From positions 1 through 64,000 of the forward strand of contig JANQPL010000016.1 of assembly GCA_028289425.1 (NCBI GenBank): a DNA stretch of 64,000 nt, given 5' to 3'. Both the position numbers and the translations under genes were made by a program. The notes below the pieces were generated by a model. The model did no database searches. It was not told the DNA's origin and saw only the letters and a list, made by a program, of their open reading frames with translations. The stretch comes from Alphaproteobacteria bacterium. Lineage in GTDB: Bacteria; Pseudomonadota; Alphaproteobacteria; JANQMY01. Below, one piece after another: positions 1 to 64,000 of this stretch; the first letter of the stretch is position 1, and each line of letters starts with the position of its first letter.

Positions 1-70
1 CGGCGCCCTCCTTGTCCTGGCAAAAAATCGCGCCGTCAGAACGATTCAATATGACGATGAAACGCTCTAG
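1..70 (+). CDS. 3' end of a CDS cut by the window edge
   Basis: Reading from base 2, an open frame gives about 22 residues ending in TIQYDDETL before a TAG at 68-70. The composition looks protein-like, but the fragment is too short to identify. It could be a chance open frame. The 120 bases that follow, up to the end of the regulator gene on the other strand, hold nothing I recognise. Confidence 0.3.
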   Translation, partial: GALLVLAKNRAVRTIQYDDETL

Positions 71-190
71 TTCCGGCCAACCTGTCTAAATTCTCTTGGT
101 GCAGATCAATGACGTCGGATATTGGTGGTGCCGATGTTAGCCGGTTGCGGCGCCTCGTGAATGAGAATTCAAGTAGCACCATTTCACCAA

Positions 191-1726
191 TCATGGCATT
201 TGCCTGTCCAGTTGCGATTGCATTCCTTTACACGCTGCGGCCAACTGTTTGGCCGCACGACGGATTTGGGTGTTTGAGAACGGCGCAAATCCCAGGATCA
301 CGCCGTTTGTGTCCGTCTCACGGACACAGAACTGCGACATAGGAGTGAGCTCCACGCGGGCCGCCATGGCTGCCCGCATGAGTTCTTTTTCGCGCACGCG
401 CGTGTTCAGTCGGCCGACAAGGTGAAGGCCGCCGTCGGCGGGGGACACTTCCAATACGTCGCTTAAGTGGTCAGTCGCGGCCTGAACGAGCGTTGTCTGG
501 CGTTCGGCATATATTATCCGCATGCGTCTTACGTGGCGGGCAAAATGGCCTTCATCGACAAAATCCGTCAGCACTGCTTGCTCAAGAAGCGGCGAATGCC
601 GATCGATCAACCAGCGCGACGATGCTAGCGGATCGATCAAATCGTCTGGCACTACCAGGTAGCCAATCCGTAATGAAGGAAACAGAAGTTTACTGAAGCT
701 GCCCATATAAATGACGCATTGCGTTTCCGGTACAATGCCGTAGAGAGCTGGAAGTGGCCTGCCGCGAAAACGAAACTCGCCATTGTAGTCGTCTTCGATG
801 ATCATGGCGCCGCTATCTCGGGCCCACTCGATCAAAGAGAGGCGACGCGACAGCTGCATGGTCGCCGTTGTCGGGAACTGACTGCTGGGCGTGACATACG
901 CCAGCTTTGCAGACGGCGCCTTTTCATAGAGTCGCTTAACTGAAATGCCTTGATCATCAACAGGCACGGTGACTACCTTGGCATTTGCCAATTCGAACAC
1001 GAACTTGGCCGGCATGTAGCACGGGTCTTCCATGCACACGCGGTCACCCGGGTCGACAAGCAGTTTGGTGAGAAGATCAATGCCTTGTTGTGCGCCCGCG
1101 GTAATGAATACCTGATCGGCATGACAAGACATGCCGCGTGCACTGCCGAGATAATCGGCAATGGCTTCGCGCAGCGGGCGAAACCCACGCGGATCGCCGC
1201 GGTCAAGCAGGCCGCCGGCAGACTGGCGCAATCTGCGCGCGGTAAGTTTCGCCCAAACTTCACTTGGAAAATCAGCATTGGATGGGGTGTGCGGCAGGAA
1301 AGGTCTGACTGGCCGATTGGTGTTGGTCTCTATCCATGGCTGGAAGCTTTGGATGCGTTTTGCCGCCGAAGAAACCTTCGTGGGGCTGCTCGCTGATTTG
1401 TGCTTTCGACGCGGGGTGAATGGCTGCAGCACCCGATCGGGTATCTCATCCGCAACGCGTGTGCCCGATCCGGCCGCGGCAATCAAGTAGCCCTCGGCGA
1501 TGAGCTGGCTGTAGGCATTCTTCAGAGTGTTGCGCGCAACCGTCAGGTCTGAGGACAATTGCCGCGTGGAGGGAAGACGGTCGCCCGGTTTCAGGCGCCG
1601 CTCCAGGATCGCCGCTTTGATTTGTTGTTCGAGCTGGTCGGTTATAGGTTCCGAGCCGTTGTCGTCCAACACGATCGCGTCAAAAGGAAAGCGCGCGCGC
1701 CGCGTTTCTGGAGATTTGGCACTCAT
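191..1726 (-). CDS. MocR/PdxR-type GntR regulator with aminotransferase-like domain
   Basis: A 511-residue cytoplasmic transcription factor of the MocR subfamily. Residues 15-95 are a GntR winged helix (KPGDRLPSTRQLSSDL, then a recognition-helix region VARNTLKNAYSQL). Residues 150-505 are a fold-type I PLP aminotransferase-like domain. The motif GSFSKLLFP near residue 346 supplies the lysine expected to bind PLP, and EDDYNGEFR is also present. Family members sense an amine or PLP through this domain and bind direct repeats upstream of the gene they control. It is divergent from the cyclase/DoxX/LLM operon with 123 bases between, which makes that operon the likely target. The ligand cannot be told from sequence. 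Confidence 0.9.
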   Translation of the reverse strand: MSAKSPETRRARFPFDAIVLDDNGSEPITDQLEQQIKAAILERRLKPGDRLPSTRQLSSDLTVARNTLKNAYSQLIAEGYLIAAAGSGTRVADEIPDRVLQPFTPRRKHKSASSPTKVSSAAKRIQSFQPWIETNTNRPVRPFLPHTPSNADFPSEVWAKLTARRLRQSAGGLLDRGDPRGFRPLREAIADYLGSARGMSCHADQVFITAGAQQGIDLLTKLLVDPGDRVCMEDPCYMPAKFVFELANAKVVTVPVDDQGISVKRLYEKAPSAKLAYVTPSSQFPTTATMQLSRRLSLIEWARDSGAMIIEDDYNGEFRFRGRPLPALYGIVPETQCVIYMGSFSKLLFPSLRIGYLVVPDDLIDPLASSRWLIDRHSPLLEQAVLTDFVDEGHFARHVRRMRIIYAERQTTLVQAATDHLSDVLEVSPADGGLHLVGRLNTRVREKELMRAAMAARVELTPMSQFCVRETDTNGVILGFAPFSNTQIRRAAKQLAAACKGMQSQLDRQMP

Positions 1727-1730
1727 TTAA

Positions 1731-1773
1731 TGGGCCCATCAGATTTCTAAAAAGTGGGCCTTTTGATAGGCCC
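1731..1773. promoter_or_regulatory. TGGGCC repeats, possible MocR operator
   Basis: The short divergent region between the MocR gene and the cyclase gene has TGGGCC at 1731-1736 and again at 1755-1760, 24 bases apart. The second is followed by TTTTGAT and the first by CATCAGAT. A GGCCC in the other orientation lies at 1769-1773. MocR proteins are known to use direct repeats; the assignment here is inference. Confidence 0.4.
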
Positions 1774-1849
1774 TAACATCTTTATCTGCCCATTCAATGA
1801 AAGTGGCAAGCGCATTCACTGCGAGCCCCCAAGCGAAAAGGCGACGAGC

Positions 1850-2839
1850 ATGACGGTAAAAAGAACCAAAGCGGCGGTTATAGCGTCGATGTGTTTCATT
1901 TTTGGCGTTGGTACCGCCGGACCGGCTCAGGCCGACCTGGTGTTCATTGACCTCACTCATCCGGTCCCGACATTTCGCCCGCTTGCGAGCGACCCAACGC
2001 GACCGGATCTTGCAAAGCCTGTTGGCAAGAGCGCACCCATCGCCGGATTTTATCCTCAGGCGGTTCTCTATCCTGCAGACATTTGGCCAACCAATGAAGG
2101 TCATTTTGAATCGGCGGCCATTCTTGTTCAGGAACACAACGGCACGAGCTTCAATGCCCCCAACCACTACGTCAATAACGCCGCAAGCCGCGAGGCTGGT
2201 GCGGTGCCACAAGCGAAACGCAAAACCAGCGACGCACTCACCATTGATCAGCTGACGGGCAAAGTCGTTCTCATCGACGTTTCGCAGCGGGTCCGGCGGG
2301 AACTCGCCAAGAATGATGGGGTTCCCAGCCCAAGTGTTTCAGTAACGGACTTTTCCGACACCTCTCTGGCAACTGTTCGTGCCGAGGACATCGACGCCAT
2401 CAAAGACGACATTGACGACGGCGTGTGGGTGGTTGCGAATTTAGGATGGTCTCACCTTTATGGCGTGGGCGGAGAAGATTGGGAGGCGCCGGGCTATGTG
2501 AACGGTCTTAATCATCCCGGCTTCACGCGTGAGGCCATCGACCGGCTGATCCAGATCATGGATGCAAATAAGGTGAAGATCGCTGGCATTGCAGCCGACA
2601 GTCTCTCCGGAGATTCGGGCCAAGGGGCCAAAGGAACGGATGACAAGTGGAGCAACGCTTGGCCGGCTCATGTGCGTTTGTTTCAACGCGACATTCTTGT
2701 TGTCGAAAGCCTGGCGAATGTGGATGCATTAGCGCGCGCAAATGAGACCGGCGACTGCACGCTTATTGTCGGTGCGCTGAAGCATGTGGGGGGTACGGGC
2801 GGGCCTGCGCGGGTGGTCGCAGCATGTGAGGCAGAATGA
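1850..2839 (+). CDS. Exported cyclase-family protein (kynurenine formamidase-like fold)
   Basis: Chosen start ATG 1850 gives about 329 residues opening with a clear signal peptide (KRTK, hydrophobic core, cut after AQA before DLVFIDLTHP). An upstream in-frame ATG at 1754 would place 32 hydrophilic residues before the signal and is unlikely. The body matches the cyclase family (Pfam Cyclase), metal-dependent hydrolases related to KynB and isatin hydrolase. The usual metal-binding signature HxGTHxDxPxH reads HNGTSFNAPNHY here, so the third-position His is Ser and the Asp is Asn. It may bind metal differently or have lost the original chemistry. It is followed by a DoxX-like gene with a 4-base overlap, so they form one transcript. 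Confidence 0.8.
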   Translation: MTVKRTKAAVIASMCFIFGVGTAGPAQADLVFIDLTHPVPTFRPLASDPTRPDLAKPVGKSAPIAGFYPQAVLYPADIWPTNEGHFESAAILVQEHNGTSFNAPNHYVNNAASREAGAVPQAKRKTSDALTIDQLTGKVVLIDVSQRVRRELAKNDGVPSPSVSVTDFSDTSLATVRAEDIDAIKDDIDDGVWVVANLGWSHLYGVGGEDWEAPGYVNGLNHPGFTREAIDRLIQIMDANKVKIAGIAADSLSGDSGQGAKGTDDKWSNAWPAHVRLFQRDILVVESLANVDALARANETGDCTLIVGALKHVGGTGGPARVVAACEAE

Positions 2840-3282
2840 AGGAGCGTATCGTGTCTCAGACACGCGGTGCGTTTCCCATCGACGCTATCGTTTTGAGAGA
2901 CGTGGAGCGCGTTGTGCGCGTCACCATGATTCTTATCTTGCTAACGGCGGGAACGAGCAAGTTCTTCAGCGAAGGCGGTTTCTTTGAATACTACTCAGCG
3001 CTTTTTCGCGGTGACTTGAGAATAAGTCTGCCGCCAAAATTGGTCAACAGCTACCTGACCGCCATCCCCTTCATCGAGGTTGGTCTCGGCGTGGCGTTGC
3101 TGTCAAATCGCTACAAGCGCTACACCGTCTACGGATGGTTTGCCTTCATGCTCAGCCTGCTGGTCGGCCACTACGTTTTGCAGGAGTGGTCCAGCGTCAA
3201 CCAATTGTTGGACTATCTGTTCTTGGGCATGCTGTGCCTGGCCTTGCCTGCCCACAAATCATGGTTCTCGAGGCGGCCCTAG
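2836..3282 (+). CDS. DoxX/MauE-like small membrane protein
   Basis: 148 residues with four predicted membrane segments (about residues 32-50, 70-90, 98-118 and 122-140), with GTSKFFSEGGF and FIEVGLGVALL in the style of the DoxX/MauE superfamily. Members are inner-membrane proteins, often linked to thiol or quinone redox chemistry. The ATG overlaps the stop of the cyclase gene (ATGA), indicating translational coupling. The function here is not known; the context suggests a role with the exported cyclase and the flavin oxidoreductase that follows. Confidence 0.7.
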   Translation: MKERIVSQTRGAFPIDAIVLRDVERVVRVTMILILLTAGTSKFFSEGGFFEYYSALFRGDLRISLPPKLVNSYLTAIPFIEVGLGVALLSNRYKRYTVYGWFAFMLSLLVGHYVLQEWSSVNQLLDYLFLGMLCLALPAHKSWFSRRP

Positions 3283-3398
3283 AGCAGCGAACGGTGAAAC
3301 GCCTCTCAAGCAAGAACGCCGTATTCTTTATTTGCACCGGCACCAAAATCGGGGAAAGTGACCACACCAGCGCAACCATGCAGGCGGGGTCGTTGCTC

Positions 3399-4400
3399 AT
3401 GAAATTTGGCGTTCTTCAATTCTTCTCGTGGAAAAACCGGCGGCAAACGCCGACGGATGTGTACCGCACGTCTCTTGAACGGATCGTCAAGATGGACTGC
3501 TCCGGCTACGACGCGGTGTGGCTCGCGGAACATCACTTCAACGATTACAGCATTTGCCCGTCCATCCATATGATCGGCGCCTGGGTGGCCGCGCAGACAA
3601 AGAGCATTCGCATCGGCACGGGCGTCTCCCTGGCGGCGTTTTATCATCCCCTGCGGTTGGCGGAAGAAGTGGCGCTGCTCGATGTGATCTCCGGGGGCAG
3701 GGTCAATTGGGGCGCCGGGCGCGGTTTCGACAAAAAGGAATTTCAAACCTTCGGCGTGCCGTTCAACGAAAGCCATGTGCGCTTCCGCGAGGCGGTCGAT
3801 ATTGTGCTGCGCGCTTGGTCGGAAGACAAGCTCACCTATAAGGGCGATTTTCACGCCTATGACGATGTGGAGGTGCTGCCTAAGCCGGCGCAGACACCGC
3901 ACCCGCCGGTGTGGCTCGCCGCCACGTCCCCCGGCTCCATCGAAAGTGCTGCGCGGGACGGGTTCTCCATCCTCATGGATCCGCACACCACCCACGACGA
4001 AATCTCGGAGAAGTTTGCGTTCTACCAACAGACGCTGACGAAGCACGGTCATTCGCCCGTGGGCCGCGAAACGCCGGTGGCGCGTTTGCTGGCGGTGGCC
4101 GACAGTGACGAAGAAGCCACAGAAATCGCGCGCAGAGGGGCGGGGTGGACGCTGGGCGCGTATGTCAACCAAGAAAAAGCCGCCGGCCCCAACAGCCTTA
4201 CCATGCGGACGCGCGACGAAAGCGAAGATCCCGTGGTGCGCTATGTGAACGGCGCCGTGATCAAAGGGTGCCCCGAACGGGTCGTCCACCAGTTGCAAGA
4301 GCTGCAAGAAACCATGCCGCTCAACTACTTGCTCGCGGCGCCGCTCAGCCCAGGCAGTTTTGATCTGTTCACAGACAAAGTGATGCCGAAGTTTTTGTGA
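3399..4400 (+). CDS. LLM-class flavin-dependent oxidoreductase (luciferase-like)
   Basis: 333 residues of the bacterial luciferase-like monooxygenase family, which use reduced flavin to oxidise small organic substrates. Seen: MKFGVLQFF opening strand, AVWLAEHHFNDYS, RIGTGVSLAAFYHPLRLAEEVALLD and GRVNWGAGRGFDKKEF, typical of F/FMN-linked members. The start at 3399 follows AGGCGGGG; ATG 3378 is possible but lacks a ribosome site, and earlier in-frame codons would overlap the DoxX-like gene deeply. It is third in the run after the cyclase and DoxX-like genes, 116 bases downstream. The substrate is unknown. Confidence 0.85.
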   Translation: MKFGVLQFFSWKNRRQTPTDVYRTSLERIVKMDCSGYDAVWLAEHHFNDYSICPSIHMIGAWVAAQTKSIRIGTGVSLAAFYHPLRLAEEVALLDVISGGRVNWGAGRGFDKKEFQTFGVPFNESHVRFREAVDIVLRAWSEDKLTYKGDFHAYDDVEVLPKPAQTPHPPVWLAATSPGSIESAARDGFSILMDPHTTHDEISEKFAFYQQTLTKHGHSPVGRETPVARLLAVADSDEEATEIARRGAGWTLGAYVNQEKAAGPNSLTMRTRDESEDPVVRYVNGAVIKGCPERVVHQLQELQETMPLNYLLAAPLSPGSFDLFTDKVMPKFL

Positions 4401-4577
4401 GGATTTCGGTGGCAGCGCGCTTAACTCACGTTGGTGACTCGGTGAGGGAGATTCGGCCTCACCAAGCGCGCAAAAAGAGTCACCGGGGCAGAAGAAGGAC
4501 GACCAATACGCAATTCAAATTTCTGCACTGTTACCGCATTCTTTGTGTAGTGTCTTGGGATCGGCGGCTTCTGCAAA

Positions 4578-5525
4578 TTAAAGCCCCAACAGTCGAAGTC
4601 CCGCATTTGCGAAAACAAGCAGTGCGACTCCTAGTATTACTTGTATAATTGCGAGAGCTATGCGTGAATTGTACATGTGCAGGAATGTTTCCCAGTACGA
4701 TTCAGCGATCTGCCTTTCAAGCCATTCGATTCCATCTGCATTACTTTCTCGTTCAAATGCTTCGCGAGTTTCACTCGACCGCATTTTTGCCCGGTGCGAA
4801 ACAGTATTCAGCATTCCGAGAACAAGGTAAGCAACGACCAACAGGAGCAAGAAGGCGAAGGCGGAAAACCAGACACTGCTATGGATTATATTTTCAAATG
4901 GACCAAGTTGGATCGCGTTATTTAGTGCTGCACTGAAGATTGTTATGAATAGCACAAATACGAAATCCAAATGAAAAACTTCACGGAAAAAAGCTGTTGA
5001 GAATGTCACGCGCTCTTCCTCGATCCATCGGTAATATATTGCCTTCCAAAAAGCACTCGCCAAGAAATGGACCAACAAGGACATTCCCAAAACGGGCACC
5101 AACAAAGTGCCAAACATATCACTTTGGGGAGAAAGTGCCCCTAATCCTACTGCAGCTGTCAATGCTATGACCGTGGCTAGAACTGGCTCTATGATCGCTC
5201 TAATTCGATAAAAATTAAAGACCGACAGGTCTTGTCCTACGTTGAAAAAGCTCCATGCTATTTGAGAATCGGCAAGGAAAAACAAAGCCAGCAGCGTAAT
5301 CAAATAACGCCAATGCGGATAAAGTGTAATCTCTACACCGAACAACTCCAGCACCAACGCCCGAAGGTACGGCTCTGCCCAGCCGAACATAAGTTGCAAA
5401 AATGCTTCCCACCACTCGAGAAGCACTTCCATTGGCTCTGTCAGCCCTAAATTAACCCCCTGGTTGAGCAGAGCAAACAAGGACAAAGCAGCCAATAGCA
5501 AAGACAGCTGTCTAAAAACCCGCAT
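4578..5525 (-). CDS. Multi-pass membrane protein of unknown function
   Basis: About 315 residues from ATG 5525 (an in-frame TTG at 5540 is less likely). Seven or eight hydrophobic segments alternate with short loops; a charged stretch near residue 255 (SHRAKMRSSETREAFERESNADG) precedes the last one. I do not recognise the family. The gene is clearly more A/T-rich than the core genes around it, like the HTH/CHAT run that starts 525 bases away on the other strand. It could be part of the same acquired island, or a membrane partner of the CHAT operon, but nothing in the sequence proves this. Confidence 0.7.
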   Translation of the reverse strand: MRVFRQLSLLLAALSLFALLNQGVNLGLTEPMEVLLEWWEAFLQLMFGWAEPYLRALVLELFGVEITLYPHWRYLITLLALFFLADSQIAWSFFNVGQDLSVFNFYRIRAIIEPVLATVIALTAAVGLGALSPQSDMFGTLLVPVLGMSLLVHFLASAFWKAIYYRWIEEERVTFSTAFFREVFHLDFVFVLFITIFSAALNNAIQLGPFENIIHSSVWFSAFAFLLLLVVAYLVLGMLNTVSHRAKMRSSETREAFERESNADGIEWLERQIAESYWETFLHMYNSRIALAIIQVILGVALLVFANAGLRLLGL

Positions 5526-6049
5526 CGCGTCGACCCACAACTTTTTCGAAAAAAGTTACCACCGACAACACGATTGCTTATGTGATGCTAGTCACTAAGT
5601 ACGCAGTATTAGTCATCGTGCTATTGTTAACTAAAATGCGTCGCCGATTACGGTGACAGCCCACAAAACTGCTGAACTCAATTAGACGATTGCATGGCAT
5701 GTCGGCGAAAGATCCAATTAAGTACTGTCACCTTAATCCTTCTGCCTAGGTTCAAGAATGACGGGGTGAACGCTTGGCCCAACCTTCCCGGCGACAAAAC
5801 CGACCGCCAGAAAATGCACACGGCGCTTCGGCGAAAACGCGTAAGTGATTCGTAAATTGACGCGTCCTATTCGAGCAGCTTACTCACCCCGCCGAATTTA
5901 AAGAGCGTTTTTACCATTATTTACAGTGGCTTAGAAATTTGACTTTGACTCTTTGACATTAGTCTCCTTACCCTCTGAATAATCTGCGACTCGAAATTCA
6001 AGTTTTCTGCGGTTTTCTCCGGAAGAGTTATGCAAGGAAGGGCACAGAC
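5526..6049. other. A/T-rich divergent intergenic region upstream of the HTH/CHAT run
   Basis: About 520 bases without a convincing gene. It contains an A/T palindrome at 5539-5557 (AACTTTTT, CG, AAAAAAGTT) just upstream of the membrane protein gene, a small element with inverted ends at 5648-5737, and A/T-rich sequence before ATG 6050 where the promoter of the run should lie. No clear -35/-10 pair was assigned. Confidence 0.6.
5648..5737. repeat. Small inverted-end element (GGTGACAG family)
   Basis: The left end reads ATTACGGTGACAG (5648-5660) and the right end CTGTCACCTTAAT (5725-5737), near-perfect inverted copies enclosing about 65 bases without coding potential. The ends share GGTGACAG with elements at 8351, 15448, 18616 and 19839. 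The size and inverted ends suit a MITE or REP-type element. Confidence 0.5.
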
Positions 6050-6379
6050 ATGAACACAAATGAGTCATTGCTCCGAGCGATTTTGGCAATGACGGCCAGG
6101 CAGGCTTATGCACCGGCTGACTTGGCCAAGATAGTCTCGCCCAACGCGGGCGGCCAAAAGCAGCTACTAGCTTACAACCTTTGCGATGGACAAACGCCTC
6201 AGACTGAAGTTGGGAAAAAGGCAAAGCTCGACAAGGGCAACCTTAGCCGTTCCATATCCAGGTGGATAGAAGCTGGAATTATGTTTCGCATCGGGACCGA
6301 TCAGAATCCCATGCATCTGTATCCGCTGCCCAAGGAATATTTGAAATCGAACCCAAGCAAAAAGAAGACAGACGCATGA
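6050..6379 (+). CDS. Small winged-helix/HTH protein, first gene of the CHAT operon
   Basis: 109 residues. The middle and C-terminal part (GKKAKLDKGNLSRSISRWIEAGIMFRI) looks like a MarR-style winged helix with recognition helix NLSRSISRW, followed by a basic tail ending KKKTDA. The gene starts a run of six genes with tiny overlaps; its stop overlaps the next ATG (ATGA at 6376-6379). The likely role is DNA binding or an adaptor to the CHAT protein. The family is not recognised beyond its fold. Confidence 0.7.
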   Translation: MNTNESLLRAILAMTARQAYAPADLAKIVSPNAGGQKQLLAYNLCDGQTPQTEVGKKAKLDKGNLSRSISRWIEAGIMFRIGTDQNPMHLYPLPKEYLKSNPSKKKTDA

Positions 6380-6603
6380 GCGATGAACTTTCTGAAAAAC
6401 TCGACATATTGATCAAGCTGCAAGCGGCAGCGCTCACCGCTTCTTTTGATTCCGTCAAGGACAAGATTTTGTTCTTAAACAAAGCTGGCCTGCGCCCAAA
6501 GCTGATCGCGGAAATTGTTGGCACAAGCCCCAACCACGTTAACGTGACGCTTTCAAAGGAAAGAAAGCCATCGAAAGGAAAAAAGAAAGCGACTGAAGAA
6601 TGA
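6376..6603 (+). CDS. Small HTH protein, second gene of the CHAT operon
   Basis: 75 residues from the ATG that overlaps the upstream stop; longer in-frame starts from 6262 would lie inside the first gene. The N-terminal part SEKLDILIKLQAAAL is an amphipathic helix like those of the next three genes. Residues 38-60 (AGLRPKLIAEIVGTSPNHVNVTLSK) form a helix-turn-helix in the sigma-region-4 style. The tail is strongly basic (KERKPSKGKKK). It is a divergent relative of the three following small genes, without their RM-PKG signature. Confidence 0.7.
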   Translation: MSDELSEKLDILIKLQAAALTASFDSVKDKILFLNKAGLRPKLIAEIVGTSPNHVNVTLSKERKPSKGKKKATEE

Positions 6604-6794
6604 CAAATAACGATAGCGACATCTTAAAAGAGCTTTCCGCGATCAAGAAACTTTTGATCCTGGCGCTCGCTAACTCAGGCATGACGCAAGCTCAGATTGC
6701 TGCGGCGCTTGATGTTGATCGCACGAATGTCAGTCGGATGTTTCCGAAGGGCACATCTGCCGCGCTGAAAAGTAAAGGCGGAAAAGATGACTAA
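6600..6794 (+). CDS. Small HTH protein, paralogue A
   Basis: 64 residues: a leading helix (ILKELSAIKKLLILALANSG) and an HTH (MTQAQIAAALDVDRTNVSRMFPKG). It starts in an ATGA overlap with the previous gene. The same layout and the ending SRM(F/L)PKG recur in the next two genes, so these are tandem duplicates that have diverged. Such a short protein probably works as a dimer or within a larger assembly. Confidence 0.75.
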   Translation: MTNNDSDILKELSAIKKLLILALANSGMTQAQIAAALDVDRTNVSRMFPKGTSAALKSKGGKDD

Positions 6795-7002
6795 TGACGA
6801 TTCAAAGGCGCTTATAGAGGAAATGCAGGGTGTAAAGAAGCTGCTCATGCTTCAATTGTTGGCGATGGGATACAAACAAAAACACATCGCGGCTGCTCTT
6901 GGGGTGAGTGATGCCACGCTTAGCCGAATGCTGCCTAAAGGTATATCCAAGGATGTTCCCAAGAAACCTAATATGGGTTCAGCAGAGAATGCGGATTTGT
7001 AG
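6787..7002 (+). CDS. Small HTH protein, paralogue B
   Basis: 71 residues, with helix LIEEMQGVKKLLMLQLLAMG followed by HTH YKQKHIAAALGVSDATLSRMLPKG and a 23-residue polar tail. It overlaps paralogue A by 8 bases and ends directly before the next ATG. It shares the position of every core HTH residue with paralogues A and C, but its recognition helix differs (SDATLSR against DRTNVSR and SQPTVSR), which would suit different DNA targets. Confidence 0.75.
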   Translation: MTNDDSKALIEEMQGVKKLLMLQLLAMGYKQKHIAAALGVSDATLSRMLPKGISKDVPKKPNMGSAENADL

Positions 7003-7191
7003 ATGACGAACGATCAGGCCGACCAAATCCTCAAAGAGCTTGAAATGCTCCGGAAGCTGAAAATGCTTGAGCTTGCTGAAAAAGGGTTTTCGCAAGCACT
7101 CTTGGCGCAAGCTTTAGGAGTGAGCCAACCGACTGTCAGCCGGATGTTCCCAAAGGGATCCGCCAAGAGTAAGGCCGCCCCCGATGAATAA
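7003..7191 (+). CDS. Small HTH protein, paralogue C
   Basis: 62 residues: helix ILKELEMLRKLKMLELAEKG and HTH FSQALLAQALGVSQPTVSRMFPKG. The ATG follows the previous TAG with no spacer. Its last codons overlap the start of the CHAT gene by 8 bases. It is the third clear copy of the tandem family. Confidence 0.75.
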   Translation: MTNDQADQILKELEMLRKLKMLELAEKGFSQALLAQALGVSQPTVSRMFPKGSAKSKAAPDE

Positions 7192-8224
7192 AAGAACATC
7201 CATTGTCAATATTTCCGGCGACCATGAGGAAACACTAATTCAGTTGGCCCGGCATCTAGGTACTAGCCAGATTCGTCGCAAGATTTTTGACACGGTTTAT
7301 GGGCCCGGTACTAGGCCTCGATCTAAAAGACAGATCATGGAGAAAGCCGGAATTTCTGATACAGGCACAAAAGCACAGCAGGTGCAGAATGAATTAGACC
7401 ACCTTTCGAAGCACCATCTCATTGTTAAGTCTGAAAACAATGGTGTGGTTGCAGACGGCAGCAGAAATCTCTACGGGAAGGATGAATCGGTCAGGGCAAA
7501 TAGAAAAAAAATTATCAGACTTGCTGACAACCCAAAGGCCGCTGACCGGATTCCTACGAAGCGCCGACCCGCGTTGGAAGGCGTAGCTCCTATCCAACGA
7601 GTTACAAAACGCGATTTGAAGAAGAAAAAGCACCTAAATGTTCTGTATCTTGCGTCAAATCCCGATCCGCAATGCTCTTTGCGCATCGATGCGGAGATTA
7701 GGTTGGTTCAACAAGCGATCAGAGGAACTGTCTACCGTGACAGCATCACAGTGCAGTACAGGCCGGCAGCTAATTTGGATTCGCTACTCGAGGGGCTAAA
7801 TGACCATCGTCCCCAAATCGTACATTTTTCCGGTCATGGCAACGAAACCGAAATTGCAACAGATAGCGGTGGAGTGGAGGATCCGGCGGTCCAATCGCTC
7901 TCGTTTGATTTGTTAGCAAAGGCATTGTCTGCAACCGACAGCCCCCCCGAAATAGTTGTGCTGAATTCATGCAAGAGTTCAGCTGCAAAGAAACACCTTC
8001 TGCCAGTTGCGAAGGTCATCATTACCATGCGGGAATCAATTTCCGATGTGGCTGCGGCTGCTTTCGCCCCCCGCTTTTACGCAGCCTTGGCAAGTGGGCA
8101 ACCGGTGCAGAAAGCCTTTGCGCAGGGTCAGGTGGCCGTTGCAGCCGCCTCTATCAGCGAAGCAAACACACCTGAACTTCATTGCGCAGCCGGTATAAAC
8201 CCAGCCAAGGTCATCCTCACGTAG
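7184..8224 (+). CDS. CHAT-domain (caspase-like) protease with N-terminal winged helix
   Basis: 346 residues. Residues 15-95 look like a winged helix (RRKIFDTVYGP, RSKRQIMEKAGISDTGTK, VQNELDHLSKHHLIV). A basic linker (residues 125-150) leads to a CHAT domain from about 150: LNVLYLASNPDP, then IVHFSGHGNE with the expected catalytic His at 218, then VVLNSCKSS with the expected nucleophile Cys at 263, and the late AFAQGQ helix seen in CHAT proteins. Both catalytic positions are intact, so it is probably an active cysteine protease. CHAT proteases act as effectors in several bacterial immune and cell-death systems. It is the last gene of the overlapping run, so dose and activity are probably tied to the small HTH proteins. 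Confidence 0.85.
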   Translation: MNKRTSIVNISGDHEETLIQLARHLGTSQIRRKIFDTVYGPGTRPRSKRQIMEKAGISDTGTKAQQVQNELDHLSKHHLIVKSENNGVVADGSRNLYGKDESVRANRKKIIRLADNPKAADRIPTKRRPALEGVAPIQRVTKRDLKKKKHLNVLYLASNPDPQCSLRIDAEIRLVQQAIRGTVYRDSITVQYRPAANLDSLLEGLNDHRPQIVHFSGHGNETEIATDSGGVEDPAVQSLSFDLLAKALSATDSPPEIVVLNSCKSSAAKKHLLPVAKVIITMRESISDVAAAAFAPRFYAALASGQPVQKAFAQGQVAVAAASISEANTPELHCAAGINPAKVILT

Positions 8225-8480
8225 CGCTAGTAAGCCTAGGGAGGCTCCGCGCTTTGGATTGTTGCCCAGCGAAAGAACTGATCGGGATTGAACACCGGCT
8301 CGAACGCTTTTTGCTCGTCTCCAAGGACGAAACCTTGGATCACGGTGAGATTACGGTGACAGTGCACTTAATCAACAGGTTGGGTTGAGCTGTTTCTGAA
8401 CGCGATGGTATGTCGGGCGCGTGTCGTCCTCCAACGCTAGCCTGTATTTGTGGATGTGCTTCCCGAGAGATGGGTTGCAC
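8225..8480. other. Intergenic between the CHAT gene and the IS element
   Basis: 256 bases with no supported gene. It contains TTACGGTGACAGTGCACTTAAT-type repeat sequence at 8351-8372. No terminator hairpin with a T run was found after the CHAT stop. Confidence 0.5.
8351..8372. repeat. GGTGACAGTGCA(C/T)TTAAT motif
   Basis: A single copy of a motif also present at 18616 and 19839 and, inverted, at 15448. No inverted partner is clear nearby, so this may be a fragment of a larger element cut by the IS insertion. Confidence 0.45.
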
Positions 8481-9720
8481 TTTATACCGGAGACATAGGT
8501 AACACTTTTCGGCCTTTGCGAGGAGAGCAAGGTGCCGTGGAAGGAGTGTTGTCCTATGGACGAGAAGCTGAAGTTCGTTGCCCGCCTGCTCGACGGTGAG
8601 AAGATGGCGGGGCTCTGCCGGGAGTTCGGGATCTCCCGCAAGACCGGCTACAAGATCTTCGCCCGCTACAAGGATTGCGGGCTCGAGGGCCTCACCGACC
8701 GCTCGCGCCGGCCCTACCGGCACGCCAACCAATTGCCCTTCCAGATCGAACAGCTGATCATTCATCTCAAGCAGGACAAGCCAAGCTGGGGGGCACCGAA
8801 GATCCGGGAGCGACTACGTCGTCTCTATCCAGACGTCCAGACCCCCGCCATCAGCACCGTTCATGCGGTGCTCGACCGACATGGCTTGGTCAAGCGTCGG
8901 AAGCGCCGTCGCTACAAGGCGCAAGGCACGAGCCTGTCCAAGCCAAAAGCCCCCAATGATCTGTGGTGCACCGATTACAAAGGCGAGTTCATGCTGGCGG
9001 ACAGGCGCTATTGCTATCCGCTGACCATCTCGGATTTTGCCAGCCGCTATCTGATTGCCTGTGATGCCCTTGCCAGCACCAAGGAAGCCTATGCATTCAC
9101 TGTGTTTGAGCGCATCTTCAAGGAATTCGGCTTGCCCCAGGCCATCCGCACCGACAATGGCATTCCCTTTGCCAGCCCCAATGCGCTCTTCGGCTTGAGC
9201 AAACTCTCGGTCTGGTGGCTCAGGCTTGGCATCGACATCGAACGCATCAAGCCAGGCCATCCGCAACAGAACGGTCGACACGAGCGCATGCACCTCACTC
9301 TCAAGAAGGAAGCCACACGGCCGGCGTCGCCAAACTTCCTTCAGCAACAAGCCCGCTTCGACGATTTTATCGAGGAATACAACAAAGAACGGCCCCACCA
9401 GGCCCTCAATATGGACACTCCCGCCGAGCGCTACACACCCTCAACACGGCCCTATCGTGGACTGCCCGATCTCGACTATCCGTTCCATGACAAAACCATC
9501 ATCGTCACCAACTGCGGACGCATCTGTATGGGACGGCGCAAGATAAACCTGACAACTGTCCTTGCCGGTCAAAAGGTCGGCGTCAAACAGGTCGACGACC
9601 AAATCTGGCTCGTCAGTTTTATGCAACATGATCTGGGATATTTTGATGATCAAACCGGAAGACTCGAACCCATAGCCAACCCATTCGGTCCAAATGTGTT
9701 ACCCATGTCTCCGGTATAAA
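8481..9720 (+). mobile_element. IS481-family insertion sequence
   Basis: A 1240-base element bounded by 25-base inverted repeats at 8481-8505 and 9696-9720 that differ at a single position (both open TTTATACCGGAGACAT when read inwards). It holds one full-length transposase gene, so it may still be active. No target-site duplication was convincing. It lies between the CHAT operon and tRNA-Arg. Confidence 0.85.
8532..9719 (+). CDS. IS481-family DDE transposase
   Basis: 395 residues. The N-terminal HTH (AGLCREFGISRKTGYKIFARY) is followed by an integrase core with the DDE triad: DLWCTDYKGEF (Asp), IRTDNGIPF (Asp) and NGRHERMHLTLKKEA (Glu). GTG 8532 is chosen because AGGAG lies just upstream and MPWKE is a common opening in this group; ATG 8556 is an alternative. 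The stop lies within the right inverted repeat, as is usual for compact elements. No frameshift is seen. Confidence 0.9.
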   Translation: MPWKECCPMDEKLKFVARLLDGEKMAGLCREFGISRKTGYKIFARYKDCGLEGLTDRSRRPYRHANQLPFQIEQLIIHLKQDKPSWGAPKIRERLRRLYPDVQTPAISTVHAVLDRHGLVKRRKRRRYKAQGTSLSKPKAPNDLWCTDYKGEFMLADRRYCYPLTISDFASRYLIACDALASTKEAYAFTVFERIFKEFGLPQAIRTDNGIPFASPNALFGLSKLSVWWLRLGIDIERIKPGHPQQNGRHERMHLTLKKEATRPASPNFLQQQARFDDFIEEYNKERPHQALNMDTPAERYTPSTRPYRGLPDLDYPFHDKTIIVTNCGRICMGRRKINLTTVLAGQKVGVKQVDDQIWLVSFMQHDLGYFDDQTGRLEPIANPFGPNVLPMSPV

Positions 9721-9721
9721 C

Positions 9722-9742
9722 TGTCACCTATGTGTCCGGTAT
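9722..9742. repeat. Extra IS-end-like sequence outside the right inverted repeat
   Basis: TGTCACCTATGTGTCCGGTAT directly adjoins the right end of the IS and matches the IS end in about 17 of 21 positions. It looks like the end of a second, related element of which nothing else remains here. Confidence 0.5.
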
Positions 9743-9756
9743 GGACCTCCGTGAAA

Positions 9757-9833
<77 letters not shown>

Positions 9834-10064
9834 CAAAAACGCATTTGGGGAACTCTCAAGCCCCGATATTTTTTCTGTCGCGTTTCCGGACGGCGAACCG
9901 CCAAAATCCATTTTTGGCACTTCGCCTGGAAACGCTAAAAGAGCGGCGCAACCTACCGAAAATCCACCCCACTGGCAAATGCGGCGCGATACCCCCTTGC
10001 CCATGCCTGGCAAGCGCCTCAGAGTCGGTGCGACGGCTTCGGCGCAGACTGCAGGGGACAATAC
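9834..10064. other. Intergenic with nested inverted repeat
   Basis: No gene. At 9880-9935 an imperfect inverted repeat (GCGTTTCC and GGAAACGC ends) encloses a smaller one (CCAAAA, TCCA, TTTTTGG). It lies upstream of tRNA-Arg and of the permease gene, so it could be a cruciform or a regulatory hairpin; its role is unknown. Confidence 0.4.
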
Positions 10065-11306
10065 ATGGCGACAACAGGGGATGGCGTTCCGCAGGCCAAA
10101 CTCAAGCGGGCCTTTACGTTGCCTTATTTGGTGTTCTATGGGCTTGGCACCACCTTGGGCGCGGGCATTTATGTGCTCATCGGCGAAGTGGTGGTGGAAG
10201 CCGGCGCGCTGGCACCGTTCGCCTTTTTGCTGTCGGCGGCGGTTGCCGGCTTCACCGCGCTGTCGTTCGCGGAGTTCAGTTCCCGCTTTCCCGAAAGCGC
10301 GGGCGAAGCGGTCTATGTGTCCGAAGGGTTTGAGGTCACCTGGCTGCCCACGCTCGTCGGTCTCATCGTCGTGGCCGCGGGCATTGTCTCCAGCGCGGCC
10401 TTGGGCCGGGGCGTCGCCGGCTATGTGGACGCCTTTGTGCTGATGCCCGACATGGTGACAGTGGTGGTGGCCGTCGTCTTGTTGGGTGGCCTTGCGGCGC
10501 TCGGCATTCAGGAATCGATCCTTGTCCTGACGGTTATGACCATTGTGGAAGCGGGCGCGCTGCTGGTGCTGATCGGTTTCGGCATTGTCGCGGATCTGCC
10601 GCCTGTGGAAGCATCGGCGCTTGCCTCCGAGGCCGGTGCCCTGGGCGGCCTGATGGGCGTTTTGGGCGGGGCGGCGCTGGCGTTTTACGCGTTCATCGGC
10701 TTCGAAGACATGGTGAATGTGGCCGAAGAAGTGCACGACCCGCGGCGCACCTTGCCCTGGGGCATCCTGATCGTCTTGGTGGTGACGGCGCTGATCTATG
10801 GGGGTGTCGCCATCATCGCGGCAGAGGCGCGGGGCGTGGTAGACTATGCGGCGGAAGGGGCGCCTCTGGCGGCGCTGTTCTCGGCGCTCAGCGGCGCGCC
10901 GCCGCAGATCCTGGCAGCCATCGGTCTGGTGGCGGTGGCCAACGGCATTCTCATCCAGATCATTATGGCATCGCGTGTGCTCTATGGGCTGGGCAAGCGG
11001 CGCCTGCTGCCGGGATTTCTCGCCACCATCAATCCGCGCACTCAAACGCCGCTTACGGCAACCGGGCTCGTCATCATTGTTGTTCTGGTGTTGGCGCTGC
11101 TGTTCAACGTGGCGACGTTGGCGCAAGTTACCTCGCTGCTCATTTTGGTGGTGTTCGCAACGGTGAACGCGGCGCTGTTGCGGGTGAAGGCTAAGCGCGG
11201 GCCGGGAGAGGCGGTGTTTCGTGTGCCCACGGCCATCCCCCTGATCGGCTGCGTCACCTCAGCGCTCTTTGCAGCCTTCAGCGCTTATGACTTATTGTTT
11301 CTGTAA
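10065..11306 (+). CDS. APC-superfamily amino acid/polyamine permease
   Basis: 413 residues with about twelve hydrophobic segments. The opening FTLPYLVFYGLGTTLGAGIYVLIGEV carries the TM1 glycine motif (G-G-I) of APC transporters, and GFEDMVNVAEEVHDPRRTLPWGI is the conserved segment after TM6. It is an inner-membrane importer or exchanger of amino acids or amines. The start ATG 10065 follows AGGGGA. It is single in its context, 21 bases before the Rieske protein gene on the same strand, so the two may be cotranscribed. The substrate cannot be assigned. Confidence 0.85.
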   Translation: MATTGDGVPQAKLKRAFTLPYLVFYGLGTTLGAGIYVLIGEVVVEAGALAPFAFLLSAAVAGFTALSFAEFSSRFPESAGEAVYVSEGFEVTWLPTLVGLIVVAAGIVSSAALGRGVAGYVDAFVLMPDMVTVVVAVVLLGGLAALGIQESILVLTVMTIVEAGALLVLIGFGIVADLPPVEASALASEAGALGGLMGVLGGAALAFYAFIGFEDMVNVAEEVHDPRRTLPWGILIVLVVTALIYGGVAIIAAEARGVVDYAAEGAPLAALFSALSGAPPQILAAIGLVAVANGILIQIIMASRVLYGLGKRRLLPGFLATINPRTQTPLTATGLVIIVVLVLALLFNVATLAQVTSLLILVVFATVNAALLRVKAKRGPGEAVFRVPTAIPLIGCVTSALFAAFSAYDLLFL

Positions 11307-11327
11307 AGAACAGGAGCCCACTTCTTC

Positions 11328-12209
11328 ATGATATCCGACAGTCAACGCGCCATGCTTGCCGCCCGCCCCCGCACCCCGCAATTCGGCGCAACGGAGGGGC
11401 TGGTCAAAATCGGCCACTACCGCCGGGCGATGCCCGTGACCATGGCGCGCATGATGGAAAATGCGCTCGATTGGGAACATCTGCCCACGCTGCATGCCAG
11501 CAGTTTTTCGTCCATCGATCTGATCGACTCAGGCCCCTGGGGTTGGCAGGCGGAAGCGGCCGTCCCCTCCGGATCGGCCGAGGCGCCCGACCGGCTGCAA
11601 ATTATCGAGTTGCTGGTGGACACGCAGAAGCACCATTGGGTGACCACCATTTTGGGCGGCGTGGCCGAAGGCAATCAAATTCACACTCAAGCGGTTGCTC
11701 TTGGTAAGGATGAAATCGAGGTTCAGGTCGATTTTTTTGTGCCGGATACGGGCCTGACGGATGAGCAATCCCGTCAATATGGCCAGGTGATGAGCACCAT
11801 TTACGCTCAGCTGTATGACGAAGACGAAAGCATGATGGCGCGCCGCCAACAGGAAATGCAGGCCTGGGCCGCGTTTCGAAAGTCAAAAGACGGCCGCGAG
11901 GACGCGCTTGATCTCGGTCCGGTGGAGGAGGTGCGCGCCGCGCTGCCGCGTATCGTTCCTTTCAATGGCGGGCGCTTCAAACTCGATTGGCAGGACGGCG
12001 CGTTCGTTGTGTTCTCGGTCCGCTGCCCGCATATGCTGGGACCGCTCGACGACGAACCGGTGACAGATGGTGTGGTCGCCTGCCCCTGGCATGGCTACGC
12101 CTTCGATGTGGCGTCCGGCGCGTGCCGCGACCACCCGGGCCTGAAACTGGAAACGCCGCCGACAGCGGTCGTCGAAGATGGCCGTCTAAAACTTCGCGCG
12201 AGTAATTAA
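11328..12209 (+). CDS. Rieske/SRPBCC protein with reversed domain order
   Basis: 293 residues. Near the N-terminus E44-NAL-D48-WE-H51-LPTL-H56 fits exactly the E-x3-D-x2-H-x4-H iron signature of ring-hydroxylating oxygenase catalytic domains. At the C-terminus C233-P-H235 and C252-PW-H255 form a Rieske 2Fe-2S site. In standard oxygenase alpha subunits the Rieske domain comes first and the iron domain second, so this protein looks permuted. It could be an oxygenase of unknown substrate. Its last codons and stop (AGT AAT TAA) run into an intergenic repeat, so the original C-terminus may have been different. It follows the permease gene by 21 bases. Confidence 0.75.
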   Translation: MISDSQRAMLAARPRTPQFGATEGLVKIGHYRRAMPVTMARMMENALDWEHLPTLHASSFSSIDLIDSGPWGWQAEAAVPSGSAEAPDRLQIIELLVDTQKHHWVTTILGGVAEGNQIHTQAVALGKDEIEVQVDFFVPDTGLTDEQSRQYGQVMSTIYAQLYDEDESMMARRQQEMQAWAAFRKSKDGREDALDLGPVEEVRAALPRIVPFNGGRFKLDWQDGAFVVFSVRCPHMLGPLDDEPVTDGVVACPWHGYAFDVASGACRDHPGLKLETPPTAVVEDGRLKLRASN

Positions 12210-12317
12210 GGGGACACAATACTTTTAATTAAGGGGACACAATACTTAATTCAGATACGGATCACTCCAATCGCCCGTCTCCAATGTAAGTGAATTAAGT
12301 ATTGTGTCCCCTTAATT
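12204..12317. repeat. Repeat cluster with GGGGACACAATACTT units
   Basis: Two direct copies (12204-12224 and 12227-12251) and one inverted copy (12293-12317) of a unit reading AATTAAGGGGACACAATACT, the last two framing about 40 bases to make a long hairpin. Similar units accompany Y1-type (REP) transposases in many bacteria; this parallel is from memory. The first copy supplies the stop codon of the Rieske gene. On transcription the hairpin could also act as a bidirectional terminator between the convergent genes. Confidence 0.7.
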
Positions 12318-12329
12318 GCCTTCGGTCGC

Positions 12330-13271
12330 CTAAGGCGATTGGGTCAACTGCAGGAATATGTCTTCCAAGTCGGACTCTTGCGTGGTGAGATCCTTGATGG
12401 AAATGCCGGCCGTATGCACGGCGGACAGCAGCACTTCCATCTTCTGCCGGCTCGGCGCATAGGACATGACGACTTGGCCGTCGCCGTTAATCTCCGCGCC
12501 CAAATGCTCAAGGGTGGGCGGGATGTGGGTCACCGCCGCTTCCGGTGTGATGATGATCGTTTTTTCATCGATACGGGCGATCAAATCAGGTGTGGGCTCG
12601 CAGCACGCCACATCTCCGTGATTGATGATGGCGATGCGGTCGCACAATTCTTCCGCCTCTTCCAGATAATGGGTGGTGAGCACGATGGTCGTGCCTCTGT
12701 CATGCAGCCCGCGCACATAATCCCAAAGCCGCTTGCGCAGTTCGATGTCCACGCCCGCCGTGGGTTCGTCCAGCACCAGTACCGGCGGGTTATGCACCAT
12801 GGCCTTGGCCACCAGCAGGCGCCGCCGCATGCCGCCCGATAAGGTGCGGGCATAAGCGTCGGCCTTGTCTTCCAGACCCATGGCTTCCAGAATTTCCATG
12901 GTGCGCCGCTGGGATTTGGGCACGCCGTACAGCCCCGCCTGCAGCTCCAACACTTCCACCGGGTTGAAGAACGGGTCGATGTTGAGCTCTTGGGGCACCA
13001 CACCGATGGACGCGCGCGCCTGGCGCGGGTTCTTGTCGATGTCGAAGCCCCAGGTCTTGACCGTGCCGCTGGTTTTCACCACCAGCCCCGCCAGAATGTT
13101 GATGAAAGTGGATTTTCCGGCCCCATTCGGCCCCAACAAGCCAAAGATTGAGCCCTGCGGCACCACCAGGTCGATGCCCTTCAGCGCGTCCTTGGGCGGT
13201 GTTGTCCGGTCGCCCGCATAGGTCTTGCGCAGCGCGCGCGCTTCGATAGCTGGCGTTTCCTCAGGCGTCAT
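12330..13271 (-). CDS. ABC-2-type transporter ATP-binding protein
   Basis: 313 residues. Walker A GLLGPNGAGKST, Q-loop VPQELNIDPFF, signature LSGGMRRRL, Walker B VLVLDEPTAGVD and switch His in LTTHYLEEAEEL are all present, so it should hydrolyse ATP. It resembles the YadG/daunorubicin-type ATPases that pair with an ABC-2 permease. No permease gene lies on either side here, so it is an orphan that may have lost its partner or work with one encoded elsewhere. Confidence 0.9.
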   Translation of the reverse strand: MTPEETPAIEARALRKTYAGDRTTPPKDALKGIDLVVPQGSIFGLLGPNGAGKSTFINILAGLVVKTSGTVKTWGFDIDKNPRQARASIGVVPQELNIDPFFNPVEVLELQAGLYGVPKSQRRTMEILEAMGLEDKADAYARTLSGGMRRRLLVAKAMVHNPPVLVLDEPTAGVDIELRKRLWDYVRGLHDRGTTIVLTTHYLEEAEELCDRIAIINHGDVACCEPTPDLIARIDEKTIIITPEAAVTHIPPTLEHLGAEINGDGQVVMSYAPSRQKMEVLLSAVHTAGISIKDLTTQESDLEDIFLQLTQSP

Positions 13272-13538
13272 GGGGTGCGTTCTTTTGTCGGAAGGTTCGA
13301 TTGCGGCCCGTCACACAAGCGCACAGCCCTATCACCCGGGCCGGGCCGGGGTCAACGGGCAGAAATGGGCTTGGATCAGGGCGTTGTTGTTATGAGAGAA
13401 TTGGTCTGAACCCAATTCGTTAAGAATAACGAGAACGGCCTAAATCTGCATGAGGGTTTCGGTGATAGGGCTCCGTCACCGAATACTCCGAAATACATCA
13501 GCATGGAATTTTGAGGCGTTTTCGGATAAAATTGTCTC
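13272..13538. other. Intergenic region upstream of the toxin-antitoxin pair
   Basis: 267 bases without a gene, serving two divergent genes. A perfect inverted repeat TTCGGTGA (13458-13465) and TCACCGAA (13476-13483), with a 10-base centre, lies about 55 bases before the antitoxin start. It could be the operator bound by the antitoxin or a member of the GGTGA repeat family. Confidence 0.45.
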
Positions 13539-13760
13539 ATGAGTAAGGCCAAGACGATAGATGTATCCCGTCTGCAATTTGTCTCTAAGGCGTTTCCAAC
13601 GGAAGCTGACATGAAGCTCTGGAACAGCCTGGATCCGGCGGAACAACGCGTCATCATAGCGCAAAGTGAACAGGCGGGTTTTGACAGCGGGATCGCTCCA
13701 GATGAATCTCTGGAGCAACGCTTGAAGCGCGTGAGGGCCGAAGCGAAACGTGCGCTATGA
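13539..13760 (+). CDS. Putative antitoxin of a ParE-type pair
   Basis: 73 residues, strongly charged towards the C-terminus (EQRLKRVRAEAKRAL). The gene overlaps the ParE-like toxin gene by 11 bases, which is the classic antitoxin-first arrangement. The N-terminal part is not a clear ribbon-helix-helix, so the DNA-binding fold is not recognised. Its role is inferred from context. Confidence 0.65.
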   Translation: MSKAKTIDVSRLQFVSKAFPTEADMKLWNSLDPAEQRVIIAQSEQAGFDSGIAPDESLEQRLKRVRAEAKRAL

Positions 13761-14037
13761 ATTAAGCCGAGATGCCTCGGCCGTCGTCGATGATATCATC
13801 CGCTACACGGACGAGAATTTCGGAGAAGCTCAGACGGCAGAATATGTCGGCGAGCTCTTTAATAGCTTCCATCTGATCGCCGACAACCCTCATATCGGTA
13901 AAGCCTGGGATGGTCCGGAAAAGCGGCGCTACATCTACAAACAGCATTACGTGTTTTACCGCGTGATGGCGGACCATATCCTGATCACCGATATTCGGAA
14001 CACAAGACAGGAATTGCCCCCGGAATGGCGCGCCTGA
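13750..14037 (+). CDS. ParE/RelE-superfamily toxin
   Basis: 95 residues starting at GTG 13750 inside the antitoxin gene. The pattern (YELSRDASAVVDDIIRYT, IADNPHIGKAWDG, RRYIYKQHYVFYRVMADHILITDIRN) is that of ParE-type toxins, which poison DNA gyrase; RelE-type mRNA cleavage is less likely because the usual basic catalytic residues are not evident. It appears intact. Confidence 0.85.
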   Translation: MRYELSRDASAVVDDIIRYTDENFGEAQTAEYVGELFNSFHLIADNPHIGKAWDGPEKRRYIYKQHYVFYRVMADHILITDIRNTRQELPPEWRA

Positions 14038-14194
14038 ACCCATTTGCGTGACTAGGTCAGACTTGCTCTAGGGGACGTTTCGCGAAACGGTCAGCACAAT
14101 TGACGGCCGCATGAATATGGGGATCATTTGTCGTCACGCATAACAATAAAGAACACCTCATGCAATCCAACGATCATCGGTGGTCGCGCCCAAG

Positions 14195-15442
14195 ATGACC
14201 GGACAGACGCAAGCGCCGCCCAGCCTTTGGCAAAACGCCCAGTTTCGAACCTATCTCGGCTCCACGGCCTTTACGGGAACCGCCATGGCCATCCAGCAAT
14301 TGCTGATCAGTTGGCTGCTGGTGGGGATCTTGCTGCTGCCGGGCGGCCAAGTTGGCCTTGCCCAAGCGTTGATCGGTCTGCCCGGTATCGTGCTCATGCT
14401 GTTGGGCGGGGCCACGGCCGATCGGATCGATCCACGTACGCTGCTGATCCGAGTGTATGGGGCGGCGTGGGTCTTTCCCTTCTTCCTGCTCACCATGGTC
14501 TATCTGGGGCTTTTGAACATCTGGACGGTCAGCCTGTTCGGCGTGGCCATGAGTACGGCCATCGCCTATGCCAGCCCCGCGCAACAGGCCATTTTGAACC
14601 GCACGGCCAACGGCGATGTGCAACGCGGGGTGACGGTCGCCACCGCCATCACATTCGTCGTGCAGATCTTTGGTCTGATGATTTCGGGTCAGATGGAAAT
14701 CGTCGGCATCGAAATTGTGCTCGTCATTCAAGCGGCGAGCCTTGTTCTGGGGGCGTTGGCCGTGCGTGGCATCGACGCCTTGCCGCCGTCTGCGGCACCG
14801 ACACGAAAACCCACCACGGAACTCATTTGGGAAGGGTTCCGGGCGGCCTATGCCAACCGGCCCGTGCTCTATACGCTGGTGATCACGTTTCTCTCCGGTG
14901 TTTTCAATTTCGGCGCCTTTGCCATCGCCGTGCCTTTTATCGTGAAGCACGCCTATGACGGCGATGCGCTGGGCTTTGCCACCATCATGATCATCTTCTA
15001 TGGCGGCGCCACCGTTTCCAATGCGATCCAGTATCGGATCATGCCGCTTGCCCGGCCGGGGTTTTGGTTCCTGGCGATGCAGGCGACGCGGGCGGTGATC
15101 TTGTTTTTCATCTGGCTTCAACCGAGCTGGTGGCTCTTGTCGGTCCTGATGTTCATCTGGGGACTGAACATGGGCGTGACCACCAATCTGGGGCGCGCCA
15201 TCGTTCAGGAAGCAAGCGCGCGGGACCATTTGGCGCGCCTGCTCAGTGTGCTCAACCTCGGTGTCATGGGGGCCATGCCCATCGGCGCGGTCATTCTGGG
15301 GCTGGTGATCCAAGGGTTTGGCGAACTCAATGCGCTGCTGCCCGCAATCGTTGTCTCCATCCTTTTGTGCGCATACGGATTTATTTTTACGGGCCTTGGC
15401 GAGTACACCTCGCCCCATGTGAAGGCGGAGAAGGGGGCGTGA
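14195..15442 (+). CDS. MFS transporter
   Basis: About 415 residues with twelve hydrophobic segments. GGATADRIDPRTLL matches the loop 2-3 signature of the major facilitator superfamily (G-x3-D-R). The family resembles enterobactin-exporter-like (EntS/MFS_3) drug or metabolite exporters. ATG 14195 is preferred to the in-frame GTG 14180; neither has a strong ribosome site. It is isolated, with a repeat copy just after the stop. Confidence 0.85.
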   Translation: MTGQTQAPPSLWQNAQFRTYLGSTAFTGTAMAIQQLLISWLLVGILLLPGGQVGLAQALIGLPGIVLMLLGGATADRIDPRTLLIRVYGAAWVFPFFLLTMVYLGLLNIWTVSLFGVAMSTAIAYASPAQQAILNRTANGDVQRGVTVATAITFVVQIFGLMISGQMEIVGIEIVLVIQAASLVLGALAVRGIDALPPSAAPTRKPTTELIWEGFRAAYANRPVLYTLVITFLSGVFNFGAFAIAVPFIVKHAYDGDALGFATIMIIFYGGATVSNAIQYRIMPLARPGFWFLAMQATRAVILFFIWLQPSWWLLSVLMFIWGLNMGVTTNLGRAIVQEASARDHLARLLSVLNLGVMGAMPIGAVILGLVIQGFGELNALLPAIVVSILLCAYGFIFTGLGEYTSPHVKAEKGA

Positions 15443-15447
15443 AAAAA

Positions 15448-15465
15448 GTGCACTGTCACCGAATT
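15448..15465. repeat. Inverted copy of the GGTGACAGTGCAC motif
   Basis: GTGCACTGTCACCGAATT lies 6 bases after the MFS stop and is the reverse complement of the motif at 8351. It is a further member of the dispersed family. Confidence 0.5.
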
Positions 15466-15532
15466 GACAGAGTTGCGCCCGCGGCCGGCTTGCGCATAGT
15501 GTCACCCGATCGAAGTTAGAGGAGACACCCAG

Positions 15533-16051
15533 GTGAGCATTTCATTTTACGAAGCAGGCGTTGAGACCTATGGGCGCATCTTAGACAGTGTGGCCGGGAT
15601 CATGGAAAAAGGCGCGGCTTACGCTACGGAAAACAACAAAGATTTAAATGAGTTTGTTCACGCAAAACTGCAGGACGACATGATGCCGCTTCATTTTCAG
15701 GTGGTGTCCGTCTGCCACCATTCCTGGGGCGCCCTGCAAGGCATGCGCGACGGCACGTTCGCTCCGCCGTCCTTTGAATTGGACAAAGACTATCAAGGAT
15801 TACAGGCCCTGGTGAAGGAAGCGCGCGGGGGCGTCTCTTCCTTTTCGGAACAGGACGCCAACGGTTTGGCGGGTAAGTCGCTGATCTTTGCCCTCGGTAA
15901 AAATGAGCTGCCCTTCACGAACGAAAATTTTCTGCTGACTTTCTCCCTGCCGAACTTCTATTTCCATGCCACCACGACCTACGACATTTTGCGCATGCTG
16001 GGCGTGCCGTTAGGCAAGATGGATTTTCTCGGCGCCATGAAAATAGGCTAA
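15533..16051 (+). CDS. DUF1993-family protein
   Basis: 172 residues from GTG 15533, preceded by GAGGAGA. The sequence (MSISFYEAGVETYGRIL, DDMMPLHFQVVSVCHHS, NFYFHATTTYDILRMLGVPLGKMDFLG) is the DUF1993 pattern; the family has a DinB-like four-helix bundle. The conserved His residues could bind metal, but no activity is established. It is a single gene convergent with the PBP4-like gene. Confidence 0.85.
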   Translation: MSISFYEAGVETYGRILDSVAGIMEKGAAYATENNKDLNEFVHAKLQDDMMPLHFQVVSVCHHSWGALQGMRDGTFAPPSFELDKDYQGLQALVKEARGGVSSFSEQDANGLAGKSLIFALGKNELPFTNENFLLTFSLPNFYFHATTTYDILRMLGVPLGKMDFLGAMKIG

Positions 16052-16115
16052 AGCGCGATCAGACGGTTAACGTTCGGCGCCTTTGGCGCCTCACCCGCTT
16101 AAACTGATCGCGCAC

Positions 16116-17669
16116 CTAATACTGTGCCGCAATGTTCAAGAGGGTCGAGGCGATCTGAGACATGACGGACGGCGAGTCGAGGGGCCGGTCGTTTACAATG
16201 ATGGAAAAGACCAAGGTGCGTCCGCTTTGGGCCTGCATGTAGCCGGACAAGGCATCCGCATGGTTGAGCGACCCTGTCTTTGCAAAGATCTTTCCGTCCA
16301 ACGCGGACCCGCTAAACTGATATCTTAGTGTCCCCGCCGCTGCGCCGCCAACGGGCAAGCTCGCACGGTAGGCGTCGCCCCAAGGCGCCGCGGCCGCGTG
16401 GCGCAGCAGGGCCGTCACCGTGGCGGGTGTGACGCGGTTGTAGTTCGACAGGCCCGACCCGTCCGCAATGTCATAAGAGGCGCGCTGTACCCCGACCTCT
16501 TCCAGGAAGTTTTGGATCTGCAGCCGCCCGCAAAAGGAAGACCCAGTGCCGGCAACATGGCCCAATTGGCGAAGCAGAACTTCGGCATACAGGTTCTGAC
16601 TTTCTTGATTGATCACCGACACGATTTCCTGGAGCGGCGCAGGCGGCAGGGACGCGATGACGGTTCCGTTTGACACGTCTTGATTACGCGGGCCACACGC
16701 CAATTGAGCGCCAGGGTCGTTTGCATCGTTCGGATTGGTGGGTTTCGGCTCATCCGCATACTGAAGAGGCCGGCGCCTTGTGCGAAGCTCCCCCAAAACC
16801 GACACGCCTTTCGCTTCCAGCGCCCTTTTGAAGGACCAAGCGGCCAAATGCGCCGGGTTGTCGATTGCCAAATCGAGCGTCACCGACCTCGAACCCATCG
16901 GCAGTTCACCGTAAAGCCGCGCGTTTCGCTCGCCGATGCGCCGTTCCAGCCGCAAGGCCCGCGGTTTTTCTGCGGCGCTGGTTTTCGCCTCGTTGTGGAG
17001 ATCGAAATAGTTTAGCCCCGTGCCGACCCACGACGCGCGAACACCGGTGCCGACGGCGTCTGCGGGCGACACCCTTAGCGACAAGATATTGTCGTTGACG
17101 GCGATCGCCGAAACGGATGTGCCGTGACCAAACTTCAAATCGTCCCAGCTCCACCCCAAGGGCCGCCTTTCATCAGCGAACCATTGATCGTCGCCGACAA
17201 TATCGCCGACTTGCCTGATCCCGGACGCCGCCACGGCCGCTGCCAAGGTTTCGATGCATCGCACGGTACAATCCGCACCAAAACCAACGGTTGGGTCGCC
17301 GCGCCCGACGAGGGCAAGAGTTGGCGGCCCGGACCCAGCTGACTCTGCCGCCTCTAAGACGACCCGCAGGCCCGGTTCGAGAGCTGACAATTCGGCCGCG
17401 ACCGCCAGGGCCGCCGCCGTGACGAACAATTTGCCGTTCGAGGCCGGCATAAACCGTTCGTCCGCCCGATGCGCCACAAGCACATTGCCGTCGAGGTCTG
17501 TCACCGAGATCCCATAGCGAAGACCGTCAAGGGGGGAATCAATATCAGCCTTGCTGGCTTTTTGGGAATGAGCCGGAACCATCGCAAAGATCAACAGGAC
17601 GGCCGCCGCAACAACGCTTTTGATTTTCGTACTGATGGCTACGCTCCCTTGTTCTTGCACCACTATCAT
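16116..17669 (-). CDS. dacB: D-alanyl-D-alanine carboxypeptidase/endopeptidase (PBP4, family S13)
   Basis: 517 residues with an N-terminal signal peptide (hydrophobic core VVAAAVLLIFAMVPA, cut near AHS). The three penicillin-binding motifs are intact: S77-NG-K80, SGLSNYN (S-x-N) and KTGSLNH. S13 enzymes trim or cleave peptidoglycan peptide cross-links in the periplasm. GTG 17663 is a possible alternative start. No operon partner is adjacent. Confidence 0.9.
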   Translation of the reverse strand: MIVVQEQGSVAISTKIKSVVAAAVLLIFAMVPAHSQKASKADIDSPLDGLRYGISVTDLDGNVLVAHRADERFMPASNGKLFVTAAALAVAAELSALEPGLRVVLEAAESAGSGPPTLALVGRGDPTVGFGADCTVRCIETLAAAVAASGIRQVGDIVGDDQWFADERRPLGWSWDDLKFGHGTSVSAIAVNDNILSLRVSPADAVGTGVRASWVGTGLNYFDLHNEAKTSAAEKPRALRLERRIGERNARLYGELPMGSRSVTLDLAIDNPAHLAAWSFKRALEAKGVSVLGELRTRRRPLQYADEPKPTNPNDANDPGAQLACGPRNQDVSNGTVIASLPPAPLQEIVSVINQESQNLYAEVLLRQLGHVAGTGSSFCGRLQIQNFLEEVGVQRASYDIADGSGLSNYNRVTPATVTALLRHAAAAPWGDAYRASLPVGGAAAGTLRYQFSGSALDGKIFAKTGSLNHADALSGYMQAQSGRTLVFSIIVNDRPLDSPSVMSQIASTLLNIAAQY

Positions 17670-17737
17670 CGCAACGATCCAGAGTTTCTGCGTCGGCGCG
17701 GATGTGGCAACGCCACCCCACCAAAAAATTCAGACGA

Positions 17738-18382
17738 CTATTTTTTCTTAAACACAAGGCAATGGGTATACGGATAATCCGGCTTTTCGTTTATCCACCG
17801 GAGAATAATTTCCGCTTCCGGCCGCAACACGTTTGACACTATGTGACCGATGTCTCTGACAAGGGGTGTATAGCGCCGACCTTTAAGATTATCCGCCTGC
17901 ACGACAACCAGCGCATTTTTCTTCATCAATCCGGCAATCTTTTCAAAAATAAGACCTAAGCGTTTCAGATATTGATCATACCCTGCATATTTTGGGTCAC
18001 CGCCAAACAGCGGATTCCATCTGTGATGGCACGGCATGTAAGGGGGAGAGGTGATGCAAAAATCCATCTTGGGAAAGCCAAAGGTGGCACTGTTTGCGGC
18101 GTCTCCATGCTTGATGTTCTGCCAATGGTCAAGCTGTCCGGCCGCCCATTCAAAGCGTTCGCGATTGGCTTCGATGCCATAGGGAATGCGCTCCATTTCC
18201 TCAGCCACGAACGCGGTTGTCCCAAACCCCAAAAACGGATCAAAAACGCGGTCTTTTTTCTTTGTGTAGTTTTTCAGAAAATACCGCACAAGGCTTTCGG
18301 GGTATTTATCGGACCACTCCATGCCCGCAGGGCCATGACGTTCCATTTCAAAAGGAAGCTCAATGAAGGCTGGGAAATTCAT
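17738..18382 (-). CDS. Small site-specific DNA methyltransferase (amino-MTase)
   Basis: 214 residues. DPFLGFGTT (residues 48-56) is the SAM-binding motif I and TSPPY (111-115) is the catalytic motif IV of amino-methyltransferases, with an SPPY form favouring N4-cytosine or N6-adenine. Motif I comes before motif IV, the reverse of the usual beta-class TSPPY enzymes. There is no separate target-recognition domain and no restriction gene nearby, so it appears to be an orphan methylase; its base and target are unknown. Confidence 0.8.
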   Translation of the reverse strand: MNFPAFIELPFEMERHGPAGMEWSDKYPESLVRYFLKNYTKKKDRVFDPFLGFGTTAFVAEEMERIPYGIEANRERFEWAAGQLDHWQNIKHGDAANSATFGFPKMDFCITSPPYMPCHHRWNPLFGGDPKYAGYDQYLKRLGLIFEKIAGLMKKNALVVVQADNLKGRRYTPLVRDIGHIVSNVLRPEAEIILRWINEKPDYPYTHCLVFKKK

Positions 18383-18611
18383 ATTTATCTCTGCGGTCTT
18401 TTCATCTTCCTCTGTTTAGCAGCATTCTCATGATGCTGTTTCAGCCGTTTTGCAAATGCACGCCCGCGTATCGGCGTTCGTAACCCCGACCCGATCGTTA
18501 GCTATACCAGAGAAATGACGAGCACGCGGACGGGGTTACAAACCCCGTCCGGCAGTGGGAACCGGTGCTTTAGCTATTCTTGGTCGTGGCGCTGCGCGCT
18601 GGCTGAAGATA

Positions 18612-18766
18612 GTTGCGGTGACAGTGCATTTAATTATGTCTCAATTAAGCGGATAGTCTGTGGCCATATCTAATTGGGTGGACCGTCACCATATCAATCT
18701 TCGTTTTTAAGGCTGAACAGGCAAATCGACAGGAGCAACGTTGCCAAAACGCCGGAGGCGCCAGCG
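18612..18766. repeat. 155-base direct repeat, copy 1
   Basis: Nearly identical, with about ten differences, to 19835-19989. The outer part is a GGTGACAG-type element of about 80 bases with inverted-like ends (GCGGTGACAGTGC at 18615 and GGACCGTCACC at 18680). The inner part is the last 24 codons of a membrane-protein gene. Together the copies flank the arsR/AHSA1 pair. Confidence 0.8.
18694..18766 (-). pseudogene. Duplicated 3' fragment of the membrane protein gene at 19917
   Basis: Encodes GASGVLATLLLSICLFSLKNED plus stop, identical at the protein level to the end of the intact gene 1.2 kb away. Upstream of it the frame runs into unrelated sequence, so it is a remnant created by the duplication. 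Confidence 0.75.
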
Positions 18767-18880
18767 GTCGGAATCAGTCGTTGGTCCAGTCTACGGTGAG
18801 CGGCGGCCTTAAGCCCAACCTCGCCTTCGTCAGGATGCAGCGAATGGCTGCATAAGATGAGCGGGGAGTTGGAACCATAC

Positions 18881-19336
18881 TTACTTGGCGGGAACCGAGT
18901 CATCAGCCAAATACGAATGCAACCCATCCAGCAACGCGCCCCATCCGTGTTTCCGACCCTCTGCACCGTCACTTGGAGGAATAACGCACATCTGTTCCTT
19001 ATAGGTTAGTCGAGTTCCAGCGCCTTCGTCTTCAAAAAGAACCGTCGCAAGTGAAATCGTGTGGACGGTTCCGTTCATGGCCATGGAGTAAGCGTAGATG
19101 ATGCGGGACTTTTCCTTGATTTCGAAGAACGTCGCTTCTTTCCTGTGTTCGCCCATGTCGTTGCTGAAGGCTCCGCGTTCGACACCTCCGACACGAAAGT
19201 CCATCTCAGTAAGGCCGTTCCCGAACCATTTGGACTTCATCTCGCGATCAGCCCATGCCGCCCAGACATGGTCACGGGAATTCGGATAAAAGCGTTCTAT
19301 TTCAAAACTGTCTGCACGTGGCTGTTCATCTGTCAT
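18881..19336 (-). CDS. AHSA1/SRPBCC-domain protein
   Basis: 151 residues from ATG 19336. The pattern FEIERFYPNSRDHVWAAWADREMKSKWFG and the C-terminal GWGALLDGLHSYLADD are those of activator-of-Hsp90-like SRPBCC proteins, small hydrophobic-ligand binders of unknown cargo. It overlaps the ArsR-type regulator gene by 11 bases; arsR-AHSA1 pairs are common and the regulator probably controls both. The longer frame up to 19450 would lie inside the regulator. Confidence 0.85.
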   Translation of the reverse strand: MTDEQPRADSFEIERFYPNSRDHVWAAWADREMKSKWFGNGLTEMDFRVGGVERGAFSNDMGEHRKEATFFEIKEKSRIIYAYSMAMNGTVHTISLATVLFEDEGAGTRLTYKEQMCVIPPSDGAEGRKHGWGALLDGLHSYLADDSVPAK

Positions 19337-19664
19337 TCCCGGTCTCCGTTTTGAGGAACTCTCCGAGGCGATCCAATTCGCTTTCGACACGTGCACGATG
19401 CAGACTTGCCCAGTCTTCAACCTGCGCCAAGGCATTCGGTCTGAGTGCAACAGTTCTTACACGGCCCTTTTTTCTTGAGCGAACGACCCCCGCAGCTTCT
19501 AGCACCTTGAGGTGCTTCATGAACGACTGACGTGCCATTCCGTGCGGTGCGGCCAAGGACGAGACCGAAGCAGGCCCCTCAAGCAGTTGGGACACAACGG
19601 CCAAGCGCGTCGGGTCAGAGAGCGCCCCAAAGATGGTCGGGAGGTGTGACGAATAGGTAGCCAT
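19326..19664 (-). CDS. ArsR-family transcriptional regulator
   Basis: 112 residues with a winged helix: IFGALSDPTRLAVVSQLLEGPASVSSLAAPHGMARQSFMKHLKVLEAAGVVRSRKKGRVRTV. No cysteine metal site is present, so it is of the non-metal SdpR/YczG-like kind found with SRPBCC proteins. It leads the AHSA1 gene in a two-gene operon and is flanked by the 155-base direct repeats. Confidence 0.85.
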   Translation of the reverse strand: MATYSSHLPTIFGALSDPTRLAVVSQLLEGPASVSSLAAPHGMARQSFMKHLKVLEAAGVVRSRKKGRVRTVALRPNALAQVEDWASLHRARVESELDRLGEFLKTETGNDR

Positions 19665-19834
19665 GAGGCTGCATAACGCGAGCCTTTCTGAGAGTCAATA
19701 AAGGCAGCCATCTAGCTGCGCATTGGCAAAGCGGACTTCCGGCGGACGGCAGGTTCGTCCGCAAAGCAGCCGTAAGGATCAATTGATCCGATCAGCGGTT
19801 TAGCACCAGTGGTGGTCATTCAGCCCGGTTATCG

Positions 19835-19989
19835 GTTGCGGTGACAGTGCATTTAATTATGTCTCTATTAAGCGGATGGTCCGTGGCCGTATCTAATTGA
19901 GTGGACCGTCACCATATCAATCTTCGTTCTTGAGGCTGAACAAGCAAATCGACAGGAGCAACGTTGCCAAAACGCCGGAGGCGCCAGCG
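19835..19989. repeat. 155-base direct repeat, copy 2
   Basis: The partner of 18612-18766. It covers a GGTGACAGTGCATTTAAT element downstream of the membrane protein gene and the last part of that gene. This copy is in its natural place, since it joins an intact reading frame. Confidence 0.8.
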
Positions 19990-20516
19990 ACCGGCGATGG
20001 CAAAAAACCCTGTAAGCCGAACATCATCACCAAAGCGTTGGCCACAAACGCGACCGCGCCCACCAGTACCGTCAAGCCCCCCAGGGCTTTGCTGCCCTCG
20101 TTCATTTTGGCCATACCGAAATCGACCGCGGCTAGGCCCAGCAGAATTTTGGCCGCGTTATAGCCGAAGAACGAGAAGGCCACGACCGAGGAGGCGACAC
20201 CGCTCAGGTCCGCGTTCGCTTCAGCCGCGGCACGGAAGGGGCCGAATTGCGTTAAGCCCACTCCCACCTGCACCACATTGAGCACCGCGGCGAACGCAAT
20301 CGCGGAAAAGCCCAACGTGTAGCGTTTGGCCATGACCAAAGCAGAACCCGCAAAGGCCGCCAGCAGCACGAAGAGAAGGCCCTCCAATCCCCACAGGAAT
20401 TGGCGGTTCACGTTAGGCGCCCCGAGATAGAGAGCGGTGTATATCGGTTGCGATATGGCTGCCAGCAGCAGCAAGATGGCGAGAATTCTAACAGTGCGAC
20501 TGTGTGTGAGTTCCAT
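19917..20516 (-). CDS. Six-segment membrane protein, function unknown
   Basis: 199 residues with about six hydrophobic segments (around 10-30, 42-63, 69-90, 103-128, 142-162 and 175-193) and short polar loops. I do not recognise the family. Its 3' end has been duplicated to 18694-18766. No partner gene is evident. Confidence 0.65.
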   Translation of the reverse strand: MELTHSRTVRILAILLLLAAISQPIYTALYLGAPNVNRQFLWGLEGLLFVLLAAFAGSALVMAKRYTLGFSAIAFAAVLNVVQVGVGLTQFGPFRAAAEANADLSGVASSVVAFSFFGYNAAKILLGLAAVDFGMAKMNEGSKALGGLTVLVGAVAFVANALVMMFGLQGFLPSPVAGASGVLATLLLSICLFSLKNED

Positions 20517-20594
20517 AGTGGTTTCCTGAAACGAAGGTGCCCTAGCCGGAAATCCGCTGACTCATAACACAAGGCTAAAGCCAGATGATCCTCC

Positions 20595-20681
20595 CTAGCG
20601 GGAATGGGTTTGTAACCCATTCCCGGTGTTCATCGCGATTTCGCTGTAGGAACATGCGGTCTGGGGAACATCTCCAGACCG
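20595..20681. repeat. 87-base two-hairpin repeat, copy 1
   Basis: Contains hairpin GGGAATGGG/CCCATTCCC around TTTGTAA and a second hairpin CGGTCTGG/CCAGACCG near its end. The copy at 21516-21602 has the same length and over 85 percent identity by eye. Both lie in intergenic DNA; they resemble REP/BIME units. Confidence 0.8.
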
Positions 20682-20766
20682 TTGCGGGTGAATTCTATGA
20701 TCGAAACCATTGGCGCTGGATTGTGAGAACTGTCGCCCTGGTTTCGCGGTGGCAGTGGCAGTTCGT

Positions 20767-20982
20767 ATGACGATTGAAGCGCACAAGACCTTTTTCGTTT
20801 TGCTAGAACGAGGTACCGTAAGTCGAGAAACATTTGAGTATTGGAGCCACTCGTTCGACCGTCTTTGCAAGAAGGCCGCTTTCATTCATCTCTACAAACA
20901 AACGCGTAGTGATCTGAAACCCACCTTTCATAAGTATATGGACAAGAAAATCCCACCCTCACATGAACTTCATGACACTTAA
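20767..20982 (+). CDS. Possible small protein, unrecognised
   Basis: A 71-residue frame from ATG 20767 (MTIEAHKTFFVLLERG...), rich in aromatic and charged residues and compatible with a helical protein. There is no strong ribosome site and no recognised family. It may be a remnant of an older gene. Confidence 0.25.
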   Translation: MTIEAHKTFFVLLERGTVSRETFEYWSHSFDRLCKKAAFIHLYKQTRSDLKPTFHKYMDKKIPPSHELHDT

Positions 20983-21090
20983 GAAGAAGGGGCGAGTGCA
21001 ACTGATACCGACACCGCGTCTCTTGGCACATCCGCCTCGTGCACGTTTTGAGATCGACAACAAAGTTCTAATAACGACGGGAGTTAGACC

Positions 21091-21507
21091 ATGACATCAA
21101 TAAGTAAAACCGCGAGAGAATTTTTCGAAGCGTGCGAAACAGGCAAAGGATGGGACGCGTGCAAACGTTATTGTACGGATAATGCGACTTTTTCGGCGCA
21201 GAGTGAGCCGCTTTTGGATATCAAATCCCTCTCGAGCTATGTCAATTGGATGCGCGATCTGTTGGGGCCCATTCCCGATGGGCATTATGACCTGAAATCA
21301 TTCGCGATCGACGAGGAGCGAAAAAATGTTTGTGCCTATGCCATTTTTAAGGGCACGCAAACGGGCGACGGTGGGCCGGTGCCTCCAACCGGTAAGAGCG
21401 TCGCCACCGACTATGTATACGTTATGGATTTTGACGGGGATAAAATCAAACACATGACCAAGATCTGGCATTCAGGTCTTGCACTTCAAGAGTTGGGTTG
21501 GACCTGA
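21091..21507 (+). CDS. SnoaL/NTF2-like protein
   Basis: 138 residues with the NTF2-like alpha+beta cone pattern: an opening helix (TAREFFEACETGKGWDACKRYC), then DNATFSAQSEP and a closing VYVMDFDGDKIKHMTKIWHSGLALQELGW as in SnoaL-like polyketide-cyclase relatives. Such proteins bind small hydrophobic ligands or act as isomerases or hydrolases; the role is unknown. It lies between the two 87-base repeat copies. Confidence 0.8.
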   Translation: MTSISKTAREFFEACETGKGWDACKRYCTDNATFSAQSEPLLDIKSLSSYVNWMRDLLGPIPDGHYDLKSFAIDEERKNVCAYAIFKGTQTGDGGPVPPTGKSVATDYVYVMDFDGDKIKHMTKIWHSGLALQELGWT

Positions 21508-21515
21508 GCGAACCC

Positions 21516-21602
21516 CTAGCGGGAATGGGTTTGTAACCCATTCCCCATGTTCATCGGAGCTTCGCTGTAAGAACATGCGGTCTGGGGAATATCCTCAGAC
21601 CG
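21516..21602. repeat. 87-base two-hairpin repeat, copy 2
   Basis: The same unit as 20595-20681, starting CTAGCGGGAATGGG and ending in a CGGTCTGG...CAGACCG hairpin. It lies 9 bases after the SnoaL-like gene, so on that transcript the hairpins could act as a terminator or stabilise the 3' end. Confidence 0.8.
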
Positions 21603-22002
21603 GCGTTAGGGCCATGACGCCAATGCCGGAAAGCAATAGGCGCAGTTTTGTGCTATATTGATTTGAAGGGGAGGCGCCATGCATAGGTGCTTCTGATGGC
21701 CGGCCAACGTCCCATTTTCGAACAATCGACTCGAACGAGCATGTGCTTTGGTCCCGAGAGGGGGCGGGCTGCAAAAATTGGGATGTACCCCATGCACCCA
21801 TCTTTCTTCGGTGCAACACCGGCCCACTCCCCCTCCCGTGAACCTTGTCCTCGGGCCGCGCGAAGCGCGGACCCGGGGGCACCCGGATACGGTACCCTGG
21901 CGGGTGGTTGGGAGGGGGAGCGGGCCGGCCGGGTATTCAAACATTGGATCAACCCCATGCACCCATCTCGTCAAGGGCAAAGGGACCGTAAAATACATCT
22001 TT

Positions 22003-22108
22003 GTCATTGCGAGGAAGCGCACTGCGCGACGAAGCAATCCAGGGGTCAGGCTCTCAATGCAAGTGGCTCTGGATTGCCACGCCGACCAAAGGGTCGGCTC
22101 GCAATGAC
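22003..22108. repeat. 106-base palindromic element with GTCATTGCGAG ends
   Basis: Ends are exact inverted copies (GTCATTGCGAG at 22003-22013 and CTCGCAATGAC at 22098-22108). Inner parts GAAGCAATCCAG and CTGGATTGC also pair. This GTCATTGCGAG...GAAGCAATCC type is a known dispersed intergenic palindrome in many Proteobacteria; the parallel is from memory. Confidence 0.8.
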
Positions 22109-22216
22109 GGCATGGGGATCGCGGGCGCATTTGCCCTTCACCTTACCTCTTGAATCCCCGCGCTTTGTGCTAGTAAGTGTGTCGAAAATCTCAGATTTAG
22201 CGGAGACCCAGGCCCC

Positions 22217-22423
22217 ATGACCAACCCGCAAGAAAACCCGGGTGACAATCCTGAAATCATCTACGTGACCGATCACCGGATTTCCTGTGACGGTGGGGGC
22301 GGGGCGCTCGGCCACCCGAAAGTCTGGTTGGAGATGGGGCAGGGCGATTTTGTGGAATGCCCCTATTGCGACCGCAAGTTTGTGCTGAAAAGTGCGGCGG
22401 AAACCGCGGCGGCGGAGTCATAA
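22217..22423 (+). CDS. CHCC zinc-finger protein
   Basis: 68 residues with ligands C24, H33, C48 and C51 (ISCDGGGGALGHPKVW, ECPYCDRKFVL), the zf-CHCC pattern shared with the NDUFS6 subunit of complex I. Free-standing copies are usual in alphaproteobacteria. It probably binds zinc and may assist complex I, as inferred from the family. It precedes polA on the same strand by about 30 bases. Confidence 0.85.
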   Translation: MTNPQENPGDNPEIIYVTDHRISCDGGGGALGHPKVWLEMGQGDFVECPYCDRKFVLKSAAETAAAES

Positions 22424-22454
22424 CTGCGCGTCCGGGCGCGATGAAAGTGGAAAG

Positions 22455-25349
22455 ATGGCAAAAAAGAAAGCGGCGGGCTTAAACAAGTCCGATCATGTGT
22501 ACCTGGTTGATGGTTCCACCTTCATCTTCCGCGCCTATCACGCGCTGCCGCCCTTGACGCGTAAGAGCGACGGGCTGCCCGTGGGCGCGGTCAGCGGTTT
22601 CTGCAACATGCTCTACAAATTGCTGGATGAGGCGCGGTCCGATGAGGGGCCGTCTCATTTGGCCGTTATCTTCGATGCCTCGTCCAAGACGTTCCGCAAC
22701 GACATCTATCCCGACTACAAGGGCAACCGGGATGAACCGCCAGAGGATCTTGTTCCTCAGTTCCCGCTTATTCGCGACGCGGTGCGCGCCTTCAATGTGC
22801 CCTGCATCGAAATGGACGGCTTTGAAGCCGACGATCTGATCGCAACTTATGCTCGCCAGGCGGAAGGCGCAGGCGCCGAGGTGACCATCGTGTCGTCGGA
22901 CAAGGATCTGATGCAGCTTGTGGGGCCGCGCATCGGCATGCTGGACACCATGAAGAACAAGACCATCGGCCCCGCGGAAGTGGAGGAAAAATTCGGCGTC
23001 GGTCCTGAAAAAGTGATCGAAGTGCAGTCCCTTGCGGGCGATTCCATCGACAACGTGCCGGGCGTGCCGGGGATTGGCGTCAAGACCGCGGCGGAACTCA
23101 TTCATCAGTATGGGGATCTGGAAACGCTTCTGGACCGGGCGGAGGAAATCAAGCAGCCGAAACGCCGCCAAAACCTAATCGACCATGCGGAAATGGCGCG
23201 GGTGAGCAAGCAACTCGTGACCCTGAAAGACGATGTAAAGGTGGCAGACCCCATCGGCGATTTCGGCATTGTGGAAGCCGACCCGCAGGCGCTGATCGGG
23301 TTCCTGCGCGCTATGGAATTCAACACGCTGACCAAACGCATCGCAGCGGCATACGAAATTGACGATATCGAAGCGATCGAGCCGGCCAAAGAACTTGCCG
23401 CCAACCTGAAGAAAGGGGCAAAGGCGGGCAAGTCCAAGAAAACCAAAGCGGAAAAACTCACCGGCACGCCGGGCGCCATACCGGAAGGTCTCGATGCGAC
23501 TATCGACTCCTCCGTCTACGAAACAATTGTCACCCAAGAAGATCTGGCACGCTGGATCGGCCTGGTCGAGGAAGCGGGTTTCGTTGCGGTGGACACGGAA
23601 ACCACGTCGCTCGATGCCATGACCGCCGATCTGGTGGGCATTTCTTTGTCGGTGGAAGCGGGGGCGGCCTGCTACATCCCGGTGGGCCATGGGGACCCGG
23701 AAACCCTGTCGCTTGGCGCGGAAGACGATGTGGACCAGTTGGAGCTTAAGGCGGTCGTCAAAGCGCTCAAGCCGGTTTTGGAAGATCCCGGCATTATCAA
23801 GATCGGACAGAACATAAAATACGACATGCTGGTGCTGAGCCGCCACGGGGTGCGTGTGGCCCCCGTGGAAGACACCATGCTGCTGTCCTATGTGGTGGAT
23901 GCGGGGCTCCATGGCCATGGGATGGACGAGCTGTCGCAGCTCCATCTCGCCCACAAGCCGATTTCCTATGAGTCGGTGGCGGGCAAGGGCAAGTCGCAAA
24001 TCACCTTCAACAAGGTGCCGCTCGATCAGGCAACGGCCTATGCGGCGGAAGACGCGGACGTGACCTTGCGGCTTTTCCAAACGCTCAAACCCAAGCTTGT
24101 GTCCGACCGTAAGACCACGGTCTATGAAACCTTGGAGCGGCCTCTGGTGCCGGTGTTGGTGGACATGGAAGCCGCCGGCATCAAGGTGGACCGCAATGTG
24201 CTGTCGCGCCTGTCCGGCGATTTTTCCCAACGCATGGCGGCGCTGGAAGAAGAGGTGCACCAGCTTGCGGGCGAAAGCTTCAATCTGGGTTCGCCGAAAC
24301 AATTGGGCGAAATCCTGTTCGACAAGATGGGGCTTGACGGCGGCAAGAAAACCAAGACCGGGGCCTATGCGACCGGCGCGGATGTGCTGGAAACGCTTGC
24401 CGCCCACGGCCACGACTTGCCGGCGCGTGTGCTGGAGTGGCGGCAAATGTCGAAACTCAAAAGTACGTATACGGACGCGCTGCCCGAATTCATCCATCCG
24501 GAGACGGGACGCATTCACACATCCTACTCCATGGCGGCGACCACCACGGGGCGGCTGTCGTCAAGCGATCCCAATCTGCAGAACATTCCCATACGGACGG
24601 AAGAGGGGCGCCAGATCCGTACCGCTTTTGTGGCGGACAAGAGCAACGTGCTGATCAGCGCGGATTACAGTCAGATCGAACTGCGGGTGCTCGCCCACAT
24701 TGCCGATATCGATGCGTTGAAGCAGGCTTTCGCGGATGGGCTCGACATTCACGCCATGACCGCAAGCCAAATGTTCGACGTGCCGATCAAGGGCATGGAC
24801 CCCAGCGTGCGGCGCCGGGCCAAGGCCATCAATTTCGGCATCATTTACGGCATTTCCGCCTTCGGTCTTGCCAATCAGCTCGGCATTCCGAGAACCGAGG
24901 CGCAGAATTACATCAACGCCTATTTCGAGCGATTCCCGGGCATTCAAAATTACATGAAGACCACGAAGGAAAAATGCCGGGAAGAAGGATGCGTCTACAC
25001 CATCTTCGGGCGGCGGATGCATTATCCGCGGATCAATTCCAAGAATGGGGCCGAGCGCGCCTTTATGGAGCGGGCGGCGATCAACGCGCCGATCCAAGGA
25101 TCGGCCGCCGATATTATCCGCCGGGCCATGGTGCGCATACCCGATGTGCTGAAAGCCAAGAAACTGTCGGCCCGCATGCTTCTGCAGGTGCATGACGAAT
25201 TGGTGTTCGAAGTGCCGAAAAAAGAAGCGGCTGAAACCTGTGAGGTGGTGTCCGATGTGATGGCGCAGGCCGCCTTGCCGGCCTTGGATCTCAGCGTGCC
25301 GCTTACCGTCGAGGCCAAGTCGGCGTCGAATTGGGAACAGGCCCATTAG
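22455..25349 (+). CDS. polA: DNA polymerase I
   Basis: 964 residues from ATG 22455 (an in-frame frame extends back to 22392 but overlaps the zinc-finger gene). Residues 14-300 are the 5'-3' exonuclease (YLVDGSTFIFRAYHALPPL, SLAGDSIDNVPGVPGIGVKTA). About 370-560 is the 3'-5' proofreading domain with DTETTSLD, GQNIKYDML and YAAEDADVTLRL intact. About 580-964 is the polymerase with ADYSQIELR, RRRAKAINFGIIYGISAFGL and LQVHDEL. It serves in repair and Okazaki-fragment processing. All catalytic motifs are present. Confidence 0.97.
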   Translation: MAKKKAAGLNKSDHVYLVDGSTFIFRAYHALPPLTRKSDGLPVGAVSGFCNMLYKLLDEARSDEGPSHLAVIFDASSKTFRNDIYPDYKGNRDEPPEDLVPQFPLIRDAVRAFNVPCIEMDGFEADDLIATYARQAEGAGAEVTIVSSDKDLMQLVGPRIGMLDTMKNKTIGPAEVEEKFGVGPEKVIEVQSLAGDSIDNVPGVPGIGVKTAAELIHQYGDLETLLDRAEEIKQPKRRQNLIDHAEMARVSKQLVTLKDDVKVADPIGDFGIVEADPQALIGFLRAMEFNTLTKRIAAAYEIDDIEAIEPAKELAANLKKGAKAGKSKKTKAEKLTGTPGAIPEGLDATIDSSVYETIVTQEDLARWIGLVEEAGFVAVDTETTSLDAMTADLVGISLSVEAGAACYIPVGHGDPETLSLGAEDDVDQLELKAVVKALKPVLEDPGIIKIGQNIKYDMLVLSRHGVRVAPVEDTMLLSYVVDAGLHGHGMDELSQLHLAHKPISYESVAGKGKSQITFNKVPLDQATAYAAEDADVTLRLFQTLKPKLVSDRKTTVYETLERPLVPVLVDMEAAGIKVDRNVLSRLSGDFSQRMAALEEEVHQLAGESFNLGSPKQLGEILFDKMGLDGGKKTKTGAYATGADVLETLAAHGHDLPARVLEWRQMSKLKSTYTDALPEFIHPETGRIHTSYSMAATTTGRLSSSDPNLQNIPIRTEEGRQIRTAFVADKSNVLISADYSQIELRVLAHIADIDALKQAFADGLDIHAMTASQMFDVPIKGMDPSVRRRAKAINFGIIYGISAFGLANQLGIPRTEAQNYINAYFERFPGIQNYMKTTKEKCREEGCVYTIFGRRMHYPRINSKNGAERAFMERAAINAPIQGSAADIIRRAMVRIPDVLKAKKLSARMLLQVHDELVFEVPKKEAAETCEVVSDVMAQAALPALDLSVPLTVEAKSASNWEQAH

Positions 25350-25358
25350 GTCAAACCG

Positions 25359-27095
25359 TCAGGCGCTTTCCGATTTCGCTTGTGACTGATTGATGCCGGC
25401 TTGTGTCAGCAGATTGCCCATTTCTTGGGGGCTGTTTTTTTGCCGGTCCTCTTCGCTGCCGGTTCGGCTCAACTCGTGCAGAGACGGCATGAACTCGGCA
25501 TCGCGGATCAATTGCCGAACCATCATGCGCGCTCTTTCGGCCAGCTGACCTTCCGGCAAAACCGCCGATGTCAGCAGGCGCAAAAGGATGAAGGCTTTTT
25601 CTGCAGGTCCTACTTTGCGGAATTGAATGGATTTGAACATGGCCGCGCGATCTTCCATTTCGATCGTAATGCGGTCGATGCCGTCCAGCATGCTTTCCTT
25701 GTTGTTGTCTTGAAAATTGGATTTGGCAATGCGCTTCTGGAGACTGGCCAGTTTGGCGAGGCGGCCGAAGATGGCTTCTTCCGTGCTGAGGAAATATTGT
25801 TCCGTACGCGGTGAGGTTAGAAGGCCCAGGAAGAACTTGCCGACCGCGCGCTTGTTGGCGGTGCCCACAATGTTCTCTTCCAAGTCGAGCAGTTTGTTGA
25901 GGCGCTCGAAGGCATCTTCGCTCGAGGCGAGATAGGCATCCACTGTGTCCGCCATGACGAATTGTTTCGACCGCGTGGTGAACGCATCGAGAATCTCATC
26001 CGCGCTAATGAGCGAGCCTTGTCCCAGCACGAGCCGGTTTGCCAGAAGCCGGCAGATCTTGATCTCATCTTCGATGGAGGTGGGACAGAGCCGGCGGGCA
26101 CTGCTGATTTCTTTGAGAATACGCTTCACGATGGCGATGCGCGATTCCAACAAATGTCCTTCCGCGAACAATTGGGAAAGCGTGCGCACGCCCTGTGCGA
26201 TCGATTTGTCCGACACGTCGACTTTGCCGAGAAACAGGTCGGTAATCACCAAAAGCGCGTTGCCCAAATCTTTCTGATCGCCCAGCAAATCGCCAAGCGC
26301 CGCGTTCCCGCTCAACATTTCCGCGATGAGGGAGTCGATTGTTGCCAACGCTTTGTCGCGTATCTTTCCTTCGGTTGGCACGTCACCGATGAGTTCCAAC
26401 AGCAAGGCCAGCTTTTCGCGCCAAGAGTTGGCGCTTTCGATGTGATTGGCGATGGCGCCATTCATGATGTAGCTGACATTCGACTTGCCGCGCAGCGCCG
26501 AGCAGATTTCTTTGAAGCCCGCCTTGCGTATGTCGGGGAACATTTTGGCCTGGGAATCGCGCAAGACTCGGCTGATGGCCTTATCCACCAGATCGTTCAG
26601 CTTCAACATGGTCTGCTGCACCGGCTGTCCGGTTGCGCCCGCATGTTTGATCGCCATTTTTTGAACGGCGTGCTGAAGTTCCGTACCGGCCTGCTCTAGC
26701 CGGTTGATATGACCGGGGTGATGCAGCAGCTCCGTGGGCGTGATGCGCCATCGCGAAAGGGGCTGCCGCAGCAGGCGTGCGATCGTCCGCCGCGCATGCA
26801 TGGAATAGAGGTCTTCAGGCTTGAAGCAGGGCAGTTGTATCTTGTGCTTGGTGGCGTTCTTCGCGGGCGGGTCCTCGGCTTGGCCATCCTGAAACACTCG
26901 GATGCTGCGGAAATCGCCCGTCTTTTCGTCGAAGGTTTCTTTCAACACGCGCACGCCAATGGCGCCGTGATGTTTCAGAATTTCTTTTGCTTCGTTGATG
27001 GCGGCTGTGCGATTGTAGTGCGCACCCAGCAAGGTCCACGCGCCAAACTTCTCCTTGCGCAGAAAGACTTCGAAGTGGGTCTGCTTACTCGACAT
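25359..27095 (-). CDS. Conserved helical protein of unknown function
   Basis: 578 residues from ATG 27095 (MSSKQTHFEVFL). Residues 1-75 form an alpha/beta region (EVFLRKEKFGAWTLLGAHYNRTAAINEAKEILKHHGAIGVRVLKET), followed by roughly 450 residues that look almost wholly helical, with repeated LL and charged pairs. There is no membrane segment or signal. The N-terminal part reads like a small sensor or adaptor domain. I do not recognise the family. It is convergent with polA with only 9 bases between. Confidence 0.75.
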   Translation of the reverse strand: MSSKQTHFEVFLRKEKFGAWTLLGAHYNRTAAINEAKEILKHHGAIGVRVLKETFDEKTGDFRSIRVFQDGQAEDPPAKNATKHKIQLPCFKPEDLYSMHARRTIARLLRQPLSRWRITPTELLHHPGHINRLEQAGTELQHAVQKMAIKHAGATGQPVQQTMLKLNDLVDKAISRVLRDSQAKMFPDIRKAGFKEICSALRGKSNVSYIMNGAIANHIESANSWREKLALLLELIGDVPTEGKIRDKALATIDSLIAEMLSGNAALGDLLGDQKDLGNALLVITDLFLGKVDVSDKSIAQGVRTLSQLFAEGHLLESRIAIVKRILKEISSARRLCPTSIEDEIKICRLLANRLVLGQGSLISADEILDAFTTRSKQFVMADTVDAYLASSEDAFERLNKLLDLEENIVGTANKRAVGKFFLGLLTSPRTEQYFLSTEEAIFGRLAKLASLQKRIAKSNFQDNNKESMLDGIDRITIEMEDRAAMFKSIQFRKVGPAEKAFILLRLLTSAVLPEGQLAERARMMVRQLIRDAEFMPSLHELSRTGSEEDRQKNSPQEMGNLLTQAGINQSQAKSESA

Positions 27096-27217
27096 AGATC
27101 GGGTTGTTCTTCCGCGCAACACGCAGCTTTTCGTGGGATCTCCAACCCTAAAGATCTCACCTTTGCCTTAAAGGTCCGTAAACTAAACGACCGCTGTACA
27201 CGCAGCGGTTGCGCCGT

Positions 27218-28822
<1,605 letters not shown>

Positions 28823-29134
28823 CGTCTCAATCCTTTTTTGACACCCTGTGGCCATGCCCCGGTGGCATGTATCGGCATGGACCAGAAAATTCACCGGCAT
28901 CTACGGCAGTTCGGCTGCCGGTCGTGCTCATTCGGTTTTGTTGTTTGGTTACAAATCCCTTAGGACCTGCAGAGATCCCGCACAATAGTCATCCGGACTT
29001 GGCCGCGCAACAAGACCCTGACCATACCGGTTGTGATTGGAAATCCCCTGAGGCCGTCGCAATTTGCCACACCTTCTATACACCGATAGATCATGGTTAA
29101 CACAATGTTTAGGCACCCAATTCCAGGAGACACG
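28823..29134. other. Divergent promoter region between pckA and the MATE gene
   Basis: About 310 bases with no gene. It must hold promoters in both directions; I could not assign boxes. No repeat was seen. Confidence 0.5.
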
Positions 29135-29167
29135 ATGTCACGTAATGCTGGACCGGTCTCCTCATGA
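29135..29167 (+). CDS. Ten-residue leader peptide coupled to the MATE gene
   Basis: ATG 29135, preceded by AGGAGA at 29125-29130, encodes MSRNAGPVSS and stops at TGA 29165-29167, overlapping the MATE start codon as ATGA. The MATE ATG itself has no clear ribosome site of its own. This suggests translation of the exporter depends on reading this leader. Confidence 0.45.
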   Translation: MSRNAGPVSS

Positions 29168-30573
29168 CGGTCGAACACCAACCTCCTGAAGTCCCCGTCC
29201 CCCAGGCGCCCCGGTGGCCGGCGCCCCAATCCCTGTGGGATCACGTCAATCGCACGCTGTCGCTCGCCGGGCCGTCCATGGCGGCCCGAATGGGCATTTT
29301 GGTGCTGTTTACGGTGGATACGCTCATGGTCGGTCGGGCAGGCGGGAACGAGTTGGCTTTTCTGGGTCTGGGGCTGACGGTCCAGATGGTGCTCATGATG
29401 ATTGCCATCGGTTTTATGCAAGGGGTGATGATTCTGACGGCCCAGAACTTTGGCGCCGCGCGTTATCGCAGGTGCGGTGCGGTGATGAAAGTGGGCTTGG
29501 TAGTGGCCGCGATTATCGGCCTGGTGTTCGCGATCGTCTCGCTGATAACCGAATCGGTCTTGGTGGCTACCGGCCAGAATCCGGAACTGATTTCAGGCGC
29601 TGCAGGCGTTGCCTTCCATTTCTCGTGGGGCATGCCCGGCATGCTGCTCTACATTGCCTGCGCCTATTTTATGGAAGGGATTACGCGCCCGACCTTCGCC
29701 ATGATCGCGATGGTGCTCGCCAACATCTTGAATGTGGGTCTGAACTTCATCTTCATCTTCGGGTGGGGTGGGCTGATGCCACCCTTGGGCGCGGAAGGCG
29801 CTGTCATCGCCACGTCGATCACACGCTGGTTCATCTTTCTTTTCATGTTGGCCGCGGTCCTGTTTGCGGTCGATCGCCGACAATACGGTCTCGAATTTTC
29901 GTGGCGTCAACTGGTTCGGCCCTATTACTTGGGCCTGACCGCCCGCATGTTGCGCATCAGTTATCCCATGGGCATTGGCCAGGGGCTCGATGCGGCAGCG
30001 TTTTCGTCGCTGGTCATTATGGCAGGCCTGATTGGCGCGGCCGCCACGGCAGCACACCAAATAACCCAAAACCTGGTGACACTCATTGTCATGGTTGCGA
30101 TCGGCATGTCGGCCGCCACGTCCGTTCGGGTCGGCAATGCCATCGGTCGGCGCGATCCTGAGAACGTGAAGCTTGCGGGCTGGACCGGCATTGTCTTGGG
30201 GGTGTGCTTTATGATTCCGGGTGCCATCGCCTTCATGATTTCGCCGGCGGCGTTTGCGCAGCTGTTCACCTCGGCGGCGTCCGTTATCGACATCTCCAAA
30301 GGGACCATTTGGGCTGCCGGCGCCTTGCTCACATTCAATGGGGCGTTGTGGGTCACGTTGGGGGCACTGCGGGGCACCGGCGACACGCTGATGGCCATGG
30401 TCCTGCAGGTAACGCCGTTGTGGGTCATATCGGTGCCGCTCAGCGCCTATTTGGCGTTCGACATGCAATATGGCGCTGTCGGCCTGTATTACGGCCTGTT
30501 TGGCGGCATTCTCACCTCTCTGGTCGCGGTCATTGCCCGATTTGTCACGGTTTCCAACCGATTGTCGTTCTGA
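29164..30573 (+). CDS. MATE-family multidrug/organic cation exporter
   Basis: 469 residues with twelve hydrophobic segments in two repeats. Typical features: LAGPSMAARMGILVLFTVDTLMVGRAGGNELAFLG in the first half and GIGQGLDAAAFSSLVIMAGLIGAAATAAHQI in the second. MATE proteins export drugs or metabolites using H+ or Na+. It is a single gene between pckA and chvI, which are neighbours in many relatives, so it is probably an insertion. Confidence 0.9.
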   Translation: MTVEHQPPEVPVPQAPRWPAPQSLWDHVNRTLSLAGPSMAARMGILVLFTVDTLMVGRAGGNELAFLGLGLTVQMVLMMIAIGFMQGVMILTAQNFGAARYRRCGAVMKVGLVVAAIIGLVFAIVSLITESVLVATGQNPELISGAAGVAFHFSWGMPGMLLYIACAYFMEGITRPTFAMIAMVLANILNVGLNFIFIFGWGGLMPPLGAEGAVIATSITRWFIFLFMLAAVLFAVDRRQYGLEFSWRQLVRPYYLGLTARMLRISYPMGIGQGLDAAAFSSLVIMAGLIGAAATAAHQITQNLVTLIVMVAIGMSAATSVRVGNAIGRRDPENVKLAGWTGIVLGVCFMIPGAIAFMISPAAFAQLFTSAASVIDISKGTIWAAGALLTFNGALWVTLGALRGTGDTLMAMVLQVTPLWVISVPLSAYLAFDMQYGAVGLYYGLFGGILTSLVAVIARFVTVSNRLSF

Positions 30574-30755
30574 CGGCCGGTGCCCGCATCGTGTCCGCCA
30601 TCACACGGGCAACAGAAATCGGCAGATTTCGGCCCTTTGGCCGCGTTTTCGCCTTTTTCGCGTGATGGCAATCATCAACGGTAAATCTTATATTGAGTAT
30701 GTTTTTGAGATCCTTGTGTCAGACAAGGCTCCAACAAAATGGGTGGCTGGACTTC

Positions 30756-31454
30756 ATGGCAACAATTGCGCTCGTAGATGATGATCGGAACATTTTGACC
30801 TCGGTTTCCATTGCCTTGGAAAACGAAGGCCATCATGTGCGCACCTATACGGACGGGGCATCGGCGCTGGCGGCGCTGACGACAACGCCGCCCGATCTCG
30901 CCGTGCTGGATATAAAAATGCCCAGAATGGACGGCATGGAAGTGCTGCGCCGACTCCGCCAGAAAAGCAATTTGCCGGTGATCTTCTTGACCTCCAAAGA
31001 TGAAGAAGTGGACGAGCTGATGGGCTTGCGGATGGGCGCGGACGACTACATCCGCAAGCCGTTTTCGCAAAGGCTCCTGATAGAGCGTATACGGACGATT
31101 TTGCGGCGCCATGAATCGGTCGGTGCCACAGGTGGTACGCAAGAAGAGACCCAGGCCTTGGTGCGCGGGAAGCTCACCATGGATCCCCAGCGCCACACCT
31201 GCACGTGGGACGGCAGGGAAGTTGTCTTAACGGTCACGGAGTTTCTTATTCTGCAGGCGCTTGCGCACCGCCCCGGATTCGTCAAGAGCCGGGACAATCT
31301 GATGGATGCGGCATATGACGACCAGGTCTATGTGGATGACCGCACAATCGACAGCCATATCAAACGCTTGCGTAAAAAGTTCAAGGCGGCCGACAACGAT
31401 TTCAATTCGATCGAAACGCTCTACGGGGTCGGTTACCGATATCGCGAAGATTGA
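30756..31454 (+). CDS. chvI: Response regulator ChvI
   Basis: 232 residues from ATG 30756, where [14 protein letters not shown] opens the receiver. Acid-pocket DDD and phospho-acceptor D52 (LAVLDIKMP) are present, then the lysine of YIRKPFS, and from about residue 130 an OmpR-type winged helix ([33 protein letters not shown]). With ChvG it controls envelope, acid and host-linked genes in rhizobia and Brucella (BvrR). An in-frame start at 30693 adds an unlikely 21 residues. Confidence 0.93.
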
Positions 31455-31461
31455 TGTTGCA

Positions 31462-33252
31462 ATGGATGCAAGTGCACGCGATGACGGTCGGCTGCAGGCC
31501 GACTTTAGACCCGCCCCGTTGTGGGATCAGGATAAGGATCCGTCGGTCGATCGCCTGCGCAAGCTCAAGGACACTCTTTCGAAGGTAAAGGGCATTACCG
31601 GGCGGTCCGGCGGGGCAGAGTCGGGCGCCGACGCTAAAATGCGGTCGACGATTGTGCGGCGCGGACCCTTTTCCTCGCTCACCCGCCGCATTATTTCCTA
31701 CAACATCGTCGGCTTGCTGATCTTGGTGACGGGCGTATTGGTGTTGACCCAGTACCAAGCCGGTTTGATCGACGCGCGCATAAAATCCTTGGCGACCCAA
31801 GGCCAGTTGATCGCCGGCGCGCTGGCCGAATTCGCCATACTCGAGCCCGAAATCACCAATCCGGAACCGCAGATTTCCATCAATTCGGCCATCCCGATCA
31901 TTCGACGCATGGCACTTGTGACCGGAACCCGGGTTCGCCTCTACAACAATCACGGGGATTTGCTGCTGGATTCAAGAAACCTGATTTCGGTCAACCGCGT
32001 GCGCACCTATCGGTTGCCGCCGCCGGGAACCGCCTTCGGGGATTGGCCGGTGGTCGGCCGGATTTACGATTGGATCGTCGCCTTCCTGCCGCGATCGAAC
32101 CTGCCCCGCTATGACGAATCCCGCCAGGAATCGGGCTGGAACTATGAGGAAGTGGCCTATGCGCTGGCGGGCGACGTCTATCACATGATCCGTCTTACCG
32201 ATAAAGACGAGATGGTGATCAGCGTGTCCGTTCCCGTGCAGCGCTTGAAGGTTCTGCAGGGCGCGTTGTTGTTGTCGACGGAAGGCGGGGACATTGACGA
32301 AATCGTCCGTACGGAACGTTTATCGATTTTGCAAACCTTCCTGGTCGCCCTTGGCGTCTCCATTCTGCTTTCCATTTCTCTTGCGCAAACGATTGCGCGG
32401 CCGGTGCGGCGCTTGGCGGAAGTTTCCGAACGGGTTCGGTTTGGGCGCGAGGGGCGTGTGCCCATTCCAAATCTGAAGGGGCGGCAGGACGAAATCGGCG
32501 ATTTATCGATCGCTCTGGGCGAAATGACCGAAGCGCTTTATGCGCGGATCGATTCCATCGAACAATTTGCGGCCGACGTGGCCCACGAAATCAAGAACCC
32601 GCTGACATCGCTACGCAGTGCCGTGGAAACCTTCCAATCCACGTCTGATCCCGATCGGCAGAAGCGATTGCTGGGGATCATTATCGAAGACGTGGCGCGT
32701 ATCGACCGCCTGATCACCGACATTTCCGACGCATCGCGTTTGGATGCGGAACTGACGCGCGCCCAAATGGAAGATGTGTGCATTCCGGTGCTTCTGGAAA
32801 CACTCATTAAGATTTACGACGCAACCGGCAAGAAAGACGTGCCCCGCATTACCCTGTCCGTGGACAGTGGGGCGCTGCCCCGCGAGGCCCTGACAGTACC
32901 CGGGTTTGAACATCGGCTTGGCCAGGTCATCAGAAACATCGTGGACAACGCTATTTCGTTCAGTAAGCCGGGCGATGTGATCAGAATTCGCGCCCAGCTC
33001 GACGATGACCGCGTCGTCATCACGATCGACGATCAGGGACCCGGTATTCCGGAAGAAAATTTGGAAACCATTTTCGATCGTTTCTATACGCAACGTCCGT
33101 CTGCTGAAGATTTCGGCAAAAATTCCGGCCTGGGCTTGGCGATTTCCAAGCAGATCATCGAAGCCCACCGGGGCCGCATCTTCGCCAGCAATCGCAGTGA
33201 TGCGAAAGGGGATGTGCAGGGCGCACGTTTCACGATAGAATTGCCGTTATGA
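31462..33252 (+). CDS. chvG: Sensor histidine kinase ChvG
   Basis: 596 residues from ATG 31462, 7 bases after chvI. TM1 is near residues 75-95 (IISYNIVGLLILVTGVLVLT), followed by a periplasmic sensor of about 190 residues and TM2 (LQTFLVALGVSILLSISLAQ), a HAMP, then HisKA with FAADVAHEIKNPLTSLRS (H375) and HATPase with N, G1 (IDDQGPGIPEENL) and G2 (NSGLGLAISKQI) boxes. In relatives a periplasmic repressor (ExoR) binds it; none is encoded nearby. Confidence 0.93.
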   Translation: MDASARDDGRLQADFRPAPLWDQDKDPSVDRLRKLKDTLSKVKGITGRSGGAESGADAKMRSTIVRRGPFSSLTRRIISYNIVGLLILVTGVLVLTQYQAGLIDARIKSLATQGQLIAGALAEFAILEPEITNPEPQISINSAIPIIRRMALVTGTRVRLYNNHGDLLLDSRNLISVNRVRTYRLPPPGTAFGDWPVVGRIYDWIVAFLPRSNLPRYDESRQESGWNYEEVAYALAGDVYHMIRLTDKDEMVISVSVPVQRLKVLQGALLLSTEGGDIDEIVRTERLSILQTFLVALGVSILLSISLAQTIARPVRRLAEVSERVRFGREGRVPIPNLKGRQDEIGDLSIALGEMTEALYARIDSIEQFAADVAHEIKNPLTSLRSAVETFQSTSDPDRQKRLLGIIIEDVARIDRLITDISDASRLDAELTRAQMEDVCIPVLLETLIKIYDATGKKDVPRITLSVDSGALPREALTVPGFEHRLGQVIRNIVDNAISFSKPGDVIRIRAQLDDDRVVITIDDQGPGIPEENLETIFDRFYTQRPSAEDFGKNSGLGLAISKQIIEAHRGRIFASNRSDAKGDVQGARFTIELPL

Positions 33253-33713
33253 CGCCGTCGGAACAAAAATTTGTCCACGCCACATGCGTCGAAATCGGGG
33301 GCGCCGGTATCATGCTGCGTGGGCGGTCCGGATCCGGTAAATCCGATCTGGCGCTGCGCCTGATTGACGGCGGGGCGCGGCTTGTGTCTGACGATCAGGT
33401 CATCGTCTCGCTGGAAAGGGGGCGTGTGATCGCGCGGCCCCCGTCAACCATATTGGGCCGGCTCGAAGTTCGCGGCATCGGGATCATCGATGTACCGGTG
33501 GTGAAAAAAGCGCGGCTGCAGCTGGTTGTGGATTTGGTGCCGGCGGACCAGGTGCCCCGTCTGCCCGACCAGCGCAATGAAGTTTTCTTCGATGTGCCCA
33601 TAAATCTCATTGCCCTTAGTCCCTTTGATGCCTCGGCCGCCGCCAAGTTGCGCTTGGCCGTCAAGGCATTTGGGCAAAAGCGTTTCCGGCACAATATTGC
33701 CGGCGGCCAATAA
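33249..33713 (+). CDS. hprK: HPr kinase/phosphorylase, short alphaproteobacterial form
   Basis: 154 residues, consisting only of the C-terminal kinase core: P-loop GRSGSGKS (25-32), then VSDDQVIV and GIGIIDVPVV. The N-terminal domain of the Bacillus enzyme is absent, as is normal in alphaproteobacteria. It phosphorylates HPr on serine. The ATG overlaps the chvG stop (ATGA). In many relatives rapZ follows; here a 145-base gap leads straight to EIIA-Man. Confidence 0.9.
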   Translation: MTPSEQKFVHATCVEIGGAGIMLRGRSGSGKSDLALRLIDGGARLVSDDQVIVSLERGRVIARPPSTILGRLEVRGIGIIDVPVVKKARLQLVVDLVPADQVPRLPDQRNEVFFDVPINLIALSPFDASAAAKLRLAVKAFGQKRFRHNIAGGQ

Positions 33714-33858
33714 ACCGGGTGGAACGATCCCGTTAACAAACAAGTTCTATGACCCCGATGCGTTTTTTTGCTATGCCTTACCGTCGGCCTCCCCGGCCGG
33801 ACACAAAAAGTGCCGACATGCAATCGGCCTTGCTTATGAGCTGTAACGGTTCTCGCCC

Positions 33859-34266
33859 ATGATCGGATTGGTATTGGTAACGCACGGCCTTTTGGCCCAA
33901 GAATTTGTCCGGGCAACGGAGCATGTGGTCGGGCCGCAGGAATTTGTGGAAGCCATCTGCATTGGTCCGGACGACGACATGGAAGCGCGGCGCGAGGAAA
34001 TTCAAGCGGCGCTTCAAAAGGTAGAAAACGGCGACGGCGTCATTGTGTTGACGGACATGTTCGGCGGAACGCCATCAAACCTGGCGATTTCCTTCATGGG
34101 AAAAGGCAAGGTTGAAGTGATTGCCGGGGTGAACCTGCCCATGCTGATCAAGCTTGCCAGCGTTCGCAAAGAAGCCAGTCTGGAAGAGGCCGTCGCCCAG
34201 GCCCAAGAATCCGGACGCAAATACATCAATGTGGCGTCCCGCGTCCTTTCCGGCGATGCGTCGTAG
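33859..34266 (+). CDS. PTS EIIA component, mannose type (regulatory)
   Basis: 135 residues: MIGLVLVTHG with phospho-accepting H9, and DMFGGTPSNLA as in the ManX EIIA fold. With no EIIB/EIIC genes nearby it is likely a regulatory protein taking phosphate from HPr rather than a sugar transporter part. It stands between hprK and the HPr gene, 5 bases from the latter. Confidence 0.92.
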   Translation: MIGLVLVTHGLLAQEFVRATEHVVGPQEFVEAICIGPDDDMEARREEIQAALQKVENGDGVIVLTDMFGGTPSNLAISFMGKGKVEVIAGVNLPMLIKLASVRKEASLEEAVAQAQESGRKYINVASRVLSGDAS

Positions 34267-34271
34267 AGGCC

Positions 34272-34586
34272 ATGTCTGTGAATAGCTCGGCAGATGTGGT
34301 GAAGGGCGACGACGGATCTTTGTCTTTGCTTGTGTCCATTCCCAACAAAAAGGGGCTGCATGCCCGGGCGTCGGCCAAATTCGTTCAATGCGCAGAAAAG
34401 TTTGATGCACAGATCACCGTGTCTCGAGACGGCTCGCAAGTCGCCGGCACTTCCATTATGGGCCTTATGATGCTGGCGGCTGCCAACGGGTCGACGATAA
34501 AGATCAGCGCGTCGGGACCCGCGGCCGAGGAAGCACTAGAAGCGCTTATTCAACTAATCGACCGCAAATTCGACGAAGATGAATAG
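34272..34586 (+). CDS. ptsH: Phosphocarrier protein HPr
   Basis: 104 residues. GLHARASAKF carries the phospho-His (H30, equal to His15 of the standard protein) and GTSIMGLMML carries the regulatory serine (S61, equal to Ser46), so both EI-dependent and HprK-dependent phosphorylation sites are kept at the same spacing. There is a 15-residue N-terminal extension relative to the usual protein. No EI gene lies in this window. Confidence 0.93.
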   Translation: MSVNSSADVVKGDDGSLSLLVSIPNKKGLHARASAKFVQCAEKFDAQITVSRDGSQVAGTSIMGLMMLAAANGSTIKISASGPAAEEALEALIQLIDRKFDEDE

Positions 34587-34607
34587 AATCTTAGCAACCA
34601 TTTAAAA

Positions 34608-34627
34608 ATATAAAGATTTCTTTATAT
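34608..34627. promoter_or_regulatory. A/T palindrome upstream of ahcY, possible SahR-type operator
   Basis: ATATAAAG, ATTT, CTTTATAT forms two perfect 8-base arms, 110 bases before ahcY. ArsR-type regulators that sense S-adenosylhomocysteine (SahR) are known to control ahcY in Proteobacteria, and A/T-rich palindromes of this kind would fit; the link is inference. It may instead be the operator or promoter element of another factor. Confidence 0.45.
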
Positions 34628-34683
34628 CCTCTTGCGTAAACTCCGTGCCGTTTGATATACAAGCGCGGAATTCCACATGAAAT

Positions 34684-34708
34684 GGCTGAAAAACTAAGGT
34701 TTTCAGCC
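34684..34708 (+). promoter_or_regulatory. Hairpin in the ahcY 5' leader
   Basis: GGCTGAAAA and TTTTCAGCC form a perfect 9-base stem with a 7-base loop, ending 29 bases before the ahcY start. It may be the tail of an attenuator or simply a leader stem. It does not match an SAH riboswitch as I know it. Confidence 0.45.
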
Positions 34709-34737
34709 AGTTTTGAACCGAAGATCGAGGAGCAGCC

Positions 34738-36033
34738 ATGAGTCAGGCGCAAGACTACAAAGTCGCAGATATCGGCCTTGCCGACTGGGGTCACAAAGAG
34801 ATCGCGATTGCGGAAACCGAAATGCCGGGTCTGATGGCGCTGCAGGAAGAATATGGCGATACAAAGCCCCTCGATGGCGCCCGGATCACCGGCTGCCTTC
34901 ACATGACGATCCAGACTGCCGTGCTAATCAAAACGCTTCACCATCTGGGCGCCGAGATCCGCTGGTCGTCCTGCAACATCTTCTCCACACAAGATCACGC
35001 TGCCGCAGCTATCGCCGATTTGGGCATTCCGGTCTTTGCTTGGAAGGGAGAGACCGAAGAAGAATATTGGTGGTGCGTGGAGCAGACAGTGACCGGCCCC
35101 AATGGCTGGACGCCCAATCTGCTGCTGGACGATGGGGGTGACCTCACCCAACTCATGCACGAAAAATATCCGCAACTCATCGAAAACTGCCTGGGCGTGT
35201 CCGAAGAAACCACGACGGGTGTGCTGCGTCTCTATGACATGGCGCGCGACCTGACCCTGAAGATCCCCGCGATCAACGTGAATGACTCGGTCACCAAGTC
35301 CAAATTCGACAATCTTTATGGCTGCCGCGAAAGCCTGGTGGACGGCATTAAGCGGGCGACGGACGTGATGCTGGCGGGCAAGACTGCCGTCATCTGCGGC
35401 TATGGCGATGTGGGTAAAGGGTCCGCCGCGTCTTTGCGCAGTCAGGGCGCCCGGGTGAAGGTCACTGAGATCGACCCGATTTGCGCACTGCAAGCCGCCA
35501 TGGAGGGCTATGAAGTCACCACCATGGATGATGCGGCATCGGAAGGCGACATCTTCGTTACCTGCACCGGCAATAAGGACATCATCACCATCGACCACAT
35601 GCGCGACATGAAAGACCGCGCCATTGTCTGCAACATCGGTCACTTCGACAGCGAGATCCAGGTCAATGCCCTGCGCAATTACTCCTGGCATAACGTGAAG
35701 CCGCAGGTGGACGAAGTGGAATTCCCGGACGGCAAGCGCATTATTCTGTTGGCGGAAGGGCGCCTGGTGAATCTGGGTTGTGCAACAGGCCATCCGAGCT
35801 TTGTGATGAGTGCGTCGTTCACGAACCAAGTGCTGGCTCAGATTGAACTGTGGCAAAACCACAAGAACTACGACAAGCAGGTCTATGTGCTGCCCAAGCA
35901 CTTGGACGAGAAAGTGGCCAGCCTGCACCTCGAAAAATTGGGGGCGAAGCTGACGAAACTGACCCAAGAACAGTCCGACTATATCGGCGTGCCGCAGGTT
36001 GGGCCGTTTAAGCCGGAGCACTACCGTTATTAA
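34738..36033 (+). CDS. ahcY: Adenosylhomocysteinase
   Basis: 431 residues. It hydrolyses S-adenosylhomocysteine to adenosine and homocysteine in the methyl cycle, with bound NAD. Seen: [16 protein letters not shown], the NAD motif [30 protein letters not shown], and the C-terminal KPEHYRY ending typical of the family. A GAGGAG ribosome site precedes the start. It lies upstream of a divL-type gene as in rhizobia. Confidence 0.97.
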
Positions 36034-36099
36034 ATCCTTGATGGATCGGAGCCGGCGGCAAGTCTGCGCATAAACTTTCCGCCCACACATGAATACCGA

Positions 36100-36148
36100 A
36101 CCCCGGTTTTTCGCTCTCATTGGGTGGAAAACTGGGGTTTCTTCTTTT
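36100..36148 (+). terminator. Likely intrinsic terminator after ahcY
   Basis: AACCCCGGTTTT (36100-36111) pairs with AAAACTGGGGTT (36128-36139) with one G-T mismatch, followed by TCTTCTTTT. It ends about 110 bases after the ahcY stop, before the next gene. Confidence 0.6.
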
Positions 36149-36214
36149 GGGCGTGTGCGCTTTAATTCGGTGAACTGATTCGCGGTACGCCAGATTTCTG
36201 TCAAGGTCCAGCAA

Positions 36215-38770
36215 ATGCCAACCCAATACGTCCGGGCGACCGGACTTGCGGTGCTGAAGAAAGTGTTGCTGTACACCGGTGCGGTGCAGGGTGTCTTGTT
36301 CGCGGTCACCGGTCCCGCAGTCGCCCAATCTGAAACCGGCTTACAGAGCATCGATATTGCCCAATTCTATTTGCCCGTCTTCGTGACCACGGCCGCCGTC
36401 ATGTTGGCGATTGGGGCGGTTCTGTGGGCGCAGCGCGAAGTGCAGAAAGCTGCCCGCCGCGAAGGAAAATTGAACCGCGCGCTTGCGTCGCTTGAAGCAC
36501 GGTTCGACCGGAATGAATCAATCCTTGCCGCAGAACCCGGCGCGCTATTTGTTTGGACGAGCGCTGCATCCGGCAGCGAGTCTGTGCCCGACGCTGATGA
36601 GAAATCGATCAACGAAAAAGCGTTGGATGCCCCGAGACTGTTGGGCCGTGTCAGCGGGCTGTTGGATCCGGCGACGGGCGGCAGTTTCACAGGCATGCTG
36701 GAGACCTTCAAAGAGGCCGACCGCCGGCGTTTGATTGCCTCAGTCAAAAGCCTGCGCGAGAACGGCGATTCCTTTTCCATGGTTGTGCGGACCGAGGACG
36801 GGCGCGCTTACGATTTCGACGGCCGCCCCGCATCGGATCAGGTGGTGGTGTGGGTGCGAGATGCCTCGGCCGAACAGGAGGAACTCTCGACGCTGCGCAA
36901 TGCCGTAAACGATCTTGAACGCAAGCGCGACGTGCTCGAACAATTGCTGAATGCGTTGCCCTTTCCCATCTGGCACAGGGACAAGGATCTCAATTTGGAT
37001 TACGCCAATGCGGCATTCGCCACGGCCGTTGATGCCGCCACGCCCGCGGAAGCGCTTGCCCAGCAAGCGACCCTCGATTCCCATGAAAAGCCGCTGTGTT
37101 TGACCGCCAAAGAACAAGAACGCATGCGGACGGAACGGCGCCATGTGGTCATGCAGGGTGACCGGCGTGCGTTGGACCTTTTCTTGGCGCCGATACAGGA
37201 TGGGGTGGGCGCTATCGCCGTCGATCAAACCCGTGCGGAAGATGCGGAGCAAGATCTTACGCGACATACGACGGCACACAAGGAAACTCTCAACAAGTTG
37301 CGCAGCGCCGTGGCGATCTTCGGACCGGACCAGCGGCTTACCTTCTCTAATCGTGCCTACGCACGCCAATGGCGCTTGGATGAAGACTGGCTGGAGACGG
37401 GGCCGAAGGAAACCGAAATCCTCGATCTGTTGCGTGAAGCGCGCCGCTTGCCGGAACAGGCTAATTTTCCGGCCTGGAAGCGTCAGCGTGCCGAACTTTA
37501 CAGCAAGGTTATCGATCAGCCGGAAGAGCTTTGGCATTTGCCCGACGGGCGCACCTTGCGGGTGATCTGCCAGTCGCATCCCTTCGGCGGCTTGATTTAT
37601 CTGTATGAGGATGTGACGGATCAGCTGGCGCTCGAAAGCTCGTTCAAGCTGCTGATCAATGTGCAGCGGGCAACGCTCGATAATCTTTACGAAGCGGTGG
37701 CGTTTTTCGGCAGCGACGGACGGCTTAAACTGTTCAACGCGGCGTATGCGCGTATTTGGGAACTCGATCCGCAACAGCTGGACGATGAACCCCATTTCGA
37801 GACGATCTCCGAATGGTCCGAACCGTTGCACGGTTACGATCCGGAATGGTCGCGCATGGCCGCGCCCATCACCGACATTGAAACCGAGCGCCGTCCGGTC
37901 ACCGGGCAATTGGAACGGCAAAACGGCTCCATGATTCAATATGCGGCCATGCCGTTGCCCGACGGTGCGACGCTGCTCACTTTCATGGATGTGACGGATT
38001 CCGTTCGGGCGGAACGGGCCCTGCGCGAACGCAATGAAGCGCTGGAGCAGGCGGACAAGCTGAAATCGGAATTTGTCAGCCACATGTCCTATCAGCTACG
38101 CACGCCGCTCAACACCATTCTCGGTTTCTCGACCATGCTGCAAGAAGGCATCAACAGTGCGGCGCTTGACGACAAGCAGCAGGAATATGTGGGCAATGTG
38201 CTCCAGGCCTCCAACCATTTGCTGCGCCTGATCGATGACATTCTGGATCTTGCGACCATCGAAGCAGGGCGTATGGTGCTCGACCTGGAGAATATCGATC
38301 TGGCGAAAGCACTGAACGAGGCCGTGCCGCTCGCTCAAGAATGGGCACAAGAGCAGAACGTTCGGATCGTCACCGACATCGGCGATGGGCTTGGCCGGGT
38401 CGATGCCGACGGCCGCCGCATCAAGCAAGTGGTTCTAAATCTGGCATCGAATGCCATCGCGTTTTCGCCACGCGATAGCGAGGTAACGATTGGCGCCAAA
38501 CGTCTGGGCACGGATATTCGCATTTGGGTCGAAGATAATGGCGCGGGGATCGCGCCGCGGGCTCAGGCCACCGCCTTCAATCGCTTCGAAAGCAAGGGCC
38601 GGGGCGACGGCCGCCGCGGCGCGGGCTTGGGGCTGTCGCTGGTGAAAAGCTTCGTCGAGTTGCACGGCGGTTGGGTGGAACTTGAATCCAGCACGGGCAA
38701 GGGCACGCGTGTTACCTGCCACCTGCCTAGCCAGATCGCCATGCCGCACGATCAAACGGCGGCCGAATAA
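36215..38770 (+). CDS. divL: DivL-type PAS kinase with tyrosine at the phospho-acceptor site
   Basis: 851 residues. Two N-terminal membrane segments (about residues 10-30 and 48-68) are followed by a long PAS-rich region (to about 600) and a HisKA/HATPase core. The H-box reads FVSHMSYQLRTPL, with Tyr626 where a histidine kinase has His. This is the hallmark of Caulobacter DivL, which controls CckA in the CtrA cell-cycle pathway by binding DivK. The HATPase has VLNLASNAIAFS, VEDNGAGI and GAGLGLSLVKSF. Its position after ahcY and before tsaE matches other alphaproteobacteria. Confidence 0.88.
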   Translation: MPTQYVRATGLAVLKKVLLYTGAVQGVLFAVTGPAVAQSETGLQSIDIAQFYLPVFVTTAAVMLAIGAVLWAQREVQKAARREGKLNRALASLEARFDRNESILAAEPGALFVWTSAASGSESVPDADEKSINEKALDAPRLLGRVSGLLDPATGGSFTGMLETFKEADRRRLIASVKSLRENGDSFSMVVRTEDGRAYDFDGRPASDQVVVWVRDASAEQEELSTLRNAVNDLERKRDVLEQLLNALPFPIWHRDKDLNLDYANAAFATAVDAATPAEALAQQATLDSHEKPLCLTAKEQERMRTERRHVVMQGDRRALDLFLAPIQDGVGAIAVDQTRAEDAEQDLTRHTTAHKETLNKLRSAVAIFGPDQRLTFSNRAYARQWRLDEDWLETGPKETEILDLLREARRLPEQANFPAWKRQRAELYSKVIDQPEELWHLPDGRTLRVICQSHPFGGLIYLYEDVTDQLALESSFKLLINVQRATLDNLYEAVAFFGSDGRLKLFNAAYARIWELDPQQLDDEPHFETISEWSEPLHGYDPEWSRMAAPITDIETERRPVTGQLERQNGSMIQYAAMPLPDGATLLTFMDVTDSVRAERALRERNEALEQADKLKSEFVSHMSYQLRTPLNTILGFSTMLQEGINSAALDDKQQEYVGNVLQASNHLLRLIDDILDLATIEAGRMVLDLENIDLAKALNEAVPLAQEWAQEQNVRIVTDIGDGLGRVDADGRRIKQVVLNLASNAIAFSPRDSEVTIGAKRLGTDIRIWVEDNGAGIAPRAQATAFNRFESKGRGDGRRGAGLGLSLVKSFVELHGGWVELESSTGKGTRVTCHLPSQIAMPHDQTAAE

Positions 38771-38802
38771 TCATCAGTATGCTGACAGATTGATTGCGTG
38801 GG

Positions 38803-39123
38803 TCAGTGTTGGGATTGGGGCAGGCGCACCACCAGCCCGTCCAGTTCGTCCGACACTTCTATTTGACACGACAACCGGCTTGTTTCTTCCACGTCAACGG
38901 CGAAGTCCAGCATGGTCTGTTCCATGTCTTCTTTTGTGCCGGTTTTTTCGACCCATTCGGGATCTACATAGACGTGGCACGTCGCGCAGGCGCAGGCGCC
39001 GCCGCAATCGGCATCGATGCCGGGAATGGAATTCTTAATGGCCCCTTCCATAACGGATAGGCCGTTGGCCACGTCGATCGTGTGCTCCGTGCCGTCATGT
39101 TCAATGTATGTGATCTTAGCCAT
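38803..39123 (-). CDS. 2Fe-2S ferredoxin, adrenodoxin type
   Basis: 106 residues. Cluster cysteines lie in [11 protein letters not shown] plus the later SRLSCQ, the C-x5-C-x2-C...C pattern of vertebrate-type or putidaredoxin-like ferredoxins. It probably carries electrons from the FAD reductase encoded just upstream in the same direction (14-base gap) to an oxygenase such as a P450, none of which is encoded in the window. Confidence 0.92.
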
Positions 39124-39137
39124 AAACGCGTTCGTCC

Positions 39138-40361
39138 TTATTTCTGCATCATTTCTTTCATGGACACGGACATGTCCGCAAGGGTCGAAGGATCTATTTT
39201 GGCGGCCGCACCGACCAGCCGTTTCCCGATCATGAATTCCGGAACGGCGTTGATGGCATCCACCGCGATGATGGCGCCTTCCTTCAAGTAAAACACGGCA
39301 AACGATTTTTCATCCGGATTTCCGCGCACAACCGTCTGGTCGTGGCCGAAGGAAAGGCCGGCGATCTGCAGTTTGATGTCATACTGGTCCGACCAGAACC
39401 ATGGCACTTCGTTATAGGACTTCTTGTTGCCCAGAAGCGTGTTGGCCACGGCCTTCGCTTGGTCGATGGCGTTCTGAACGGATTCCAAACGGATGCGTCG
39501 GCCGACCAGCTCACTTGGTAGGCTTGTGCAATCGCCCGCTGCCAAAATGTCTGGGTCGGACGTTTGGGCAAACTCATCGACCACAATGCCGTCGTCGACG
39601 TCCAAACCGGCAGATTTGGCAAGTTCGTCACAGGGGAGGATGCCCACGCCGATGACAACGATGTCGGCGGGTATCGTTGTCCCATCGCCGCATTCCACGC
39701 CGGCAACATTGCCGGCTTGATCCAGGATCTTGGTAACGCCCGCGTTTACCCGCAGGTCGACGCCCGCATCTGAGTGGAGCTTCTCAAAAAAGGCAGAAAC
39801 TTCCGGCGCCACCACCCGGTTCATCACCCGGTCCGCCATTTCCACAACGGTAACTCGGGCGCCAAGCTTCAAGGCAACCGCCGCCACCTCAAGGCCGATA
39901 TAACCGCCACCGATGATGGCCATTCTCGAGCCATCCTTGAGAACACCCCGAATGCCGTCTACGTCGTCGACCGTTCGCAGGTAGAACACTTGGGGCAGGT
40001 CGGCTCCGGGAATCGGCAACTCCCGAACGCACGACCCGGTGGCCAAGATTAGCTTGTCATATTCGACGATTTCGCCGGTGGACAACGAGACGGTGTGCCC
40101 CGCGCGGTCAATCTGTTCGGCGCGCGTCTTGAGCCTCAGATCGATATCGGCGCCTGCGTAGAAGCTTTTGGGCTTCAGCTCGATGCGGTCCACATCCATC
40201 TCGCCCATGAGGTATTTCTTCGACAAAGGGGGGCGCTGGTAGGGTGCATGGGGTTCGTCCCCAATCAGCGTGATGCTGCCCTCAAATCCACCGCTGCGCA
40301 GACTTTGTGCCGCCTGTCCACCAGCCTGTCCGGCCCCAATTATGACGATTTTCTCGGCCAT
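39138..40361 (-). CDS. FAD-dependent ferredoxin reductase
   Basis: 407 residues from ATG 40361 ([15 protein letters not shown]). An FAD Rossmann motif opens the protein, and a second [17 protein letters not shown] at about residues 150-165 binds NAD(P)[14 protein letters not shown] and [10 protein letters not shown] are further flavoprotein motifs. It resembles putidaredoxin/rhodocoxin reductase and pairs with the ferredoxin gene immediately downstream. Confidence 0.92.
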
Positions 40362-40561
40362 CTTCCGTCGGTTGCCTTTGGTATTATGGAAGCGCGGTAC
40401 CATGGATCGGTCGGGTGCCGGAATCAACCCTTCCTTGAGCCGATGGCGACGCTTTGCCTCATAAACGGGCCATGTCTGTGCCGGGCAAGGAGCGGCGGTT
40501 GAGAAGCTGCTGCAGTGGCGGGGTCAATTCGATACGGTCGCCGATGGACGTATGAAAAGAG

Positions 40562-41029
40562 GTGTTAGTGCAAACGCTGAAGGAGATCCGATTGGCCGAT
40601 GAGGATGCCACATTGGCTCTCGGTGCTAATTTTGCAACTGTGGTGCAAATAGGTGACGTCATTTGCCTGTCAGGCGGCCTGGGTGCCGGGAAAACCACGT
40701 TTGCCCGCGGATTTGTCCGTGCGGCGCAGGGCGCACCGCCGGATGGCGAGATCCCCAGCCCCACCTTCACGCTCGTCCAGACCTATGAGGCACCGGCCTT
40801 CACAATCTGGCATTTCGACCTTTACCGCATCGAAAGTCCTGATGAGGTATACGAGCTTGGGGTTGAAGAAGCTCTCGATACGGGTGTTTCCCTCATCGAA
40901 TGGCCTGAAAAGGCGGCAGGACTTCTCCCGGCTGAACGGCTGGACATCCATTTTTCACATGCTGAAAAGGGTCGGGCGGTTCGGATCGCCGGTGATGGGG
41001 CCTGGGCAAGAAGATTAGAAAAACTGTGA
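40562..41029 (+). CDS. tsaE: tRNA threonylcarbamoyladenosine ATPase TsaE
   Basis: 155 residues from GTG 40562 (GTG 40568 is possible). Walker A GGLGAGKTTFARG, then SPTFTLVQTYE, HFDLYRI and LIEWPEKA, all typical of TsaE. With TsaB/C/D it makes the t6A modification of tRNAs. Its stop overlaps the next gene's start (GTGA), opening a chain of five coupled genes. Confidence 0.95.
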   Translation: MLVQTLKEIRLADEDATLALGANFATVVQIGDVICLSGGLGAGKTTFARGFVRAAQGAPPDGEIPSPTFTLVQTYEAPAFTIWHFDLYRIESPDEVYELGVEEALDTGVSLIEWPEKAAGLLPAERLDIHFSHAEKGRAVRIAGDGAWARRLEKL

Positions 41030-42189
41030 ATGACCAAATGACACGAGAAAAAGAAATCAGATCCTTCCTGGCGGATGCGGGATGGGGCGACGCAAAGCGC
41101 GGACCGCTGGCGGGAGATGCGTCGGCACGGCGCTACGAGCGCTTGTCGGGGCCAAAGGGGCCGGCCGTGCTCATGGATGCACCGCCGGAACCAGGCGAGG
41201 TGACCAATGGCCGAGCGGCCGGGTACAGCGCCATTGCCCATCTCGCAGTGGACTGCCAGCCATTCGCCTCTCTTGCCAAGCGCCTAAAAGAACTTGGGCT
41301 CAGCGCGCCGACAATCTTTGCGGAAGATGTGCCCAGGGGCCTGCTTCTTTTGGAAGACTTCGGCGATGACCTTTTTGTCTCGGTGCTTGGCGAAGGCGCT
41401 ACGGATCAGGCGGTGGAGCGTCAACTCTACGCAGCCGCTGTGGATTTGCTGGTCGAATTGCATCAGCAGGAGACGCTCACCTCTTTGCCTGCGTCGGGCG
41501 GCGCGACCTATGACATGGCCGCCTATGACGACGGTGCCTTAAAGATCGAAACGGATCTTGTCATCGATTGGTACCTGCCGGGCATTCTGGGCACCTGCGA
41601 AGCACCCAAGGATGTTCGCGCGGCCTATCAGAATGCCTGGTCCTCACTGCTGCCCCAAATGGCGGACCCCGACCCGGTGTTGTGCTTGCGTGATTTCCAT
41701 GCCGGCAATCTCATATGGCTGCCCGACCGTAAAGGGCCGGCCCGCATTGGTTTGTTGGATTTCCAAGACGCCGTGATCGGGGCGCGTTCCTATGATCTCG
41801 TTTCACTGCTCCAAGATGCAAGGCGCGATGTGCCGTCTGCGCTCGAAACGGAGATGGTGGGCCGGTACATCGAAAGTGCCAAGGCCGCAGACCCGGGCTT
41901 CGATGAGGAAGCCTTTCGGGCCCGCTATGCCCTATTGGGGGCTCAGCGTAACTCTAAAATTGTCGGCATTTTCATGCGTTTGTGGCTGCGTGACGGCAAA
42001 AAAAGCTACTTGCCTCATTTGCCCCGCGTTTGGCGTCAATTAGAGAGAAATCTGACACATCCATCGCTTAACACTTTGAAAGCCTGGTTCGACGAAAATG
42101 TTCCGCGAAAGATTCGGCTGTCGGTGCCCGATCCGGATGCCATTGCCGAAAACATGCCCAGGCAAAAAGCGGGAGCAGCGGGTCGATGA
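41026..42189 (+). CDS. amgK: N-acetylmuramate/N-acetylglucosamine kinase-like protein (APH family)
   Basis: 387 residues of the aminoglycoside-phosphotransferase fold: DASARRYERL, LLLEDFGDDLF, catalytic loop CLRDFHAGNLIW and GLLDFQDAVIG. Adjacent to a MurU-like gene, it fits AmgK, which phosphorylates MurNAc at C1 in the cell-wall recycling route that bypasses MurA and gives fosfomycin tolerance in Pseudomonas. The GTG start overlaps the tsaE stop; ATG 41038 is an alternative. Confidence 0.85.
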   Translation: MNDQMTREKEIRSFLADAGWGDAKRGPLAGDASARRYERLSGPKGPAVLMDAPPEPGEVTNGRAAGYSAIAHLAVDCQPFASLAKRLKELGLSAPTIFAEDVPRGLLLLEDFGDDLFVSVLGEGATDQAVERQLYAAAVDLLVELHQQETLTSLPASGGATYDMAAYDDGALKIETDLVIDWYLPGILGTCEAPKDVRAAYQNAWSSLLPQMADPDPVLCLRDFHAGNLIWLPDRKGPARIGLLDFQDAVIGARSYDLVSLLQDARRDVPSALETEMVGRYIESAKAADPGFDEEAFRARYALLGAQRNSKIVGIFMRLWLRDGKKSYLPHLPRVWRQLERNLTHPSLNTLKAWFDENVPRKIRLSVPDPDAIAENMPRQKAGAAGR

Positions 42190-42902
42190 TAGAGATGCCC
42201 AAGAACGCGATGATTTTGGCGGCCGGTTTGGGAAAGCGTATGCGACCGGCCAACAATGAAAAACCAAAGCCATTGGTGGAAGTGGGCGGCCGCGCGCTGA
42301 TCGACCGGGCGATCGACCGGCTGACCGATGCGGGTGTCGAGAACATCGTCATCAACATTCACTACAAAGCGGATCAAATTCGCGGACATTTGGCCGGCCG
42401 CAAAGACGTAAAAATTCAATTCTCCGACGAGACCGACGCTCTGATGGATACGGGCGGCGGCATTGCAAAAGCCCTGCCCTTGTTGGGTAAGGAGCCCTTC
42501 TTCACCCACAATAGTGACTCCATCTGGCTTGAAGGCATGGGCTCCACTCTTGCCTTGATGGCCGCCCATTGGGATGGCGACCGGATGGACGCGCTGATGC
42601 TCATGGCGCCTACGGTCCGGGCGCTGGGCTATGACGGCAAAGGCGACTTCGACATGGACGATGAAGGCCGTCTGCTTCGCCGCGAAGAGGCGCGCGTTTC
42701 CGCCTTTGTGTGGGCGGGCGTGCAAATCGTGCATCCACGTTTGTTTGACAACTGCCCGTCCGGGCCCTTCTCCACCAATGTGTTGTGGGATCGCGCCATC
42801 GAAGCGGACCGTCTGTTCGGTGTGCGCCATGAAGGCATTTGGATGCATGTGGGAAGTCCGGATGGCTTGTCCCGCGCGGAGGAATTGCTCTCCGCCGCAT
42901 AA
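42186..42902 (+). CDS. murU: MurNAc-1-phosphate uridylyltransferase-like protein
   Basis: 238 residues. The nucleotidyltransferase motif AMILAAGLGKRMRP, KPLVEVGG and later HNSDSIWLEG (catalytic Asp) and GIWMHVGSPDGL are present. In the AmgK/MurU pair it makes UDP-MurNAc. It overlaps the kinase gene by 4 bases (ATGA). A sugar-nucleotide role other than MurNAc cannot be excluded. Confidence 0.87.
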   Translation: MIEMPKNAMILAAGLGKRMRPANNEKPKPLVEVGGRALIDRAIDRLTDAGVENIVINIHYKADQIRGHLAGRKDVKIQFSDETDALMDTGGGIAKALPLLGKEPFFTHNSDSIWLEGMGSTLALMAAHWDGDRMDALMLMAPTVRALGYDGKGDFDMDDEGRLLRREEARVSAFVWAGVQIVHPRLFDNCPSGPFSTNVLWDRAIEADRLFGVRHEGIWMHVGSPDGLSRAEELLSAA

Positions 42903-42923
42903 TCCCCCACTCTTCCGGCTGCC

Positions 42924-45900
42924 ATGGGTGAGTCGGGTCCACATGTTCACACCATTCCTTCGGGGGCGTCATTTCTCGATGCCTTAGCGCGCGGAGTCAT
43001 GGACCGCTATGGCGATCCGGACGATCCGCTTGCCTTGTCGCGCATTACGATTTTGCTGCCGACAAGGCGAGCCGTGCGCGCCTTGGGCGAAGCGTTTGCG
43101 CGGGCGCAAGGCGGCACGGTGATCTTGCCCACCGTGCGCCCTATCGGCGATGTGGACGAAGACATTTTCGCGCTGGCGGATGAACCGGTGCTGGACGGAG
43201 CCGGTGATACGGCGGTTCCGCCGGCCATTTCATCCGTGCGGCGCACGCTTCTGATTATGGATCGGTTTCGCCGCAAGTTTCTTTTGTCGCGCCTCGTTAA
43301 GGCGTGGCTTGAGACCTCCGGCAGCAGCGACAGTCTCGTACTGGCAACGGAGCTTGCGCAATCCCTGTCGGATCTATTGGATGTTCTGCAGACGGAAGAT
43401 GTATCCCTCGACCGCCTGCCGGAGCTGGTGCCCGACCGTTTCGCTGACCATTGGCGCCAGAGCCTTGAGTTTCTCGACATATTGAAAACGGTGTGGCCGG
43501 AGATCCTTGCTGACGAAGGCGCTATCGATCCCGGCGACCGGCGCAATCGGTTACTCATGACGTTGGCGGAATCCTGGAAGGCAAATCCGGTCGCTGAGCC
43601 GGTGATCGCCGCCGGTTCGACCGGTAGCATTCCGGCGACAGCGGCGCTGTTGAAGGTCATTGCACAGCTTCCTAAGGGGCATGTGGTTTTGCCGGGTCTC
43701 GATCTGGATATGGCGCCCGGCATTTGGGACCAGCTTGAACAAGGCCATCCCCAGGATGGGATGCGCCGCCTGCTTCAGCGCATTGGGGCAGATCGGGAGG
43801 ATGTAACCCTTTGGGACGCACGTGCCGTCGACCCCGCTTTTGAATTCCGTACCCGGCTGATCAATCGGGCGCTTCGTCCTTGGCAGGCGACCGGCGAATG
43901 GCAGGCGGTTTCCGCATCTCTTGGGGCGTCGGCCGAAGCCGTGCCCACGGCGCTTGACGGGTTGCATCGCATTGATGCAGCCCATCCGGGGGAAGAGGCG
44001 GGGGTTATTGCGCTGATTATGCGGGAAGCCCTCGAAACACCCGGCAAGACCGCAGCGCTCGTCACGCCGGATCGAACCCTTGCCCGACGTGTCGCCGCGG
44101 AGCTCCGGCGTTGGACAATCGATGTAAACGATTCCGCCGGACGTCCCTTGGCGACCAGCAGCTTGTTCTCTTACTTGCGGTTGATCGCAAAAACGGCCGC
44201 CACTGATTTTGAGGCCATCACGCTTCTCAGTCTGCTGAAAAATCCGTATGCGGCCGGCGGTCAGGCAACCGCAGAATTTCGTCACGTGGCGCGTCAATTG
44301 GAAACCGGCGTGCTGCGCGGACCCACTGTCGATTTTGGTGTAGACGGCCTTCGCAGAGAAGCAGATCTCCGCGCCCCGAAAGAACACAGGGCACAAATCC
44401 ACAAATTGGTGGACGCTCTGGAGACTGCGCTCCAACCGCTGACTGGACTGTTTGAAGAAGAAACGGTTCCATTTGTCGATGTTGTGGAAGCGCACATAGA
44501 CGCCGCGGAAGCCTTGGCAACCAGTGATGAGGCGGCCGGTGCGGCGCGATTATGGCACGGCGACACCGGCGAAGCGGGCGCACTGTTCGTGAACGAGCTT
44601 CTGGAGCATGGGCATATGCTGGGAGATATCGATCCGAACCAATATCTGGAGCTGTTTGAGGTGTTGTCACGCGGGCGAGTGGTTCGCGGGGTGCATCCTC
44701 TGCACCCATCCCTATCGATCTGGGGGCCGCTGGAAGCGCGGCTGCAGCGCGCGGACATCACCGTTCTGGGCGGCCTGAACGAGGGGACATGGCCCATGGA
44801 GGCCAATGTCGATCCGTGGCTCAGCCGTCCCATGCGGGCGGATCTGGGTCTGAGCGCGCCGGAACAGCGGATCGGCCTGTCGGCCCATGACTTTGTCCAA
44901 GGGGCATCGGCACCGGTCGTCTATCTTACGCGCTCGGAAAAGGTCGACGGAACACCCACGGTCCCGTCCCGCTGGTTATTGCGGTTGGACACGTTGCTCG
45001 AAGGTCTCGGTGCGGAGCAAATGCTGCGGACGGATCTGCGCCCGGTGTCCCTACATCGCGCCCTGCAAAACACTGATGCGCCGGAGGCGCCGGTCAAGTT
45101 CACACCCGCCGCGCCACCACGGCCGTGCCCGCCGATCGAAAGCCGCCCGCGGGAGCTTTCTGTCACCCAAATCGAAACTTTGATTCGAGATCCGTTTGCA
45201 ATTTACGCCCGGCATGTCCTACGGCTCGATCCCTTAGACCCGGTCGGTGCGGATCCGGGCGCCGCCGACCGCGGCATCCTCATTCACGACATACTGAATG
45301 CCTTTGTTGATGAATATCCCGACGTGCTCCCTGAAGATGCGGAAGAATTGCTGCTTCGCATCGGGCGCGAGATGTTTGATGAAAGGGTTGAGGGCCCGCA
45401 GGTAGAGGCCTTTTGGTGGCCCCGATTCGAATCGTTCGCCCGTTGGTTCATTCCATATGAACAAGGTTGGCGGGCGGGCGGCAACCGGCCGCAACGTGTC
45501 GAAGTGACCGGCCGCACCCAGTTTCCATTGCGGGACGGTCAATTTGTCTTGAAGGCCCGGGCGGATAGGCTGGACAAGACGGCCCAAGGGGGCCTCGCCG
45601 TCATCGATTACAAGACCGGGGGCGTGCCGTCCGGCAAGCAAGTTGTTTCAGGACTGTCGCCCCAATTGCCGCTGGAGGCCGGCATGGCTCTCAATGGCGG
45701 GTTTGAGGGGCTCAGTGTACGGAATATTGACGAGCTTCTGTACATCCGTATCGCCGGCGGCCAGCTTGGTGGAGAGGCGTCAGGTGTTCGAAAGGATGTG
45801 AAGGCCGTCATCTCCAGCGCATGGGCCGGTGTTCAACGGTTGATTGCGGCCTATGACGATTCCGCTATGCCTTATCTTCCAAGGTTGCGGCCCTTCCGGG

Positions 45901-45977
45901 ACGACATTGCGGGTCCTTACGACCACCTGGCGCGCGTCAAGGAATGGCAGGCGGCCGATATGGGAGACGACGGATGA
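42924..45977 (+). CDS. addB: Double-strand break repair protein AddB
   Basis: 1017 residues. The opening ILLPTRRAVRALGEAFARA is a degenerate helicase domain. The C-terminal RecB-like nuclease has GILIHDILNAF and LAVIDYKTGGVPSGKQV. With AddA it processes broken ends for RecA loading and recognises Chi-like sites. It stops inside the addA start (ATGA). Confidence 0.95.
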   Translation: MGESGPHVHTIPSGASFLDALARGVMDRYGDPDDPLALSRITILLPTRRAVRALGEAFARAQGGTVILPTVRPIGDVDEDIFALADEPVLDGAGDTAVPPAISSVRRTLLIMDRFRRKFLLSRLVKAWLETSGSSDSLVLATELAQSLSDLLDVLQTEDVSLDRLPELVPDRFADHWRQSLEFLDILKTVWPEILADEGAIDPGDRRNRLLMTLAESWKANPVAEPVIAAGSTGSIPATAALLKVIAQLPKGHVVLPGLDLDMAPGIWDQLEQGHPQDGMRRLLQRIGADREDVTLWDARAVDPAFEFRTRLINRALRPWQATGEWQAVSASLGASAEAVPTALDGLHRIDAAHPGEEAGVIALIMREALETPGKTAALVTPDRTLARRVAAELRRWTIDVNDSAGRPLATSSLFSYLRLIAKTAATDFEAITLLSLLKNPYAAGGQATAEFRHVARQLETGVLRGPTVDFGVDGLRREADLRAPKEHRAQIHKLVDALETALQPLTGLFEEETVPFVDVVEAHIDAAEALATSDEAAGAARLWHGDTGEAGALFVNELLEHGHMLGDIDPNQYLELFEVLSRGRVVRGVHPLHPSLSIWGPLEARLQRADITVLGGLNEGTWPMEANVDPWLSRPMRADLGLSAPEQRIGLSAHDFVQGASAPVVYLTRSEKVDGTPTVPSRWLLRLDTLLEGLGAEQMLRTDLRPVSLHRALQNTDAPEAPVKFTPAAPPRPCPPIESRPRELSVTQIETLIRDPFAIYARHVLRLDPLDPVGADPGAADRGILIHDILNAFVDEYPDVLPEDAEELLLRIGREMFDERVEGPQVEAFWWPRFESFARWFIPYEQGWRAGGNRPQRVEVTGRTQFPLRDGQFVLKARADRLDKTAQGGLAVIDYKTGGVPSGKQVVSGLSPQLPLEAGMALNGGFEGLSVRNIDELLYIRIAGGQLGGEASGVRKDVKAVISSAWAGVQRLIAAYDDSAMPYLPRLRPFRDDIAGPYDHLARVKEWQAADMGDDG

Positions 45978-48900
45978 CGGTCGACGCCCTCAAACGGACG
46001 CTGGATGACCAGCGGCGCGCGTCGGACCCGGCAACATCGTCATGGGTGGCGGCCAATGCGGGCGCTGGCAAAACCACGGTCCTTGTGAACCGGGTGGTGC
46101 GCTTGATGCTCGACGGCACGCCGCCGGCGCGGATCTTGTGCCTCACCTTTACCAAAGCTGCGGCTGCGGAAATGTCGAACCGCATTTTCAAACAATTGGG
46201 GGAATGGTCCATTTTGGACGACGCCGAGCTTGGCAAAAAATTGCGCGAAATCGGCGTCGCAAAACCGGAAAAAGAACTCGAAAAGGCTAGGCTATTGTTT
46301 GCCAAGGCCTTGGAAACACCAGGCGGTCTCAAAATTCAAACCATCCACGCCTTCTGCCAGTCCATTCTTGGCCGCTTCCCGCTGGAGGCGGGTGTAGTTC
46401 CCCAGTTTCAAGTATTGGACGACTACAATCAGTCCGTGTTGCTGGCGCAGGCGCAAGACGAGTTTCTGGACTTTGCTGCAAGCGATGGAGTGTGGAACGG
46501 GCGTGAAGCTTGGCAACAGATCATGCCGCTCATCGGTGAGCGCGCCATACAAGATCTGATAACGGAAATCAGCAACCGGCGTTTTGAGTTGGCGGGCCTG
46601 ACGAAAGGAAATCTGATCGGAAAGTCGATTGGCGACGCGTGGCAACGGCTTGGCTTTGATGAACCCGTGTCGCCCCAGGATGTGGTCGACCAAACGTGTG
46701 CGGACACGCCGGCACTGGCCCTGAAGAAGGCGATCGCGGCGCTTCATACGGGCAGCGATGCGGACGCCGCGCGGGGCGATGCCATTGGCACTTTTCTCGA
46801 AATCCAAGACCGCCCCGCTTTTTGGTCGTCCTACCAATCGGTCTTTCTCACGCAGAAAGCAGAACCGCGGAAATCCCTTGCCACCAAATCCGTGCGCGAA
46901 AGCTTCCCGGCCGAATACGGTGTTCTGTGTAAGGAGCAAGATCGCGTTCTTGCCGCTTTGGAGTGCCAAAAAGCGGCCATCGTCGGCCAATTGACGGAGG
47001 CTATGCTGTATGTGGCGGAGCAGATCATCGACCGGTATGAACGTCTCAAACGGCTCGACGGGGTGCTGGACTATGACGATTTGATCAAGAAAACAGCCGA
47101 CATGCTATCGCGCGCTAATGTGGCCGCGTGGGTCTTGTTCAAACTCGACGGCGGCATCGACCACATACTTGTGGACGAAGCGCAGGACACCAACCCGCTT
47201 CAGTGGACCGTTATTCAGAAGATTGCCGATGAATTCTTCGCGGGCGAGGGCGCGTCCTCGATTGTGCGCACCATCTTTGCCGTGGGCGATGAAAAGCAAT
47301 CGATTTATAGTTTCCAGGGGGCCGATCCTGCGGAATTCGACCGCCAAAGATCCTATTTCGAACAAAAGGCAATTGCGGCCGAGCGGGCGTGGTCGCCGGT
47401 GGATCTGATCCTGTCCTTCCGGTCCACGGTACAGGTCCTGCAGTCGGTCGATGCCGTGTTCGACACGGAGGACATGCGGCGCCAGCTCACAGCCGCAGCG
47501 TCGCCCGTACGCCATGAAGCAGAGCGCCTCGGACATGCTGGGCGCATCGAGTTGTGGCCGGTGTTCTCGCCCGACGAAGAAGACGAAGACGACCCTTGGG
47601 ATGCACCGGTCGACCGTCTGGGCAAGCAAAGTCCGCCCAGCCGGCTTGCCGAATATATTGCGCAGACTATTTCCACATGGCTCAAAACAGGCGAACGGCT
47701 GCCGTCGAAGGGGCGAGCCATCCGTCCCAGCGACATCTTTATCTTGGTGCGCCGCCGCAACCGATTTGTCGACGAACTTATCCGCAGGCTGAAAATCGGT
47801 GGCGTGCCGGTGGCCGGGATCGATCGCATGGTGCTCACGGAGCAAATCGCGGTCATGGATCTGATGGCCCTTGCGAGTTTCGCGCTGCTGCCCGAAGACG
47901 ATTTGACCCTTGCCACCGTCTTGCGAAGCCCCCTAGTTGATCTGACAGAGGAAGAACTGTTCGAGCTTGCCTATGATCGCCCGGGGACGATTTGGCAGGC
48001 GCTTGGCGACAAGGCGGGCGACACGCCGCGGTTTGCCGAAGCGCGGGATCTGTTGTCGAAGGTGCTGGCCATGGCCGACATGGTTCCGCCGTTTGAATTC
48101 TTCTCGCGCATTCTGACGGAATTTGACGGCCGCATTCGTCTGGTCGCGCGCTTAGGACCCGATGCACAAGACCCGATTGATGAATTCATTGCCATGGCGC
48201 TTGATTTCGAACGGCGCGAGATCCCTTCTCTTCAAGGTTTTCTCGACTGGATCGAACAATCGAATGCGGAGATCAAGCGGGACCTTGACCACGGCCGCAA
48301 CGAAGTGCGCATTATGACGGTTCATGGTGCCAAGGGGCTGGAAGCGAACATCGTGTTCCTGCCGGACACCTGTGGCGTGCCGTCCGGGCAGCACGATGCG
48401 CGGCTCTTGACGCTCGAACCGGACGGGCCGACAAGCGACGGACCGCTCTTTTGGGTGCCCAGTTCCGGCTATGACGTGGCCCCGACGGCAGAGGCGCGCA
48501 GCCACGCACGGGCAAAACGCGATTCGGAGTTTCAGCGCCTTCTGTACGTGGCGATGACGCGCGCATCCGACCGCCTCTACATTTGCGGATATGAGGGTGC
48601 GAAGAAACGGGCCGCCGGCTGCTGGTACGATGCGGCGGAAGCCGCGATCCAATCGCTGGGAGACGAAGTTCAGCTTACGGACGGAATGACCGTTTGGCGC
48701 ATTGACGGTGCGCAGAACACTGAGCCGAAATTGGAGCGCAGATTATCGGGGGACGATGGCGTGCCTGAATGGCGGTCACGATTTCCGGATTGGATCACGA
48801 CACCGGCCGTGACCGCGGCTGAGCCGACGGCGCCCCTCAGCCCGTCCCGATTGGGCGGGGCGGATGAAGGGCCTCCCGTCCTTTCGCCGGTGGGGGATGG

Positions 48901-49429
48901 CGGGGGCAATCGGTTCAAGCGGGGACGCCTCATCCACCGCCTGTTGGAATTATTGCCGGAAACAGACGCCCCGCAACGGCGTGATGCCGCCTTGCGATTC
49001 TTAAGCCAGGCCTATTTGGAACTGTCGCCGGATGACGCGCAGGCGCTCGCGGAGGAGACGCTGGGGGTGCTCAACGACCCGGCTTTTGAGGATTTGTTCG
49101 GCCCGGGCAGCCGAGCCGAGGTGCCGCTGGTGGGGCAGGTGACAATCGACGGCCGCGAGGTTTCGGTCAACGGCCAAGTTGATAGACTTTTAATCAAAGA
49201 CGATCGCGTGGCCGTGATTGATTTCAAAACCAACCGACCGCCGCCGGAAAAAGTGGACCAGGTAAGCGTGGTTTATCTCAGGCAAATGGCGGTCTATCGA
49301 AGACTGCTGCAGACCCTTTTTCCGCGGAAAACGGTGGATTGTGCGCTGCTGTGGACCGACGGGCCGCGCCTCATGGCCTTGCCGGGCCCGTTGCTGGATG
49401 CAGCATTCGACGCCCTGGAACCGGTGTAG
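45974..49429 (+). CDS. addA: Double-strand break repair helicase AddA
   Basis: 1151 residues from ATG 45974. The UvrD-type helicase has Walker A ANAGAGKTTVL, LCLTFTKAAAAEM, HILVDEAQDTNPLQW, FAVGDEKQSIYSFQGADP and VMTVHGAKGLEA-like motif (IMTVHGAKGLEANIVFLPD). A C-terminal nuclease domain carries VAVIDFKTNRPPP. A gene start at 45944 would overlap addB more and is not needed. It is complete. Confidence 0.96.
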   Translation: MTVDALKRTLDDQRRASDPATSSWVAANAGAGKTTVLVNRVVRLMLDGTPPARILCLTFTKAAAAEMSNRIFKQLGEWSILDDAELGKKLREIGVAKPEKELEKARLLFAKALETPGGLKIQTIHAFCQSILGRFPLEAGVVPQFQVLDDYNQSVLLAQAQDEFLDFAASDGVWNGREAWQQIMPLIGERAIQDLITEISNRRFELAGLTKGNLIGKSIGDAWQRLGFDEPVSPQDVVDQTCADTPALALKKAIAALHTGSDADAARGDAIGTFLEIQDRPAFWSSYQSVFLTQKAEPRKSLATKSVRESFPAEYGVLCKEQDRVLAALECQKAAIVGQLTEAMLYVAEQIIDRYERLKRLDGVLDYDDLIKKTADMLSRANVAAWVLFKLDGGIDHILVDEAQDTNPLQWTVIQKIADEFFAGEGASSIVRTIFAVGDEKQSIYSFQGADPAEFDRQRSYFEQKAIAAERAWSPVDLILSFRSTVQVLQSVDAVFDTEDMRRQLTAAASPVRHEAERLGHAGRIELWPVFSPDEEDEDDPWDAPVDRLGKQSPPSRLAEYIAQTISTWLKTGERLPSKGRAIRPSDIFILVRRRNRFVDELIRRLKIGGVPVAGIDRMVLTEQIAVMDLMALASFALLPEDDLTLATVLRSPLVDLTEEELFELAYDRPGTIWQALGDKAGDTPRFAEARDLLSKVLAMADMVPPFEFFSRILTEFDGRIRLVARLGPDAQDPIDEFIAMALDFERREIPSLQGFLDWIEQSNAEIKRDLDHGRNEVRIMTVHGAKGLEANIVFLPDTCGVPSGQHDARLLTLEPDGPTSDGPLFWVPSSGYDVAPTAEARSHARAKRDSEFQRLLYVAMTRASDRLYICGYEGAKKRAAGCWYDAAEAAIQSLGDEVQLTDGMTVWRIDGAQNTEPKLERRLSGDDGVPEWRSRFPDWITTPAVTAAEPTAPLSPSRLGGADEGPPVLSPVGDGGGNRFKRGRLIHRLLELLPETDAPQRRDAALRFLSQAYLELSPDDAQALAEETLGVLNDPAFEDLFGPGSRAEVPLVGQVTIDGREVSVNGQVDRLLIKDDRVAVIDFKTNRPPPEKVDQVSVVYLRQMAVYRRLLQTLFPRKTVDCALLWTDGPRLMALPGPLLDAAFDALEPV

Positions 49430-49528
49430 CGCCCCCCTCATCTTGACCCGGGGGGACCGCGTTCCTAGATTGGGGAAATCACGGAATTCGCGCCGCACTC
49501 GCGGCTTTGCAGAAAGGTTAGTTTGGCA

Positions 49529-49873
49529 ATGGCAACAAGCAAGGTAACGGACAGCTCGTTCGAAAGCGACGTATTGGGGGCCAATGGCCCGGTATTGGTG
49601 GACTTTTGGGCAGAGTGGTGCGGTCCCTGCAAACAGATCGGCCCGGCGCTTGAAGAAATTGCCAGCGAAATGGGCGGACAGCTTCAAGTCGCCAAATTGA
49701 ACATCGACGATAATCCGAAAGTGCCCACCAAATACGGCGTACGCGGCATTCCCACGCTGATGATTTTCAAGGACGGCCAAGTGGCCGCCACCAAAGTTGG
49801 CGCCCTGCCGAAAAGCAAAATCGTCGAATGGATCGAAAGCGCGATCGGCTCCTCATCGGCTGCCAGCGCCTGA
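49529..49873 (+). CDS. trxA: Thioredoxin
   Basis: 114 residues with active site WCGPC ([14 protein letters not shown]) and cis-proline RGIPTLMIF. It is the cytoplasmic disulfide reductant. ATG 49529 follows AAAGG; TTG 49523 is an alternative start. About 100 bases separate it from addA, and it is convergent with the FolC-like gene. Confidence 0.96.
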
Positions 49874-49878
49874 TCTCA

Positions 49879-49900
49879 CGCTAAAGAAACTTTAGCGTTT
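49879..49900. terminator. Bidirectional hairpin between trxA and the FolC-like gene
   Basis: CGCTAAAG, AAA, CTTTAGCG forms a perfect 8-base stem followed by TTT on the plus strand. It lies 6 bases after the trxA stop and overlaps the last codons of the convergent FolC-like gene. Confidence 0.6.
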
Positions 49901-51221
49901 CCCGTTTCTGGCCGCGCAAGACCGCAACTGCTTCCGCGGCCAAAAACAATCCCCCCGCAATCAGAACAAGGCCGCCGCGCGTCGAAGCGTGTGTGAGCGC
50001 TTGCGTGACGGCTGTTTCAAGCGTGTCCTCAATGTCGACAGCAGCCTTTATGTCCGTGGGCAGATGACCGGCAAGGTCCTCCGCCTCCTTGCCCATCATC
50101 TGCGCGCGGGTACAGATGATATGGTCGGCAATCGGCGCTAGCGCGTTGAGGATGCCGCGTGCGTCTTTGTTTTCCGACGCACCCGTGACGAGAACGATCG
50201 GGGTTTCCGGAAAATGCTCTTGGATGGATTGGGCTGCCTTCCGGGCTGCATCGGGCGAATGGCACACATCGGCTATGACCGCGGGCTCATCCCGGACCCG
50301 TTCGAGGCGCAAGGGAAGTTTGGTTTCCGACAGGGCGGTCCGGCAGGCTTGCGCAAAAGCCCTCGCGTCCCAGGGCCATTCCGACGCCTCAAGCCAGCGT
50401 TTTACCAGCAGCATCGATTGGGCGGCATTCGCCATCTGATGCGCACCCAAGGCGTTCACGGTCACATCATCAACGGGTACACCATCGATCTCGAAATTGG
50501 CCCGAAAGCCATCGGGCGTTGTTTGGGTTGCTCGATGGGGGGCCGCGTCGCGCACGAAGGCGGGGGTCGCCTGGGTGAGCCGCAGATAACTCGCCAGACG
50601 CGCTTCCAAATCACCGGCGAGCAATCCGCAGACCAACGTGCCGTCCGGCGGGCACAAATCCGCCTTGTCATAGAGGATGTGCTCGCGGGTCGGCCCCAAG
50701 ATCGCCTGGTGTTCTAAATCGATCGATGTGATCGCAGTGATATTGCCGGGGATGAGCCGGGTGACATCCAGCCGACCACCCACACCCGCTTCGATGACAA
50801 GCGCCTTGCACCCGGCGCGCGCGAATGCTTCCAGGGCTGCTGCAGTCAGGATTTCGAACGTGCCGAACGTATCGCGAGGATGGTCGCGCTCATAAGCGTC
50901 CACGAGGGGGAATACAGACTCCAGCGCACCCTCGAGATCATCGGACCCGATGGGCGTGCCCCCAATGCGCAGGCGTTCCGTAATGTGGAACAAATGGGGG
51001 GACGTAAAACAGCCGGTCCTAAACCCCAAGCCCTCCAGGATTGCGCCGGTGAACAACGCGACACTGCCTTTGCCGTTCGAGCCCGTGATCTTGAGGGCGT
51101 TCTGGCGCTTTATCCAATCAGCGCAGGGCAGCTGGTCGTGAAGCCAGCGATTGCGGTAGAGCGACAGGCCCTGTCCCCATTTGCTACTGTCATAGAGCCG
51201 ATCGATGGCCGATTGAGACAT
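49881..51221 (-). CDS. Second FolC/Mur-ligase-family protein
   Basis: 446 residues from ATG 51221. P-loop KITGSNGKGSVALFTGAIL, then FTSPHLFHITERLRI, VIEAGVGGRLDVTRL and ITSIDLEHQAILGPTREHILYDKADL follow the FolC/Mur-ligase pattern of ATP-dependent amide formation. It is a distinct second copy, since a standard folC lies two genes upstream. It overlaps the ATP-grasp gene by one base. Cyanophycin synthetase unites an ATP-grasp and a Mur-ligase domain; here the two appear as separate neighbours. The substrate is unknown. It could also be a backup folylpolyglutamate synthase. Confidence 0.8.
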   Translation of the reverse strand: MSQSAIDRLYDSSKWGQGLSLYRNRWLHDQLPCADWIKRQNALKITGSNGKGSVALFTGAILEGLGFRTGCFTSPHLFHITERLRIGGTPIGSDDLEGALESVFPLVDAYERDHPRDTFGTFEILTAAALEAFARAGCKALVIEAGVGGRLDVTRLIPGNITAITSIDLEHQAILGPTREHILYDKADLCPPDGTLVCGLLAGDLEARLASYLRLTQATPAFVRDAAPHRATQTTPDGFRANFEIDGVPVDDVTVNALGAHQMANAAQSMLLVKRWLEASEWPWDARAFAQACRTALSETKLPLRLERVRDEPAVIADVCHSPDAARKAAQSIQEHFPETPIVLVTGASENKDARGILNALAPIADHIICTRAQMMGKEAEDLAGHLPTDIKAAVDIEDTLETAVTQALTHASTRGGLVLIAGGLFLAAEAVAVLRGQKRETLKFL

Positions 51222-52240
51222 CAGCGGTCCGTGGGGTCGGCGGCGAAGTATTTGAAACAGACGGTGCGCCACATGCGTTCGACAGTGGTGTCGTGGCCCG
51301 CCTGCAGCAGTCCCGCTACGCTGGGGTTGCTGTTGACCTCGATGATGTCGAATGTTTCGGGCGTCGCTAGTCCATCGGGCGCGAAGAAGTCAATGGCCCC
51401 AAGCCGCAGAGACAAGGCCTTGTTCACCAACTGCCCCCATTGGCGTAAGTCAACCGGCACGCTTTCGGTGAAGTCGACAATTCTGCCGCCGGCGCTGATA
51501 TTCGCCGTGGGCAGAAAGTGAAATACCGCCCCCTCAGGCAATACGGTGTCGAGGCTTAAGCAAGCGCTTGCGAGCTGCGCTTGCAAGAACGGCGATGCTT
51601 GGGTGATCGGCGAAAGCCCCTGTGCCACCCGGCGATCGTTTTCCCGTTGAAGAAACGCAAGCAGTGTGGTGGCGCCGTCTCCCAAAAAATAGGCGGGTGT
51701 TCGCCGGTAGAGAAAAAGGCCGGTGTCATCGATCATAAACAGCCGATACTCCGGTCCCGTCAATACCGGCTGCAGCAACAGCCCATGATGCACCGCTGCG
51801 ATGCGGTCGACCTGCGCGTCAAGTTCTTGGGTGTTCCGCACGATTTCCGCAAGGTTGCCCCGCGACCCATCCAAGGGCTTTACGAACAGAGGGAAGCCGA
51901 GCTTGGTCGCCCCATGGGAAATGTCGGTTCGCTCGCGGCCGTCGCCTCGCACGGCGCGGTAAGCGTCGTGAAGAAAATAGTGCTCATAGGGCGGCACCCG
52001 AAGCCCTGCATACGCCAAGACTTGATATGCAAACACCTTGTCGCGCACGACGCTTGCGGCCGGCGCATCGTTCAAGGGATAGGCGTTGATGCGCCCCGTA
52101 CCGGTAAGGAAGAATTTTTCGCCAGCAGCAACGCGCACTAATTGTTTGGAATAGTCGTCAAGGCACGCAAAGTCGTACCCTTCGGCCGCGCACACCTGTT
52201 CTAGAATGGTGAGCATGGTGGGAAGCGGACGCGGCGGCAT
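51221..52240 (-). CDS. ATP-grasp amide ligase, RimK/cyanophycin-synthetase-like
   Basis: 339 residues. The ATP-grasp core is seen as LGFPLFVKPLDGSRGNLAEIV (nucleotide lysine and glycine loop), LLLQPVLTGPEYRLFMID, and the metal-binding FDIIEVNSNPSVAG near the C-terminus. The first 90 residues look like a pre-ATP-grasp domain. Such enzymes join a carboxylate to an amine through an acyl-phosphate. It sits 15 bases downstream of folC and overlaps the FolC-like gene, so the two ligases are probably made together. The product is not known. Confidence 0.83.
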   Translation of the reverse strand: MPPRPLPTMLTILEQVCAAEGYDFACLDDYSKQLVRVAAGEKFFLTGTGRINAYPLNDAPAASVVRDKVFAYQVLAYAGLRVPPYEHYFLHDAYRAVRGDGRERTDISHGATKLGFPLFVKPLDGSRGNLAEIVRNTQELDAQVDRIAAVHHGLLLQPVLTGPEYRLFMIDDTGLFLYRRTPAYFLGDGATTLLAFLQRENDRRVAQGLSPITQASPFLQAQLASACLSLDTVLPEGAVFHFLPTANISAGGRIVDFTESVPVDLRQWGQLVNKALSLRLGAIDFFAPDGLATPETFDIIEVNSNPSVAGLLQAGHDTTVERMWRTVCFKYFAADPTDR

Positions 52241-52255
52241 GGTCAGCTTCTTCCG

Positions 52256-53578
52256 TCAGCCATGTGTTGCCAGAACCTTACCGGCCAACAGCAGCGATCC
52301 GCAAATGAGGATGCGCTTGGGTTGGGCTGCGTCCTTGGTCAGATTGTCGACCGCCTTCTCAAGGTTTGCGGCAATCTCCACCGCAAAGCCCTTGGACAGG
52401 GCGGTTGCGGCGATTTCCTGCGCCGCATAACCGATCGCTGGGTCGGGCAGGGGCACCGCCTGAATGCCGCGCACCAGATCGTTGAACGGTTCCAGGAACC
52501 CGGCCAAGTCCTTGTTCTTCCGCATACCGATGATGAGGTGCGTTGGCAAGGGCGACCGTTCGTCCATATCCGCCAGCGCCTGAGACAGCGCGTTGGCGGC
52601 GTGCACATTATGTCCACCGTCCAGCCATAGCTCTGATGGGGCAGCAATCCGGTCGACCAACGGGCCGTGGGTAAGGCGCTGCAAGCGGCCCGGCCAGCGC
52701 GCGCCCGCGATTCCGTTATCAATCAAGTCCACATCGTTTTGCCAATCGGGTGCCAGTTGACGGAAGACAGCGATGGCGGTGCCGGCATTTTCAATCTGAA
52801 ACCGCCCGTGCAACGGTGGCAGGCTAAGATCCAGCAATCCCTTTTCGTCCTGAAACACCATGCGTCCGTGCTGTTCGAAGGCCATCCAATCACGGTTGTG
52901 CAAAAACAAAGGCACGTTTAACTGTTCCGCGGTCTGCTCGATTTGGTCCGTCACGTCGTGAAGTTGCGGGCCGACAATCGCGGGAACCGAGCGTTTAAAG
53001 ATGCCCAGCTTATGTGCCGCGATATGGGCAATGCTGGGACCCAGAAATTCCATGTGATCCAAATCGATTGGGGTTAGCACCGTTGCCGCCGGACGCTCCA
53101 GCACGTTTGTGGCGTCTTCCTTGCCGCCAAGACCCGCTTCCACAATGGCGTAGTCGGCTGGTTCCTCCGCCATCAACAAAAAGGCCGCCGCCGTGAGCGC
53201 TTCGAATGAGGTCAGAATATTGTCAGGATCGGACTGTTCGATCGTCTCAAGGGCGTGCGCCAGGCGCGTATCGTCGACCGGTACGCCGCGCAGCAAGATG
53301 CCGTCGTGAATCGTGATCAAATGAGGTGAGTTAAACACATGCACCCGCGCCCCCGTCGCCTCCAGCAGCGCTTTCAAATAGGCGACCACCGACCCTTTGC
53401 CGTTGGTGCCGGCGACGTGAATGGTCGGCGGTAGGGTGCGGTGCGGACTGCCGATCCGGGCAAGCACCGCTTCGATGCGGTCAAGTCCCGGGCAAATCTC
53501 CGGCCCCGAAGGACCGTCGAACCGCTTTAAAACCTCGCTGCTGGTATTTGTGTCGAGCGATGGCGGTGATGTGGTCAT
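52256..53578 (-). CDS. folC: Folylpolyglutamate synthase/dihydrofolate synthase
   Basis: 440 residues: THVAGTNGKGS-like P-loop (IHVAGTNGKGSVVAYL), VFNSPHLITIHDGI, EAGLGGKEDATNVL, LTPIDLDHMEFLG, HKLGIFK and LDGGHNVHAA. It adds glutamate to dihydropteroate and folates. Position directly after accD is the usual alphaproteobacterial arrangement. Confidence 0.93.
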   Translation of the reverse strand: MTTSPPSLDTNTSSEVLKRFDGPSGPEICPGLDRIEAVLARIGSPHRTLPPTIHVAGTNGKGSVVAYLKALLEATGARVHVFNSPHLITIHDGILLRGVPVDDTRLAHALETIEQSDPDNILTSFEALTAAAFLLMAEEPADYAIVEAGLGGKEDATNVLERPAATVLTPIDLDHMEFLGPSIAHIAAHKLGIFKRSVPAIVGPQLHDVTDQIEQTAEQLNVPLFLHNRDWMAFEQHGRMVFQDEKGLLDLSLPPLHGRFQIENAGTAIAVFRQLAPDWQNDVDLIDNGIAGARWPGRLQRLTHGPLVDRIAAPSELWLDGGHNVHAANALSQALADMDERSPLPTHLIIGMRKNKDLAGFLEPFNDLVRGIQAVPLPDPAIGYAAQEIAATALSKGFAVEIAANLEKAVDNLTKDAAQPKRILICGSLLLAGKVLATHG

Positions 53579-53592
53579 CCGGGCGCGAGGTC

Positions 53593-54540
53593 CTAGGATG
53601 TTGGCGGGGCAACGCCGCCGCTGACGCCGGCGGCAACGGGCGTTGACACACTTCCCGAAGTAGCTTCATCCTGCGCGGGTGTGGCCGGTTGATCGGGCTG
53701 GTTCATGAACAATCCAATCAGTCTTGCCAGCGTGTCGCGCATTTCATGCCGATGCACGATCATGTCGATCATGCCGTGCTCCAGCAGATATTCCGCCCGC
53801 TGAAAACCTTCCGGGAGTTTTTCGCGTATGGTCTGTTCGATCACCCGCGGCCCCGTGAAAGCGATCAAAGCGCCCGGTTCCGCGATCTGCACGTCACCCA
53901 GCATGGCGTAGGACGCGGTGACGCCACCGGATGTGGGGTCGGTCAACACGACAATGTAGGGCAGGGGCACGTCGCGCAGCATTTGAACCGCGATGGTGGA
54001 GCGTGGCATTTGCATGAGCGACAGAATGCCTTCCTGCATGCGGGCGCCCCCGGACGCCGTGAACAAGACTAGCGGGGCGTGCAGCTCCACCGCCTTCTCT
54101 GCGGCGGCGAGAATGGCCTCACCCGCGGCCATGCCCAGAGATCCGCCCATGAATTTGAAATTCTGAACGGCGACCACGGCGTTTTGGCTGGCGATTTGAC
54201 CTGTGGCCACCTCGAACACATCGTCCTGCCCGGTCTTGTTGCGGGCATCCTTTATTCTTTCCGTATAGCGGCTCTTGTCCCGAAACTTGAGCGGGTCCGG
54301 CACGGCCTGCGGCAGGGTAAGCTTCTCGAAGTCTCCATCGAAAAGGGCTTCGAAGCGCTCCTCCGGCCCGATTTTCATATGATAATCGCAGGCCGGGCAC
54401 ACATATTGTTTGGCCTTGATATCGCGGTGAAACACCATTTCCCCGCAATTAGTGCATTTGTGCCAAAGGTTGTCCGGCGTCTCGCGGCCGCTGAAAAACG
54501 ACTTGATTCTTGGGCGGGCGACATTCGTAAGCCAATTCAT
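53593..54540 (-). CDS. accD: Acetyl-CoA carboxylase carboxyltransferase subunit beta
   Basis: 315 residues. The N-terminal zinc finger has [10 protein letters not shown] and YVCPACDYH; the carboxyltransferase core has [25 protein letters not shown], and [15 protein letters not shown]. With AccA, AccB and AccC it commits acetyl-CoA to fatty-acid synthesis. It follows trpA and precedes folC on the same strand. Confidence 0.96.
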
Positions 54541-54582
54541 CGCGAGACCTCATACTTGGTGACAACTGGGACATGCATCATA

Positions 54583-55407
54583 TTACGTTCGAACCCCGGC
54601 GGCCAATTCCGCGGCAAAAGCAAGAGATTCAGGGACCGTTTTTGGGGTCGGCCGGCCATCTTCCGTCAGCGTTTCGGCAATTTTGGAAACCAACGCCGAG
54701 CCGACCACAGCCGCATTGGCCGCTGCGCCGACCGCGCGGACCTGATCCGGGGTTTTGATGCCGAAACCGACCGCCACCGGCAAATCCGAATGGCTGCGCA
54801 ATCGCGCCACCGCGCCCGTCACATGGTCCGTGTTCACGTCCTTGGTGCCCGTCACGCCGGTCATGGACACATAGTAGACAAATCCTGACGTGTTCTTCAG
54901 CACGGCAGGCAGGCGCTTGTCGTCGGTGGTGGGGGTGGCCAAACGAATAAAGTTTAGGCCCGCTTCCAACGCAGGAAGACACAGCTCGCTGTCTTCTTCC
55001 GGCGGCAGATCCACAATGATCAAGCCGTCAACGCCCGCCTGTTTGGCGTCCGCTAAAAAGCGGTCGACCCCATAAACATAGATCGGATTGTAATAGCCCA
55101 TCAGTACAATGGGTGTGTCGTCGTCGCCGCTCCGAAAGCCGCGCACCAAGTCCAGGGTTTTGTTCATATTGGCGCCGGCGCGTAGTGCCCGCAGACCGGA
55201 TGCCTGGATGGCGGGACCGTCCGCCATAGGGTCCGTAAACGGCATGCCCAGTTCGATCACATCGGCACCGGCTTTCGGCAGTCCACGGATGATCTCAAGG
55301 GATGTGTCATGATCCGGGTCGCCCGCCGATACATAAGCAACGAACCCCGACCGCCCTTCTTGCTTGAGCGCCGCAAAGCGCTTGTCGATGCGGGTCGGCG
55401 CGGTCAT
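54583..55407 (-). CDS. trpA: Tryptophan synthase alpha subunit
   Basis: 274 residues from ATG 55407. [17 protein letters not shown] (catalytic Glu and Asp positions), [17 protein letters not shown], and VSMTGVTG phosphate-loop region are present. It cleaves indole-3-glycerol phosphate. The start overlaps the trpB stop (ATGA); the longer frame to 55647 would lie inside trpB. Confidence 0.96.
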
Positions 55408-56624
55408 AGGGAGACGCCCAAGGCTTCGGCCACGGTGAAGATGTCTTTGTCGCCCCGCCCGCACATGTTCATGCAGATGATGTGATCCTTCGGCAGATCC
55501 GGGGCGATCTTGATCACATGGGCAAGCGCATGGGACGGCTCCAGCGCCGGAATGATCCCTTCCAGCCGGCACGACATTTGAAATGCCTCCAGCGCCTCGT
55601 CGTCGGTTGCCGCATAGTAACTCACCCGGCCATTGTCCTTCAGCCACGCATGTTCTGGCCCGATGCCGGGATAATCGAGACCGGCTGAAATCGAATGGGC
55701 TTCCGTGATCTGGCCGTCGTCGTCGTGCAGCAAATAGGTGCGGTTGCCATGGAGCACCCCGGGGGTGCCGCCGGTGAGCGATGCGGCGTGCTTGCCGGTG
55801 TCAATGCCCAGGCCGGCCGCCTCGACGCCGTGGATCTGGACGGAGTCATCGTCCAGGAACGGATGGAACAAGCCCATGGCGTTCGAGCCGCCGCCGATAC
55901 ACGCCACCAGCGTGTCGGGCAACCGGCCTTCGGCTGCTTGCATTTGTTTACGCACCTCTTCGCCGATGACCGATTGGAAGTCGCGGACCAGCATGGGGTA
56001 GGGGTGCGGTCCGGCGACGGTACCGATGATGTAGAACGTGTCTTCCACATTAGTGACCCAGTCACGCAAGGCTTCGTTCATCGCATCCTTGAGCGTGCGC
56101 GATCCGCTGGTTACGGAACGCACTTCCGCCCCTAAAAGACGCATGCGGAACACATTCGGCTTTTGCCGCTCGATATCCGTTTCGCCCATGAAGATGACGC
56201 AGGGAAATCCGAAACGGGCGGCCACCGTGGCGGTGGCGACCCCATGTTGACCGGCGCCGGTCTCTGCGATGATCCTTTTTTTGCCCATGGCGCGGGCGAG
56301 CAAGATTTGCCCAAGGCAGTTGTTGATCTTGTGTGCGCCGGTATGGTTGAGCTCGTCGCGCTTGAAATAGATTTTCGCGCCGCCCAAATGTTCGGTCAGG
56401 CGTTCCGCGAAATAAAGCGGGCTGGGCCTGCCCACATAATGGGTTAGAAAACTGTCCATTTCCGCTTTGAACGCGGGATCCTCTTTGGCGTCCGCATACG
56501 CCTTTTCGAGATCCAGGATCAGCGGCATCAATGTTTCGGCCACATAGCGGCCGCCATAGATGCCGAAATGCCCTTCCTCATCGGGACCTACCCTGAGCGA
56601 GTTCTGTAAGTCGGACTGTACCAT
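55404..56624 (-). CDS. trpB: Tryptophan synthase beta subunit
   Basis: 406 residues from ATG 56624 (an adjacent GTG at 56627 is possible). PLP lysine in [30 protein letters not shown] and [15 protein letters not shown] match TrpB. It condenses indole and serine. Translationally coupled to trpF (TGATG overlap) and trpA. Confidence 0.97.
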
Positions 56625-57289
56625 CACGTCTCCCGCGCCCCGTCACACTGGGCGACGCGCCGCAAAAATTCCTTGATCAACCCGGGGTCTTTTTGACCTC
56701 GAGCGCTTTCCACGCCGGATGAAACATCCACGAATTGAGCGCCGGTAAGCCGGGCAGCGTCGCAAACCGTTTCTGCCGTCAGGCCGCCGGCCAGCATCCA
56801 GGGCCGCGACCAGCTGGTCCCGTGCAGCAATTGCCAGTCAAAGGCAATGCCGGTGCCGCCGGGAAGGTCTGCCGAAGAAGATGTAATGGGCTTTGTGTCA
56901 AACAGCAACCAGTCCACTGACTGCTCGATTTTCCTAGCGATTTCAACGTCTTCCGGTCCGCCCACGGGGACCGCTTTCATCACCGGCAGGCCGAATTTCC
57001 GTTTGACCTGTATAATGCGTGCTTGGCTTTCGCTGCCATGCAGCTGCAGCATGGAAGGCGAGACGGCGTCCACGATGCGTGCCAATTGGTCATCATCCGC
57101 ATCGACGGTGAGCGCAACGATCCCGGTACTTTGGGGCACGTGCTTTGAGAGTTCGCCTGCGGCGTCCACCGTCAGATAGCGTGGGCTTTTCTCAACGAAG
57201 TTGAAGCCCAGATATGCGGCACCGCCGTCGATGGCGGCACGGACCGACTCTGGATCCTTCAGTCCACAAATTTTCGCTTGGATCGGCAT
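56624..57289 (-). CDS. trpF: Phosphoribosylanthranilate isomerase
   Basis: 221 residues from ATG 57289: [12 protein letters not shown] (catalytic Cys), [32 protein letters not shown] and [17 protein letters not shown]. It is the third step of tryptophan synthesis. The frame extending to 57391 overlaps pyrF and is not used. Only trpF, trpB and trpA occur here, so the rest of the pathway is elsewhere, as in most alphaproteobacteria. Confidence 0.95.
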
Positions 57290-57305
57290 GTCTGTTCTGT
57301 AGAAG

Positions 57306-58019
57306 TTAGGTGCCGAGTGTCGCGGCGATTTGGCGGGCCGCCTCCGACGGGCTGTCCGCTGCCGTAATGGGCCGGCCGATGACCAGCACATCGGCGCCTG
57401 CCGCCAGGGCCTCTCCCGGGGTCATGACCCGTTTTTGATCGTCCAACGACGATCCCGCTGGCCGAATGCCGGGCACAACCAGTCTGAAATCGTTCCCGCA
57501 ATCGCGCCGAAGCGTTTCAATTTCCCGGGCGCTGCACACCACACCGTCGAGACCCGCCTCCTGCGTTAGCGCCGCCAGGCGCCGGACATGATCTTCCGAT
57601 GAACCGGCGATGCTTTGACGTTCAAGATCGGTTTCGTTGAGGCTCGTAAGAAGCGTCACGCCGATGACCAGAGGGGCCTTGTCGCCGGCTGTCTCAATAG
57701 CTGCCTCTTTTGCGGCCCGCATCATGGCAAGGCCGCCCGCCGCATGGACATTCAGCAGCGTGGGCCCAAGCCGTGCGATGCCGCGCACCGCGCCGGCCAC
57801 CGTGTTTGGAATGTCGTGGAACTTAAGATCCGTGAAGACCGGCGAGCCCATCTCCACAATCTGGCGCACTCCGTCAGGGCCCTGATGGTTGAAGAATTCC
57901 AATCCCACCTTCAAACCGCCCACATGGTCCTTTACGTCCAGGGCAAGTTTCAGTGCGTGCGCCAGATCGGGCGTATCGATCGCGCAAAACACAGGATTTT
58001 TGGGCAGGTCGCCGGTCAT
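57306..58019 (-). CDS. pyrF: Orotidine 5'-phosphate decarboxylase
   Basis: 237 residues. FCAIDTPD, GLKVGLEFF, the catalytic DLKFHDIPNTV, and GIRPAG near the C-terminus mark a class I enzyme. It makes UMP. The stop lies 16 bases before trpF, and the two are probably cotranscribed. Confidence 0.96.
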   Translation of the reverse strand: MTGDLPKNPVFCAIDTPDLAHALKLALDVKDHVGGLKVGLEFFNHQGPDGVRQIVEMGSPVFTDLKFHDIPNTVAGAVRGIARLGPTLLNVHAAGGLAMMRAAKEAAIETAGDKAPLVIGVTLLTSLNETDLERQSIAGSSEDHVRRLAALTQEAGLDGVVCSAREIETLRRDCGNDFRLVVPGIRPAGSSLDDQKRVMTPGEALAAGADVLVIGRPITAADSPSEAARQIAATLGT

Positions 58020-58070
58020 TGGAGGGGACCAGTATCACATTTTTGAATTTGGAATAAGAAAATCGCCGTG

Positions 58071-58973
58071 TCAGGTCAGCTCGAGCACGGTGATCGCGGA
58101 GATGAGATCTTCAAGGCCCGTGCCTGATTGCACGAACGCCGTGCGTTCTCCGTAACTGGCGCGGCCGGGATGCTCGCCCCGGCTTACGAGAAATATGTCG
58201 GCCGGAACGTACGCCTTGCCGCCCCCAGTATCCAAACCGTTTTCGGATGCCTGGTCGACCGAGGCGCGAATATTGGCCCAACTGTCCAACACGATCGCGC
58301 CATTCTCGACGGCCGGTCCCTGAACCGACAAATGTGCTCCCGAGGGCAGCCAGGCGCTTTTCATTTCAAAGGTGGCCAGCCGGTCGACTTGGCAGATGAT
58401 ATGGGCGCCGCGAATGGCCGCTTCCAAATCTTCCGTCGCGCTGACCCGCCTGTCTTCCTTGTCGAAGACGGATGCCGCCTGCTGGGCCCTGGCCATGTCA
58501 GGGTCCCAAATCAGCACATGGGCGATGGGCCACATGGCATCGAAGGTCTGCAGAATGGGCCGCAAATCGGGGGCCACTCCAATCAGCAACAATCTCTCGC
58601 AGTCGGGACGGGCAAAGTAGCTGGCCGCCAAGCCCATCTCTGCCGCCCGCGCCCAAGCGAACAGGGCTGGGCCGTCAATCATGGCCAGCGCATCGCCGTT
58701 GCGCCCGGACAGCAGCACATAAAGGCCCATGTCCGGGGATCTGCCTTCATTTTTGTTTTCGGGAAAGGTGGATTTTATCCGCACACCGACGAAACGGTCC
58801 TCAATCCAGGCAATCGTGGTGCCGACGGTGTTGTCGCGGCCGGCATGCGAAGCAGCCGCCATGCTGTCGGCGGACAAGCGCACGGTTTCGGAGCGAAACG
58901 CCGTCCGCATACGCTCCACCAAATTCGCACTGTGTAGGGCGCGGTGAACATCGGCTGCAGGAATGACACGCAT
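58071..58973 (-). CDS. Ornithine cyclodeaminase/mu-crystallin family protein
   Basis: 300 residues. RIKSTFPENK and the NAD-binding stretch LLLIGVAPDLRPILQTFDAMW fit the family, but the usual GTGxQ nucleotide motif reads GVAPDL, so cofactor binding may be changed. SVQGPAVENGAIVLDSW fits the family's later region. Members act as ornithine cyclodeaminase, alanine dehydrogenase or ketimine reductase; the substrate is not clear. It stands between pyrF and the lapA-like gene, a place where core relatives usually have no such gene. Confidence 0.78.
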   Translation of the reverse strand: MRVIPAADVHRALHSANLVERMRTAFRSETVRLSADSMAAASHAGRDNTVGTTIAWIEDRFVGVRIKSTFPENKNEGRSPDMGLYVLLSGRNGDALAMIDGPALFAWARAAEMGLAASYFARPDCERLLLIGVAPDLRPILQTFDAMWPIAHVLIWDPDMARAQQAASVFDKEDRRVSATEDLEAAIRGAHIICQVDRLATFEMKSAWLPSGAHLSVQGPAVENGAIVLDSWANIRASVDQASENGLDTGGGKAYVPADIFLVSRGEHPGRASYGERTAFVQSGTGLEDLISAITVLELT

Positions 58974-58982
58974 ACCGATACG

Positions 58983-59372
58983 TTAGAGGGTTTTCGAAGC
59001 CTCGTCACTTTTCAGCTGCGGTACAGGGACCGCGGGCGCCGCTGGTTGTGCCGGTAGGACGGGCAGTCCCGATTTCTCTTCGGCGGGTTTTGTTGCGTCC
59101 ACCTGTTTGCGCAACGCCTTTTCTTCCCGCTTGGTGGCGCGCAGGTCGCGGCGCACCCGTCCTTGGCCCATCCAAGTCACCGAAGCGCCGATCAGCATTC
59201 CCAGAAATACGGCCCCAAAAATAATCAGAAAAAGCGGCAGGCTGATCGCCAGCGCCGGATCGGATTGTGAGAATGGGTCCATGCTCAGGGGCACCCACTG
59301 CCGATTGGCAACCGCGAATACGATGCCGATGAGGCTCAATCCGATGATGAAAAGAAGGTTCAGCAGTTTCAT
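58983..59372 (-). CDS. LapA-domain membrane protein
   Basis: 129 residues with two membrane segments (about 3-20 and 44-66), then a coiled basic region (RVRRDLRATKREEKALRKQ) and a proline-rich C-terminal tail. The pattern is LapA/YciS, which in E. coli works with LapB in lipopolysaccharide regulation. It follows ihfB in the same direction, as in relatives. Confidence 0.88.
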   Translation of the reverse strand: MKLLNLLFIIGLSLIGIVFAVANRQWVPLSMDPFSQSDPALAISLPLFLIIFGAVFLGMLIGASVTWMGQGRVRRDLRATKREEKALRKQVDATKPAEEKSGLPVLPAQPAAPAVPVPQLKSDEASKTL

Positions 59373-59404
59373 CCCGCACCCCGTTTACGCGCGGCGGGCA
59401 ACGG

Positions 59405-59707
59405 TCAATCAGCAGTGGTGTCGCCGGCCGGTTTGTTGAGCCGCTCCCGCAGCTCTTTTCCTGTCTTAAAGAACGGCACCGTTTTTTCTTCCACTTCGAC
59501 CGGTGCGCCGGTTCTTGGATTGCGCCCTATTCTCGCAGGTCTCGACTTCACGGAAAAAGCGCCAAAGCCGCGCAATTCCACCCTGTCGCCACGGGCAAGG
59601 GCTGCCGTAATTTCATTCAGAATTGTGCTGACAATGCGCTCCACATCGCGCTGATACAGGTGTGGGTTGGCTTCCGCGAGACGGGCGACGAGTTCCGATT
59701 TTATCAT
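59405..59707 (-). CDS. ihfB: Integration host factor subunit beta
   Basis: 100 residues. [54 protein letters not shown] carries the DNA-bending arm with its proline, then [15 protein letters not shown]. It bends DNA as a heterodimer with IHF-alpha. It lies downstream of rpsA; an sppA gene often found nearby in relatives is absent. Confidence 0.95.
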
Positions 59708-59882
59708 TTGGCTGCGGCGCGTGAGCGTTCCGGTATAGCCCCATCAAATGCGGCGGGACAGCCCGCCGGACAGAGCGTTGAGGTTACGAATCAAGCGCAA
59801 GCGTGCCAAATCGAATTTTGGCCGTCAAGGGTAAGCCATTTAAATTCAAGGGTTTTTCGGAACGTGTGCCCTTTAGGGCAGA

Positions 59883-59913
59883 GGCGCCGGCCCTCACCAC
59901 AAGGGCCGGCGCC
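59883..59913 (-). terminator. Strong hairpin after rpsA
   Basis: A perfect 12-base G/C stem (GGCGCCGGCCCT with AGGGCCGGCGCC, 7-base loop) lies just past the rpsA stop at 59920 on the minus strand. No T run follows at once, so it may be a terminator needing help or a 3' stabiliser. Confidence 0.6.
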
Positions 59914-59919
59914 GAAGGC

Positions 59920-61683
<1,764 letters not shown>

Positions 61684-61967
61684 GTGGTCTCCTAAAGTTA
61701 ACAATCGTTTGTATTCGGGCCTGCCGGTTGTTTCCGGCGGTCTTCTTGCTCCGGACACGCGCCGGCGTCCCAAGAACAAGCTTTTGTTGGGCCGTTTGAT
61801 TCAAATTACGCAGAAAAACGGCATCAATGCCCGCTTTTGCCGTGCGAACGCTTCGTCAAAAGCCACAAGGCCCGTTTATCGGACACTCGTCACAAAGAAA
61901 AAGCTAAAAAACGAGGCAAACAAAATAGGGCGCGCCCAATGGTATTACCCACGGGAGACCGCACCCG
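61684..61967. other. Intergenic between cmk and rpsA
   Basis: About 280 bases without a gene on the common strand of cmk and rpsA. It should hold the rpsA promoter and leader, but I did not find a known S1 leader structure. Confidence 0.5.
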
Positions 61968-62618
61968 TCACAACGTCTCGTCAATAATCGCGCGCACCGC
62001 GGCGAACGCGGCTTCTATACTCAATTTGGTGGTGTCTAGCAAGTGCGCGTGGGCATCCTGGCGCAAGGGGGATATGTCCCGTTCCGCGTCCCGGCGGTCG
62101 CGGGCGACCAGGTCTTGCTTGACCTCGTCACGGGTGACGGGCAGTCCGCGGTCCGCCAATTCCTTGAAACGGCGGTCCGTGCGGGCATCGACCGTGGCCG
62201 TAATGAAGAATTTCACCCGCGCATCGGGGCAGACCACGGTCCCGATATCGCGTCCGTCGAGCACCGCGCCCCGAAGCCCGGCGGGCGGATTTGTGGCGAA
62301 ATTCCGCTGATAATCGAGGATCGCAGCGCGCACTTCCGGCATGGCGGCAACCACCGACGCGGCCTTGCCGACCTGATCGGTGCGCAGTGCCTCCGACTGC
62401 AGCAGATCGGCGTCCAGGGCTGCCGATGCCGCCAGGGCCGCTTCCAGATCTTCCGGATTCGCGCCGTTTTCCAGAACCTTAAAGGCCACGGCCCGGTAGA
62501 GCGCGCCCGTATCCAAATGGGCCAGCCCATAATGTTCGGCGATTTTGCGGGCCAGAGTGCCTTTGCCGCTGGCGGCAGGCCCGTCAATCGCGACGACAAA
62601 AGCAGGTTGGCCGGTCAC
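61968..62618 (-). CDS. cmk: Cytidylate kinase
   Basis: 216 residues from GTG 62618, overlapping the aroA stop (GTGA). P-loop IDGPAASGKGTLARKIA, DTGALYRAV, DGRDIGTVVCPDA and RDRRDAERDISPL are typical of CMP kinase. It phosphorylates CMP and dCMP. The aroA-cmk-rpsA order is the usual proteobacterial cluster. Confidence 0.96.
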   Translation of the reverse strand: MTGQPAFVVAIDGPAASGKGTLARKIAEHYGLAHLDTGALYRAVAFKVLENGANPEDLEAALAASAALDADLLQSEALRTDQVGKAASVVAAMPEVRAAILDYQRNFATNPPAGLRGAVLDGRDIGTVVCPDARVKFFITATVDARTDRRFKELADRGLPVTRDEVKQDLVARDRRDAERDISPLRQDAHAHLLDTTKLSIEAAFAAVRAIIDETL

Positions 62619-63973
62619 GGGGTCTCTCCTGCAGGTTCAAACTGCGCCCCAAGTGTCTCCATCAAGGGCACGAAATCCGGAAAGCTGGTGGCGATCATGG
62701 CGATATCGTCAATTGCGACCGGCTCTTTGGTCGCCAGTCCCAGCACCAAGAACGACATGGCGATGCGATGGTCAAGGAAGGTCTCCACACGGGCCCCTCC
62801 GGCACGCAGACTTAGATCCGGCTCGCCCTCGATGATAAGCCCGTCTTCAAGCTCTTGAACATTAATGCCGCAGGCGCTCAGGCCCTGAGCCATGGCGGCC
62901 AGGCGGTCACTTTCCTTGACGCGCAATTCCTGAAGACCACGCATCACAGTCTTTCCGCTGGCCGCGGCGGCCAAGACGGCGAGCACGGGATACTCATCGA
63001 TCATCGATGGTGCCCATTCCGGCGGCACCTCAATACTATTGAGAGATCCGGACTTTACTTCCAGATCCGCAACGGTTTCTCCGTTCTGCTCGCGCTTATT
63101 GCGGATCGTCAGGTCGGCGCCCATGGCGTCAATGGCCCGCAAGAACCCATCCCGCAGAGGATTGATCCCCACATTCTCAATGGTGATATGTGATCCCGGC
63201 AGCAACAAGGCTGCCGCGATGGGAAAGGCGGCGGACGAAACATCGCCCGGTACGATCACGTGCGAGGGCTTCAGATCAACTTGTCCGGTCAGGGAAATGG
63301 CTTGGCCGAACGTGGCCTGCTCGCACGTCACTTCCACCCCGAAATGGCGCAGCATGCGTTCCGTGTGATCGCGGGTGGCCTGTTTCTCCAACACCCTTGT
63401 GGTGCCGGGTGTGTTAAGGGCGGCGAGCAGGATGGCCGACTTCACCTGGGCTGAAGCCACCGGCATCTCGTATTCAATGGGCATGGGGTCGGCGGCGCCC
63501 TCTATCGTGATCGGCAGACGGTCGCCGGCGCGGCAGTTAAATTGAGCACCCATCTGCCCTAAGGGGGTCAGCACCCGTTGCATGGGCCGCCGGCTTAAGG
63601 AGGCGTCCCCCGTAAGCGTAGCGGTCAGAGATTGCGGGGTAAGGGCCCCCAGGATCAATCGCGCCGCAGTGCCCGAATTGCCAAGATCGATGACGCCATG
63701 GGGGCTTGTGAGGCCGCCCGTACCGACGCCCCAGATCCGCCACAGACCATTGCCATCTTTGTTTATGTTGGCGCCGCATGCCCGCATCGCGGCGACCGTG
63801 CACAACACGTCCTCCGCCTCGAGCAAGCCTTCCACGGTGGTCTCGCCAACCGCTAACGTGCCGAAGATGATCGACCGGTGCGAGATCGATTTGTCCCCCG
63901 GCACGCGCAGCGTTCCCGCAAGCGGCCCTGCCGCCCTACTACGATAGGGGCCGGAAAGCCGGCGACCGCTCAA
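62615..63973 (-). CDS. aroA: 3-phosphoshikimate 1-carboxyvinyltransferase (EPSP synthase)
   Basis: 452 residues as listed from TTG 63973; the frame stays open to the window edge, so the true start may lie outside. Motifs: RVPGDKSISHRSI, LGNSGTAARLILG, GDASLSRRPMQRVL, DEYPVLAVLAAAA and KESDRLAAMA. It joins PEP to shikimate-3-phosphate. The glycine of GNSGTA sits where glyphosate-sensitive enzymes have glycine and the tolerant CP4 enzyme has alanine, which suggests but does not prove sensitivity. Confidence 0.93.
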   Translation of the reverse strand: MSGRRLSGPYRSRAAGPLAGTLRVPGDKSISHRSIIFGTLAVGETTVEGLLEAEDVLCTVAAMRACGANINKDGNGLWRIWGVGTGGLTSPHGVIDLGNSGTAARLILGALTPQSLTATLTGDASLSRRPMQRVLTPLGQMGAQFNCRAGDRLPITIEGAADPMPIEYEMPVASAQVKSAILLAALNTPGTTRVLEKQATRDHTERMLRHFGVEVTCEQATFGQAISLTGQVDLKPSHVIVPGDVSSAAFPIAAALLLPGSHITIENVGINPLRDGFLRAIDAMGADLTIRNKREQNGETVADLEVKSGSLNSIEVPPEWAPSMIDEYPVLAVLAAAASGKTVMRGLQELRVKESDRLAAMAQGLSACGINVQELEDGLIIEGEPDLSLRAGGARVETFLDHRIAMSFLVLGLATKEPVAIDDIAMIATSFPDFVPLMETLGAQFEPAGETP

Positions 63974-64000
63974 GGATGGCCTATCTGTTGTTGTCTCTGC

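What the first reader, a model, noticed from the sequence alone, without database searches (positions are those of the whole stretch)
6050..8224. Array of five tiny HTH genes ending in a CHAT protease: candidate undescribed conflict or stress system
Six genes overlap or abut by 0-8 bases. The first five are 62-109-residue DNA-binding-type proteins; the sixth has a winged helix joined to a CHAT domain with intact His218 (SGHG) and Cys263 (LNSCKS). Three of the small proteins are clear tandem paralogues sharing SRM(F/L)PKG but with different recognition helices, and a fourth is a distant relative. CHAT proteases are known effectors in bacterial immunity, but I know no described system with an HTH array of this kind. 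A workable hypothesis is that the HTH proteins recognise invading DNA, or hold the protease in check, and that their loss or engagement frees it.
Basis: partly seen in the sequence, partly recalled or inferred. Interest (0 to 1): 0.93.

Follow-up and report, generated by a model that had tools for sequence, protein, structure and literature searches.

The report
HTH array gating a caspase-like protease
A compact, apparently mobile set of six bacterial genes makes five tiny DNA-binding proteins plus a DNA-binding protease related to caspases; it recurs in the same gene order in unrelated bacteria, and in one of them the protease part is replaced by a different domain, which points to an undescribed self-regulated defence- or toxin-like module.

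Summary
The same array, in the same order, was found in eleven other genomes: five Bradyrhizobium, other alphaproteobacteria, Woeseiaceae, a Nitrospinaceae MAG and others. All small genes are under protein-level selection. Where the contig reaches the last gene, it has the same winged helix, fused to CHAT (window and nine loci) or, in one alphaproteobacterium, to an unrelated domain with a KDWGGEQxD...LKGP motif (nuclease-like by motif only). So the array is a conserved module and the effector was swapped at least once. CHAT domains at large occur without it. Against a varied invader sensor, each HTH keeps its own recognition helix across loci (67-75% identity within groups, 20% between paralogues). 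Six loci share an upstream element: TTASY-N12-TGAATA, with an inverted TATTCR half-site 106-109 bases further upstream. Best reading: the HTH proteins sit on their own control region, hold operon and effector in check, and release it when disturbed. Neighbours are mostly housekeeping genes; spread is patchy (5 of 272 Bradyrhizobium). No named system matched. Binding, trigger and outcome are untested.

The parts
6050..6379 (+). gene 1: 109-aa winged-helix-like protein
   Evidence: conserved in nine of eleven other loci, 50-75% identical in A3; weak MarR-type matches only; absent from 386 other genomes of the class
6376..6603 (+). gene 2: 75-aa HTH protein of a separate family
   Evidence: present in all eleven other loci, 40-81% identical in A4
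6600..6794 (+). gene 3: 64-aa HTH protein, recognition helix DRTNVSR
   Evidence: orthologues in L042, L043, L049 and probably L081
6787..7002 (+). gene 4: 71-aa HTH protein, recognition helix SDATLSR
   Evidence: orthologues in all other loci, truncated at the start in L047
7003..7191 (+). gene 5: 62-aa HTH protein, recognition helix SQPTVSR
   Evidence: orthologues in all other loci
7184..7582 (+). gene 6, N-terminal winged helix (residues 1-133)
   Evidence: AlphaFold2 model; conserved in all loci whose contig reaches it, including L081 with another effector
7583..8224 (+). gene 6, CHAT protease domain with His218 and Cys263
   Evidence: Pfam PF12770, PDB 8tl0 by sequence and fold, dyad invariant
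5959..5981 (+). conserved upstream element TTAGT-N12-TGAATA
   Evidence: same spacing in six loci; in held DNA found only upstream of this operon
5868..5873 (-). second, inverted half-site TATTCG, 108 bases upstream of TGAATA
   Evidence: TATTCA or a one-mismatch form at 106-109 bases in six of six loci; at most four of six in 3000 shuffles

Best explanation
A self-contained, horizontally moving effector module with its own HTH gate. The small HTH proteins (genes 1-5) together bind a conserved two-part site upstream of their operon and keep its output low, and they hold the effector (gene 6) through its own winged helix, so that the CHAT protease stays inactive. An event that removes or rearranges the HTH proteins or their DNA (phage takeover, DNA damage, an incoming competitor) frees and raises the effector, which then cuts proteins and stops growth or infection. 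Shown: the conserved unit, intact dyad, conserved recognition helices, shared upstream element, patchy spread, one effector swap. Inferred: binding of the element by these proteins, repression, docking, trigger and outcome.
For: Same array in eleven other genomes. Every array whose contig reaches the last gene has the same winged helix in front of the effector. Effector replaced in L081 while array and winged helix are kept. Recognition helices conserved within, not between, paralogue groups. Two-part inverted element upstream in six loci, spaced near ten helical turns. Accessory spread: 5 of 272 Bradyrhizobium; window 4424-8451 not found in the congener. Precedent for gated CHAT: Csx29 cuts Csx30 only with target RNA (PMC10028731).
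Against: No HTH-DNA or HTH-effector interaction was tested. The element is not seen in L043, L045, L048, L049. Neighbours are mostly housekeeping genes. No phage, plasmid or IMG/VR copy of the array was found. Only one effector swap is seen.
Confidence: 0.42

Rival explanations
1. Direct DNA alarm: the HTH proteins assemble on one fixed composite sequence in invading DNA and gather several copies of the effector there, which switches on the CHAT protease by proximity.
For: All six proteins carry DNA-binding domains; closest solved CHAT relative works as a filament (8tl0); effector swap.
Against: Recognition helices do not vary between loci; the only conserved site seen lies upstream of the operon itself; no defence-island context.
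Confidence: 0.22
2. Regulatory proteolysis: the CHAT protease cuts one or more of the small HTH proteins to change transcription, as Csx29 does indirectly for CASP-sigma.
For: CHAT and Lon proteases of type III CRISPR systems release sigma factors (PMC10028731; PMC11417357); genes 3-5 weakly match sigma-70 region 4 models.
Against: In L081 the array is kept with an effector that is not CHAT; the shared element is not found elsewhere in the held DNA, so no regulon is seen.
Confidence: 0.13
3. Plain addiction (toxin-antitoxin) module that maintains itself or a mobile element, with no role against invaders.
For: Overlapping small HTH genes before an effector, upstream inverted sites, patchy spread, flanking repeat.
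Against: Three to five different HTH proteins with separately conserved helices are more than an antitoxin needs; no plasmid copies found.
Confidence: 0.18

Closest known systems
SAVED-CHAT protease (PDB 8tl0)
   Same: closest solved relative of the CHAT domain by sequence and fold
   Different: no SAVED domain here; N-terminus is a winged helix and the partners are HTH proteins; no CRISPR genes seen nearby
Craspase TPR-CHAT (Csx29) with Csx30 and CASP-sigma
   Same: CHAT protease under tight control and linked to a transcription factor (PMC10028731)
   Different: no TPR, Cas7-11 or Csx30 relative found; here the protease itself carries a DNA-binding domain
Stand-alone coiled-coil CHAT proteins on plasmids (for example Agrobacterium pTi and pAt)
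   Same: CHAT domain about 30-40% identical
   Different: no winged helix aligned with the query's and no HTH array
Type II toxin-antitoxin operons with HTH antitoxins
   Same: small HTH genes overlapping an effector gene, inverted sites upstream
   Different: three to five different HTH proteins, and an effector that is itself DNA-binding

Membership tests
CHAT peptidases (PF12770) | profile match above the curated cut-off | tested here: met
   52.4 bits against 24
CHAT peptidases (PF12770) | catalytic His and Cys conserved | tested here: met
   H218 and C263 invariant in eight sequences
CHAT peptidases (PF12770) | peptidase activity | not testable with these tools
   needs purified protein
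SAVED-CHAT | SAVED domain in front of CHAT | tested here: not met
   PADLOC SAVED_CHAT model matched only residues 194-341, its CHAT end; the N-terminus is modelled as a winged helix
Craspase (type III-E) | TPR-CHAT encoded beside Cas7-11 | tested here: not met
   no TPR match in gene 6; no Cas7-11 among neighbour matches shown
MADS defence system | mad1 with further mad genes in one operon | tested here: not met
   gene 4 matches mad1 only at E 0.0024 and no other operon gene matches a mad model; mad2, mad3 and mad8 models match a few neighbour proteins outside the operon
PDC-M05 (PADLOC candidate) | full-length PDC-M05A protein | tested here: not met
   gene 1 matches 37 residues of a 201-position model
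Type II toxin-antitoxin | effector toxic alone and neutralised by the small proteins | not testable with these tools
   needs expression tests

The most novel reading that the evidence does not exclude
A bacterial caspase-like protease switched by DNA through a fixed array of different HTH proteins that read one composite sequence, with the effector exchangeable for a nuclease: a sequence-specific, protein-only DNA alarm not described before.
Probability: 0.2. Interest if true: 0.92.

Novelty: new variant of a known kind. Interest (0 to 1): 0.74.

Why it matters
The bacterial CHAT effectors studied best are triggered by CRISPR complexes or by cyclic nucleotides. A conserved, mobile operon in which the effector and all its partners carry DNA-binding domains would show another way to gate such an effector. 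The unit is about 2.2 kb, has clear catalytic residues and a predicted control element, so it can be tested directly in laboratory strains.

Tried and rejected
First impression that the C-terminal domain varied in most loci was my own frame error; a correct query showed CHAT in all but L081. RNA structure upstream: no consensus fold, no Rfam match. Defence-island context: PADLOC and Pfam on 80 neighbour proteins gave mostly methyltransferase, ATPase and housekeeping matches; the greedy ORF calls include some antisense frames and only the 25 commonest families are listed, so this is not exhaustive. Shared flanking repeat in other loci: the window's repeat is not there. Phage or plasmid carriage: none found with the small genes or the winged-helix part, but pattern scans find close relatives only. 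Fold search with the gene 3 model gave only generic HTH matches, E 0.7 or worse. One pattern search had a wrong spacer length and says nothing.

Full report
Observation. The six ORFs are present at the stated coordinates, overlap by 0-8 bases and have the stated lengths. Gene 6 carries a CHAT domain (PF12770, E 7e-14). An AlphaFold2 model on eight homologues (mean pLDDT 79.5) shows a winged helix at about 14-100, a poorly predicted linker at about 131-146 and a caspase-like domain after it. The closest solved structure, by sequence (E 7.6e-24) and by fold, is 8tl0, an activated SAVED-CHAT filament. His218 and Cys263 are invariant in the eight full-length CHAT sequences.

Is the run a unit? Ninety-six relatives and 387 genomes of the class held no other array. 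A scan of one genome for each of 84,980 species with the alignment of genes 3-5 found eight loci: Woeseiaceae, an alphaproteobacterial MAG, three Bradyrhizobium, a Nitrospinaceae MAG, a proteobacterial MAG and Hyphomicrobium. In all of them other small genes of the array lie in the same order, and where the contig continues the last gene is the same winged-helix-CHAT protein (in L042 the contig ends after 32 residues of it, 91% identical). Searches with gene 2 alone gave two more Bradyrhizobium loci (L062, L063; 5 of 272 genomes in the genus) and one in another genome of the window's class (L081), again with the whole array. Gene 2 was found nowhere else in the eight genomes, apart from a gene-2-like ORF just upstream of the array in L044. 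Gene 1 was not found in L044 and L048; gene 3 not in L044-L048, L062 and L063; in L047 the start of gene 4 is damaged. The first search by HTH proteins favours loci with arrays, so the statement that this winged-helix-CHAT protein always has an array rests on a biased sample; the gene 2 searches remove only part of that bias.

Selection. Median pN/pS is 0.34, 0.26, 0.38, 0.37, 0.29 and 0.42 for genes 1-6, with pS near saturation. The small genes are proteins under constraint, at least as conserved as the effector.

Recognition helices. In the first five residues of the recognition helix, identity within the groups of genes 3, 4 and 5 is 67%, 75% and 68%, against 20% between groups; for the rest of the HTH it is 62-68% against 45%. 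Each protein therefore keeps its own specificity across distant genomes. That fits fixed DNA or protein targets and does not fit a diversifying sensor of varied invaders.

Upstream element. Six loci (window, L042, L044, L046, L062, L063) share TTASY-N12-TGAATA, at 78-91 bases before gene 1 in five of them and 182 bases before gene 2 in L044, which lacks gene 1. The pattern occurs nowhere else in 467 kb of held DNA and once in the window, where 0.01 is expected. It was read off these sequences, so those numbers overstate its significance; in an unbiased word count TGAATA was in six of ten upstream regions, a value that one of 60 shuffled sets also reached, and the best spaced word pair was not significant. 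The stronger support is the second half-site: the reverse complement of TGAATA, with at most one mismatch, lies 106-109 bases upstream in six of six loci, against at most four of six in 3000 shuffles. Four of the six loci are Bradyrhizobium and related by descent; the other two are the window and a Woeseiaceae MAG. The spacing is about ten helical turns. RNA folding and Rfam gave nothing. Binding by the operon's own HTH proteins is an inference.

Effector exchange. In L081 the array (38-52% identical to the window's) and the winged helix (30% over 131 residues, E 2e-14) are kept, but the rest of the last protein does not match CHAT. It has no Pfam, PADLOC, NCBIfam or PHROGs match of note, resembles hypothetical proteins of Gordonia and Rhodococcus plasmids and shares KDWGGEQxD, KGP and NGDQ with them. 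A PD-(D/E)xK-type nuclease is my guess from the motif; no structure was run. One exchange among eleven readable loci is modest evidence, yet it separates the array from protein cutting and is typical of conflict systems (general knowledge).

Mobility and surroundings. Window 4424-8451 has no match in the congener G001, whose matches resume at the IS481-type transposase and, on one contig, at tRNA-Arg and the genes beyond it. G001 is in 630 contigs, so the empty site itself was not read. A 19-nt direct repeat flanks the operon, and its 13-base core occurs only twice in the genome. Other loci lie beside ordinary genes (for example a GMP synthase and YidC), and PADLOC and Pfam over 80 neighbours showed no defence island.

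CHAT without the array. Plasmid CHAT proteins differ at the N-terminus and have no HTH array. G346 (L015, L075) has a CHAT domain 57-61% identical to the window's without array and without a recognisable winged helix; it may be a relic.

Mechanism. I favour a self-gated effector module: the HTH proteins sit on the conserved upstream sites, limit expression and hold the effector by its winged helix; disturbance frees it. Rivals are activation on foreign DNA, regulatory proteolysis as in Csx29-Csx30-CASP-sigma (PMC10028731) or CalpL/T/S (PMC11417357), and plain addiction. None was tested experimentally. Literature searches found no description of such an operon; the library is open-access only, so absence is weak evidence.

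Noticed in passing
window 8462-9739: IS481-type transposase gene with 53-nt imperfect inverted repeats; related copies in several contigs of the congener.
   Followed up: partly
window 5646-5664, 5725-5738 and 8349-8367: Direct repeat GATTACGGTGACAG on both sides of the operon, with an inverted partial copy; the 13-base core is found only twice in the genome.
   Followed up: partly
window 4578-5540 (-): 320-aa probable membrane protein beside the operon, no Pfam or PADLOC match, region not found in the congener.
   Followed up: no
window 9869-9953 and 1-74: Short stretches that match many contigs of the congener, probably dispersed repeats.
   Followed up: no
L081:6998-7918 (-): Unnamed effector domain with KDWGGEQxD, KGP and NGDQ, also in Gordonia and Rhodococcus plasmid proteins.
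   Followed up: partly
L044 7015-7224 and 9233-9502: Two further small HTH-like ORFs next to a Bradyrhizobium array.
   Followed up: no
L075 6611-7324 (-), also L015: CHAT gene close to the window's but without array or winged helix, perhaps a frameshifted relic.
   Followed up: partly
L002 and L005: Agrobacterium pTi and Sphingomonas plasmid clusters with CHAT, caspase, TIR and peptidase genes side by side.
   Followed up: no

Follow-up and report, generated by a model that had tools for sequence, protein, structure and literature searches.

The window (the whole 64,000-nucleotide stretch of DNA that was analysed) encodes a protein that is probably a compact Rieske non-haem iron oxygenase, in which a minimal Bet v 1-type catalytic domain comes first and a ferredoxin-type Rieske [2Fe-2S] domain follows. 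Known Rieske oxygenases (ROs) are described with a single layout, in which the Rieske domain comes first. In their trimers, the Rieske cluster is about 45 Å from the iron in its own subunit and about 12 Å from that in the neighbouring subunit, and the trimer lets electrons cross the shorter distance (PMC12445004). The protein belongs to a bacterial family whose reversed, pared-down RO design is apparently undescribed so far; a search of 5.39 million open-access papers gave no account of circular permutation, a C-terminal Rieske domain or a reversed order in ROs. A conserved family with the opposite layout and a stripped catalytic domain offers a direct test of the trimer requirement. It would also reveal what the catalytic domain can do without and may provide a small scaffold for engineering. 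It further suggests that "Rieske domain-containing" annotations can conceal oxygenases whose catalytic half escapes most family models.

The gene (Table 1) starts with ATG and codes for 293 residues plus a stop codon. Residues 44–56 (E-N-A-L-D-W-E-H-L-P-T-L-H) contain the canonical RO signature N45-x2-D48-x2-H51-x4-H56, directly preceded by E44. The preliminary description of this DNA had reported the motif as E44-x3-D48-x2-H51-x4-H56 at the N-terminus and a Rieske motif, C-x-H...C-x2-H, at residues 233–255, and both are present. In ROs, the NxxD aspartate forms the bridge to the neighbouring Rieske cluster. Judging from the sequence, H51 and H56 are expected to be the two His ligands of the iron, and D48 the Asp that bridges to the Rieske cluster. 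A third carboxylate ligand, absent from that description, is D166 in 'YDEDESMMARRQ'; this residue is invariant in the family and is predicted by homology to complete the 2-His-1-carboxylate set. When the protein was shuffled 200,000 times, the iron motif arose in 0.021% and the Rieske motif in 0.0095% of the shuffles, and both at once in none. A chance match is ruled out by these shuffles together with the invariance of the residues across 83 homologues, the latter being the stronger argument.

Table 1 Positions in the window of the reversed-order protein, its domains and motifs, and the neighbouring genes discussed in the text
Feature	Position	Strand	Basis
Reversed-order Rieske oxygenase-like protein	11328..12209	+	ORF, homologues, AlphaFold2 model
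N-terminal iron domain (residues 25-186), minimal Bet v 1/SRPBCC fold	11400..11885	+	AlphaFold2 secondary structure, Foldseek, hhalign, VanA_C
Iron motif E44-N45-x2-D48-W-x-H51-L-x3-H56	11457..11495	+	Sequence; invariance in 83 homologues
D164-E165-D166; D166 predicted third iron ligand, helix 145-186	11817..11825	+	Invariance; RO alignment
C-terminal Rieske [2Fe-2S] domain (residues 193-290), ferredoxin-type	11904..12197	+	Pfam, profile scores, AlphaFold2, Foldseek
Rieske ligands C233-x-H235-x16-C252-x2-H255 (C233-P-H235 ... C252-P-W-H255)	12024..12092	+	Sequence; invariance
APC-type amino-acid permease, 413 aa, 21 bp upstream	10065..11306	+	PF13520 1e-29
[2Fe-2S] plant/adrenodoxin-type ferredoxin, adjoining the reductase	38806..39123	-	PF00111 1.1e-10
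Putidaredoxin-reductase-like FAD/NAD reductase, 27 kb off	39141..40403	-	Pyr_redox_2 plus Reductase_C

Relatives were collected by scanning 84,980 species genomes, which gave 158 encoding stretches, and 80 loci were kept. In the first pass, the iron motif was N-terminal and the Rieske motif C-terminal in 83 of 84 loci; the exception, L057, was recovered afterwards. The 83 full-length homologues share 32–70% identity with the query, with a mean column identity of 38%, and every one has the exchanged order. Thus the order given in the preliminary description, with the iron domain ahead of the Rieske domain, is upheld, and it marks a real conserved family. Homologues lacking the residues of the iron motif would, according to that description, have counted against its reading; none of the 83 lacks them. 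Invariant in the alignment are Y31, R33, R41, E44, N45, D48, W49, H51, L52, H56, F60, G111, Y159, L162, D164, D166, M170, R173, C233, P234, H235, C252, W254 and H255. The RO alpha signatures N-x2-D-x2-H-x4-H and C-x-H-x(15-17)-C-x2-H are therefore both kept throughout the family. The N-terminal position of the Rieske domain, which also defines RO alpha subunits, is reversed in all 83, whereas the 12 other distinct Rieske proteins compared that have a recognised iron motif are all Rieske-first.

Members occur in Gammaproteobacteria (many of them marine bins), Alphaproteobacteria (Caulobacter among them), Myxococcota (among them Plesiocystis pacifica SIR-1) and Binatota; the labels Bacteroidota and Actinomycetota each come from a single bin, for which misbinning is possible. 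A frame or assembly artefact is ruled out by homologues in many independent assemblies, among them the isolate records of Plesiocystis pacifica SIR-1 and Caulobacter ginsengisoli. Some homologue ORFs (L041, L057, L061 and others) have extended N-termini, which were considered as fusions and are read as low-complexity GC-rich open frames. The window's own genome (5.4 Mb, Alphaproteobacteria) has one copy. Among 289 genomes of the class, 5 encode full-length relatives, this genome included, and among 399 genomes sampled across the phylum only 2 do. The family is therefore rare, though widespread. In a tree of 81 members, the window protein groups with that of a congener (L011), near those of an Erythrobacter (L027), a gammaproteobacterial bin (L053) and Plesiocystis (L032). 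In plasmid collections, only the Rieske half gave matches, and phage collections gave none. A stand-alone N-domain without a Rieske domain was not found in the 240 genomes searched.

The whole protein was modelled as a monomer by AlphaFold2 with 81 family sequences, with a mean pLDDT of 94.9 and a pTM of 0.87, the latter suggesting a defined arrangement of the two domains relative to each other. A strand (25–35) is followed by two helices (39–47 and 49–55), six strands (62–139) and a long helix (145–186), after which the Rieske domain begins. The predicted arrangement of the N-domain is the bare β-α2-β6-α Bet v 1 fold, the helix-grip. In ROs of the naphthalene-dioxygenase type, the catalytic domain is described as larger, with nine strands and several helix insertions (PMC2577659); compared with it, the N-domain is a minimal version. 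H51 is placed inside helix 49–55, H56 just past it and D166 on the long helix, and these positions are those matched to the RO ligands by profile alignment. In a Foldseek search with the whole model, Bet v 1, PYL and TcmN come first (E 4e-7 for Bet v 1/START proteins), and only Bet v 1-type proteins are among the best 50 matches. The kinship with ROs is thus not shown by Foldseek alone but by the sequence profiles.

In the window protein, Pfam covers the Rieske half only, and the N-terminal half has no Pfam match. Among the 83 members taken singly, VanA_C is found in 70 (best 3.3e-6, most matches weak), Polyketide_cyc2 in 21 and Ring_hydroxyl_A in 14. The profile of the N-domain alone, run against 240 genomes of the class, recovers five family members and two canonical Rieske-first ROs, L174 (1.8e-5) and L175 (4.7e-5), and nothing else. 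The catalytic stretch of L174 reads 'MENSFDNAHFSYVHRSSF', against MENALDWEHLPTLHASSF in the window protein, and the third-ligand region of L174 and L175 is 'NEDRLILE'. In hhalign comparisons with canonical ROs, the halves align in exchanged order: the Rieske domain with RO residues 30–91 (4.8e-10) and the iron domain with residues 154–298 (2.9e-5). Adding L174 and L175 to the RO set gives an N-domain alignment of 139 columns at 3.3e-7, which runs from the first strand past HxxxxH to D166, whereas the reversed-profile control gives 0.7. ROs of the VanA/DdmC type use the aspartate of their ED motif as third iron ligand. The family segment 'LYDEDESMM' aligns to 'LNEDRLIL' of ROs, so that D166 pairs with the N/L-E-D motif and is equated with the third ligand. 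The end-to-end alignment with Rieske-first ROs, the VanA_C matches and the recovery of L174 and L175 identify the N-terminal half, at the level of sequence, as a true relative of the RO catalytic domain. No sequence relative of the N-domain was found among solved structures.

The Rieske domain is recognised by PF00355 in all 83 members (residues 197–273 in the window protein, 8e-12), and its separate AlphaFold2 model has a pLDDT of 96.0. Its hhalign profile score is highest against soluble Rieske ferredoxins (108.7, 6e-21), followed by the Rieske domains of VanA/DdmC-like ROs (81.8, 1.5e-15) and aromatic-ring RO alphas (64.7, 3e-12). An RO alpha is the best BLAST neighbour of none of 17 family Rieske domains, and the NCBIfam models that match the members are mainly those of ferredoxin-like Rieske proteins. 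Among solved structures, a mouse soluble Rieske ferredoxin is best by both sequence and structure; after it, RO ferredoxins and RO Rieske domains are intermixed. In a tree of 80 Rieske domains, the family stays nearly whole and outside the RO alphas, though the tree has few columns and an intruding long bc1 branch and is poorly resolved. By sequence profile and nearest neighbour, then, soluble Rieske ferredoxins are nearer to the C-terminal domain than RO alpha subunits are. Two other proteins with a C-terminal Rieske domain, L142 and L160 (353 and 351 aa), have a preceding region that reads as transmembrane and ferric-reductase-like; few Rieske domains are nearer to that of the family than theirs.

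Three known groups share parts of this design. RO alpha subunits of the VanA/DdmC/SxtT/NdmA/KshA class (PF00355 with PF19112, PF00848 or PF19298) have the same Rieske CxH-x16-CxxH, NxxDxxHxxxxH and ED third-ligand motifs and a homologous catalytic domain, so that similar chemistry would be expected. They are, however, about 330–450 aa long against 260–295 aa in the reversed-order family, which has its domains reversed, lacks the described insertions in the catalytic domain and carries a Rieske domain of the ferredoxin type. Of the features defining an RO alpha subunit, it thus departs in domain order and retains the ligands and the homology. Soluble Rieske ferredoxins (CarAc, BphF, AndAb and the MocE family) are closest to the C-terminal domain by profile and NCBIfam model and share its compact fold, but they are stand-alone single-domain carriers, whereas all members here have this domain joined to a Bet v 1 domain with a predicted iron site. 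Bet v 1/START/SRPBCC proteins (PR-10, PYL, TcmN ARO/CYC) share the helix-grip fold but have neither RO-type iron ligands nor a Rieske domain.

A recombination that joined a minimal iron domain to a C-terminal ferredoxin is our preferred history. The RO Rieske domain itself is thought to be ferredoxin-derived, with an insertion for inter-subunit contact (PMC12445004, a review). Given this origin and the ferredoxin-type Rieske domain of the family, we infer that recombination is the parsimonious course. A more tentative reading, which we consider doubtful, is that the family represents an independent origin of ROs, in which a Bet v 1 iron domain gained its C-terminal ferredoxin apart from the N-terminal fusion behind all known ROs. 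The new linkage would then set the Rieske cluster next to the iron of its own subunit, and electrons would pass there without need of a trimer.

The preliminary description had offered either a natural circular permutation or a new enzyme type. In a true permutation, an RO alpha gene would have been duplicated and cut, so that its own Rieske domain is now C-terminal, with the trimer and inter-subunit transfer as in normal ROs. The homology of both halves to RO halves in exchanged order is consistent with such an event, as is the Foldseek search with the Rieske model, which mixes ferredoxins with the Rieske domains of RO alphas (KshA, CarAa). However, the Rieske domain is nearer to ferredoxins by score and by neighbour, its tree (of few columns) does not nest it in RO alphas, and the catalytic domain is free of RO insertions. 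An RO-like protein of reversed order is thus retained from that description, whereas the permutation, judged from these comparisons, is unlikely and less favoured than recombination.

An accessory redox protein, handing electrons to a separate oxygenase and using its N-domain for docking or sensing, would also suit a ferredoxin-type Rieske domain, and in eight loci of one clade a canonical RO alpha gene lies directly downstream. This neighbour is confined to that clade, however, and the invariance of the 2-His-1-carboxylate set and the bridging Asp in all 83 members is hard to explain without an iron site, which makes this role very improbable. Least credible of all is a ligand-binding protein of the Bet v 1 type that has lost the catalytic role of its iron motif and serves, for instance, as an O2, NO or redox sensor: its nearest folds are ligand carriers and Polyketide_cyc2 matches some members, but the ligand residues never vary and the homology to RO catalytic domains is colinear through the third ligand.

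For the preferred reading, a compact oxygenase built by recombination, the following mechanism may be proposed. Electrons would pass from NAD(P)H to an FAD reductase and, perhaps through a ferredoxin, to the C-terminal Rieske cluster. From the cluster, they would reach the iron by way of a Rieske His, the conserved D48 and an iron-ligand His. The Fe(II) would be held by H51, H56 and D166 and would activate O2. The substrate to be hydroxylated would be a hydrophobic compound within the helix-grip cavity; an acid or CoA thioester of a catabolic pathway is probable. With the Rieske domain on the end of the long last helix, the canonical geometry must change or be re-created differently. Electron transfer between subunits arranged differently, as suggested in the preliminary description, is possible.

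The oxygenase gene is likely co-transcribed with the permease gene upstream. The same pair is found in the congener L011, with a gap of 17 bp (permease PF13520 1.7e-32). In three Caulobacterales loci (L025, L036 and L039), a Pyr_redox_2 oxidoreductase gene lies directly 3' of the oxygenase gene, with a 1-bp overlap or 2 bp downstream. A marine Pseudomonadales clade has a cluster of amidohydrolase, small lipoprotein, reversed oxygenase, canonical RO alpha and ABM-domain protein genes (L013, L017, L019, L020, L021, L024, L028 and L035), in which the two kinds of Rieske oxygenase adjoin. Elsewhere, an acyl-CoA carboxylase gene is just upstream (G009 and G143), two acyl-CoA dehydrogenase genes and a nitronate monooxygenase gene are upstream (G638), and thiolase and ChsH2-type OB protein genes are nearby (L054). 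In marine Gammaproteobacteria, ileS is upstream, which is uninformative, and an enoyl-CoA hydratase gene is convergent. A P450 gene is near the gene in L023, and its homologue is in L064. No partner gene is universal across the family loci, and no reductase or pathway gene is common to all. Genes of CoA-thioester and ring catabolism nevertheless recur among the neighbours and probably point to the catabolism of CoA-linked or hydrophobic substrates.

In the window itself, the reductase may be the electron donor of the oxygenase and the adjoining ferredoxin its carrier. The two genes (38806–40403) resemble an electron chain of the P450 or RO type. The genome has 31 Rieske-domain matches, as does that of the congener, and thus belongs to an unusually oxygenase-rich alphaproteobacterium.

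Other features of the window are also observed around the gene. An IS481-type integrase/transposase gene (8556–9716) lies 350 bp upstream of the permease gene, and a further gene (7184–8224) encodes a CHAT-domain protein (caspase-like protease fold), whose N-terminal region has no Pfam identification. Just past the stop codon of the oxygenase gene, an inverted pair of AATTAAGGGGACACAATACTTAATT occupies positions 12227–12317. Allowing one mismatch at most, the element has 21 copies in the genome, mostly in inverted pairs about 60 bp apart, against none for a backwards control; it looks like a REP/BIME-type or transposase-associated palindrome.
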